From Thuidium tamariscinum (lineage: Eukaryota > Streptophyta > Bryopsida > Hypnales > Thuidiaceae), in NCBI GenBank assembly GCA_947034885.2, contig OX344754.2:16324501-16388500 (forward strand): a stretch of DNA of 64,000 bases. Reading direction: 5' to 3'. The translations under genes and the position numbers were made by a program. Shown here piece by piece: positions 1-64,000 of this stretch; positions within the stretch are counted from its first letter, which is position 1, and every line of letters begins with the position of its first letter. The notes below the pieces were generated by a model. The model ran no database searches. It was given only the letters and a program-made list of their open reading frames with translations, and had not been told where the DNA came from.

Positions 1-84
1 CAAGTTTTTTTACTCTTTGCAATAGAAATGAGACTTTAGGATGTTTTTTTGGTAAAACAAAGGCCTTGGTCTTTTAGGGATTAA
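1..84. mobile_element. Right end of a TTAA-flanked element, cut by window edge
   Basis: The segment ends in CTTTTAGGGATTAA, which matches the right ends of the full TTAA elements at 20857-21789 and 60598-61529, including a preceding stretch of similar sequence with a GGTAAAACA-like motif. Only the terminal part is inside the window. It is a remnant with no coding potential. Confidence 0.5.
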
Positions 85-558
85 TTACAAAGCCAAGGGT
101 TTTGATAAGAATTGGAAATGATCTATTTTCAAGTTTCAATTGTTGATTAGAATCATTTTCCAAATAGAAAGTAGTTTAGTTAGAAACAAAATTTGGTAAT
201 TGAAGATCAAGTAATAGGCTTTAAAAGGAATCATTATATGTATAATAGTGGACTTCAAATTTGTTTTGAATTCCTTTGTTTTCATCATCATATGCATCCA
301 ACAAATGAATGTACTTTGTAAGAATTTTTATGCATTGTAAGACCTTCTACTATAATATGAAACAATTTTGTGTAAAACCAAATATAAAGCCATATAAAGT
401 GCATCAAAATTATTCTAGAAAATCATTTTTGTCTTTACTAATTTATAATAGTGTAAGATCTAAAAGTCACTCTAATAGCTATACAATATTTTTATGTTCT
501 TCAAACAATAAAAGATTCAAATTACATTTGCATTTGGCATTTCTATGCAATAGGATCA

Positions 559-2220
559 CTGCAAAAGACACTTGTATTATTTTTTATCACATATTGCATG
601 TTGATCAATTTTTTGACCATAGCTTTTGCATATTGACTCCAAATGACTCAAAATTCATAGAAAAGTTACTTATGACTATTATACATGTTGTTTAATATTT
701 TAATTTTTAAAAAATAGTTCAATATTTAATAATAGCCCCCAATATTATGTCACATTTGTCATTTAAAAAAAAAAGTATTACCCAAAGAAACAAATTTGGA
801 ACTAAAATTCGGAAGAAATGGTCTTGTAGTGTACTTTTATCTACTATTCAAAGGATTTCCAAAAATAACTAAGTATATATTTTGTAGAAGTTTACAAAAT
901 GAACCTCTTTTTACTTGCATTTTCAAATATGGAAAAATCTATTTTCGTGGATTTTTGGCAAATGACTTCAACTATATAGTTCTTACAAATGTCCACTTTT
1001 TATTTTATTTAATTAAACATTATCCTATATTTTATTAGTAAAAATACTAAACTATCTATTTTCTTGAGATTTGGTATTTTTTATATTCTCCTATCTAGAG
1101 ATTTTTTTAAAGAATTATCCTTTGTTGGTTACCTTCATCTTAACCCCTAAAGGACCTTTGTCCCCTTAAAGGACAAGATGGATTTTGGGCATGTTCCTAT
1201 GACTTCAAGTTTTGATGAAATTTTTTGAAATTTTCTCAGAAGATAGGGAAATTGATTAGCTTTGTAGGAATATAATTTTTTATTTCAATTGGTGCTCATG
1301 AATAAAATTTATTCCACAGAAAGTCCAAATTCTATTAGGTGGGCAACAAATTTTTTTTGCAAGAAGTCAAAATTAAAATTTTCAATTTTTTTTTTCTGAA
1401 ATAATATATTTTTGACTATATGTGAAGCTTGGTTCATTCTATTTCGACTTGTAAAGTTGTAATGAGAAAGTTATGGACAATCTTGTTTGGGCATTGTAAA
1501 CAACTTCTTCAAGAAAATAATTTTTAGGATTCATTTTTTATGCAATTTTACAATTTAAAAAAAAAATTGTTGGACAAGGTTATGTTTATTGGCTAGAACA
1601 ATCTCATTATTGGAATTGTTATGTTCTTATGTTTCAATCCCATCTTAGAGCTATTAACCATTTAGTAATTCTTTCAATCCCGCTTTCAATCTTGAATGTA
1701 ATTCTATTTAATAATCTTTTAAAGAATGGTAATTAAGTGATTTTTTGTGAATTTTTTTTCCTAAACTTTGAACTCAATTTCTTAACACAAAAATTTATAA
1801 ACTCAAATTCTATAATGCAGATTTTTTTTACAAATGATGACCAGTCAAAGTCATTTGAAATTGCACACAATAGTTCAAAAATACTTTTTTTTTCAACTTA
1901 TAATGCTCATATCTTTCAATCTGTATGGTCAAATTTCATGAAATTTTTACCACATGATCTTGGTCAAGTTAACTACAAGATCCTACAATTTGATTTTTTT
2001 CAATGTTTTTTTTGTTTTCTTGGGTGAATGTAGCAAAAATGGCAGTTTTGAGAGTTTTTTGACAGAAAAATGACCTTGGTGTTTTAGAAATTAAATGTTC
2101 ATGCATTGGCCACAGTTTAAAATTTTAAGAAAAAAATCTTCCTCATTTTCAAGTATCCCAAAAAAAATTATGAACACTCTTACGAAATGCAACAAATAGT
2201 ACACAAAGCATTCCTTGCAA
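559..2220 (+). repeat. AT-rich repeat family Q, copy 1 (split by TTAA element)
   Basis: This is one of four clear copies of a repeat about 700 bp long, with further copies at 7165-7876, 15263-15959 and 47871-48569. The best copy has inverted ends TTGCAAGAAACACCTGT / ACAAGTGTTTCTTGCAA. This copy begins with GCAAAAGACACTTGT and ends with TTCCTTGCAA. It is interrupted at 1140-2094 by a TTAA-flanked element, and sequence matching the other copies resumes directly at 2095. No intact reading frame is conserved between copies, so it looks like a non-autonomous DNA element. The superfamily is not determined. Confidence 0.6.
1140..2094 (+). mobile_element. TTAA-flanked non-autonomous DNA transposon (piggyBac/Sola3-like)
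   Basis: The left end reads TTAACCCCTAAAGGACC and the right end is a decayed inverted version finishing in TTAA at 2091-2094. The interior resembles the elements at 20857-21789 and 60598-61529. It lies inside the repeat that starts at 559. The equivalent unoccupied site at about 7290-7300 (minus strand) reads CTTCATCTTAAAGGTGC, and here the two flanks read CTTCATCTTAA and TTAAATGTTC. A single TTAA therefore became two. TTAA duplication is known for piggyBac and Sola3 superfamilies. No transposase frame is present. Confidence 0.75.
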
Positions 2221-3100
2221 TTGCCTGCTAGAAAATTTTTAGTATTGCATTATATTTGTGTATTGATTATTGGTGCATTAATAACATATATGCTAGTATT
2301 TACAAATTTTCCACAATTTGGACTGTAACAATTCCTACTCCATTCTTAGTACAAGGTTTGATAGCGGTTTCTACCGTCCATCTGCATTGCACAAAGTTTT
2401 AAATTTTGGTGGATTTCAAGTTATTGTAAAATCACTCGCTTTGATTCTATAAAAAGACCATTTTCAGCTCTTCTACAGTCTGTAGACTTAAAGGATTCAC
2501 CCAAAAACGCCCAACCGTCCACCATGTGGATAACAAACATTTTGAAAAGTGTAAAAGCCAGAGAACACTTTGCAACTTTCCTTAAATCAAGGCTCCTTTC
2601 ACTGTAGAAATTGTGAATTCAAGTTTTGACTATGTATTGATGAGGGCCACTGTAAGTCTGTAATAACACAACATATTCTTCATAAGATCCTACTAACGGA
2701 ATGCGTCAATGAAAACCAACCTTCTAAAAAGGCGTTAAACTTACATACGGTTAATGGAAAACGCACGACTAAAGGTGCTACAAATTAACGGCGGTAGTGA
2801 GTAACTTAACATTTAATTCTAGCAATACTTTTTTTCTGAACTTTCTGCTGTACAGTACTCTCAAAAGCCTAAACTAAACTAAATTAAACTAAAAACAAGC
2901 CAGTTAAAACTGTACTGCACTAATCTACCAACCTCTAAAAAGTGCTAATTTGACTTAACTATACGAGTATTAAGTGGAAACTGCCAAGTGGGCTATTGGT
3001 CTCCCTCAAAACTGAGTCATTAACCATGTCTGCATCTGCAAAGTCCTGCACCATCTCTTGATCCAGAGTACGAAGCTTGAGTTCTCTTACCTCTTTTCCT
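2221..3100. other. Transition from AT-rich repeat to gene island; probable 3' UTR in the distal part
   Basis: Base composition becomes visibly more balanced from about 2330 onward. If the minus-strand gene model that ends at 3101 is right, much of 2460-3100 is its 3' untranslated region. No other coding exon is convincing here. An alternative short frame at 2986-3130 encodes a basic then acidic peptide, but it conflicts with the better phase-matched terminal exon. Confidence 0.3.
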
Positions 3101-5087
3101 TTACAACGAATTCTTCTCTTCATTTGCACCGAAAACACAAACGAAACTGAGATCTAAAAGAGTGACTGCGTCACAAATTTGATCCTAAAAAGTCTGATCT
3201 TTAGAAACGGGCTAAGCCTAAAGTCTAAACCAATAAAACAAGTCTTCACGAGTAGTGTTTAAATTCTAGCCACTGGGGTCCAGCCTTTGAAGCTCCCAAC
3301 TCACGTCTGCATCTGCTCATCTGCACCCTCGGCCGACACTTCCTTCTGTTTGGGGGCGTCGAGGCCGGATCAGAAAATTTTGATATATACCAGCCTTGAC
3401 TTCTTTCAAGTCAGAGGCCTGGAAAATTTGAAATCATAAAGGTCCACTCAAACCTGCACAGAAAAAGTGTGGGAAACAGCTTCAAATTTAGCAAAATTCC
3501 ATAACCTTGGCACAAGCTTTTCAGCTCCTCCATCCTGAAATGTAAATCTATACAAATCCTGCGAGTTTGATCCGAGTTTTATTGAGCTTCGTGCATGTTG
3601 AATGATGTAAAACAATGACGATAACAGTAGCTTAAAACTCTCACACTGATATTCTGATAACAGTCATCTATATCTTTCTAAACATTGATGATTGATTCTA
3701 GAGTTACTTAAGACAATCATACTTGTACCAGTGGAATGTTTCAGAGCGACAAAGCTCCTTGCGATGTATATCAAGAGCTCTGAAAACTAGTAATAGTATC
3801 ATTCGAGGTTAGACGACAGAAACTGCGCCAATTTCACTGAAATTCGGTGCTCTAACAAGCCGATAGACCCGCAATCAAATAATCAATAATCCAGTGGTGT
3901 CAGGCAACCTGAGTGAATACTTTCATAGCAGCTTGATTTCCGGTCCTGTGATTCTTCTAGTGGATCATTTCCCTCGGCTAAGCAACACCATGTTAAACTA
4001 GTACTCCGTAATTAATAGCACTCGACAGTTACAATATTACGATATTGACAGGAAACGAAATGAAACCTGGATAAAGTCTACCGACAGTAACTACCAATCT
4101 CACCTTCCAGGTGTCGTCTCCACAGTGAACGCCCGTCAAGCTGGTTTAACAGTGGCTTGCAATTCTTGGACCTCATGCTTACTGAGAGCATGGACTTCCG
4201 GTACTGCCTCAATGCAATACCGTTACCAACGCTCTGCATTCCGGCTGCTGCTTTTGTTATCGAAGCTCCCGGCCAGAACTAATCTACAGCAACAAACCAA
4301 AATGCAATTAATCAGAATAAAAACACATTACCGGCTCTGGTCTGGTGTCGAAAGTACTTTGCGAATATGATGAAGAACCAGTGAGTTGAGATGACTCTGT
4401 TCACGATGTCACATGAAAATATTTGAAAATACGAGCTAGTAGCAAGTTCTTCCTTTAGTAGATCGACTCTGAAATATGTGGACTTCAATCCAGTAACCGA
4501 AATCCAGTCACTACGGCCGGCAATTATGAACTAGCTGCTGGACACCCATTCTGGCAGTTAGACTGGCTGCAATGCGCGTCAGTAGATCTTCTGGAAAAGT
4601 GCACGAGCCAGCTACAACTGACAACAATCATGGGATCTAGAGTTCTAAAGCGATTCGAACTAACTAGTACCGCATTGTTAACAAAACCGAGTTAAGATTG
4701 TTGTAACCCATTGCACGATACATGAATGCTTTCAACCTCGCTAACAATGTTGAGGCCCATTGCAAACTGTAACAGCAACAGGCCAAGAGCGACAACATAT
4801 CCTATTGCAACACCGAAGGCACGTGGTACATGCATGCTTTCAATCTCGCTAGCAATGAAGCCCACTTCAAACTGTAATAGCAGGCAGCAGGCCAAGAGTA
4901 CTAGCTAGAAAGCTCACAGTCTAGCTTTCTAATCCAGATCTTTTTTCCGGCCGAATCTGTCTGCACGACACATTTCGTCCTCGAGTCTCTAAACCTTGTA
5001 AAAGAAATCAGACTCCACAGACTCTAGAAGAGCGTCAACTCTCGACCACTGGCGACAAACTGTGTGCAACACGTACTTGAAATTGGG
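3101..5087 (-). CDS. Putative multi-exon gene, product not recognised (partial model)
   Basis: A GC-richer island carries several open, splice-flanked segments on the minus strand. The last four join with matching phases: 3454-3534 (27 codons, starting DGGAEKLVPRLWNF), 3391-3418 (ASDLKEVKA), 3305-3338 (SAEGADEQMQ) and 3101-3146 (FVCVFGANEEKNSL, stop TAA). Further upstream, 4995-5087 is an open 31-codon exon (PNFKYVLHTVCRQWSRVDAL...) ending at a donor. Other likely exons lie around 3720-3780, 3900-3990, 4240-4290, 4530-4610 and 4713-4900. The 5' end probably lies between 5300 and 5900, where a donor follows CTTTAAG near 5307. I do not recognise the protein family. The middle exons and start codon are unresolved, and a decayed gene is possible. 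Confidence 0.4.
4713..4900 (-). repeat. Tandem duplication resembling a duplicated exon
   Basis: Two adjacent segments (about 4713-4795 and 4825-4900) are near repeats. On the minus strand each begins after a TTACAG acceptor-like site and reads in the same frame: FEVGFIASEIESMHV and FAMGLNIVSEVESIHV. The shared splice context suggests a tandemly duplicated exon within the putative gene that ends at 3101. The first copy could join in phase to the exon ending at 4995. Confidence 0.45.
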
Positions 5088-5099
5088 CTCAGGATCGAT

Positions 5100-6170
5100 C
5101 GATCGACAAAGCCTGAGTCGATTCGATCGACATGAGCCATCACGTACTAGCTACGAGTCCGATCGAAATGACGCCCATCCATTCAAGTTGCAAACTCGAG
5201 TGAGGTGCTGAAGCAATGCGCATTCCCGCCTGACAAGTTGGAATGATGAGGAGCACGGCGACTGCACTCCGCCGCGACTGTGTGGAGCGGAGCGCGGCTA
5301 TTACCTTAAAGAGCTCTGCTCTGCAGCACACCTAACGTACTGCAAGATCGTCTTGCGAAAGCAGCCGGACGATCCGATGTCCCCTCCCCCAGCCGGTCCC
5401 TTCCTCCCTCCCTCCCTGGGAAAGCAAAAGCAGTTGAGGCGACGTGGCTTTCTCGGTTTCTCATCTTTGGTGGGTTCCAACTGTTCACCAAATATCCAAA
5501 TCGGTCCACCACTGAAACGGAGGAACTGCCCACTTGGTGGATTGCTACTGTAGCCTCACCGACCAGTGCGCACTATCTTCTCATGTCAGAGATTTGAGGT
5601 TGAATCCACGGAAGCTCGATCAGCTCCGTCCGTCAGGAGCCAAATTCTGCTGCACATGATCGCTCGTTGGTGGACGACGGATAGGAGGGGACATCAGCAG
5701 TTCGAAATCAGCCAGGTGCGCCCGCCCCACCTTTTGAGAAAGTAAAAATGGGGTGCCTGCAGTGCAACGACGCCAGGGAGGGATTTGATGAGTTTGAGAA
5801 AAGTTTGAGACACTTTGCAGTGTTTTAAAATTCTTGTACTCTTGTGTTTCCAATAAAATAAACTAGAATAAATTCTTGTACTCGAGAAAAGGTCGAAGGC
5901 GACTTTTGGGTGTGTGTTGGTGTGATTGTCCCTTGGCGTGATAAAAAGCAAAACCCATGTGCCGTGGGGTTTGTTTATTATAGGCGGGACAACCCCCAGT
6001 TAGCTTTGCGCATGGACATCGAGCTTCTGCATTTGGCAACAAAAAGGCGGCCAATTGCAGTTGGGTCCAAAACAAAAAGGAGGAAGAAGAAAGAGGGAAA
6101 AGAAAAGGGGAAAGGGAGAAACTTCAAGTGTCAAAGTGATTCACGGCAAATTTAGATAAAAAGGTGAGGG
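5100..6170 (-). promoter_or_regulatory. Probable promoter and 5' leader of the minus-strand gene island
   Basis: This GC-richer stretch contains a GATCGATCGATC run near 5095-5106, pyrimidine-rich CCTCCC tracts near 5380-5420, and a donor-like CTTTAAG|GTAATAG on the minus strand near 5307. Several short frames overlap here on both strands, but none resembles a known protein. By position it is best read as 5' leader and promoter. From about 5850 the sequence returns to AT-rich DNA. Confidence 0.3.
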
Positions 6171-6251
6171 TTGTCTTTTACTCCTGCCGGTTTGCTGCTT
6201 CACCAAGTACTGTAATGAACTGGCGTCAGGTATATTTCTTAATTTAGGGAG

Positions 6252-6600
6252 TAACGGTAGGAGGCTCGAACTCCAACAGGGCATTAAAACCAAACAGGAC
6301 TCACGTGTACATTTTAGGACTCTGGTGTACATTTTGCTTTCTTCAATGTACCAAATCTGCACATTTCAGAAGGTGGTCACTTTTGATGACCCTAAATGAC
6401 CAATTTTTTTCAACTTCAAAAATTTATAACTAATTCTTCAAAGCTCCAAAAAAATATGAAACAACTTGGATTAGATGCCTATTCCACATGTCTTTCAAGG
6501 AAAATTCACTTAAAAAATTTTCAAGATGTTTTACGTCCCCAAATTTCAGTTCTAACCTGTAGATGGTCAGTTTATGGACCTCCTACATTAACATGAAAAG
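6252..6600 (-). mobile_element. TA-target MITE, AGGTAG family (diverged copy, reversed)
   Basis: The ends are TAACGGTAGGAGGCTC and GACCTCCTACATTA, similar to the ends of the copies at 11344-11680 and 28436-28766, and the interior matches them in reverse orientation (for example the segment around ATATGAAACAACTTGGATTA). It is bounded by TA on both sides. No coding capacity. The size and TA boundary are typical of Tc1/mariner-type MITEs, but superfamily assignment is inference. Confidence 0.6.
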
Positions 6601-7164
6601 AATACTAAAATGACAAAGGTTTAAATCATTTTTGAAGGTGTGATTTGGGCCATTGGCTCATTGAGTAGGACTTGTCAGATAAAAGAATAACAATAATTAC
6701 CTAAACCTTGACTTGAAATTTTTACTAAAGAAAATCTCCTAAAGTTTATAGAGGCATGTTTGTAATGCTATAATGATGTAGAGGAAAATGTCACTTTCAT
6801 GTCTAGGTTTGAGTTTTAAAAAAGTCAAATTACAAATTGAATAATTATGTGGTTGCTAAAAGTCTTTTGTTTTCAAAGAATAGCCAAGAAAATTTCAAAA
6901 ATTATTACTAGTTCCTTTCTAAGGTTATAATTGATTGTGTGTTTAGGGATGATTCTATGAAACACCTAACTAATAGGGGGTTACATATTGTTAGTATATT
7001 ATCATGTCTTCTACCATAAACATTTGAATAGTAGAGACAATGGATTTTAATTTTAAAGGAAGATGAATAATTTATTTTATTTTTAAATTTTAAATTTTAA
7101 AAAATCATTTTATTTAGCTCATTTTTCACAATTATGATAGGGCTTTTATGTTTTTTGAGAGTGA
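6601..7164. other. AT-rich spacer, nothing recognisable
   Basis: This stretch is very AT-rich, without a convincing open frame, tRNA, or element ends that I could pair. It is presumably old transposon-derived sequence. Confidence 0.4.
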
Positions 7165-7876
7165 TTAGAAGAAACACCTATACTATTTGTTGTGTTTTGC
7201 AAGAAGACTCATGATTTTTTCTCGAGTTTTTTTTAGTACTTTAAAATAAGGAAACTTTTTTCTAAATTTAAAATTATGGCCAATGTATGCACCTTTAAGA
7301 TGAAGGTAACTACCAAAGGAAATTTGTTAAGAAAAATCTCTAAGTAGGAGAACTAGAAAAGTGCCAAATCTCATGAAAATAGATACCTCAATGTTTTAAT
7401 TAATAAAAAATAGGATCAACTTTTAATAAATCAAATAAAAATTGGACATGTATAAAAACTTTATAGAGATGGCCATTCACCAAAAAGCCAACCAAAATCA
7501 TTTTTTACATGTTTTGAAATGCAAGCAAAAAGAAGCTCACTTTATGGACTGCTACATGACATGTAATTAGTTATTTCTTAAAGTCCTCTATATAATAGCT
7601 AAAAGTGTACTATAAGACCATGATCTCTTCTAAATTTTAGCTCTAAATTTTTTTCTTTGGATACTTTTTAATTCAAAAAATCCAAAATTGGCAAGTGTAA
7701 CATAATATTGGGGACTATTATTAAATAGTAAAACATTTTTGAAAAGATGTACAATAGTCATAAGTAGTTTCTTTATGAGTTTTGAATAGTTTGAAGCCAA
7801 AATACAAAAGTTATGGTCAAAAAATTGATTTGTATACAATATGTGATAAAAAAAATAGTACAAGTGTTTCTTGCAA
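7165..7876 (-). repeat. AT-rich repeat family Q, copy 2 (reversed, uninterrupted)
   Basis: It starts with AGAAGAAACACCTATAC and ends with CAAGTGTTTCTTGCAA. It is the reverse complement of copy 1 and keeps the unoccupied TTAA site (CTTCATCTTAAAGGTGC read on the minus strand near 7290-7300) into which the element at 1140-2094 inserted in copy 1. Confidence 0.65.
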
Positions 7877-9979
7877 TGATCCTTCAAAGCTTTGGTATAC
7901 CCAAAATTAAAGGTTTAGAGGTGAGCTTTGAGGGACATGTCTCCATGTTGTTAATTTGACATATAACAATTGTGCAAAGGACATCTAAAAATAATAAATG
8001 TGGTCCCTTCTAACTCCATGTAAAGACAATAGCCTTGTGTACTTATTTTTGGACATCCATTTATTGTAGGTCCCCATTTCTTTAATGGAATCTCATTTCA
8101 AAATACACCTAGGAAACAGAAAAGGACAAAAAGTATATTTAATTTATTTGTGTGGACAAATGAAGAAGACATGCCATGTATCTAAAATGTAGAAAGTTAA
8201 GGGAATACAGACAATTGAAAGTCCCTAAGCTCAACTAAAAATTGATACTAAGATATAGTCATAGTATTGAGTGTATAAATTGATTTCTACAAAATGAAAA
8301 ATGTAACAAATAGTACTCCATCTTTCTCTTAAGTAGAGTTTGGTGCATTCATTGTATCCTACAAATTTTGAGTTTCAAGGCCCTTTTCAAATTATAATTT
8401 GGAAAAAGTGAAAAGTAGAAAATTTTGGAAATTTTTAAGCCCTCAAGGAGCAATAGTCAACATTTAATTGTTGAGTGAAAGGTTGCCATTTTTTAAGCAA
8501 TTAGAATAGACCTAAGACAATGTATGAACTTCCTCAAAGATTTGAATCTCTTTCAATTGGGCAACACTCAAAAAGATGCAAAAAAATAAGAACAAACAAT
8601 GTTGATTGACCCCATCAATCACTTCATTTGTCTTTTGATTGATGATTGCATGGATGGACGGAAAACTATTGTTAGAATTGTATTGTTGGTCCCAAATAGA
8701 AATTAAAAACCAAACTGACCAATTTACAATGTCACAAAAAACATGAGAAAGATAATTTTGGGACCAAAACTTTAAGGTCAACTTGAAGATCATTTTCAAA
8801 CAAAGGGAGTACAAGTGCTTCTTGCAATTATCTTCTTGCACTTTTTTAATTCTCCTATTTAAATAAATATTTTAGACTTGACCTTTCTAGGTTAAAATTC
8901 CTTTAATATCTAAATATTGATCCCATTGTATATTTTTTAGATCTTAATTTAAATTTTAAATTTTTTATGAAGAATTTAGCTATTCTAGACAAAAATGCAA
9001 TATAAAAATACATGTAATCCATGGATTCACTCTCAAGACCCTAAACCAAAATCAATATTTCAACGGATATAAATAAAGGTAATCATTTACAATTTGAACA
9101 CTTGAATGGCATGTTAACCATCTAGATAGTAATTCAAAGAATTTTTTGCCAAGAAAATATACATACTACTTGTAGAAAGATTATTTTAGCTAAAATTAGT
9201 TTTTGCAATTTCCATAACTATTTAAATGATTATTCTTGAATCTTTTCAATATTTTTCCCCAAATATTCTTGTAGCTCTACATATATCTTTATATGAACTT
9301 TCAATTGCTTAGGAATCTTTGGGGGAAAATGACGATGTGTATTGATAGGAAGTAAAATAGAGAATTTCAAATGAGGGCCTATCATAGAAGGACAATATAA
9401 TTAAGAAACTATAGAGATATATTTCAATAAGTTTCATGCAAGTTGCCTTTGTTCCTATTGATAGTGGAATTAAAATGCCAAAGAGAGGACAAACCAAATA
9501 TGTTGCCAATCTAGCCATCTATAAAAAATTGCCATGAAATCTTCCAACTAATTTAGAATTTATCAAATTTGATGATTAACCTTTGACTCATCTTGGAGTC
9601 CTCAATGCTTTGGGTTGACTTCTCTTAGGTCACTACAAGAGTATTGCGCATTGTTGATGTAGTTACTACATCTTTTGATCACCTTGTAGATTGGATTCAT
9701 CAATTGCAATGCTCACTATCATTCCTAAAGATTTTCAAATGGTTTGCAACAACAAAATTCATCATGTAGCCATTTTTGGATCGAAAAAAAATCTTCTACA
9801 AATTTATTCTTTATTCATTCAAATCTAATGATTTCATCTATAATTCAATAACTATCATCCATCCTTTTGCAAAAAAAATTTATATTTCTTAAGCCAAAAA
9901 TGAGTTTTAAAAACAAATCACTCTAAATTTTTCTAGTTAAAAATACACCTCAATTTAAAATTTGTAATTTGTAGTTACT
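7877..9979. other. AT-rich intergenic DNA, no gene seen
   Basis: No coding region is supported. A CAAGTGCTTCTTGCAA motif ending at 8825 matches the terminus of repeat family Q, so a diverged or truncated copy may end there, but I could not match its interior with confidence. The rest shows no paired inverted ends. Confidence 0.35.
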
Positions 9980-10125
9980 ACCAATTCTGAGTGTATAGTG
10001 TATAATGACACTTTTGTTGATATTTGTAAGTGCATAGTGACAATTCTATGTATATAGTGACACTTTTGTTGTTTTTTGTAAGTGTATAGATTGTTGCACT
10101 CAGAATTGTCACTATACACTCACAA
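9980..10125. repeat. Short tandem and inverted repeats of a TGTATAGTGACA motif
   Basis: The motif (T/A)GTGTATAGTGACA(C/A)TT recurs several times with spacers containing TTTTGTTGNTNTTTGTAAGTG, giving a rough tandem period of about 55 bp. A reverse-complement copy (TTGTCACTATACACTC) follows near 10104-10120. No coding content. Confidence 0.5.
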
Positions 10126-10413
10126 AGATCAATGGCTTGTGAATTTTTGAGAAATCGAAGGGATTTTGGAGGGGAAACTTTTTTTGAAAACAAATCAATA
10201 GCATGTGATTTTTGAGAGGGGGGGGGGAACTAATGACAAACTAGATGTGTTTTGCCTTTTGGGAGGCATTGTATTGGCATTGTCACAAACTCTACACCCA
10301 AAAGAGGCAATAACTGCACTGTAATCAAATTAAATCTTCTTGCATGGGGTATACATGGCATGTCTTCACAGGCCAAGAAAATTAAAATTTAAAAATTAAA
10401 TTTTTTCATATCT

Positions 10414-10434
10414 CCCCCCCCCCCCCCCCCCCCC
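10414..10434 (+). repeat. Homopolymer C tract, 21 bases
   Basis: An uninterrupted run of 21 C follows an AT-rich stretch and precedes TCCCCTT. Other homopolymer tracts in the region are 10 G at 10218-10227 and 15 G at 12534-12548. Confidence 0.9.
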
Positions 10435-10494
10435 TCCCCTTCTTGTAATTTTCAATAAGCAATGTAATTGACAAACAATATGGAACAAACAACA

Positions 10495-10625
10495 TCCTAT
10501 ATCGTATTTGTATTTGTATTCCATATTCATATCTATATTTGGTATTTACTACATATTCATATATAATATTGTATCCATACTCAATATTTATTTCCATATT
10601 CAGATTTGTATTCAAATTTAGACAA
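10495..10625. repeat. Degenerate ATATTC/TTTGTATT low-complexity repeat
   Basis: The stretch is built from variants of CATATTCATAT and TTTGTATT words. A similar low-complexity block, roughly in reverse-complement form, occurs at about 18596-18730. Confidence 0.6.
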
Positions 10626-11343
10626 CTTAGATTAGATCTCACAAGATCAACAACTTGTGATTTTTTGAGAAATCAACGGTGATTTCAAAAGTAAGCATTT
10701 TTCTTAAAACAATCAACAGCCTAAATTTTTTTGAGAGAAGACGGGGGCTAATAAATTGACCCAAGATGATAGGCCTCTTTCGGGTACATTGTTAGTTGCA
10801 AACTTTGCAAACACAAATTAATACTAAAAATTCTAATCTTATAAAAAAAATTGGGGACAAACATCTTCTTGATCTTAGTTTTTGTTTTACTTTTGCTATG
10901 TTATTTGAAGTGTATGTATGTTTAACTTTTGTTTTTTTAGAAAAAGTGGCCCACAATAAAAAGTTCACTTTATTTTTTTCCTGCTTTTGGTGGCCTTCTC
11001 ATGTCCCCTTGCAATCAGTAGGTTATGTGCTGTTCATGTTTCATGTGAGCACCAATGAATTGGGACGAAATAGTAAAACAATCCCTTGAAAACAGTATTC
11101 TTAGTCCAAATAAAGAGAGACATGTTGGGGGAGAATATTATTATTACAAGGTGGGCCTAAGACCACTCAATGCTTTGCTTTTGGGTTTTAGCCTTTTTCC
11201 AAGTTAATCAAAATAATGAATCTTTTCGGGGTAAAGGATAGAAAGGTCAGAAGTGAGCTTTTCGGTGACGTTCAAACTTCAAAGTGAAGGAAGTCAGTAG
11301 AAATTGTCTATGCTTTAAAATACATGGATGGGAGAAAAGAGGA
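10626..11343. other. Intergenic DNA, no gene seen
   Basis: There is an open frame at 10796-11089, but it has no recognisable domain, no splice partners and a composition like the surrounding repeats. Nothing else stands out. Confidence 0.35.
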
Positions 11344-11680
11344 TAAGGTAAGAGGTCCTATAATGGACCATCCAAGGGCTGAAACAGAAACAGAATTTTA
11401 GGGAGGTAAAACTCTTAAAAATATTTTTCAGTAAATTTTCCTTGAAAGGCAAGTAGAATTGACATTTAACCCAAGTCGTTTCATATTTTTCTGAGCTTTT
11501 TTGAATTAGTTATCAAATTTTGAAGTTGAAAGGACATAGGGCTTTAAATTGGTGCCTTAGCTAAAATGTACATTGTCAGTACACTCTGGAAGGCTATGAA
11601 AAAAAAACATGTACAAGTATTGTACATTTAAGATAGGGCACCATTTTAAAACCCGCTCCATTTAAGAGCCTTCTACCTTA
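11344..11680 (+). mobile_element. TA-target MITE, AGGTAG family (intact copy)
   Basis: It is a 337-bp element between TA dinucleotides with ends TAAGGTAAGAGGTCC and GAGCCTTCTACCTTA. It is strongly similar over its whole length to the copy at 28436-28766, so the two are related by relatively recent transposition. No coding capacity. TA targets are used by Tc1/mariner elements; the end sequence is not the standard Stowaway one. Confidence 0.7.
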
Positions 11681-14187
11681 TATGGTAATAAGGGAGGGAC
11701 ATTCATAACCGTCATTTTTTCTATTTTTTTTCCAAAGTGAACCGTTTTCATTATTAGACTGTTGGAAAAAAAATCCCTTTTGTATATGATAAGAGATTTC
11801 AATGTATCATTTGGATGCCTTGTGTCAAAGCTATGAAGAATTAAAAAAATTTGGTATATATTTGAAAATTGTTTCTACAAGAGTAGGTACATATAAATTA
11901 ACCCTTAACTCTAAATGATTTGCATGACAATTTTTTGGTTATTACCCTTCTTTTCTGAGCTATTTGTTTTCAAATTCAATTTAAAAATATGTATATAATT
12001 CATTTGGAAAAAATAGATTGCATTATGAATCTTGTGGCATTAGTTGTATTTAGTTTGGGCATGGATTGAAAGTGAGCCAACTAATGCGATTGATGCTCAC
12101 CTCAAAAAAAAATCCATGAAGTTGAAGGAGAAGACAAGTATGCCCATTCTTGTTTTTCTTGCAAACACTACTCTCATTTTAGTAATCACAATGCATTGCA
12201 AGTTCTATCCAAATTTGAAAAATGGGTATAATGTTGTAAAATATTCAAATGAGCATTTTCAATTCTCTTGTTTTTTATTGAGCAAATAAACAACATCATT
12301 TCAAAACATGTTCCTTGAAATTGCTTTGCCTTGCCAACTTCCATTGCTCCAAATAAAACTTCAAACTCAAATATCTACTAATATTGTGGGGTCAAATAAT
12401 GTGAATATTTTGGAAGTGCTCACTTTGAATGTCAACTACAAGATATTATAATTATATTCTATCCAATCTCAAGGAAAATGAGAAAACAAATTGTTGAAAT
12501 TTTTGGTAGCCTTTGGGTCTAAATTTGCCCTAAGGGGGGGGGGGGGGGCAAGCCTTGAGGCATGCTTTTAGGCCATTTTCCACTTTTGAGGAGGCCCTTC
12601 TTAGTAAAATGTTTGTTGGATTCTTGTAGAATATCTACTACAAGTGTGTTTCACTACTAGCTTGATGCCTAAAAACATTTTATAAAAATTCAAGGTGTAG
12701 TGAAAAAATTACGCCTTAAAAAGACAATTTCCTAAAAGTAGAGACAATTTTAAATAGCCATGATAGACAAGTCTAATCAATCCAAATTTTTTTACATATA
12801 GTCTAAGCAAGATTTTCAATATAATCATCAAGGTTGAAAGATGTACAAGGACATGGTTTAATTTTGACTTAGAGGCCTCCAAAATTGTAATTTTAACCTC
12901 TAAGTGCCCAACCCATGTTCACTAAAATCTAAACCCTTTTATACTCATTCCAATTAAACTATCATTTAAGAGAAGATCCATACTATCTAACCATACCAAT
13001 TGGTAGTAGAGCCATGCTTAGAGGTAACATAGAGAAGGATGGGTCCTTTGACCACACCATTGAAAAGATTATAATAGTCTAATAAGGACATTTTTCAAAA
13101 TTGGGAGGCCATATTTGAGGCTCTTAGGCTCTCAAGAGTTAAAATATTGAACATTGCCTAAATGAAAAAATCTTATTTCAAAGGCTTGTAAGTCAAAATC
13201 ATGTACTCGCATGACTTTCAATGAGGACTGTATTCAAAATTATGTTAGCACAATGTGCAATAAATTTTAGACAAATTGGGCCTATCTATCATGGCTACCC
13301 AAAATTGCCCCTACTTTATGAATTTTTTTTTGAAGGGCAACTTTTTACCCATGACTTGGATTGTTGTAAAGTTTTTTAGGTATCAAGCTAGTCGGGAATT
13401 ATACCTTTAATAAAAATTTCATGAGAATTCAAACAAACATTACATTGAGAAGGGACTACTTAAGTAGAGATGGTCTTGGAGCTTTAAGGGTCAAAGAATG
13501 TCAACATTGTAACAATGTCATCAAGTGACTCTATTAAGCACTTGATGCACTCGGGGGTCCTATTTTAAATGCACTTATATCAATAGTAATTTCAATTGAG
13601 CATATCAAGTATTCTAAGACATAAATTGTTTTTTCTTGGATCTTATTGGAAAATTTAAAAGTATTCCAATGAATTTGTCATACATTATGTAAACATTGTA
13701 TATGCATGAATAATTTGTTTGATTTCAAAGTATAATTAGTAGGTACACCGAAAATAAATAGTAAACAATCCTATTCTTCTAGATTTTGATGATCTTATTT
13801 AATCAATATCTAGGTTATATTGTCTTTTTGTGGTTCACATTTATGTCATATTTGTGGTAGTGATGATTGTAGGTTCTTAATAGTATAAATTTTTTGCCCT
13901 CTAATGCTATTGCCCATGTAGTAGTTGAATATAGGTTAAAAAGCACTAATTTATATTTTTTTAACTATATTTTTCTATTGGTATTTCATAGTTTCATTTA
14001 GTAAGAAGGATTTGGCAACTATCTCCAAACCTCATTTGGAAGGAATTTTTGAAATCTTTTTTGTATCCAAAATTTCATATCCTATCATTGCACAAAGCTA
14101 AAAAAGGTTGTTTTTGTGGCAATAGATTATCTAAAAGAAATTTGCTACTGCACATTCTTTAAATTATAGTGGCCCAATAAAATAATA
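11681..14187. other. AT-rich intergenic DNA, no gene seen
   Basis: The open frame at 12044-12289 has no recognisable motif and lies in repeat-like sequence. A 15-G tract sits at 12534-12548. I found no paired element ends here, although the sequence resembles decayed transposon DNA throughout. Confidence 0.35.
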
Positions 14188-14311
14188 CACCAGTAGAAAA
14201 AGATGTCCTTATAAGTGATTTTTCCAACAATGACTAAAAAGTGTTGACATAGATTCACATATAGTCATCTTCGATCATTTCTAGTCATTTAGGACTTCTT
14301 TTTTTCTAGTG
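14188..14311. mobile_element. Small CACTA-type MITE, decayed
   Basis: It begins CACCAGTAGAAAAAGATGTC and ends GACTTCTTTTTTTCTAGTG, imperfect inverted ends of the CACTAGTAGAAA type. The flanking triplets are ATA and ATG, close to a 3-bp target duplication. It is 124 bp long with no coding potential and is a relative in type, not in interior, of the hairpin at 55910-56125. Confidence 0.5.
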
Positions 14312-14932
14312 ATGGCAATTGAAAATTTGATTTGATTTGTGGCAATAAAATCTAATTTTGAAATAATTCTTTTTAAATGCCAAATATTAATCAAATTTTT
14401 TCTCAAACACTTATATTTTTCACAAGTGAAATTTTTTATAATTGCTTAATGAAATACTATTTTTAAAACAAAAGTATTGGATTGTAGGAAATTACAAATT
14501 AGGGGTATCCACACTCATGACTTTCTCTTTGTAATAGTAGTTTGTTTGAAGGCTATTCTTGCAAGTGCATACTTGCCAAGTGGATGTCAATGTGTTAGTG
14601 TTGTAATTGGCTCTAGAATTCCAAAGCCTATCTACTATTTAAAATAGAGGCACTTTTTGCATTGTGCAACTACAATTGCATTCTCCCCAATTTATTACTT
14701 AGTATTAAATTTGGCTCAATATCATTTATTTATTTATTTTAAAAAATACAACAACAATTATCACACTTCTTGTAGGTTTCAAATTATTGGCTTATTAAAA
14801 TTCTATGAGGTCGAAAATCTTGAAATTAGCAAATTTCTTCTAGCCATTTAGATATGGTAGAAACCAAATTTCCCATGATTAATAGTATCCATAATAATTG
14901 TAATTTTTGGTGTAGAATTGCTTGCAAAGTTT

Positions 14933-16218
14933 TTGACCCCTAAGGACCAAGAAATCCATTTTGGGCTTTTAAATACTTGAGCACTACTCATTATAATATC
15001 ATATGTGAAGCTTTGTTTTATGTCATTCCAATAAATATTGCAAAATTTAGAACATTATATTAGATTTCATTGTCAAATAAGATAACAACTCAAAAATATA
15101 TTTAAAAAAATATAAATTCTTCTTTTTATAGCTTGATACCTATTGAAAATCATTTGAACCATTCAAATCCAAATAATGTCATAAAAGTTATTAGGAATTT
15201 TATTTTGTATGCAATGAAGGTAGAAAAATCATATAAAATTATTTTTAAGCCCCCAATTGGATTTTGCAAAAAACATTGTTACTAATTTGCATCACACAAT
15301 GTGTACTGATCTATTTTTTGGCCATAACTTTTGTGTTTCGATTCTAAACAATTCAAGGTTTATAGGAAAGATACTCATAACTATTATATACCTTGCCTAA
15401 TTTTTTTGTAATTTTAAAAACAATTAACTATCCAAAAAAAGACCCCAATTTAATGTCACATTGGCAATTTGGAGGTTTCAATACTATTTAGCACCCCAAA
15501 AAATGAATTTTGAACTAAAATTTGGAAAAGATGGTCTTCTAGTAGACCTGTAGCTAATAGACTAAGGAATCTTTCAAATAATTATTTTTATATGGTATAG
15601 AAGTCCACAAAAAGAGCATCTTTCTGCTTGCATTTTGAAACATGTAAAAAATGATTTTGGTGAGTTTTTTTTGGTGAAAGGCCATCTCCATAAATTTGCT
15701 AGAAATGGGTTGTTTTAATTTTATTTTTTTTCTTATTTTTTCTAATTAAAACATCAAAGTATGTATTTTCTTGAGATTTGGCACCTTTCTAGTTCTCCTA
15801 CTAAGAGAACTTTTCTATAAATTTTCTTTGGTGGTTATTTTTGTCTTAAAGGTGTATAAATTAATCATATTTGTTTAAATTTAAAAATTTCTAATTTTAA
15901 AGTACTCCCCAAAAAATCATGAAAACACAACAAAATCAATAGGAAGTGTTTTTTACAATCACCTAGTTAAGAAATTTTTCAAATAAAATTATTAATGATA
16001 ATACTTCATTTTTTAGAAGGATTAGAATTTGCAATTGGTGGGGATTGTATCCACTCTAAAATTTTGTGAAAAACGGTACTTGAATTACATAAACAAAAGA
16101 TCTTATGGTTGAATTTGCTTAAAAATAAATATCGATAAAGATTTTGACCTTTCTTTCATAACAAGTATTTTGAAGTAGGTCTGAACCTCAAAACTCACCC
16201 CAATCTTTTAGGGATTAA
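14933..16218 (+). mobile_element. TTAA-family element carrying a nested family Q repeat
   Basis: The left end (TTGACCCCTAAGGACC) continues with a CCATTTTGGGC segment like the other TTAA elements, and the right end is CAATCTTTTAGGGATTAA. The interior at 15263-15959 is a copy of the ~700-bp repeat Q, so the TTAA element was there first and was later invaded. The left TTAA is mutated to TTGA. Confidence 0.5.
15263..15959 (+). repeat. AT-rich repeat family Q, copy 3 (nested)
   Basis: It starts TTTGCAAAAAACATTGTTACT and ends GGAAGTGTTTTTTACAA, and the interior matches copies 1, 2 and 4 (for example TTATGGTC-like, GGCAATTTGG and CTCCTACTAAGAGAAC segments in the same order). It is inserted in the TTAA element 14933-16218. 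Confidence 0.55.
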
Positions 16219-17445
16219 TCATGACTTTAAGATTCAAGGGTTTTTGCCAATATACAAATGTATTATAAAATATAAGTTCCATTTATTTTTTTGAAGTTTG
16301 CATCAAGAAGAAAATGTCAAATATGAAGCGAAAAAAGAATCTTTAGAATTATAACTTTAAAACTATTTATAGACTTTTTTTCAAATGAAATTGGAAGGTT
16401 TAACTTTTAAAAAATTCATCAAAAAAATCCTATCTTTAGCATTTGAAATTTTTTATGATTGATTAAAATTGTGATTTCAATTGATTTGTCAAAATAGGGC
16501 ATAAAATTATTGATGAAACAGTAATACTTTTTCCAAATTGTACAATGATAAATAATTTTTAAAAAAAAGTTAATGTATTTTCTTTCTATATTTTTTAGTG
16601 TAGCAATTTTAGTTTTTAAAAATGAAAATGAAAATGCAGCTATAAAATTTTGAATATTTTTTCCTGCCCACAAATGCCATCCAAAGTCCAAAATTCAAAT
16701 GATTGATTAAATCTTTGGAAGTTGTACACAATTTTCATTTCAATTTCTTTTGCAATGCTAGCTCAAATAAACCATGATTGTACATTTTTAAGGTTAAAGT
16801 AAGAGGCTCAAAAAGCGATCATTTAAGAGCTGATGTGCCTTTTTCATGTATCTCTTGAGATGGAAATATTTTTAGTTTATTTTGTAGTCAAAGAAAAATA
16901 GATGAGGAATCTAACACAAGTCGTTTCATATTTTTTGAAGAATTATTGAATTAGTTATGAATTTTCAAACACAATTTAAATATAGGTTCCTATTTGTGAT
17001 CATAGGCCCTTGGAAACCCATCCATGCATAGTTTGAAAAAAAACCAGGACTTCATAAATAAAAACTAACATTGCAATACGTATAAAGCAATAGAAATGGT
17101 TTCTAAAAGTGTCCCTTTCTAAATCTGAAATGAATGCTTGAATTAATTATTACTTCAGATTTTTCAATACTTGTAGGAAGGTAGTTGAATAATGAATTCT
17201 TATTTTGAATTAAATTAGTAAACACCTAGCCACTTAGTTAGAAATGAACCCAACGTGGTTCTTAAACCATCCATTGAAGAACTAAAAACAAATCTTATCA
17301 AGGTCCATTGTAATCCACAATTCAAGTGTCCATTTCACAGTCCCTACTCGACAGTTGAAAATGCCCACTCAATTTTAGAACCCTCTCCTATAGAGGTCTT
17401 TAAATGAAGGGGTTCTAAATGTGTTCCCTATCTAGGAAAGAGTCA
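16219..17445. other. AT-rich DNA with a decayed TA-family MITE fragment
   Basis: From about 16797, AAAGTAAGAGGCTC followed later by ACACAAGTCGTTTCATATTTT matches the AGGTAG MITE family (compare 11344-11680), but the right end could not be placed. No gene is supported. Confidence 0.4.
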
Positions 17446-17848
17446 TAAGGTAGAACCACCTATAACCAATCGGCCCCCCATAGCCAACCTATTGATGGAC
17501 ATATTTCCAACCAAGGTTGGAATGAGTTTTTTTCTCATTTTTAAAGTTGGGACTAAAAGTTTATGGCACATGTTCCAAAATAGTGTATAAGAAAGTAGAA
17601 AGGAATGAGTAAAAAATATTCTTTTGCGTGATTGAAATTAGAAGACTCCACAAATTGGCATTTGGTCTAGAACACTTTATGCCTTCCAAAATTCATAGTA
17701 ATTTCAATTCATGTGATAAAATTACCAAAGTTTTTGCAATCCCCATCATTTTTATCTTTACACCTTTGAAAATATTTGTTTTGCCTTGCACTACACTAGA
17801 TCATGTCTAAAATACCTTAAATTATTGGTGAAAAGTGGTTCTACCTTA
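17446..17848 (+). mobile_element. TA-target MITE with TAAGGTAGAACCAC ends
   Basis: The ends TAAGGTAGAACCACC and GTGGTTCTACCTTA are perfect inverted repeats over 14 bases, bounded by TA. The interior is related to 22563-22913 and to the fragment starting at 27388 (shared segments around GATGGGGATTGCAAAAA in reverse). It shares the AGGTAGAA end with the other TA elements but has a different interior. No coding capacity. Confidence 0.7.
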
Positions 17849-19740
17849 TGCTCCTTGAAATATATAATACTGTCATTGATGAGGTAGGTTGGCTTAAATG
17901 CTTCATTTAAGAAACTTCTACCTTAACATGAAAATAGGTAAAAACTTTGCACCATTGTAAGAAAAACACTAATAATTTTTTTACTTAAGAAAAAAATTAA
18001 TGTCTTAATCTTCTTCCAAATTCTCTTTGACTTTTGTTAATAAATATTTTTTGTAGTCCAAAATTAGTTCCTTGAAACACTATTTATTTAGTTAGAAAAT
18101 TCTGGTACTGAATGATAGATTATGTTTTAATTCAAAAAAAATTGTAGTGATTTGCCGTCCAATAATACTATAGACTATTAGTAAATAAAGAAAGCAAAAA
18201 ATTTCATCAATATAAATTGTTTAAGTACATCTTTCTAAAATTTTGGAATGAAAATTCACTCTTATTGTGAAGTCAATCCAAACATCAAAAAGTAGTTTTT
18301 TCTAGCCCTTTCTAAAGGTAAAGTTTTGTCTTTCAACATTTTTTGAATGAAATAAGTTTTATAATTATGCACTCCACTCAATATGCTTAAAAAATGGATT
18401 GTGAATAGTTTAAAAAAAATTACCAATATATGTTAAGAATCTATGTACATTGTTCCTCTTCACTATCTACCATGAATTGCTTGTCATTGCCCAATGGGTT
18501 TCCTCACCCCATCCTTTCAAAAAATTAGAAGTTGTCCAATGTGTTTCAAAAAAATTTCACCCCGCCTTCAAGAAAAATCAATAGCTATTGGATTGATATG
18601 AAATATGTATATATATACAAATACAATATGGAATATGAATACAAAAAGACACATATGGTAGTTCAAATATAGATACAACATATGGGATATAGCATATTAT
18701 ATCCATATGAAATATAGCTTATAGCATACATGATTGCATTGACCCCACCCTCTCAAACTGATCAAAGGGGGTTAGAGGATGGGGGATGGGGGGTGGGGAT
18801 GGGATTTCAAAGTTAAATTTTTTTTTTTACTTCATGGTACATATTTTTATACTGTGCATTATGAAGAGGCAATATCTACCTGTACATTGTTCCTCTTCAC
18901 ATTGTATTGTAAAAGCTTTTGTTGGGTCTTGTTAGTAAATGAGATAGGATTCTAGATTCATTTTTCCAAATGCATTTTTTAGACTCTACATCAATAAACT
19001 CTGAATTTTCAAAATGCTAAAAATGCTTGTAAAATAAAACTAATCCTACGCTTTCAGGAATGGATTTTTTATATTTACGGCAAAAATCTATAGGGAATGG
19101 TTTAGCAAATAAGCCACGATTACGTGTTGTTATTTTAAATGACATGTACAACTTAGAGCATTTGTACAGTGCACCCTCCCCCCTCAAAAAACATGGGCAC
19201 TCAAGTGTGTGTGTGTATGCATGTTGTAGAGACCAAGTTTAGAATGAGCAAGTAGTTCCTCACAGTGGCTATGCCATTGGATTGTGCCACCTTACACTTG
19301 CATGCACCTCAAGAAAGTAGCGCACCGATTCATGAAAGCTAGGCGTATAGGCAAGGCTCAATCTCCTTTTAATAATGTTGTTAATGTTGAATAATATTGA
19401 CCAATAAACATTTCAATGATTAAACATTGTTTCACACAAAGAATCAAATACATGGAATACCTATACAAGAGAAACCATTTGGCTATGTCTCCTTCAAATC
19501 TTGGTGTAGCTAGGTATTATTTTCAACTTGGTATGCTTATCATAGGGAAGAAAAACAGATTGGGCCTTGCCATTGCTTAACCTTGAAACACCAAATCTAT
19601 AGCCATTGGTTTTAGGCCTCAATGACCTATATAAAATTTTCAAAAATTATAATTGGATTAGAAATTGGAGTACATGACCTTCATTTCATTAGTTGGTCTC
19701 AAATTGAAAAAAATGTCATTTTCAAAGAGGAGGCCCAAAC
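17849..19740. other. AT-rich intergenic DNA, no gene seen
   Basis: The segment after 17849 (TGCTCCTTGAAATAT...GATGAGGTAGG) recurs near 47678-47740, so it is itself repetitive. A low-complexity ATATGG/ATACAA block occupies about 18596-18730, and a GGGGATGGGGGG-like tract lies near 18777-18800. No coding region is supported. Confidence 0.4.
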
Positions 19741-20045
19741 TTAACCCCTAAATGCCGCTAGCACCATCCTGTGGCGTTTGGATGAGCTAAACAAAGACTG
19801 AAAGTGTTTTTTCATTCATTTTTAGCTTGTTGACCTTTCATAGAGGGTTATGAAGAATACCTAATTGAGTTTATAGTCTTGCTAGTATTTGTTTTCACAT
19901 GAAAGAGAAGTAAGTTAAAAAAAAGTGGATGACAAAATTTGCTATTTGAGTGTATTTTGCTCTTTGCTCTAAATTTAAAATTTTTAGCGTGTAGGCATGG
20001 GGATGCTTTTACATTACACGTATGCAATAACAAAGTGCCAAATTT
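19741..20045 (+). mobile_element. TTAA-type element R, partial copy
   Basis: The left end is TTAACCCCTAAATGCCGC. The following ~300 bp matches the flanks of the nested element at 20759-22423 (for example TTTATAGTCTTGCTAGTATT versus TTTATAGTCTAACTAATGTT). The right end was not found, so the copy is truncated or highly diverged. Confidence 0.5.
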
Positions 20046-20758
20046 TCATTTCTGTAAACTAAGTTAGTTTCTATTTAGAACAAAGAAATTACAAGTGTGT
20101 GGATTGAAAACAATACAAATTAAGGGAGAAACACCCATTCCCGTCCCTGTACCTATTCCGAGTCCCTAGAGTGTCACTAAATTTGTCCATGAGCGTTCAT
20201 TAAAGTGTCTGACAAGTGGTTAACTCTAATATGTTGACGCAGTTGTAAGACACATGTATAATTTTCATTCACTGACAACTGATTTCAGCAGAGTTCAGTT
20301 TAGGGTACACTTGTAGGACGGTTTCAGTGGTCTAGGGAGCCAACTCTTTGAAAATTTGTAGAAATTACATACTGATTCCGAAAATTTTAATTTTTTTTTT
20401 AATATTCATGATTTTCTCTCGCTAATACTGGAAAAATATCAGTTTTAGAAAAAGATGCCTCCAACCATGCTGAATTCCTTATTCGGATGGTTTTGGGTGT
20501 TTCCACTATAAGTTACAAAAAATTCACAATGCCTTGAGAGCATCATCAATGCAGGCTTGACATTGTGGTAAGTTACAGCAAATGGTCCAGTCCAACTCCG
20601 GATGCCGGCCACTCAATGTCTTCAGTTACAAGGTCATTAATTTCACAGCCTTTTCATTGTCTCTCAAAGGGAATATCATGGTTGTGTAATAATATAAATT
20701 AAATGTTTCAACACCTTGCCCTAAAAGCATCCCCATGCCTGCTCTTCAAAGCAACACT
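20046..20758. other. Intergenic DNA, no gene seen
   Basis: Composition is slightly less AT-rich than around it. No open frame, RNA gene or paired element ends could be supported. A GCATCCCCATGCCTGCTCTTCAAAG segment near 20728 has reverse-oriented relatives near 19988 and 22500, so an additional repeat family is present. Confidence 0.35.
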
Positions 20759-22423
20759 TTAACCCTCAAATGCTGCCAACGCCATTCCGTGGCATTTGGA
20801 TGACTTCCCAGGGCCAGGAGACAAGGTGAACAATATTTTTTTCATTCATTTTTTGTTTAACCCCTAAAGGATCAAGGTGCCCTTTTTGGCAACATAGCGA
20901 TTTTGGGCAGGTACGTGTGACTAGAGATTTTGATATTTTGGAAACAAACTTTAATAGAAGGTGTGAACAAGGAGTATCTTCAAAGCCCAACAATTTTTGT
21001 GGCTTTTGACTACATGGTTGAAAAGTTATTGCATGATATGTTGTTTGTTTATCAACTCGGGTAGTTGAGGTAGATTAGAAAAAATCACTTTTTTTGGATA
21101 TAAAAATGTGAAGTTGGTTTTATAGATTTATATATAGGTGGAAAGCTTTGAATCATTCCATTTGGATTAATGAGTCAAAAGTTATGAAGAATTTTAGTTT
21201 CCGGGTAGTTATGGATTCTCTACTCTAAAAAAACTTTGAGGTCCTTTATTTTACTCAATTTTCAATATTTTTGAAAAAAATTTAAAAAATTGGGTGTAGA
21301 TTGTTTATTACAACATTTGAACCATTGGGATTGGCATTTTTCAATTCAACAAATAAATTGTTAACATTTTAGTGTTTTGAATCATTCTCTACTTCTTTCT
21401 ACTTACTATTTTTTTGTACATGTTGTACAATTTCAAATGATTTGAAAATTATCAGGCATGTAGACAACTTGAATTAAAGAATGAATCCAAAGAGTAACAA
21501 CCATTTAAAAAAAATATTCATACAAATGTGGCCTTCTGAATCACAACTGCCCGAATTTCTGCAGTGATAAAAAAAAATGACTTTTGCAACTTCAAACACT
21601 AATATCTTGCAATCTACAAGGCGAAACTTTTTGAAATTTTTTCTACATCTTCTCAAACTAGTGCACTAAAAGATCCTATAGTTAAATTATTCCAAAAATG
21701 TTTTTTTTCTAAAATTTGATAGTTGTCCTAGAAATGATAGTTTTGGAGTAGTTTTGGTGAAAACATAGTCAAAAACCTTTAGGGGTTAATGACCGTTCAT
21801 GTTGAGTTACAAAGAGTCTTCAATAGAATTTATAGTCTAACTAATGTTTGTTTTCATGTAATTTAGAAATAATTATGGAAAACAGATGGCAAAATTTGCC
21901 ATTTTAGTGTATTTTGAAAAATTGTGTAAATCTGAAATTTCTCCTTGAAAATGACATTTTTTGAGTTTGAGCTCAACTAATGAAATGAAGGTCTTCTCTT
22001 CTAGTATCTACTTCAATTGAAAATTTTGAAAAAATCCCTCAAAATGAAAATTTTATTGCAATTTGAATTTTGGCTTCATTTGTAATATCTAGTGCATCCT
22101 AAAAATAGGTATACATGGAAGTTGAGTTTACACCATGATGTTTGTCACTATAATTTACACACATGGTGAATTTTTCAGATTTTTTGAGAGAATTTTATAT
22201 TTTCTATGATTTTTCCTTCACTTTCTCTTCAAAAAATTTCTTAAAAATCAATTTTACTCAAAAAATTCTGAAATTTCTGGAAAGTGCAGAAGACATATAC
22301 TTTCATCTTTGAAAATTAAAACAAAAAAATTCCAGGCATGATTGGTTCCAAAATGGTAACAAATTGAGTGATGAGCAACGAAGCTTCCAACGAGTGGTCA
22401 TAGGCCCAACAATTAGGGGTTAA
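20759..22423 (+). mobile_element. TTAA-type element R, fuller copy with a nested TTAA element
   Basis: The ends are TTAACCCTCAAATGCTGCC and CAACAATTAGGGGTTAA. Without the 933-bp insertion at 20857-21789 it would be about 730 bp. The two flanks of the insertion align continuously with the partial copy that starts at 19741. It has no coding capacity. Confidence 0.6.
20857..21789 (+). mobile_element. TTAA-flanked DNA transposon (piggyBac/Sola3-like), 933 bp
   Basis: The ends are TTAACCCCTAAAGGATC and AACCTTTAGGGGTTAA, inverted over about 14 bases. It is homologous over its length to 60598-61529 (reverse) and to 1140-2094, with conserved subterminal words such as GGCAACATAGCGATTT. It is inserted in element R, whose sequence continues on both sides. 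Reading frames are short and broken; no transposase is visible. Confidence 0.75.
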
Positions 22424-22562
22424 ACATTCTAAACCACTAATCTTTCTTGTCAAAGGAAGATCAATGGTCTATAATGGTTAAAAAGTGGCATTTGAAGAGT
22501 AGGCATGGAGATGCTCTAAAACATGGAAGTATTGATAATTGAACTATATACATATACTAGTA

Positions 22563-22913
22563 TAATAGAGGGACCTGTAATTGATCAAATAAGCAATTCT
22601 AGACATAATGTGGGGTAGTGCAATGTAAATCAAATATTTTCAAAGATGCATTGACAAAAATGATGGGGATTGCAAAAAAATTGGTAATAACTAACATTTA
22701 GAGTCATCCAATTCCAATCATTCAATAATCACTTTCCCACTCATTGCTTTTTACTTTCTTACTCCCTTATGTGTCATTAACTTATTGGTTTAAACCTTGA
22801 ATAAGTACAAAAATACAAATTCCAAGGAGAAAATGGAAATTTGTTCCAATTTTGGTTGGAAATAGGATTTCTTATTGGTGGGACATTGGTTAGTAATGGG
22901 TCCCTCTACCGTA
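22563..22913 (-). mobile_element. TA-target MITE related to 17446-17848, decayed
   Basis: The ends TAATAGAGGGACC and GGTCCCTCTACCGTA are inverted, and the interior (GATGGGGATTGCAAAAA, TTCCAATTTTGGTTGG) matches the element at 17446-17848 in reverse orientation. No coding capacity. Confidence 0.6.
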
Positions 22914-25618
22914 TTGCGAGTATGACATTTAAAAAAATATATACATTTAATTGTATGATATTGCACAAAATTCATGTAAAAATGTGGAGAAGAATTTATT
23001 GAACTTTCACCGTGTAGATTGCATAATAATTGTATTTAAAATGAAGAAAATTTATTTTTTGTACACATTATGTGCAAAGATTACTTGAGTTTGAGTCTTT
23101 TTAATCTATATTTTAGCACCTAGCATTTGGGACCTAAAATTTTTTTGATGTGAAGATTTGAATTGAAAGTATTTTTTTAAATTAAAAACCAGAAACTATA
23201 CTTTTCATTCTTTAAAAAATTGTTAAGTAGAAATCGGCTCAGGACTTAAGGAAAAACTAAATCATTAATAACTCTAAGATGGAATTGAAATATACTAATC
23301 CCACTTGTGAATTGTTCTATCAAGTATACTTAACTTAGCCGATTTTTTTCTTTAAATTGTAAAAATTAAGTTAAAAAAAAAATGTAGTATATTATTTTTT
23401 CTAGAAGTTTATATGATTGCCTTGAAGACAAAAATCTCTATAATTTTTAAATTGCAATTTCAAATGAAATGAATCAAAGGATTCAAAGCTTTCCATATAG
23501 GCAAAAACAAAAAAACTTAATCTATGAGCAAAAAACAAATTTTCTATTTCAAACTTCTTTTAGCTATCTAGTCTCCCCCATATTGATCTTACTATAGCAT
23601 AACTCTTTCTTGTGGGAACCAATTGAAATAATAATTGTACTATAAAATCTAATGCTTTTCTATCTTAAACAATTGAAAACATTACTTTAAAATTTTAGGT
23701 TACACAAGCCTATCTAAAATCTAGTTTGTCCCTTGTAGACTTTAGGAATGATCTAAAAAATTCAATCAAATACATCACATGTAACTACTTTGTGTTTCTT
23801 TAATTACCTTTCTAATCAAATAAAATCCTATAAAATTCTATTTGTTAAATATAAAAATTGAAAGTATGTAAAAATGAGTCATTAATCATTTAAATATAAA
23901 AAATGTTGTTCATACTATCTAGTGTGTTTTTTGATTCAATATAAGAGGAAAATAGAGTCTTTTTAAGATATACTAATTTCTTTTGGACTGAATTGTATTC
24001 TTTGGAACTTCAATAGAATAAACATATAATATTGATTTTCAAATATTGGTAGAATGAGCTTCATACCTTGAGGTTGATCTAATAATGGATGGATGTCAAA
24101 TTAGTATGTTTTCTTAAAACCTTTTCAAAATATATAAGGTATGTATAATAATTTTCAATAATTTGTAATGTTAAAAAATATTTCCTTCATTTATTGTTGG
24201 TCACTCTTTGTGATGTAGTATCAAATTTGAAATGATTGGAAACTATATTGTCTATTGACTTTAATAGGTGATTTATTTCCTTTAGCTTAATCCAACGTAT
24301 TTCCAATGGATTCTCTTAAAACCTCTAATCTAATTTTTCAAGACACCAATAGACTTTCCTATCATTACTAATCTAATTCCGCTTGTTTTCAACTTAAATT
24401 TTTTTGCTCATTAGTAGTTGATGTCAACCTTCAATGATTTTGTCAAATTTTAGTTTAAATTAAGAAAATAGGAAAACATTCAATCTTGTAGAAAATTATA
24501 TTACTTTCTATAAGAGATAATGTAACATTTGGTCACCTTTTAATTCTCAACCATTAGCTTATAGTGAGCATTTGAAGAGTCAATACTCCAATCTTACTTT
24601 AGTATATTTTTGGGTAGTTTAGAAAACAAAGTGGCACTTAATGTTGTTTGAGTGGCCATATTAAATCATATAAGTTTTCAAGACAAATATAATGAAATGA
24701 AACCATAATGAGATTTGAATTGACAAACTATTTATATATATTTTGGTCAACTCATTTTGAATAAGAAAAGACACTTTGTTGTTGGTCCAAGCTGACAAAT
24801 ATTTAGCTTTGCATTGTTGTCTCTAGAAGAGACTATTCACTTCTATTTGGATTTGAATATGAATCTATTTACCCCCATATGATTGCAATAATAATCTAGA
24901 AATATCCGTCAAGATAAATTGTGAAACCATAAATTAATGAGTCTTCTATTGTAAGAAGAAAGCACACTATGGAGTTCATTGGAATTATAAAATAGTAACT
25001 CTTTCAAATTCTTACATTCCCTCAAATTGTTGAAATGTTGACCTTTTATTGTTTTTACTACATTTGGATGTAATAGGGTGAAATTGGGCCCTCAAGTAAG
25101 AGTTACAATCTTGAATTTGTACATCTCAATTAGAGCATCAACAATGCTTCTATTGAAAATGACACCATAATGCACTATTGAGGTTAAAATGCCCCAAACC
25201 ATCCATGTATTCATTCCTCACAAGTAGACCTCTAAAGTACAATTAAACCATCTCAAACTTAAATTTGATTGGTACTAAGCTCTTGATTCTTTAGATTTCA
25301 TTTCTATAACCAAGCCATGTAATGGTTTCAATGGCCTTAGGAATTTTACTTTGAAAATTCATAGCAAGAACAGATCATATCCCAAAGTTATAATTTTTTG
25401 ACAAAAAATCACAATTTTTTATTACTATTACTACAATTTTTAATTTTTAATTTTAATTTTTCTAAACAAGGTGCCTCCAACTATACTAAATTGCTCATCT
25501 TAATGGCATCTTTGAGAATTTACCTTGTACTTGGGAGAATTAAAGTAGTATGCTCTAAAAGTGATTGTACTCTAAAATTGAACACAACACAATTTTACAT
25601 TTTACTTTCTCCAATACA
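22914..25618. other. AT-rich intergenic DNA, no gene seen
   Basis: About 2.7 kb of extremely AT-rich sequence without a convincing reading frame, RNA gene or paired inverted ends. The small frame at 25398-25622 is low-complexity at its start and unsupported. Confidence 0.4.
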
Positions 25619-26201
25619 TTAACCCTTTAAGGACCGTGGTTGATTTGGAGGGTGGACACAATTTCTTCACACAATTCTTGAAAAGTCCAATTTTGTAACC
25701 ATTCTATGGATGTAATTCTAAATCAAAGTGTATGAATTGGTTCTATAGGACAAATCCTTGAATCAAACAAAAAATGAAACCAATCCAATGGTTCACATCC
25801 TTGTAATTAATTTTCAAAGATTAATGTCTTGCAAATAGCCTTTGGTAGTGGTGCTAAATAGGATTTTCCACAATTGGGTATAACTTTCACTAAATGCTCC
25901 AAAAATTGATCCTAAACCTTCCAATTAGTTCTTTCACACATATTAGTAGTCATCTTTTACATTCATTATATATATTTTTGCAATATTTCACATATGAAGG
26001 CCTAGGCAATTCAAGTTCAAACAAACATAGCTAATGCATTTTTGCACGCATTTCCTTGAAAGTAGATTTGTTATGAGTGTACAAATACACTCTAATTGTG
26101 TTGTTCTCTAAGTTTTTTCAAATGAGATGTTCTATGATTAATAATAGACAAAAAGTGCAAAAATCAACCAAGAAGTGATCGACTGGTCCTTATAGGGTTA
26201 A
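25619..26201 (+). mobile_element. TTAA-flanked MITE, 583 bp, well-preserved ends
   Basis: The left end is TTAACCCTTTAAGGACC. The right end, read inward on the other strand, is TTAACCCTATAAGGACC; 16 of 17 positions agree. TTAA is present at both borders. The interior differs from the 930-bp elements, so it is a second sub-family with the same end signature. No coding capacity. Confidence 0.75.
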
Positions 26202-26600
26202 CAATGTACAATATACTTCAAGAGGTTGTAGCTTTAAGTAACCAATGCATCTTAACTTCAAATATTTGTAACTAATTCCACAAAGGTCCAAAACACATGA
26301 AACAACTTGGGTTTGATGGATACCAATTCCATTTTTCTTCCTATGAAAACTTAATGGAAATTGTTTCAAGGACTTTAGTTGCCCCTAAAAGACAATTGGC
26401 TCTTCAATGGTCATTTTAATTGTGGAACGATGGGCTAGTCTCCGTGGAAATCATGCTTTCTAAAACCATGCAAATTAATTACAAACCAAACTTGTCTAAT
26501 GTTCATGACCCCCCTTTTCTGCACAAAATTCCAAGGACGAACAATTGCACTTTTGTCCTACACATTGGGAAATAACCCCTCCACTATCTTAGTATTGTTG
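26202..26600. other. Diverged TA-family MITE fragment and spacer
   Basis: The stretch from about 26203 contains TTGTAACTAATTCCACAAAG and ACATGAAACAACTTGGGTTT, which align with the interior of the AGGTAG MITEs in reverse. Neither end is preserved. No gene is supported. Confidence 0.35.
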
Positions 26601-27066
26601 CAATATTGTTTTGGTGGTTTCACAGTCCAACCTTGAAATTATATTGTTGCAAAATAAAAGCAATAAGGTAGGTACACCCAAAATGGCACCTGACCATAAA
26701 GCACCATCTACAATGTGCATACATTTCCAAAATCATTCATGTACTGAGATTGTAGATGGCACTTTGAGAAACCGACTTTGACCATTAATAACTTTTGCAT
26801 ACGGTATCCAAATCCTTTGTTCTTTGGTGCGTTGGAAGTCTTGGAACATGCTTTCACTTGCCAACAAGCCTATATAAAAATCTGAACAACATGTTAACAC
26901 GAACTAGACACAATAAGAATAAGTGACTTTTTTAGATGTACCCACCTTACTACAACATATATGTTCCAATGGGAACACACTGCTTTTTTTGAAACAACAC
27001 TGCTGCATTTGTATTGCAATTGTATAATTTCAATATTGGACTGTGAAACCACCAAAACAATATTGC
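26601..27066. repeat. Inverted repeat arms flanking a TA-target MITE
   Basis: The left arm (26601-26650, containing TTTTGGTGGTTTCACAGTCC) and the right arm (27015-27066, containing GGACTGTGAAACCACCAAAA) are near-perfect reverse complements over about 50 bp. The MITE at 26664-26949 lies between them, close to the left arm. The arms may be subterminal parts of a larger, older element. Confidence 0.65.
26664..26949 (+). mobile_element. TA-target MITE with AGGTAGGTACA ends, 286 bp
   Basis: The ends TAAGGTAGGTACACCC and TGTACCCACCTTA are inverted, with TA at both borders. Inside there are paired segments such as GGCACC...GCACC. It shares the AGGT(A/G)G end motif with the other TA elements but has its own interior. 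No coding capacity. Confidence 0.65.
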
Positions 27067-27098
27067 TTCAATGGGGGTGGGGGTGTACTTTCCTGATG

Positions 27099-27225
27099 CA
27101 TGCAAGAATTCTCTGTCATCCATCAAACACTAATTGTCCGCCGCGTCTTTCTAGAGTCCTACATGCAAAAATTCTCTGTCATCCATTGGACACTGATTGC
27201 TTGCAGCGTCCTTCTAGGGTTAAGA
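27099..27225 (+). repeat. Two-copy tandem repeat, period about 64 bp
   Basis: ATGCAAGAATTCTCTGTC and ATGCAAAAATTCTCTGTC head two units with CATCCAT(C/T) and CGTC(T/C)TTCTAG(A/G)G following in each. The unit is GC-richer than its surroundings. It lies within an open stretch (26961-27314), but that frame has no recognisable domain. Confidence 0.6.
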
Positions 27226-27387
27226 GCAGACTTCGTAATAAGCTTTATACTGCCGTGTTTGCAGAGCGCTCCCCTCCTGCCGACCTCCACATTGAATGGA
27301 CCACTCAGGTCTAAAAGTCAGGGCAAGTTACTGACAACAGCCCACCCCCCACGATCTCAGGAAGGAGGAGTTGGTATAACTTTTGCC

Positions 27388-27680
27388 TAAAGTAGAACCA
27401 CCCATAACTGACCACTTAAGGTATTCTAGACATGATCTCATGTAGTGCAAGGTAAAGCAAATATTTTTGGAGGTGCAATGACAGAAATGATGGGGATAGC
27501 AAAAAATTTCATAATTTTATAGCATGAATTGAAATTGCTATGAATTTTGAAAGGCAAAAAGTGTCGGGACTTTTTTAATTAAGATGATTGAAGAATTTCT
27601 TCCCTTTTCATTATTTCCCATTTTCTTGCTCACTAGTTTGGGACATATCTTGTGAAGTGATTAGTCCCAACCTTGAAAAA
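27388..27680 (-). mobile_element. TA-family MITE fragment (related to 17446-17848)
   Basis: It starts TAAAGTAGAACCACCC and continues with CTAGACATGATCTCATGTAG and GATGGGGATAGCAAAAA, matching 17446-17848 read in reverse. The other end could not be placed. Confidence 0.5.
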
Positions 27681-28435
27681 GAAAAAACATGCATTCCAAG
27701 TTCTTTTTAGAAATATATTCTAGCCTTGCCAAATATGATAGTTATAGCAAAATACAAACACCATAGAGTGGACACAAATCATCATGACAAAGCAACATGA
27801 AAGTGCAACGACCAAGCTTTATAGGATCAATGCAACACATATATTGAGCAAAACAATAAGGGCTATGACAATAAAATGAGGAGTGGGACAAAGTGCAATA
27901 AACAGAGGAAGAATGGAAATGAAGGAAACAGAGTAGTGGAAGGCCTTATAAAGAATTTGGTGATTGCAAATTCAATTTTCTAGCTCCTTTGGCAATGAAC
28001 AGAATTTCTAATGGTAAAGGCTTGGCAACAAATACGCAACAATGAAAGTGCCTCAAGCAATAAAGAAAGTGGAGTTGGAGGAAAGTGGCGTATGCTTTTG
28101 AATTTGAAGTGCAAGGCCATGGAGATTCTTGGCAAACACAATGGCTAGGGCTTGTAGCTTTTTTGCAACCCCCTGAAAACCCTAGGTGGCTCTTTGGCAA
28201 TTTTTAAAAAAAAATTTTACTTTTTTTGTTCAAGGCTTTTTCGCCCTACTTTTCCAAATGGTGCTTTCTGGTCACACGGTGCCAAAATTAAAAAAAGCTG
28301 TTCCCCACCCACCGGATCCACATTTTCTTGCTTGGCAAGAGGCCCTCAACAACCATAGTGTCATTTCTAATCCACTAGGGTGCCCATCCGCTCTCAGCTG
28401 CTTGCAAAGGGACCCCTCGCAAGGGTTTCATGTAA
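27681..28435. other. Intergenic DNA, no gene seen
   Basis: Two overlapping open stretches on opposite strands (27946-28200 minus, 28186-28443 plus) are unsupported by any motif or splice partner. Composition rises in GC toward 28440, near the 3' end of the next gene. Confidence 0.35.
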
Positions 28436-28766
28436 TAAGGTAAGAGGTCCTACAATGGACCATCTAAGGGCTGAAACAGAATTTCTGGGAGGTAAAACTT
28501 CTAAAAATATTTTTCAGTAAATTTTCCTTGAAAGATAAGTAAAATTGACATCTTACCCAAGTCGTTTCATATTTTTCTGAACTTTTTTGAATTAGTTATC
28601 AAAATTTGAAGTTGGAAGGACATAGGGCTCTAAAATGGTGCCCTAGCTAAAATGTATAGTGTCAGTACACTGCTGAAGGCTATGAAAAAGCAACATGTAC
28701 AAAAACTGTACATTTCAGATAGGGCACCATTTTAGAACCCGCTCCATTTAAGAGCCTTCTACCTTA
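28436..28766 (+). mobile_element. TA-target MITE, AGGTAG family (intact copy)
   Basis: A 331-bp element with ends TAAGGTAAGAGGTCC and GAGCCTTCTACCTTA between TA dinucleotides. It is closely similar to 11344-11680 along its length. It lies about 1.1 kb beyond the stop codon of the minus-strand Agenet gene. Confidence 0.7.
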
Positions 28767-29907
28767 AGAATGTTACGAATGGTTGGAGTGACTCATGCAG
28801 GGCACGGAATCCAGAAGAGCTTTTATCGTCAGTTGAAGCTTGAATTTTCAGTGGCCAGGAGCTGCATCTTCCGGTTCAATGAGTGCATCGTGAATGGCGC
28901 CCCCACTCAGCAAATATTCAGATGAAACGGTTTTCCAAGCAGCTCACTGGTGATGCCCGTAGAGCATAGTTTAGCAAATGTTAGTGTAGGCTCGTGGTGT
29001 AAAACATTCTCAATTTTTAGGTTGTTCAGTCATTTGACCAAGCCCTGGCAGCCTGAAATGAAAGCAAGGGTACTCACACATCCAGATTCCCACGCCGTAA
29101 ACCTAAAAAATAATCTATCAACAATACGACAGCATTACATAGAAATTAAAACAGGAACTAAAACACCAGGCTAGCATCTTGATTTTGAGCATTTGTGGCA
29201 TATGAACACTTCATAAACCGAATTCAAATTGCATGATTAATATTGGCAATCCTGCTAAAAGCTTAATTACAACACCTAGTGGACATACATAGTAGGCATG
29301 ACAGTTTCCACCAGAATAGGTTATAAGAGTTTTGCCTCACAAACCAGTACTGTGCTCTACAGTATAGTCTTCTGAGGTACAAAAAACATACGACAAAACA
29401 TGTAAAATGATCCAGAAAATTCCTCAACCTAATATGAACACATCTGCCACAGTGAATTTGAGGTCATCGAAATCCACTTCCCCATTGTGGACTGCACTGT
29501 ACAGTTCACGTTAGAAAAACTGAGCGTTATCTTGCAGTCAGTCACCCCAGCCAACAAGGAATTTAACAAAAGTGTTCCGGACGCTGCAAGCAGACCTTTT
29601 GGGAAAATTAAAGAAAAAGTTTCCAACAAAGCATAGGTAATCATCAATCTACATTTCCTATCCCTTTCACAATCAAAGAGTGATCGGATCGGGAGAAATA
29701 CATCCACAGACTGAACATCAGCCAGAAGGTCAATGGATGATAGGTTCACCTCTTCAAGTATCCAGCGAAGTTGCTGGAGACACACTCAGGATGTAATTCC
29801 AAGCTGAGTATGGCACCTTGAGAGGTTACATAACTGGAGGCTGTCATAACAGCAAGCCGAATTTACCAGGTTCAGAACTATACATAAAGGAATGGAGTAC
29901 CCATTTG
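28767..29907 (-). other. 3' flank and probable 3' UTR of the Agenet-like gene
   Basis: The GC-richer composition of the gene continues here. On the minus strand an open frame of 118 codons (29429-29785) has no ATG-led match to a known family and follows the stop codon. A donor-like AACCTG|GTAAATTC on the minus strand near 29860 would allow a 3' UTR intron. The polyadenylation site was not located. Confidence 0.35.
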
Positions 29908-32900
29908 TCATGTGTATTTTTTTCTCCTGCGCCTCAGTTTCCCTTTTGTTAGGGGTGTTTTCCCTCGCACTGATGCTGTTGGTAAAGTGGCATCTGTAGT
30001 CGAGTCCATATGCTTGGAAGCTCCTGGTGAAAGCACATCTGTTTGATGCGCTTTATTGGAGCTGAGCATTCTTCGATTGGGGCTTAAGTTTTTCTTAGAC
30101 TTCTTCCACTTCGCCCGTGGCAATGGTACTTCACTTTCCTGCTGTTCTTTAACTGGTGACTTGCGAGTCTCTGGAATTGCTTCTTGTATCCTCGAACCCT
30201 CACCTCTCTCCTCCCCTTGCTCCTTGTTGGACTTGTCTTGTACATTCACTTCATCTGGCGTTACCGTCTTATTTGAGCCTCCGGCTCTATGTCGCTTCTG
30301 TGGCCTTTCATCCTGGCAAGACCAACAACCAACACTTCAAAAAAACAAGGCCAAAAACTATATATCGTGAAGAGTGATCAAAACTAATCGTGCAGACGAC
30401 TCGTCGAGTAAGCTTACAATTTTCGGTTGTATTAAACTTGGGGATCGCACAAATTGTTGGGCAAACGGAAAATATAAAAGTTGCGCACTTAACCCTTACA
30501 GGACCAAGCATCCACAAATATCCAATCCAAACTCTGAACTTGAAGATGACATTTCTCGCTATTAAGCCCAATTAAAAAAGTGCAGTGGTCAAAGCTAGAG
30601 CGCGCTTCACTTTTTCAGATCTTTAGATTCTAAGTATTGAGCATTTTATTTCTTTGGCCAGCTCTAGGCATCAAGGGCCAAACTACACAGCAGAGTATGT
30701 TCACCTATCAAATTTCCAAATTCAAAGATTAACGTTGTATGAAAGTAATATATCATATAGTTTCTCATTGTAACTTGTACTTGTCTGACAAATTTAGTAT
30801 TTACAAGATATTTTGTAATTAATTAGATATTTTGAAGGGATCGGTATAATAAGAAATTGAACATTTCAGGCATAATAAAAGCATCTAGTTTTAGGCATGA
30901 GAAATATTAAAAATACATGATAAATCTTGATGGCCGAATTGTGCATGAAAGCGTAGTTTGACTTTATGCGAAGGATCGAAACATTTGACGGTTAAGCGCT
31001 AAGAGTTACCTCCACCAGTGCGAGACTTTTCCATGGTATCCACTTGTTATCCTTCCACTGAAAAGAAGGTCTTAAATTAAACGTCTTTACAACCTGTGTA
31101 TCGTTTTCTTCTGCAGCCACAAGTTTTCAATAGTTGTTAATAGTAGAATCAATCATCGCTATTACTAAAATCATTAATACAGAAAACTTCCAAAGCCCAA
31201 CTGCAAAAAACTATGGTCCACGGGGATTAACACATACGAGATTTGCTCAAAGGGCAGTGAAATGATGCAGTTAGAGTAATATTCGGATATTCACAGAACA
31301 GTACATACTGTGCACTCACAGCTGGGAGCATGATAGAGTTCCATGTACAATCAATTTCTACTGATTGCCTGGTACCAACGTACAGTCTCTCACAGATTGA
31401 CATCCAGGTAATCACTTCAAGGATATAAGTTCAAACCTGGGAAATATACTGTAGCCTTCGTTGGATCTAGATCGTTTATTTCCGCTACAAGTCCTTCCCA
31501 CCACCTAAACTCAAAAGTGCCACATAATCAACATAGAGAGTATGCAGCGTACAAGATCACACAAAGAACTTTCGAGGTGACATTTTGTTCTGCCAACTCT
31601 TAATGAAATGCATAATTCTACAAACTAAAAGTAAGCAGTTCGATGCTGCTGCCCCCAGAGCTCTCAGCAAGCAACACGACCAAGCTTCTAAAGAATATTA
31701 GACCTCCATACTCATACTCACTCCAGCTATCACAAACATTGTGTTCCTATCTGCTCTTGTTTTCATCAGATTTCTCAACATCAACTAAACCACTACAAAA
31801 CCTAGCATGTAATAAATCAACGCTAACAGTATGCACAAAAAGAACAAAATTGAAGAAAAACTGCAGAAAACTTACGCATCTTGAATGAAAGCATCCACTT
31901 GGTCACCAATGTGCCAAGTTTGAGAACCTAGTGCTACACGCCGTCGTTTTCTTGAGCCTGCTTCACTGAATATGGTAAATGGGTGCACAGGCCGGGCATG
32001 TCTTCGTGGATGGTATGCATCGAACCCCTCCATAAGAGGAAACCACTCTCTTACGTTTGCTTTGCCTGGAATCAGTACACATTGTATAGCATCAACCAAC
32101 CTGTAACACAAGAAATAGACATTCTAAACCTTCACAAGATGATTATGAAGCAACTAATGTACTGGTTCACTACTAAACATACTCAAAGAATAGAGTTAGA
32201 CTAGAGAATGAGAATCTCTGCTATTTGGACAAGCACTCGGAGTAATGGACAATTTTCTATCTGTGAAAGAACCCGAGGGTAGGTGTGAAACTGGCTTTGT
32301 AACACGCTAACATTGGAATAAAAATTATACAATTGTCGCGATGTCTTAACAGAACCTAACTAAATTAGAAAGCAGCTGTCCACCTGAGAAACTGAAAGAA
32401 AATTGAGAACAGACCATCATCAGTAAGGAGATCGAGTAACTCCACAAACGCCTTATTCGCAATTACTCTCAGAACTGAGCCAGAGAACCAGCCTCCTCTC
32501 AGACCTACTTCGTCAATCATCACCTGCAAGCCAACAGAACAAAATCGGCACATGTTAGACCGTCAAGCAGCTTCATAGGCCTCGATATTGATACGATCAA
32601 ACACGGACCAACAAGAACAGAGATCTATAGCCCCAAGCTGTCGGTCTGAGTCTGAAACAGATTTCACGCACCTCTACAGCAGAACCTTCCTGTAAAGCGT
32701 TATCAGGTACTTCGAGTGTGTTCGCGACAGTTTCGGGATCTCTTACGTCCCGAGACGCTGTGTCCTTCCCAGACGTGCTTACAGTTGTAATCTGTAAATG
32801 CTTTCCACTACGAGTTCTTCCCCTTGCATTTCCATCTTGAAGATTCTTTCGACTTTTAGGCACTTCATCCTTTTTGTGCAGTTCATTCTCTGGATTTTGG

Positions 32901-35900
32901 GCCGGTGCTGTAGCAGGTATATCTTCCCCGGTAGTGCTCACAGCTCTACTTTCAATATGCTTTGCACCACGCTTTTTCCCTCGAACAACCTTACGACTCT
33001 TGAGTGCATCATCCTGTTTGAGCATTTCATTCTCAGGACTTTCGGCAGCTTCTCCAGCAGGTACATCTTCCCCGGTGGTGCTCACAGGTCTGTTTTCAAT
33101 ATGCTTTGCACCACGCTTCTTCCCTGGAGCCTTCTCTTGACTTGGGGATACGTCGTCTTGTTTATGCACTTCATTCTCAGGACTTTGGGCCGGTGATGTA
33201 GCAGGGACATCTTCCCCGGTAGCGCTCACAGGTCTATTTTCGGTATGCTTCGTACCACGCTTTTTCCCTCGAGCATTCTTTCGACTCGCGGATACATCGT
33301 CTTGTTTAAGCGTTTTATCCTCAGGACTATGGACCGATGCTGTAGCCGGTGCATCTTCCCCGGTAGTGCTCACAGGCCTATTGTCAACATGCCTTGCTCC
33401 ACGTTTCTTACCTCTTGGATTCCTATCTCGAACATTCTTTTGACTTTCCAAAACTTCCTCAGTCTCATGCGTTACATCATCTGAACCCTGGGCCGGTGCT
33501 ATGGCAGGTGGGTCTTCCCCCGGAATGCTCAAAGGTGCATTTTCCATGTGCTTTGCACCGTGTTTTATCCCTCCTGCATCCTCATGTTGAACATTCTCTA
33601 GACTTCCGGAAATGTCAACCTCCTCATGCATTACGTTCTCTGGACTTTGAGCTGGTAATGGAGGAGATGAAACTCGGACTATTATCTTAGCTCTTTTGGC
33701 TCGGCTAGAGACTCCCCGTGATCTTCCTCGGCCTCTTTTCATCTTTCTTGACCTTGGACTGATGCGTTTTTCCTGTTCAAATGGTTCAGCCACTTCATTC
33801 GTAAGAACCACTCCGTTTTCATTCGATGCTGCCACGTGGTTTTCAATTGCTGCAGCCACATCGTCTTCTACCGCTTCGTCATTATTCTTGATAACCTGTT
33901 CACGTACGTCATTCACTGCATCCAAATTATCATGATATGTGGTATCCTTTTCCTGCACGTTTTCCATTTTCTCCAGCCCGTCCTCTTCATGCACAACATC
34001 GAACTCATTGACGACATCCATCTCATTCAAAGCACCCACTTGATCTTCTCCATCAAGTCCATCCATTTCATCAGCTGCATCCATCTCATTCGCTTCATCC
34101 CCTTCATGCTCTACAACCGCATTCGCGGGTTTCCGTGACCAAAATTCATTCAAACCAGCAGTTTGTATCATTGGATCTGCTTTCGCTAGAACAGCTCCTG
34201 CTTGTGAAGCAGCTTCAGCTGCTTTTCCAGCAGCTTGTACAACAGATTCCAGCATTTCAGCTCTTTGTTGCGATGGAGTGACGTTCTCTCTGGAGTTGCT
34301 GAAAGGAGTTTGCTCCCAACCATCTACCTGCAATTGCTCGACGATCAGCTGGACCCACTTTCAAGAAGAAACAACAGAAGTTCAATCACCTGTTCAATCT
34401 CTCTAACCTCATGCAATACACACGTGGGTAAACGGGATGCTTTTCATCCTAATGCCAATCAGATATTACGCAACCTCAGAACTTAAATTTGTACCTGTCA
34501 CATCCAGAGGCAAAGTCTAGTTCACTTAGTTCTGCTTCTAAGACGAAGAAAATTGTGTGAAGTTTACGATACTCGCACAAACATCTAGTCAGCACCTACG
34601 TAAGGTACTTTATGAATTATGGATTCACTGATTCATTGCTTCCGACGTGCTTAGAAAAACTGAACATGTTCAAAAAGAACCTGCAGTGTCCTTGATCTCG
34701 ATGAACCAAACTGAGACGTTCTTGCATCACCAAGCTGGTAGCCGCTAGCTTGAATGAAGGCATCCATGGACACCTCTGCAATTGCCCGGGCAGCCTCAAC
34801 AGCAGCTTTCGCAACCGAAGAAGCAGCCGCAACAGTAGCGGCAACAGAGGCCAACCGGGCATCCCTTGCCAATCCTTCTTCTGAATGATCTTGGGAATGC
34901 AGCCGCGCCCACACCAGGTGGCTCTGAGCAAGGGCGGAGGTGGCAGTTGTAAGTGCATCCTGCGCACTGGCCTGTGCCAAATCAAGATGCTTATCATTAT
35001 CAAGAATAAGATTCTCAGTGGCCGGAGAATCTTCTGGCACAAATGAGTTTGATCTGGCGTGGTCATATGTTATCAACAGTTGCCCTGCGGGTGTAATCTC
35101 TGTCTCATGTGCTAAACTATTATCCCTAAAACCAGCTTCTTTCCCACTTGACGAGGGCTCTCCTGGAGTTGATAAAGTTCCTGAAGAATGTAACTCGTCT
35201 TTTATAGCATCCTTGATGCTCGGTAGATCTGCAGCCCCTGAAAATGGAGACATTCTAGCCTCCGCATCTTGAGAAGCGGATGATATCCTCGGCAAGTTCG
35301 ATTCTGTAGGAATGTCATCGATGCATGTATTCCCACATTGCACACCTTGAGAACCACGTGGAACATCTTCGAGTAGCACGGATTCGGCTCCTGCAAAGGT
35401 AATGGAACATTAATACCAGCATTGGATTCACGACACACTGAATGAAGGAAAAACGGAGAAAAATAAGTAAAGGTAAGGAGTTGAAAACGATTTCATTCCT
35501 CACTGGTTATATCTTCTTACTTTCTGTCCGAAAGCAAGAACAATGCTAACATTTTTCGAGGTATTGATCATGTAAGAACCTTACTGTAGCGTGCAGCTAC
35601 AAAGCTTTCTATTTACAAGTACAAAGCTTTTGACCGACGATGTTTCCGGGGAAAAAAAAGAAAAAAGAAGCGATTGTTCGAGACAGTTTAATAGAAGCTA
35701 AAATAAAAATCTACTGCACCATGCACTGCAGTATACTTGCACCAACAATAACCTAAAGTTCAAAGGAAAGTATCCCTGTGATCAATCTGCCTACGAGAGC
35801 AACTAAACGCTTCCCACCGAATTGGAAAGTTTGCAATGATAAATGGAAAACAACATATGCACGACTTGAATCACACCTATGGCCGATTCCAAGCAAGCGT

Positions 35901-36518
35901 CCTCCAACCAATCTGGGTTTGGCGCTACCCCCTTCCTGTAGAGATAAAGAAACACGAATGCAAGTAAAGCCTCCCATTTTAAGATAGGTAAAAGTAAGAG
36001 TGAAGTGGGTTCGCTAGGCAACTTTTGATGGTGAAACCGAGATAACTTTACAAAACTGTGCACAACTAATATCATGAAGAGTAGGCTCTAAACTTGAGTT
36101 TCTGCAGCGACGTTGGAATGCTTACTACTAAACCATGTGCGAACCATGCCATTTTTTTGTTGTCACAAACCACAGAGTTGAAGTAAAACAAGTCGCTCGT
36201 TAAAGATACTTACAGCAAGTCCCCCAAAACCAAAATCTGAGCTCGCAATTGCAATTTCATAGCATCAGTGAACAAATGACTGGAACCTTCTTCCATCTCC
36301 GCTTCCGAACGCCCCATTCCCGGATTTTGCGCACCAAGTTCTGAAACTAAGGACGCCTCTATCTGATCATCTTCGCCTACACCAGTGCCCCCTGCCCTAA
36401 CAGGCTCTTGCACCCGTTGCGAATTAGCATCCTCGATTGTGTCAGGTTTCTCTTCCCGCCCGCCAATTGCCTCGTGTTCTCCGCTACGTTCTGTTCCATC
36501 CGCTGTATCTTCTCCCAT
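29908..36518 (-). CDS. Agenet/Tudor-like domain protein of the plant G2484-1 family
   Basis: The model has ten coding exons on the minus strand: 36214-36518, 35877-35935, 34681-35390, 32672-34327, 32415-32523, 31876-32065, 31437-31504, 31320-31360, 31010-31057 and 29908-30312. All joins are GT-AG with agreeing phases, and the total of 3591 nt codes for about 1196 aa. The start is the first in-frame ATG (MGEDTADG). Family hallmarks appear in order: FTDAMKLQLRAQILVLGDL (about residues 85-102), an Ala-rich amphipathic segment with AAASSVAKAAVEAARA (about 265-345), a second Ala-rich helix (about 375-410), and paired Agenet modules (about 905-1062) with REWFPL, ARPVHPF, SRKRRRVALG, WHIGDQVDAFIQDAWWEG and WKDNKWIPW. 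A basic tail with ERPQKRHR follows. Exon 4 adds a species-specific repeat block. Agenet modules are Tudor-like readers of histone or protein tails; a nuclear chromatin role is inferred from the family. The acceptor of the 41-nt exon is the least certain join. Confidence 0.88.
30489..30995. mobile_element. Candidate TTAA-flanked element in an intron
   Basis: The left border is TTAACCCTTACAGGACC, agreeing well with the TTAA-element end consensus. The right border, read inward, is TTAACCGTCAAATG, closer to the R-type end TTAACCCTCAAATG. It lies wholly within the intron between the last two coding exons of the Agenet-like gene. The weak right end leaves chance possible. Confidence 0.35.
32760..33585 (-). 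repeat. Coding minisatellite, 144-bp (48-aa) units in exon 4
   Basis: About six tandem units occur inside the large exon of the Agenet-like gene. The motif ATCTTCCCCGG recurs at 32921, 33065, 33209 and 33353, exactly 144 bp apart, with outer units at about 159-bp spacing. The encoded unit includes RGKKRGAKHIENRPVSTTGE and SPENE..KQDD, alternating basic and acidic segments. Because the period is a multiple of three, copy-number change keeps the frame. Confidence 0.85.
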
Positions 36519-37400
36519 CGCGATGTCGCCGCAACTACGCAACTAAGACCTTACCGATTGGGAAACCAGTTTCCCAATTTCAAGATTACTAATCAAACAG
36601 CAGCTCCTATCCTCCTCCCTGCATTACCCTACAGCTCATCAACTCCTCCCCTAAAAAAAGCAATCAACGCGCACGAAACGAAAACGAAACGAAACGAAAC
36701 AGAATTAGCTAACAACGATCAACTCCACAGTAAGCTCCGATCCTCTTCACATCAAAACTCCAAACCAAACCAGCTTCTCTCACCAAAAACAACAACCGCA
36801 ACAAAAAAACCACACAGAACCTCTAAACATCACTAAAACCTCATTCGAAGCTCCAGGAATATCTTAATTCGCTCTAAACAAACGCTATCACCACCAAAAC
36901 CCTACCAAACTATTCTCCCACCGTAACGCACACCAGAAAACACACAAGCAACACACGAACTCCTACCATTTGAAGTAACGGGCCACGTTAGGGTTACGAA
37001 AAGAGAACCATCGGTCGCGAACTTACTTACAGAAACGACGATAACGTCAAGAAAGAAAAAGCTCGCGAAATAGAAACGTCGACTCCAACTCATTAAGAAA
37101 AGGCTTCGTTGCTATCGCCCTTACTTCGGCGAGACGAGGTGGTTGAGGTGAAGGGCAAAAGCTCCGTGTGATACATCGTTGGAATGCGGAGCGGATGGGA
37201 TTCTCGAGGGGAGGAAGTGCAATCGGCTGAGCGCATCGCCGCCGGCGCAGCTTGCGACGGAAGACTGGCGACGGTTCACGTTGGTGGTTGCGATTGAATG
37301 CTGGTGGTGTCAAGATTATTCGCATTCAACCGACTTGGTACTTCCGCTTTAGCCCTTGCAGGTCTCGGAAGCCTCTCGCAACCATTGGGCTCCAAAGGGT
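36519..37400 (-). promoter_or_regulatory. 5' leader with probable 5' UTR intron, and promoter, of the Agenet-like gene
   Basis: On the minus strand a strong donor TTTCT|GTAAGTAAGT lies at 37030/37031, with no coding role. It would splice to an acceptor just upstream of the ATG (TCTTAG or GCGTAG near 36530-36550). The non-coding first exon and promoter would then lie at 37031 and above, in a GC-richer patch (about 37130-37270). Pyrimidine/adenine repeats such as CGAAACGAAACGAAAC near 36680-36700 fall in the proposed intron. Confidence 0.5.
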
Positions 37401-39098
37401 CAAATTGTGCCATTTAATTTTAGGGCCCAATTGTTGGCCCAATTTTAAAAATCACCGGAATCACAATAAATAGGAGTGCTTAGATTTTTAAATTGGGCCA
37501 TCAATTGGATCTAAAGGCATTATACTGAAAGTCAACCCAATTTTTTTGTGTATCACATCGTTGTGTATGTGGCAATGTATTGGCACCAAAAAATCAGGCC
37601 GAAATTCTCAAAAATAAGTGACCATATATTCTTGATCCAATTCTTCTTCTTAGACTTGATTTGGCCTACGTTTGTAAAAAAAATATTTACAAAATAGACA
37701 ATGAAATTTCAAGGACATTATTTTTTCAATTTTTTGGGTATAAAAAAAAACTTTCTATTTTAAGGCATCTACCAAATCAAAATTTGCCTACTTTAATTAA
37801 TTATTTGGCAAAGAATGCTAAGACTGACTACCATACATAGTATTCTATGATTTCTCTTGAAGCTCTCTAAATATAATTGGATAAAGAGTACTTTTCAAAA
37901 CATTCATCTCCCCTTAGGAAATGGTTGAGCATTTGGGAATGAAGTTAGAAAGTTCTCTTGAAATGCCATCATGAAGTTTTTGGAATAAGTTATACACTAA
38001 TTTATTTCATTCCTCAAGGAGACATTAATTGATAAAAGAAATGTTGTTTTTAATTACTATGGGCTAAAATATTACTTTGTAGTACTACCCTACAAGAAGG
38101 TTAGATTCAATAGAAAATAAGTGATTTTTGAAAAAAGTAATATCTATTAGCTTATAAGTAGTTTGAAGTGATGTGGACCCTTAAAATTTTGATGTAGACA
38201 TTTGATTTTTACATTCAACTATTGACCTTGAGGTATATCAATTTGCAAAGTAAAAGAAAATTTCATTGTAAGAGGAGATATTAGTTTTACACCTTCTTCA
38301 ACAAGATAAACTTGTGTAGTTGTTATCACATACACTTGTTTTGCAAACATTTTCCACAATAGACTCATTTATAAACTAATTATATTTTGTCAACAATTTC
38401 TTAATTGGAATTGAATAAACCAACGTTAACAAATTAACCATATTAATTGTTAATTCCATATGGACCAAAAAAAAGTCCAAATTTTCAAAAAAATTATAAA
38501 GATGTATTGTTGAATACAACTTAGTTAGAAGAATGATTTAGTATTGATTTTCAAATAGAAGGTATAAACTATGACCTATAGACTAAATTTGTATGGTTGA
38601 ATCAACCTATCATTATATCCCTATTATCATCAATTAAATTTGAAAATAAAAATTCAAGATTAATCTTAAAATTGATTATCGATTGGATATGATGATGTTT
38701 TTTTTTAAAGATTTATCCTTTAGATTAAGAATGTTAAATTTTCATCATGGTAATTTATGAAAATATTTATATCATTTATTTTTCATACATTACTGGATTT
38801 GGAAAGTCAATTTTTGAAGTAAAATGCACTCAAACACCTTGAACATAAAGTATTTGTACAAATGAATTTTAAAAATGTCCACTAGACATATCTAAAAGTA
38901 TTAACTCAAGAATCTACATATATTCTAGTTGGAAAGGAAATAGTTTCTTAATAGTAAAAAATCTTTATACTCATTCTTTTTTGAAGTTGGAATGTTTGGT
39001 TCTAAAAGGCTTATTGTTAAAGGATAGGCTGGTGACTATGGAAATCATCTCTTTTACTTCAATGTGAATCATCTATATAAAAAAATTCAAGAATACTC
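37401..39098. other. AT-rich spacer between divergent genes
   Basis: No gene is visible. Composition changes abruptly from the promoter patch to very AT-rich sequence. No paired inverted ends could be placed in this part. Confidence 0.4.
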
Positions 39099-39342
39099 AC
39101 ATTAGATGAATTTTGAGGCCTCTAAAGAGCCATTTTGGGATTGTTCCCAAAACAATTCCCAAAACGACCGGCTATTGTCAAGTTTGCATTTAAATAAAAA
39201 ATTGAAAATAAAAAATTGTGGTCTTGAAATGCAAAAAGAAGTCCAAAAAAGAAATTTGAAATTCCTACAATTTTGTACTTTTGTACATTCCTAGATTGTG
39301 GGAACTTACAATTTCCTAGACCCCTTAAATCTCTTCTAATGT
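39099..39342. mobile_element. CATTAGA-type MITE, 244 bp
   Basis: The ends ACATTAGATGAATTTTGAGG and ...AATCTCTTCTAATGT are inverted and match the MITEs at 50955-51302 and 62761-63025. An interior block (GCCATTTTGGGA) is shared with 62761-63025, where it lies near the opposite end. It is short and non-coding. A target duplication was not clear. Confidence 0.6.
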
Positions 39343-40139
39343 TTGAAGTCACTCTATTGGAGACTTGATTGGAGATGACCTAACCTTTTCATGCAAAATT
39401 GTGAAGATGAATAATCATAGTTTTATCCTACATAGAAGGATTCTCCATCATCTTTTAAACAAAACTGCACATTCATTGCATTATTTATAGAATAAACAAA
39501 TCCAAAATCATCTTCATATAAAAACATAGTCTATCCACTAGGCAATTGTATAGTATTTTATTTCAAAGATATTATATATATAAGATATAATAGTGTATAA
39601 CTATTATCTATCCTATTACACTTATTTTGAGTTTTATATTGTCTTAGTGAGATGCAATGTTCTATTCCATGAGATTCTTCATAAAATGATGTTAGAATTA
39701 TCTTTTCAAAGTTTATTTGAAAAATTAAATTAAATCATTTTTGATATTGCACATTTCATCTAACCTTCATTTTACCAAAGTGTATATTTCATTAGGAAGT
39801 GTACACCAATTTTAGAACAAAATGTACATGATAGGTACACGAGGACAATATTTATGTTTTTGTGACTTGCTTAAGATAACCTACAATCCTCCAACAATGG
39901 TCAAAGAAAATTGACCCCTTTATTGCCTTCTTTTTTATCTTTGGAGAAAACATCAAATTTTTTATTTGCCTCATACGATAAAATTTGCAAATTCGAAATT
40001 AAGAAGTTATTTGCAGTCAGAGGCCCCGAATTAATTAGGAGTGGCGAAGGAATACAAAATTTAATGGGCAGTTGGGCACAAGATAAGGGGCAATTTTTAC
40101 ATTTACCTTTTTACATTTACCTTTGACGGGGCAATTCTC
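39343..40139. other. AT-rich spacer upstream of the G-patch gene
   Basis: Nothing recognisable except a rising GC content toward 40120, where the probable promoter of the plus-strand gene begins. Confidence 0.35.
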
Positions 40140-40592
40140 CCTGCCCCTCCAACGACGTGTCGATTTACGGAAGCATCAGCATATCATCCATCTATAATGA
40201 ACCTTCATTCATCCATTACTTCGATGAAGAATTCCAAGCCTTGGCTTTCACTCCTGCGACGCACGGCAAGCTCTCCCGTGTCGCTGCCTCAATTGCAGCC
40301 CTTGCCTGAAGTTTTCGTAGCTTTCCTTGAATCCCAAGCTTTGCACATGTTAGTCGGAGTTGCAGGAACTTCACATTTCCATGAAGTTTCCTTCTCGAAT
40401 CGATATTTCTGTCTTCCCTTTTTTGCAATTTCGAGGAAGAGTGAGGTCGACGTACATCGTGGAATTCCAGCGGCCGCACGCAATAAGCTTTGTGATCAGC
40501 CTTGGAATTGGCTCTGTTTCGAATTAATCGATTTCAATTTTCCAGTTTTAGAGCAGATTGTGTGCGGAGGGAGAGGCAGGAATCGGAGCATA
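40140..40592 (+). promoter_or_regulatory. Promoter/5' leader of the R3H/G-patch gene
   Basis: This GC-richer region lies directly upstream of the chosen ATG. It is open in the same frame from 40197, so an N-terminal extension of about 132 residues is formally possible, but the family normally starts with a short Gly/Arg-rich segment like that at 40593, so I treat this as leader. No TATA box is obvious. Confidence 0.45.
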
Positions 40593-46406
<5,814 letters not shown>

Positions 46407-46790
46407 CCTTCTGCTCCCGTCAACCCATCGCCGAGTACCCTTGGCCTCCGGCATCTGTGGATTTTGTACATCATTTAATTGGACTGTTATACATCCCCAC
46501 CAATTTCTGTCCGGGGTAAATTTTGATGGATATTATCACAAGTGCGTTCTCAGAATTTGGAAATTTTCGAGACCAAATTTTGAATTATTGCAATTTCGTT
46601 TTGTTTTTTTTGAAGTCAATGTCAGAATGTGCTCACAGATTCTCGAAAAAATTACAGAAAAGTGGAATTTCCTGAAGAATATCAGTGTAATTGTACGAAA
46701 ATGACATGTTAACATTGAAAAAGAGAACCTTTTGTACCGGCAGTAATATTACCTTTGTAATTCCAATTAGATCTGCCTTGCTGATTTGTG
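46407..46790 (+). other. Probable 3' UTR of the R3H/G-patch gene
   Basis: GC-balanced sequence continues for a few hundred bases after the stop TAG at 46404-46406 and then changes to AT-rich intergenic DNA near 46800. The polyadenylation site was not located. Confidence 0.4.
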
Positions 46791-47870
46791 TGGAGGTTCA
46801 TCTTTCAAAAAAGTAAAAGACATGCTTTCACTTATTTCCAATATACTTTGAATTTTTTATTTGTAGAATATTTATAACTTTCATTCTATAAGGCACAACC
46901 TTCAAATTTTCACTCAATCAACTTAATAACCAAAGAAAATTTGGATGGATGAAAAATGCATTGTGTGGAGACTAGGGGCCTTTTGACCTCAATGGGTGTC
47001 TATCTACTTGCAAATGTTTATCTTCATTGATTATTTTGTCTCCAATTTTATCATGAATTTGTCTTTATTTATAACCAAAAATCCAACTTTGGTATGAATT
47101 CCTTGCAACCATTGTTGAATAATGTTATGATCTTGAGTTTGGCTTATTGAGCCTATTTTGTTCAATTCTAAAAACAATAGTCATTTGGCTTTTCAAGAGA
47201 CCACATTTGGCATTTTAATAGACCATACCAAACTAAAAATGATGTCCTCTCATTAATTGGATGATATGAGGTTATTTTAGCATTATGAAGTTAGACTCTT
47301 AAGTTTGTTTTTTCAAAACATTCAACAACATGCATTGTCATTGCTTTGGCTTTGCAATAGATGGTGTCAAATATTAATATTCCACACTAAATAATACTTA
47401 ATTAGTATCTAAGTAGATAAATAGAGACTCAAAGTAATGGGCATGAAGGTTATTGAATGTTATATTTAGACCTTTAATTGTGTGTGATAGACCAAGACCC
47501 AACCATTTGAGTATTGTGAGGGTTATAGACCCTATAGATTTGACTCACTTCTATCTCTTCTTTAGTGCAAATCCTTTACAAGAGAATAATGAGAGATTTT
47601 CTTACGTATGTTTATGTAGGAGGTCTTTAAATTGACTGGATTCTACATGCATCCTCTATCTAGGAATGAGTCACATGCTCCTTGAAATATCTATTATTGT
47701 AATTGATGAGGTAGGTAGGCTTAAATAGTCCATTTATAGACTTCCTATGTTATACTCAATTGCAAAACCCAATAGACAATGCCTAAGCAAATGAGCATTA
47801 TTGAATTGACATTAAAAAGAGTTTATTTTACATATAAGGAGTTAGATAGTTAGTACCAACTAAAGGATAA
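46791..47870. other. AT-rich intergenic DNA with repeat fragments
   Basis: The segment around 47678-47740 (TGCTCCTTGAAATATCTATTA...GATGAGGTAGG) repeats the sequence that follows the MITE at 17849, so it is part of a dispersed repeat. No gene is supported. Confidence 0.4.
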
Positions 47871-48569
47871 TTGCAAGAAACACCTGTTGATTTTGTTGCA
47901 TTTTCATAATTTTTTGGGAATATTTTCAAATTAGAAAATTAATTAATTAATTTTTTTAAATGATTAATGTATACACCTTGAGGATGAAGGTACCTACAAA
48001 AGAAATTGCATAGAAAAATTCTCAAAGTAGGAAAACTAGAAAAGTACTAAGTCTCAAGAAAATATATACCTTGATGTACTAATTAGGAAAAAATAGTATA
48101 AATAAATATACAAAATCAAAACAATCCATTTGTAACAACTTTATGGAGATGGTCATTTATTAAAAAACCACTAAAATAATATTTTATATATTTCAAAATG
48201 CAAGGAAAAAGAAGTTCTATTTGTAGACTTCGAGACCACATAAAGACAACTATTTTTAAAATTCCTTTCCTAGAGAGCTTCAAGTCTATTGGAAGATCAT
48301 CTCATCCAAATTTCAAGTCAAAATTCGTTTTCTTATTCTAAAGAACACTAAAATCCTCCAAATTAGCACATGTGACATTGAATTGGGGTCTATTTTGGGA
48401 TAGTAAATAATTTTTGAAAATTACAAAAAAATTAGGAAATTTGGATGATAGTCATGAGTACCTTCCCTATAAATCTTTGAGTCATTTGGAACCAAGACAT
48501 AGAAGTTATGGACAAAAAAAAAATCAGCACGCAAGATGTGACACAAGATAGGACAAGTGTTTCTTGCAA
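47871..48569 (-). repeat. AT-rich repeat family Q, copy 4 (best ends)
   Basis: The ends TTGCAAGAAACACCTGT and ACAAGTGTTTCTTGCAA are inverted repeats with one mismatch over 17 bases, which defines the family termini. The 699-bp interior aligns with copies at 559-2220, 7165-7876 and 15263-15959. There is no conserved frame. Confidence 0.65.
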
Positions 48570-50954
48570 CTACCCTAGAATACAACTCAAAATTATGAAT
48601 TTCTTCCCCAAATTGCAGAAAATGACTTTGGCAAGAATCAATACTAATAACTTCTAATCAATGTCCATGAAGTCATTAAATATCACATCACAAGGTACCA
48701 CTTTGAGCAATTGTTTGTTTATAGAATAGCAATTCTAGGAGCATTTTCAATTAGCATTTTCATTTATGTTATAATACATTGTAAAAAAACCTTTGTACAT
48801 TAATTTGGTCCTTTACTAAAAGTTGATCATCCATATGTCATACATACATACACTCATGACATAAAATCATAATTCTTTAAGAATTGCCCAAGAGTTAAAA
48901 TAGGGAACTAAAAGAATGTTATATGGAAGCTTCTATAAACAATAGACATATACAAAGAAGTACTTCAAAGACACTAGGAAGAATGAGCTCACCACTATTG
49001 ACAATGGACTCTTCCAAAGATCAATATACATTAGTTCTCATCATACACTAGAGCCACCAAGGCCTTGGAATGTTGACACTAATGATGTGTCAAGTGGTGA
49101 AGAGCTATTTGATCTTTAGATCAAAGCTTTTGTTCAAGACATTGATGTCTACAAAATGTGCAAGTAGCAACCTATGTTCCCACTCTACACACTTCTTCTA
49201 GTTTCTTACCATGACACGTTGTTGGATTATGAGGCCTTTATTGTAGAAAAAACTCTAGGATTTTGGTAAATCAAATACCAAATATAAATACTAAATACTC
49301 TCTATTTGGTATATAGTTTCTATATGACCCATATAGTATTTATATTTCAGGTGAGTACCATAGCTTTTCTATAGCCCCAAATCAAGAGTGCTTTGGTTTG
49401 ATAAAAATCTAGCAAAATTTAGTACATTTTTTAAAATTCCAAAGTAAAAGAAATGATTGCCTAGATTTTATAGCTTATTGAAGTCTACACTTCCAAAATT
49501 GATGGCAACAATAGATTCTTCCATTCCAAAAGATATTTCAATCTCATAAAAGTTTTAAATATAACCAACTATATTTCTTTAGAAAGCTAACTTTAAAATA
49601 CACATCTTTCTAAATTTTGAGCTTTAAAAGATAAAAAATCCACCTCTAATGCTTAGTAAAAGATAAAACTTTTCTTTAAGTCTTGTATCTAGCTTCAAAA
49701 TTATACTACCTCACTTTTACATTTATAACTCTTTCATAAGAACACCAAAATAAATAAAAACGCTTTGTTTCTATAGAAAACTAATAAATTCATATATATA
49801 TATATATATATAAAATTTAAAATTCAAAGTCAAAAACATTTTAATTCATTTTCTATAAGCCCAAAACATTTGTTCCTAAAACCTAAAACCATCACAAATT
49901 GTAGTTTCTTTTAATCACAAAAACAAAGAAAACATCTTACCAAAATTTCAAATTTTACAACAATCATTACAATATTTCTCTTCAAATTCACAACCAACTC
50001 CAAACAAAACTATAAATAAAGAAGAAAAAAATCCAAACTCCTTATCTTCCCTAGAAAAGTTGCATCAGCTCATATTTAAGCCACATAGGCATTAATTTCT
50101 AAATGGCTATCTCCTTTGACCTAACTATTTTGTTATTTATCCCTTCATTTAAGCTATAATGTCCTTTTAGTTTACAAAGAAGAAAATTATCTCTACCCCT
50201 TTTTCTTTCAACATCCTACATATAAATTAAAATTTGAAAAGACTTCCAAAAATAAAGACAAAAGAATAAAGATTGAATATATGTCTAATAGAGATTTTTT
50301 GTAAATTGAATTTAAAAATGAACTTATTCCATCTACAAGAACTTGAGAATATCTTTAAGAGTGGTGTAACATAATCTTGCATTATTCGCTTTAGTTAGAT
50401 GAGATTAACTAGTCCCTCTAACCAACATTGGTAGCTACAATTCCTTTTGATAGTTCTAACTATACAAATAGTATTGTTTGTGGTTTAAACCTTCAAAACA
50501 CCCTTCAAATATCACTTCATAACTATTGAACTCTATACATCCAATTTGTAATAATATCACCAATGTCCAAGCATCACTTTGAAGATTTTCATGTCATCAT
50601 TGCTTCACGTATGATTGCTTTAGCATTTGAAAAGGTCTACTTGATCTTGAGATCATTCATGTGGCAATACAAGGTTTAGTAGTGGATAAAATGGATATGG
50701 TAGTTGTGAGAAAGAAAACTCAAATTCAAAATATAGTTGAGGCTTTTCATCTTGAAACTCAAAAATAACCTTCCATCTTGGCTTATTAAAATTTGGAATA
50801 AATACAAAGAAAAACTATATCAACTTAATAAAGCTTTAAAATGATTCTCTCCTTTTTGTAAATTCTCTATCATGTTCATAAAAAAGTGTCATTAAGTAAC
50901 ATTTGCCATCTTTATTATTGTAATTAGATCTAAACAAATAATATAGAAATGCCT
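48570..50954. other. AT-rich intergenic DNA, no gene seen
   Basis: No coding region or paired element ends are supported. It contains an (AT)n tract at 49792-49812 and an ATATTTGGTAT-like low-complexity block at about 49270-49350. Confidence 0.4.
49792..49812. repeat. (AT)n microsatellite
   Basis: About ten AT units in an uninterrupted run. Confidence 0.9.
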
Positions 50955-51302
50955 ACATTAGATGATTTTTTAAGGCCTATAGAAGATTGTGGGTTCTCGG
51001 ACAATGAGAACATTGTAGGGAACTATGAGAACTCTACCACACAAGCAAGTTGACATGGTCGAGACATTGCAACGTTAAATAATAATAATTAATTAATTAA
51101 AATGATTATTTAATATTTGAAAAATAAAATTTTGAATTAAAAAAAAATTAGTTTATAAATTTTTTAAACATTTTGAAATTTTTGACAAAAGAATTTTTTT
51201 AATTTGTAGAATTAGACCAGTAGGGGTTAGTTCACTATGCATGGAACAGTTTTGGTAAATGAACTCGAAACTATTTTTTGAGGCTTCAAAAATCAACTAA
51301 TG
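50955..51302. mobile_element. CATTAGA-type MITE, 348 bp
   Basis: It begins ACATTAGATGATTTTTTAAG and ends GAGGCTTCAAAAATCAACTAATGT. An internal GGGTTCTCGGACAATGAGAA segment matches GCAAGTTCTCGGACTGTGGGAA in the MITE at 62761-63025. The right half contains extra AT-rich sequence, which accounts for the greater length. No coding capacity. Confidence 0.55.
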
Positions 51303-54300
51303 TTTTATATAGTATACAAATTTAGAACACAACAACATTTCTAAGGATGCATAAATATATCCTCTTGTATATATCCCCTAACCATGTTGCTTAATCAAAA
51401 CTACATCTAGAATTAAAGCAAGTAGAATGGAGAAGGTGATTGATGCCATGATGTCATCTTCAATAGGATATAATGGATGTTCTTACTTTAAGCTGGCTTA
51501 AACCAAATAGTTTTAGAAAAACACTATTGTCTTTCTACTACAGTGAAGAACTTATATAAAATTCATTGCCAATGCTAACAAAATCATTGGTATACATATA
51601 TAGCTAGCATGTAAAGAATATTATACAGAATGCTTGTCTTTTATAATTTATTGTGCCTTCTTAATGCTAACCAAATTTTATGCTAGTTGTTTGTGCAACC
51701 TTTATAGATTGTGACAAGCATTTTTCTAACCCCATTATATGTTTTATTCCTTGTATTATGTTCTTGGTTGAATATGAGCTTTGAATAGGCATATAATCTT
51801 CAATTTTTCTATTTTTTTTAATTGCTAAACTTTCAACTTATTCTTGCCTCCAATTTTATAGTTCTATACATTTTACATTGATTCCATTTCTATTACAAAA
51901 ATGCAACCCAAACATAAACTATAGGTCATTTGTGGTCATCTTGGTATTAAAGGATTAATTCCTTTAGAATATTTTAAAATGACATATATAAGCAAACCAA
52001 ACTTAAAAGGGTTGCATTCAAGTCATCCTTCTAACTTAAACCATCCACAATTCTGTAGAGTGGAAAGCACATAGGATTATTTTTAGACCACTCTTGTTGA
52101 TAGCCAAAGATGTATACATAGTTTCTAAGCAAAACCCACTTGACATAAAGCCTTCTATATGAAAGAGCTTGTATTGACTATGAATACATAAGATATGTTT
52201 TTTAATTAGGCATAGTTTCTACCCTTTTAATTTTTTAATCTCATAATTTACTACACCTTTGCCAAAGTGTTTAAAATTTCATGGTTGCCCAATACATAAA
52301 TAAACTAATACATAATTATAAAACACTAGAAATTTATACCCTCATATGGCCTCTACATCCTAAAGGAGTTGATTAGAAGGCAACCAATAAAGAAAATGGT
52401 TGCAAGGGCTCCAATTTTTTTGTTAGCAAAGTAGAAGCATGAAGAATGTGACTATTATCTTAGATCTCTTGATTTTGATAGTTCATGAAAAAAATGATGT
52501 ACATTTGTTAGAAAATGGTTTAAAAAACAAACAAAGTTAGTTTTGTAGTTTTCCAATCTTGTATGAATATAATACAAATTTTTGAAAAGAACTATATAGA
52601 TGCACCTAAAATAGATACTAAAAATAATACCAACGTAGTCACAAAAACAACCAAAAGTGACATAGTACAAGCATGTATCATGCATGCCTGATTGGCGACT
52701 TTTTAGAAGAGTGACAACTTCTTGGGACTCCACTTTTCTACTTTAAGTCCAATTCCACTTAGATTTAGGGTGGTTTGTAGATGTCATTGAATGGTTGATG
52801 TTGCTTTTGGATATATCTACCTAAGCAAATGTTTTGATTGTAATTACTATTGATTTTCCTCTTTCTAAAGCTTTTCAAATGGACTCAATCACCTCCCTAC
52901 ACTGATGATTGTTTTGCTAGAGATTCTCAACACAATGTTGCACAATCTTCTCTACTACAAATTTCCTAGATGCTCAAAATCTCCAAATTCATTGACATAA
53001 TTGGTAGGAAAAATCTCTAGGAATATGCTTCCAAAACTATTGTAAGTTATAGTTCTTTATTTTTTGTAAATATATTATAATCTCCATTGTTGAACATATT
53101 TAGAAGGAAAAAAGAGATGTCCTTTGGCAATCAAAATCCTTTTTAGTGGTTGAATCCTATAATTTTTCACTCCACTAGTGTTTCTTTAAATTTTGTCATG
53201 TAACTTGTCCTTGAGATCTTATGGATATGTTGGCTTCTCTAGAGGAAATTTTTGTGATCACAAGTGATCATCTATGTTGCAATTTTAAAGTGTCTTTCAT
53301 TTACTCTAATGAATCTAAGAGCTTAAAAATTAAAACTCTAGAAAGTTCAATTTAGTTATCTTGTCTTTTACAAAGAAGGTGCAAGGATTGAAGTATATGG
53401 CACTGACAAAAGTTTGCATGTACATTGCATAGGGTCCAATGATACATAACACTCTCAATTTGGATCATCATTGTAATTCATACACATTTGAAACTTGCAA
53501 ATGGTCACATATTTTATTCATATGGTGTCATTTTTGAACATGATAAGGCTTGCATTGACAAATGAAACCGAGTACAAATGTAGTAGAACATTTTCGTTCA
53601 AACAACCATACCACAAGCATCAATGGATAAAATCCAAAAGTATATACATGAAAGTTGTAGGGTGCAACATACTACTCAATACTATGGAATTTTGAAAAAA
53701 AATTAGTTTTTATTTGAAAGAAAATTAACTCCAAAGTTTGTTGTGTCTAAAACTTGATTTTGTTCAATATGATTTGACTTTACTTTATCTTTTGTCAATT
53801 TTTTTTAAACTCCAAATTTTTTTTATACCTTAGCATATTGGTATACATCATCTTACATTGTTGTATACAAATATTGAAGTAAATTCACATTTATAGAATT
53901 TAAAATATTAACAAATTAACAAACATACAAATGGTATTGGTTCTTATAATATTTGAATTTTTTTTCTAGAACTAAGAGCATTGTAAAAAGAATATAGGTT
54001 GCAACATAGACCATTGTTATATCTCAATGCCCTTGCATTTATAATATTTGTTGAATTGAAGAATACATACAATTTATATTTTACAATTGTATAATGAATT
54101 TTTAGATTCAATTTTTGTTTACAAGACTAGAGTTCATGATGAATATTATTCATTCTAATAATTCCATTGTCATTGTCAATATCATCAAAAAATTTATAAA
54201 TCGCCAAATTTATAAATTTTAGTGTAATTGAGGTGGCTATTGGAGACTTAGCTTGCTTGTACAAAACAAAATTGTTGTACTTCCAAAAGTTGTTTGCAAT

Positions 54301-55909
54301 CCCCTACAAAGTGGAACTAGGGTTATCAAAACATCATGATATTTAGAATCATGTTTAGCCATTTAGTATCTATAGACATTTAGACATCAAGTGTCTAGAC
54401 AATTAGAGACTACCTTCCAATCGTCTTGTGACATTTGAATTTTTGAAATTTATTGGTAGGGATTAAAAAAAAAGATATCATGGTCCACAGAGGCCATCAA
54501 CTAGCATCTATAGTTGGTATCTACATCTATCTTGTCCATTCACATCATCATCCGCTAGCTCGTTCACTAGATTGTCCGCCACATTTGATTGTTCGACATC
54601 TACCCCATCTGATAACTCGATTGTCTTGGCCTAATTGGCCTACCATCCGCCAATGCATTTGCCATTCATTGTCCATTAACAAAGTTTTTCCCCCTACTCA
54701 TGGACAATGGTCTAATAAAGTAGAGGTGATCAAACCATCAAATGGAGCTCACGACGAATGGTTCATTTAGTTGCAACCTTCAAATTTCACAAATAGCTTG
54801 GTGAATGAACTAGTAGATGGACGTAGTTGACATAAATATCCATTGATGATTATAGTCATTTTTTTCATTGTTGTATAATATTGTTTATTGTTTGCTAATT
54901 GGTGTCTCTTGTGAAGGTGTTCGCTAAATGTAATGGTGATGACTAAGGGGAATATTTGGTGTCTATACCACGGAAAATTTGGGATAGTTCATCGACCGGT
55001 GAATGCACCATGAAGTGCCAGGAATCACCGCCGTTTCATTGGGTATTCACCTTCCTTTCACCGTCTCAAAGTAAAAGTCAATTTGAATCATTTTTGTCTT
55101 CTTCGCTCTAGTTTCACCACCAATTCACCACCATTTTTGTACCACTCACTACCATGTGAAATCATTATGAAGTGGATTTGCATCGTGAGTGTTGGATGAA
55201 TGTTTATTTTACTAATGACAATTTAGAGGAGATAGGAATTACAGAAGACTATCAAGCTAGTAAAGTGCAAAAAAGATCTAAACATCACGTGTGACTTGGG
55301 GCCAAAGGTTTAGGTGATATACATGGGGTTAAAGAGATGCGTTACACAACTTGAATCCACCACTTGAAAGCCCTTCACGAGGTTCCCTGTATATTGGCTT
55401 GTTGTTTGCTATTTGTTGTTTATTGTGTAGGCATCTACAATCTCCCAAATCCAATGGCCACAACTAAGTGGATTGTTGGATGTCCGTCCCATCCGACAAT
55501 TGGATTGCGTCTGCTCAATTGGCCTACAATCTTCTCTTGTGCTATTTAATGTTTTAATGTGTTCACTATTTTGAAATTCCTCCTTTGCTAAAACATTAAA
55601 TTCTTAAAAGTCCATATCAGCTTCCAAATATTGGTATTTAATGCTACAAGCATCCAATGTAGCATTAATGTATAAAAGGATAATTCAAGTTAATTCTCAA
55701 CACTGACATTTAAATCTATAGTCTAAATGCTAAATGCTCAATCCTAAATCCTAAACTAACTTTGAAACTTACAATAATTACCAAAAACATTGGTGTAGTA
55801 GATAATATATGTTTGACCTTCAATTCCCTCTAAATGTGATATCAAAATGTTTTGTATATGTAAAATACTCACAAATTCTCTAAAAGTTGATTCACAGTTT
55901 TGTTTTATT
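51303..55909. other. AT-rich intergenic DNA, no gene supported
   Basis: About 4.6 kb without a convincing gene. GC-richer patches lie at 54475-54780 and 54960-55160 (with repeated TTCACCACCA words), and a phrase near 54630-54650 (TTGGCCTACCATCC) recurs near 55520 (TTGGCCTACAATCT), suggesting fragments of one dispersed repeat. The frames at 53495-53695 and 54453-54770 have no recognisable motif. Confidence 0.35.
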
Positions 55910-56125
55910 CACTAGTAGAAACCCCCGTTTAATGTGACAAGGCCTAATTTTTCTTGACAGATTTTGCTAGGCATCAAAAGTAACAACTCATGTTTTTATG
56001 TCAGCAATGATATTGTGTTGAACGTTTTTGTTGACATAAAAACACAAGGTTTTTTTTTTTATGCCTAGCAAAATCCTTCAAGAAAAATTAGGCCTTGTCA
56101 CATTAAACGAGGGTTTCTACTAGTG
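55910..56125. mobile_element. CACTA-superfamily MITE, near-perfect 216-bp hairpin
   Basis: It begins CACTAGTAGAAACCC and ends with the inverse, GGGTTTCTACTAGTG. The 65-base outer arms match at 62 positions, and the pairing continues inward (ATGTTTTTATGTCA against TGACATAAAAACA). The flanks carry a 3-bp ATT duplication (55907-55909 and 56126-56128), as expected of CACTA (En/Spm) transposition. The few mismatches indicate recent origin. It encodes no protein. Confidence 0.85.
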
Positions 56126-56128
56126 ATT

Positions 56129-57822
56129 TTCCAATTCGGCTAAAATTACATTTGGCATACATCCAAATACACATTTTATCACAGCTAACGACAATTTCAA
56201 TTAGTCTTGCATGCCAATAGTATAAACCATATATTAACTCCAACTCCCAGTTATTTGGACATCCAAATTAAACAATTCAATTATACATCTCTAACATGGT
56301 CACTACAAGCTATCCTACATAGAACATCATACTCAAGCATTTGTTTGAGGTAACATACACAATTTTCTTATGAAAATTTCACAACCTTAGCATTGACACA
56401 ATATACAATAATTGATAGGCACCCTAACATCAAGGCCACTATTTTGCCTTTGTAAAATTTTCCCTCAATTTGATCTTATACAATACACCCAAGATCACAA
56501 AAGAATCCCTCCATTAACAACAACACATTTTGATTAGGTCAAGAGTGATTTCCTACATTTGGCAAATTCCAAATCAATCAATATATAATACAAATTCCTA
56601 GAGACATTATCACAATATTTGGGCCTTAACCCTAGCCTACCCTTGTTGAAATCCTAAAGTTGTAATCACAATGTGACTTCAAGAATGAAACAAGGTCAAT
56701 CAAAACAAAAACAAAACAAACAAAATCCCAAATGATGCTATTAAGCAATGTAGCAAAACATGTGGTTTTTTCATAATCAAAGAGTTTGCACTAGCATCAC
56801 CATCAGCCTCTCCAATCCTCACTCCATAGTCTTCCGTTCTCCAATGCTCCCTTTCTACAATATGCAAGCTAAAACTGAAGGCCAAGGTTGGCGCTTAATC
56901 AATCTTCAATTTCCTAGTCTTTGGTGTAACAACTCTCATACTTTGATGTTATGAAAAGAATTCCCTACAAGATTTAATAAGCCATATTTGTGAATTTTGA
57001 ATCTGGGGAAACCTTAATTCACTTAAATTACTCAAACTTCTTGGACAATAATTTCTTGATGGTCGGTCTCTTAGTGTTTGATTTTTTTACAGAAATTATT
57101 TCATTCTTTCAAGATGAATTTTCACAAACACTTATAGACTTATTTTCTCCTATTCAATACCAACATGCAATGAATTGCACATACAAAGAATCAACATCCA
57201 AGATTAGTAGTGAGACAACCAAATATGGCCCATACAAAGTACAAATCCTAATTTTCAAAATTCACACAATCAAATTATATAGAGAAAGACAAGAATATTA
57301 TTGAAATTTTTATTATATATTGAATATACTTATAAAATGCTAGATAAATTTTTATTTTTGTGGGCTTTGTATAGGCTTCCCTTGGGAAGGTCACAACCCT
57401 ACCCTCAGGATTATGACTCTCTATTTTTACTATTTACTATTTAATTTAAATTTTAAATTTTAAATTAAAATTATTATTATTTATTTATTTATATTTAATT
57501 TTTATCCCCTAATGCAAATTTATAATCCCTTATAAATTTTCTAAGATAAATTTTATTACATTTTTAATTTAATTTCAAATTGAAATTTGATTAGTTTCTA
57601 TATATCTTAAGAAAAAGAAAAATTATTTTTTAAGGCTAAATTTTGCACTATAATAAAAGCATCACTAATGCTTGTGACTAACATAGCATATGTACCATAC
57701 AAAGTAGACACTATCGTATTTTGGAGATTCTCATGAACTAAAAACCTTCAAGTGTTGATATCACCAAGACTATGTCATTTTCATTGTAAGTTTGTGAAAT
57801 ATCTATGATTTATAAGCACTCA
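56129..57822. other. AT-rich intergenic DNA, no gene seen
   Basis: No supported gene or paired element ends. The frame at 56990-57304 has no recognisable motif. The region is the pre-insertion context of the LTR that begins at 57828. Confidence 0.4.
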
Positions 57823-57827
57823 CGTAT

Positions 57828-59865
57828 TGTGGCAAGACATATTTTTGATCTTTCCATTTAAAGTCAGTATGGAGCGGAAAGTGGAAAATTTAGCAACCGG
57901 ATTTGTTCAGGGAACGGGTAAGATCCAGAAGTAGTACCAGATAATGTTGTAGAGACCGGTGGCAGAATAATTCCGGTTTATTACGACGGAATACCGGAAC
58001 GGAAAAATTCCGGACCCTACAGAACGGATTCTATCCGGATTAAGTCCCAGAACGGAACGGATGATTTCCGGACTTGGACCGATCGGATGGGAACGGGAAC
58101 GGATGATCAGGAACGGAAGACCAAATCCATTTCTGGAAAGTATATAAGGCCTGACATTTTCAGTTGGCCCATTTGCTCTCAGGCGCTTCGTTGTGTGTTT
58201 TTCAACCCTCAGCGTTTTCCGCCTTTTCTGTGAGTTGGTTTTCCGCACGTGTTTGGTGGCGCAATTTTTTGTGACGCGGCTGTCAGTATTAGCAGCGGGT
58301 GTTTTGTCAGAGCGGGCAGTTGTCAGCGGCGCGGGTTTCAGACTGTGCGCTGAGGCGCTGGTGTGTGGAGAGGAGTGTGTGTGTGTATGTGCAGGTGGTT
58401 ATTACGGGCAGATTACTTGTGATTGTGAGTGTGTGTGAGGAACGGGACGTGCGGCTAGGAGAAGAGTGAGGTAGTTTTCCGGATAGTTGCCATGCCGCAG
58501 CTACGCCGGAAGAGAACCGAGTCCACTATACCCCCACCCTCAGGGATAAAGCTGAAGAAAGTAGTTCCGCTCATCCCTTCCGCAGAGCCGGATACGTAGG
58601 TATTAGGACTTTCCTGTTTTTGTAGTTTTTAACTTAGGAACGGATCAGGAGGAAATCCGGTCCGGTTTAGGAACTTGGAGCGGGTTGGAATCCGTTCCGG
58701 TTCAGAAGTAGGTAGGAACGGATCCGCCGAGCGTTAATCGCGGCGGACTTGTATGGCGCTTTTTGCTTTTTTGCCCATTATTTAAGTCAGTCCCCTCGCG
58801 GTGGACTGGGAGTCTTTTCCTTTGCATTATCTTTGTGTATTTTATTCTCTCTTGCTTTGCGTGTGTATCTCCCGAGTTTGGCAGGGCGGCGTGACGCGGA
58901 GTTAGGAAGGCGCAAGTGGTTTTGCAGGCGACATTCTCCCTTTGGTGCTTATTTTCCGTGTCTGAGTATATGAGAACGGGTAGAGAAGAGTTGGGAGTGT
59001 AACTCTAGTGCCTCAGCGCTTCTAGGACTTAAGATTCCGGGTGAGAAAGCCGTTGTTAGGCTAGACGAGAGAGAGGGATTCCTTAATCGTGCTAGAGCTC
59101 CTGGGTGGGAAACCCAGTTGAGTGTCCGATCTCCTGTGAGGTCTCACCGTCTTTGTGGCAAACGGAAGAGTTCTGGTTGACGTTGGAACGGACGGATACA
59201 CTTGTAGCCACCTGGCTCCCCAGGAACGGAAAGTCGTGTCAAAGTCGTTGTAGTATGAGAAGATCGTACAGGGGATCTCTGTGTGACCTACAGTCCGGAT
59301 CTTTGTCTGGATTGTTGTGAGGGATCAAACCGGATCTGAAGTATTTTTAGAATTAACAGGTAGAAAGTGGGTCTTCAGCCACTATAAGTCACGGAAGGAG
59401 CGGTGGGCCTACCGCTCACAAAATCAAGCGGCGACCCCTCTGATGGTAAAACAGAGGCAAAACCAAACCGGATTGAGGAACGGGTGTGGACGGATCATCC
59501 GGAACGGATTGGTCCAGAGAGGAAACCAGGAGCGGAACTCGTTAGGGAGCGGATCCGTTGCAGTCTGACGGAACGGATAAAATCCGGGAAACCGGAAAAG
59601 TGAAGGAACAGATCCATTCCGGACCAGATTGCTAGAATATCAGTTTTGAACGGGATAACGGGTTGTCGTCTCGGGTTATTTGTGTATTTCCGGTTCTAGA
59701 TCTAGAACCGGATTATAGAGTTTTGGGAGCTGTCCTATCTTAATCGCTTAACTAAGCCAGATACTTCACAGAATCTCGCGGGTTCGATCTTTAGAGTCAC
59801 TTAGTTATACTCTACAGTGATTTTTGTGAGTATAACAGGGAATTTACTTACCCTGTGTTGCGACA
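57828..59865 (+). mobile_element. Solo LTR of an LTR retrotransposon, 2038 bp, GC-rich
   Basis: The segment starts TGTGGCAAGAC and ends GTGTTGCGACA (TG...CA, with imperfect inverted TGT(G/C)GCAA tips). It is flanked by a perfect 5-bp direct duplication CGTAT at 57823-57827 and 59866-59870, the signature of integrase-mediated insertion. No primer-binding site follows the right end, no polypurine tract precedes the left end, and no second LTR or gag/pol frame is present, so it is a solo LTR. It is far more GC- and CpG-rich than its surroundings and contains roughly 17 copies of AACGG(A/G), often as GGAACGGAT. A TATATAAGG lies at 58141. The small frames inside have no recognisable domain. Confidence 0.85.
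58141..58149 (+). promoter_or_regulatory. TATA box of the LTR promoter
   Basis: TATATAAGG lies 313 bp from the LTR start, in the position expected for the U3 promoter. If used, U3 is about 345 bp and R-U5 about 1.7 kb, an unusually long transcribed LTR portion. Confidence 0.6.
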
Positions 59866-59870
59866 CGTAT

Positions 59871-60597
59871 ACAAGTCTTTGAAGCATCCTCCATTTTTTT
59901 TGGTAACTTACTTAAGGGCAACAAGTCTAGATTAAATAGCATAATGACATGGCTACATTCTAGATTGCCTTATTCATTCATAGTTGCTACTTCATATCTT
60001 CATTTCCTAAAGAATGTAGCAACTAGAATGTGATCAAGAATGTAGCTACCTACAAGGCTTGCCCCCCAGAGTCATTGTAGTTTTTTCTACTATTTTTTTA
60101 CTTAGTTTTTGGAAGCTATATTAGTGGGCAAGTGGAAATTGCCTATGCATTTTAAGTCATTTCATAGATGTTGTCAGACTAGTGCAAAAATTGTGACCAC
60201 ACTTCTCTTTGCCAAATCATGGTCATTACAGGCTACTAGCTTTCAAGTACATTGTTTGTATAAATCATCTTAAATCAATCAAACAATGTTCAATTATCAC
60301 AATTGCTAAGCATTAGGCTTTTTTTTTGTAACTTTCTAATCATCTTTCTAGTTGTAATGACCTCATTTTTTTACTACAATCTTCTAGCTCATTGTTGTCA
60401 ATTTTGGAAATTGCTTGGTCAAAACTCTTGATCTTCAAGGATATTGACGATTTTCAAATTTTTTGTTTGTATACCATACTATGTCAAGTTCCTTGACAAA
60501 ATCCTACTTCGACCATCATTATTAGTAAATCTTGTGTCATAAATATTTGCTAATATGTTTGAAATAGTGTAAGGACTTTGCTAAAGAAGTGCTTTAC
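59871..60597. other. AT-rich intergenic DNA, no gene seen
   Basis: The sequence returns abruptly to AT-rich composition after the LTR. No gene or paired ends are visible. Confidence 0.4.
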
Positions 60598-61529
60598 ATA
60601 ACCCCTTAAGTTCTTTGACTACATCTACTCCAAAATTGGTCAAAAATTGCCATTTTTTGTACCAATATCAATTTTTTTCTTAAATTTTTTTTTGAAATTT
60701 GTAACCATAGTATCTTATAGTAAATCATATTTTAAAATATGCAAAAAAATTCAGAGTTTTACACCTTGAAAATTGCAAGATATTTGCATTTTAATGCTCA
60801 AATTTTTTTCCACCCTACGGAAAACAGGGTAGCTACACTTCAGAAGGCAAAAATTATATAAAAAAAGGTCTAAGATGTTTGTGCCTCTTTGTATTCATTC
60901 TTGAGGCCAAGTAAGGTACTTGCCTAAAAAATTTCAAATTGTTTCAAATTATAAAACATATAGGAAAAAAATAGCAAACAAGAAGACATAGCAATTGATT
61001 CAATATACAAAATTGTTAAGAATTTATATATGAAATTGAAATTTTTTAATCCTAATGGTTTCAATGTTTTAATAAAAAATCCACATCCTATAATTTTTTT
61101 TTTGAAAAATATTGAAAATTGAGTGAAATAAAAGACTTCAAAGTTTATTTTACAGTAGAGAATCCATAATTGCCCGCAAACAAAAAAAAACTCATAACTA
61201 TTGACTCATTGATAAAAAATCAAAATGGAATGATTCAAAGCTTTCCATACATACATAAGTGATGAAAATCAATTTCAAATTTTTCTTTTTGAAAAATGTG
61301 ATTTTGTCCAATTTGCCTGAACTGCCCAATAACAAAAAAAGCAACATATTAGGCCATAACTTTTGACTCATATTTCCAAATTCTCTAATTTTTAGTATCC
61401 ATCAAAGATATTCCTTGTCCCTACCTTCTACTAAATTTTGGGCCCAAAATATGAAAATCTCCACTCACTCAAACCTACCCGAAATCGCTATGTTGCCAAA
61501 TTTTGCATGTTGGTCCTTTAAGGGATTAA
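60598..61529 (-). mobile_element. TTAA-family DNA transposon, 932 bp (reversed)
   Basis: It is the reverse-oriented homologue of 20857-21789 along its length, including the subterminal AAATCGCTATGTTGCC block. The right border is GGTCCTTTAAGGGATTAA; the left border is ATAACCCCTTAAG, with one base of TTAA changed. No coding capacity is visible. Confidence 0.7.
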
Positions 61530-62159
61530 AACATAGATACTTTGAAGAATAGTAAATCTAACCTCGAAACTTCCTTTTTCCTAAGTCATTCTCATTTAAT
61601 TCCCATTACACTCTAGAATCTACCATACCTAGCTTTACTCTAGCTTGAAAGATGGAAAATAGCAACAATCACCCTTAAACTTCACTACATTGCAAATTGA
61701 CTAGTCACCTCTTGACCTACTGAATTTCACTTTATTCTAAGATATTGTCCAACTTTAGTGAACATTCTCCTATTACTAACTTTTTGTACTTCTAAAGATA
61801 CCCTAAACTAGAATATTTGACTTTGATCTAATGTATCTTATATACAATATATCCTAAAATTTTATTGAAATTTTGCTAGCTATGATGTAAATCAACAAGA
61901 CAATTCTTTGTTTACCAAGTTTTATCCTAATCCAAGATACCATTTTGTCAATATTTTCCCACTCTAACTTTGTTTGGTCCCAAATTCTACACCTAGTTGT
62001 ACTTTTGTGCACTCTTCATAGAATCCAAATTTATAGAAGTCAAGATTTGGAAATAAGATAAAGAAGTAAGTGAAAAAAGTACCCTCCAACTTTCATAACC
62101 ATTAAACAAAAACTCAATAGAGTCATTACAAGAAAGACCAACCATTTTGTGTAGTGTTT
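61530..62159. other. AT-rich intergenic DNA, no gene seen
   Basis: No gene or element ends could be supported here. Confidence 0.4.
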
Positions 62160-63376
62160 AGGCTATTCCTTCAACAATACTAAAAAATTTGAAAAACAAT
62201 TTTTTTTTTAATATTTAAAAAATGACTAATGAAAGTTTACAAGCCATTTCTAGTACAAGTACCAACTTTTAGAAGAAAAAAAAACATTTTTAGATACATA
62301 TAAGTGTAGGATCTTGTAGTGAACTCATTTGAGAAGATGTAGAAAAAATTTCAGAAATTTCTACTATGTAAATTGTAAAATATGAGTGTTTGAATTGACA
62401 AATATTTTTTTGGACCCTACAAAAGAATAACCAATTGCACTTTAGATGGTCACATTTGTATGAAAAAATGTAATGATTCTTTGAATTTCTTCTTCAAAGC
62501 AAGTTGTCTACATGCTTAAAATTTTTCAAATCATTTGGAATTGTACAGCATATAGGAAAAAAACAATAAAAAAGTAGAGTATGATCGAAAGTATAAAATC
62601 ATTAACAATTTATTTATAGAATTGAAAAATGTCAATTCCAATGGTTTTAATATTGTGATAAATAACCTATTCCTATTGATTTAAAAAATTTTCAAAAATA
62701 TTAAAAATTGAGTAAAATAAAGAATTCCAAATTTTTTAGTGGAGGAAAAATTCTATAACTCATTAGATGAAATTTGAGGGCATTAGGAGACTGCAAGTTC
62801 TCGGACTGTGGGAATGCAGTTTTTGCCCTGTGAACTTGAATCCTACGTGGTCATGACCCTCCCACGTAATTTGTTTTTTCAAAATTTGTTTTGGACTTAT
62901 TTTCATATTTCGGGACCCAATTTTTTTTTTGATTAAAGCCGGCCTGACAGCGGCCAGCAGCATTGGAAGCCATTTTGGGAATAGACCCGAAACAGCCCTG
63001 TAATGCCCTCAAATTTCTTCTAATGACCCACAAACTATTCCAAACTAAAACTTCTCATAATTTTTGAATCATTGATTCAATCATTTTGCTTAGTCATAAA
63101 TCTTAAAAATCAATTTCAAACTTTTCTTTCAAATAAATTTTTTTTGAAGAATTTTTTTTATGCTTGGACTGTCTACAGAATAATGAAAACTATTTATCAT
63201 ACAATTACTTTTTAACTATTTATTCAAAAGTTATGAAAATTATTGGGCCTCAAAGGTACTTCTTAGAAAACTATTGTGTGAAAATTTCAAAGAAAGAAAA
63301 TAAAAACTTCATTCATAGTGAGTTGCCCAAAATTACTATATTGCTCAGAAATGCAGTTTAGTGCTTTAGCGGTTAA
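62160..63376 (-). mobile_element. TTAA-family DNA transposon, reversed, with a nested MITE
   Basis: The right border TAGTGCTTTAGCGGTTAA and about 1 kb of interior match 20857-21789 read in reverse (for example AAGCAAGTTGTCTACATGC and GTTGCCCAAAATTACTATATTG). The left border is too diverged to place exactly. A 265-bp MITE at 62761-63025 interrupts it. Confidence 0.5.
62761..63025. mobile_element. CATTAGA-type MITE, 265 bp, best-preserved copy
   Basis: The ends begin CATTAGATGAAATTTGAGGG and, on the other strand, CATTAGAAGAAATTTGAGGG; 24 of 25 terminal bases match. The interior is GC-richer, with GGGAATGCAG and GGAAGCCATTTTGGGA. It lies inside the TTAA element 62160-63376, whose sequence resumes on both sides, so it inserted later. 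Relatives are at 39099-39342 and 50955-51302. Confidence 0.75.
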
Positions 63377-64000
63377 AGAAGGGTGAAAAATAGTCAACAC
63401 AATTCTAACCTTACACTAAGTTTGTTACACCTCCAATCTGTCATTGATAGTCCTTGATATTTCACGTTATTTTTTATAAAAGAAGAAAATTGGACAAATT
63501 GGTTATTTAAGCTTCAATTGTTCTACTCTCATGCCATGCTTTCTAGCCCTCCTATTGTACTAAAGCTACTTCATTACATGAATTATTTTGAAGGTTGCGT
63601 CAACTTGCATCAATTTGAAACAACGATTAGCCATTCCCGATGATTTTCAAATTTCAAGCCAAAATTTCTTAGATGAGATCTCTATATAAGGCGAAAGATT
63701 AGATATAATGTATTTTTAAATCAAAAATTAATTATAGTCACAAGGATACAATGGAGTTCTAACTAGAAATTGTATTACTAGTAGAAAAGTATGACCAAAT
63801 CAACATAAAATCAATTGATTTTAGGTTTTTGAGGCACTATATTGACTATTTTCACTAGTTTATGAATTTTTTATAAAACAACAACATGGTTGCTTGCATT
63901 TCATTGAAAGGCATTGGAAATTTTCTCTTTGTGATATACTTTGTCTTTCCTACATAAGAAAATGTTAATTCAACCATAGATCACCATACCCTGTATCTTG
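63377..64000. other. AT-rich intergenic DNA to window end
   Basis: Nothing recognisable. No gene is supported. Confidence 0.4.

Follow-up and report, generated by a model that had tools for sequence, protein, structure and literature searches.

The window (the whole stretch of 64,000 nucleotides that was analysed) carries at positions 1140-2094 an old, mutated copy of a non-autonomous piggyBac element of about 930 bp, that is, a large miniature inverted-repeat transposable element (MITE); comparison with other genomic copies and with empty sites confirmed this reading. The features of the element and of the empty copies of its host repeat are as follows.

1140-2094, plus strand: non-autonomous piggyBac element (MITE-like), old copy, 955 bp with both TTAA counted.
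1140-1143, no strand: left copy of the TTAA target duplication, from the sequence and the empty-site comparison.
1144-1180, plus strand: left terminus CCCCTAAAGGACC, followed by a degenerate GTCCCCTCGGGGGAC hairpin, from comparison with other copies.
2056-2090, minus strand: right terminus, decayed; the minus strand reads TTTCTAAAACACCAAGGTC where copy L002 has CCCCTAAAGGACCAAGGCC.
2091-2094, no strand: right copy of the TTAA target duplication, from the sequence and the empty-site comparison.
7227-7385, minus strand: uninterrupted host repeat (empty site) with a single TTAA at 7295-7298, from joined-flank alignment.
15748-15926: empty host repeat, exact TTAA, from joined-flank alignment.
48068-47903: empty host repeat, site reading CTCA, from joined-flank alignment.
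Locus L022, 9594-9785: empty host repeat, exact TTAA, from joined-flank alignment.
Locus L031, 2893-3086: empty host repeat, site reading TTAG, from joined-flank alignment.

The TTAA-flanked insertion and the uninterrupted host repeat within the same window had both been described in the initial annotation and were confirmed, with CCCCTAAAGGACC directly after the left TTAA and the uninterrupted repeat on the minus strand. No stop-to-stop frame of 140 aa was listed within the element, and its non-coding nature, inverted ends and high copy number are those of a MITE, although 955 bp is long for this class. Two relatives, MITE copy L002 and the coding element L027 described below, have the GTCCCCTCGGGGGAC hairpin intact, while it is degenerate in the window copy. 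At the right end, the window copy reads GAAATTAA where the fetched copies read GGGGTTAA; its right terminus has therefore decayed and the CCCC start is kept at the left end only. As compared with the column majority of nine other copies, 142 of the 920 compared positions of the window copy were substituted, and 53 of these 142 substitutions were C to T or G to A, a pattern that would be expected for an old methylated copy.

The window element was searched against its own genome (363 Mb, 19 contigs), giving at least 46 matches, at least 40 of them near full length. The 40 near-full-length matches, taken from the best 40 of 6,112 candidates scored, include the window copy itself, and the other 39 were 79-81% identical to it. 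The family end TTAACCCCTAAAGGACCAWKG occurred exactly 1,287 times in the 363-Mb genome, while the reversed pattern used as a control was absent (0 occurrences); these end counts and the 40 near-full-length matches indicate that the window element is no chance pattern. The seven relatives L002-L008, which match the window copy best and are no random sample, presented the ends CCCCTAAAGGACC ... GGTCCTTTAGGGG, that is, inverted CCCCTAAAGGACC at both ends, and their flanking tetramers were TTAA in 13 cases out of 14 and GTAA in the remaining one. Nine copies (L002-L008 and the inner copies of the nested loci L019 and L020) were 96.6-98.3% alike among themselves, and the window copy was 84-85% identical to these nine.

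The host had been described as a plant, in agreement with the LEAFY gene of the same genome, which has the look of the moss type II. Six SAM_LFY matches were obtained, the best of them in a LEAFY gene reading KMRDYVHCY and GAWCQACY, where the D and the C presumably mark type II. According to a passage of PMC6588583, the LFY of Bryopsida is type II, a type present mainly in mosses, with one liverwort example. The genome contains eleven contigs of 17.5-54 Mb, and the LEAFY type together with these 11 large contigs makes a moss the most likely host, probably a pleurocarpous one. Two small contigs, one of 103 kb that carries a tRNA-Cys within its initial 3 kb and one of 115 kb whose first 3 kb have 23% G+C, may represent two organelles. 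The start of contig C18 had also been considered as a tRNA-Phe, but ARAGORN did not call it, and a tRNA-Cys was found further in. Elsewhere in the window, positions 32843-33414 hold a tandem array of four 144-bp units that are 77% alike; it lies within a minus-strand open frame of 587 aa and is an in-frame coding repeat.

The TTAA proved to be consistent across copies. The 22-base end CCCCTAAAGGACCATTGTCCCC occurred exactly 385 times in the genome (reversed control, 0), and TTAA stood directly before 373 of these 385 ends (97%; reversed control, 0), in line with the 13 of 14 tetramers of the seven close relatives. The duplication itself was evaluated by joining the flanks of ten insertions around one target and comparing them with the window and the fetched loci, counting alignments that started before query base 88 and ended beyond 117. 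Related empty sites with one 4-bp target were obtained for four of the ten insertions (the window copy, L003, L007 and the inner copy of L019), while for the other six none was present in the window and fetched loci compared; for three of the four, at least one related empty site read exactly TTAA.

The cleanest case is the window copy, whose joined flanks matched positions 7385-7227 with 81% identity over 164 columns (E 3e-37). Four further empty copies of the host repeat were present among the window and fetched loci, two of them with an exact TTAA and the other two altered at the site, so that TTAA was read in three of its five rows. L003 gave nine rows, which contain overlapping loci (L010/L025 and L017/L026), with TTAA in eight and TTTA in one, the right arm being mostly 15-18 bases. 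L007 gave four rows, with TTAA or TTAAA in two and gaps no more than 15 bases from the site in all four. The inner copy of L019 is inserted into another member of the same MITE family, and its 13 rows, in which the window copy is counted twice (as L001 and as the window), read TCAA in 11 and were gapped in two. Since the uninterrupted members read TCAA, the TTAA of the outer L019 copy would be a C-to-T variant. For the nested copy L020, no clean empty site was found among the loci compared.

Ends and empty sites show that the elements insert at TTAA and duplicate it, a hallmark of piggyBac. The second hallmark, inverted ends starting with CCC or CCY, was seen in L002-L008; in the window copy it is kept at the left end, the decay of the right one being a detail that the initial annotation lacked. 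A Tourist-like MITE of the PIF/Harbinger superfamily, a recognised plant class according to a passage of PMC10004981, could mimic this picture through a 3-bp TAA or TTA duplication. In that case the fourth base would be free to vary, while the full TTAA was present at 373 of 385 exact ends, the empty sites fit a duplication of 4 bp, and the coding relative is a piggyBac element; we rejected PIF/Harbinger on the length of the duplication and regard its chance of being correct as negligible. Kolobok elements, which have a transposase of their own, also duplicate TTAA and are known from some green plants sensu lato, according to a passage of PMC9587614. The same passage gives their termini as 5'-RR ... 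YY-3', while the ends observed here are 5'-CCCC ... GGGG-3', and Kolobok was rejected on these terminal bases as extremely improbable.

The superfamily was assigned from a coding relative. L027, on contig C7, is an element of 5,143 bp that carries TTAA at either end; its open frame of 774 aa matched DDE_Tnp_1_7 (PF13843) with an E value of 2.1e-79; no other Pfam family was found in this protein at E 0.001. Among solved structures, its best match was 6x67 (E 8.9e-33), which we take to be the Trichoplusia ni piggyBac transposase, followed by piggyBat (9c0f, E 2.1e-22). The L027 protein has aspartates aligned with those of the TIDE, DNxFTS and GVDxxDQ motifs of 6x67; the catalytic aspartates of the T. 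ni enzyme are, we assume, D268, D346, D447 and D450.

MITE copy L002 matched the left end of L027 with its positions 1-95 (97 columns, 78%, E 3e-16) and the right end with its positions 679-931 (264 columns, 72%, E 5e-32), and the two terminal matches agree in order and orientation. Both were present in all seven better-preserved MITE copies (left, 76-78%; right, 69-73%), and the window copy gave weaker matches, again at both termini. The ends are therefore common to the MITE family and to an element coding for DDE_Tnp_1_7, and since L027 shares both termini, the superfamily is piggyBac. Taken with the TTAA duplication, the family of copies and the coding piggyBac element with matching termini, all of which were observed, it is nearly certain that the feature is a non-autonomous DNA transposon of the piggyBac superfamily in a moss.

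The initial annotation had proposed a piggyBac-like or Sola3-like element and a search for a coding relative with the same ends. Such a relative exists in L027, and of the two names only piggyBac is retained. Sola3 is a distinct DDE superfamily that also duplicates TTAA, so the duplication seen here is compatible with it. However, the coding element with both termini in common carries DDE_Tnp_1_7 and no other Pfam domain at the same cut-off, and with a piggyBac element of matching ends at hand Sola3 is unnecessary; we consider it a very slim possibility, if slightly less so than PIF/Harbinger or Kolobok.

Assignment to piggyBac does not make L027 the parent. The middle of the MITE (about 580 bp, positions ~95-679) had no match of note in L027, the ends alone matching, and no parent with ends nearly identical to those of the MITE was found, the best termini being 69-78% alike. 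As this compares with about 97% within the MITE family, L027 is a cousin and is unproven as the source. A search for transposase relatives, in which the best 58 of 884 candidates were scored, yielded a 60%-identical relative on C7 with a nearby end, TTAACCCCTAAAGGCCCAAGAGTCCCCTCGGGGGAC / CCCCTAAAGGCCC, that is closer to the MITE than that of L027, and an end was seen in one of four regions flanking two further transposase relatives, whose positions were guessed. In L027 itself, the right end is doubled at 7064-7082 (GGGGTTAATTTGGGGGTTAA), possibly as an imprecise or nested end.

As to its movement, the window element, which has no transposase of its own, would have been moved in trans by the piggyBac transposase of a coding relative. 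A transposase of the L027 lineage would recognise the ends (CCCCTAAAGGACC plus subterminal sequence), after which the element would be cut out and joined into a TTAA, duplicating it. The terminal matches suggest that it was a transposase of this lineage that moved the MITE, and also that the MITE may have arisen from an L027-like element, having gained or kept an unrelated middle (~95-679).

The piggyBac load of this genome was evaluated with the PF13843 profile, which gave at least 116 matches (the best 116 of 658 candidates scored), all of those listed over the cut-off and many without an internal stop, while it gave hits in none of 14 control genomes. We took 18 of these loci with their flanks for end pairing. 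A pair of TTAACC-type ends with at least 14 of 18 terminal bases matching enclosed the transposase in 15 of the 18 loci, a generous figure in that the best-matching pair was chosen among candidate ends; for L021 and L025 the end chosen was probably that of a neighbour, nearer ends being present. The other three fell below the threshold (L026, 12/18; L037, 8/18; L033, none). The paired coding elements measured 4.95-6.25 kb in 14 of 15 cases, and in five that were examined the main open frame had 625-1,214 aa. Frames of 1,023-1,214 aa lie at L022 4100-7168, L034 4107-7748 and L024 4151-7531; in the 532-731 residues that precede DDE_Tnp_1_7 in these three predicted frames, no other Pfam family was over the cut-off.

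Two pairs of coding elements were nearly identical: L021 and L022, of 5,096 bp and at different sites, differ at two bases, and L034 and L035, of 5,094 bp, differ at 16, which points to recent movement. In addition, the 12-mer TTAACCCCTAAA was present at 19,746 genome sites as compared with 111 for its reversed control, a count of an end signature and not of elements or of genome share. Together, the transposase matches, the near-identical copies and the excess of TTAACCCCTAAA suggest a large and recent piggyBac radiation. We further consider it probable that this moss radiation is very large, multi-family and recent or possibly ongoing, that it comprises thousands of non-autonomous derivatives and native plant transposases, and that piggyBac is a leading DNA-transposon class here.

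Other piggyBac-like sequences lie in the window. Positions 20857-21789 (933 bp) hold a second TTAACCCCTAAAGG...CCTTTAGGGGTTAA element, which by its subterminal sequence belongs to a different piggyBac-like family, and positions 25619-26201 hold a 583-bp TTAACCCTTTAAGGACC ... GGTCCTTATAGGGTTAA element that is probably another piggyBac-type MITE. The plant telomere repeat is CCCTAAA, and a frequent piggyBac-like end, CCCCTAAA (for example, window 1144-1151), resembles it.

As a transposon for gene transfer, piggyBac has found wide use, and work on it has focused on animals. A moss in which many transposase frames are open, some copies are nearly identical and non-coding derivatives are abundant would offer a natural setting for the study of piggyBac control in a land plant, would allow one to ask how MITEs borrow a piggyBac transposase, and would be a source of plant-adapted transposases. 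The remark in the initial annotation that piggyBac is no routine component of plant annotations was partly right, since PiggyBac does appear in passages of three papers. It is tabled among the superfamilies of all taxonomic groups studied in a passage of PMC4438587, a paper that mentions land plants 14 times, although that passage does not name them among the groups; it has a row in a table of the C-fern genome (1230, 122417 and 0.00, which we read as copies, bases and per cent; passage of PMC6890710); and it is listed among the angiosperm MITE superfamilies (passage of PMC10004981). From these entries, piggyBac in a plant is not new per se. A passage of PMC5505980 states that the piggyBac system was yet to be tested in P. 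patens, and among the matches listed, largely from open-access literature, there was no account of an endogenous moss piggyBac. The element is of a known kind, in an unusual setting and abundant.

The ends of piggyBac itself are inverted and start with CCC. The moss elements resemble T. ni piggyBac (6x67) and piggyBat (9c0f) in the TTAA duplication, the CCC-starting inverted ends, and a homologous DDE_Tnp_1_7 transposase, in which the aspartates align and the C-terminus is rich in cysteine. They differ in the moss host, in the high-copy non-coding derivative, in the size of the coding elements (4.95-6.25 kb in 14 of the 15 paired), and in open frames of 625-1,214 aa, in the five examined, as compared with a solved chain of 594 aa. 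Like the PiggyBac MITEs of angiosperms (passage of PMC10004981), the window family is short, non-coding and grouped by its ends and target duplication; the passage names the superfamily only, while here a coding partner with common ends is present in the same genome. With the C-fern (passage of PMC6890710) it shares the occurrence of PiggyBac in a non-flowering land plant, but in contrast to that table row, the moss genome holds full-length transposase matches and thousands of ends.
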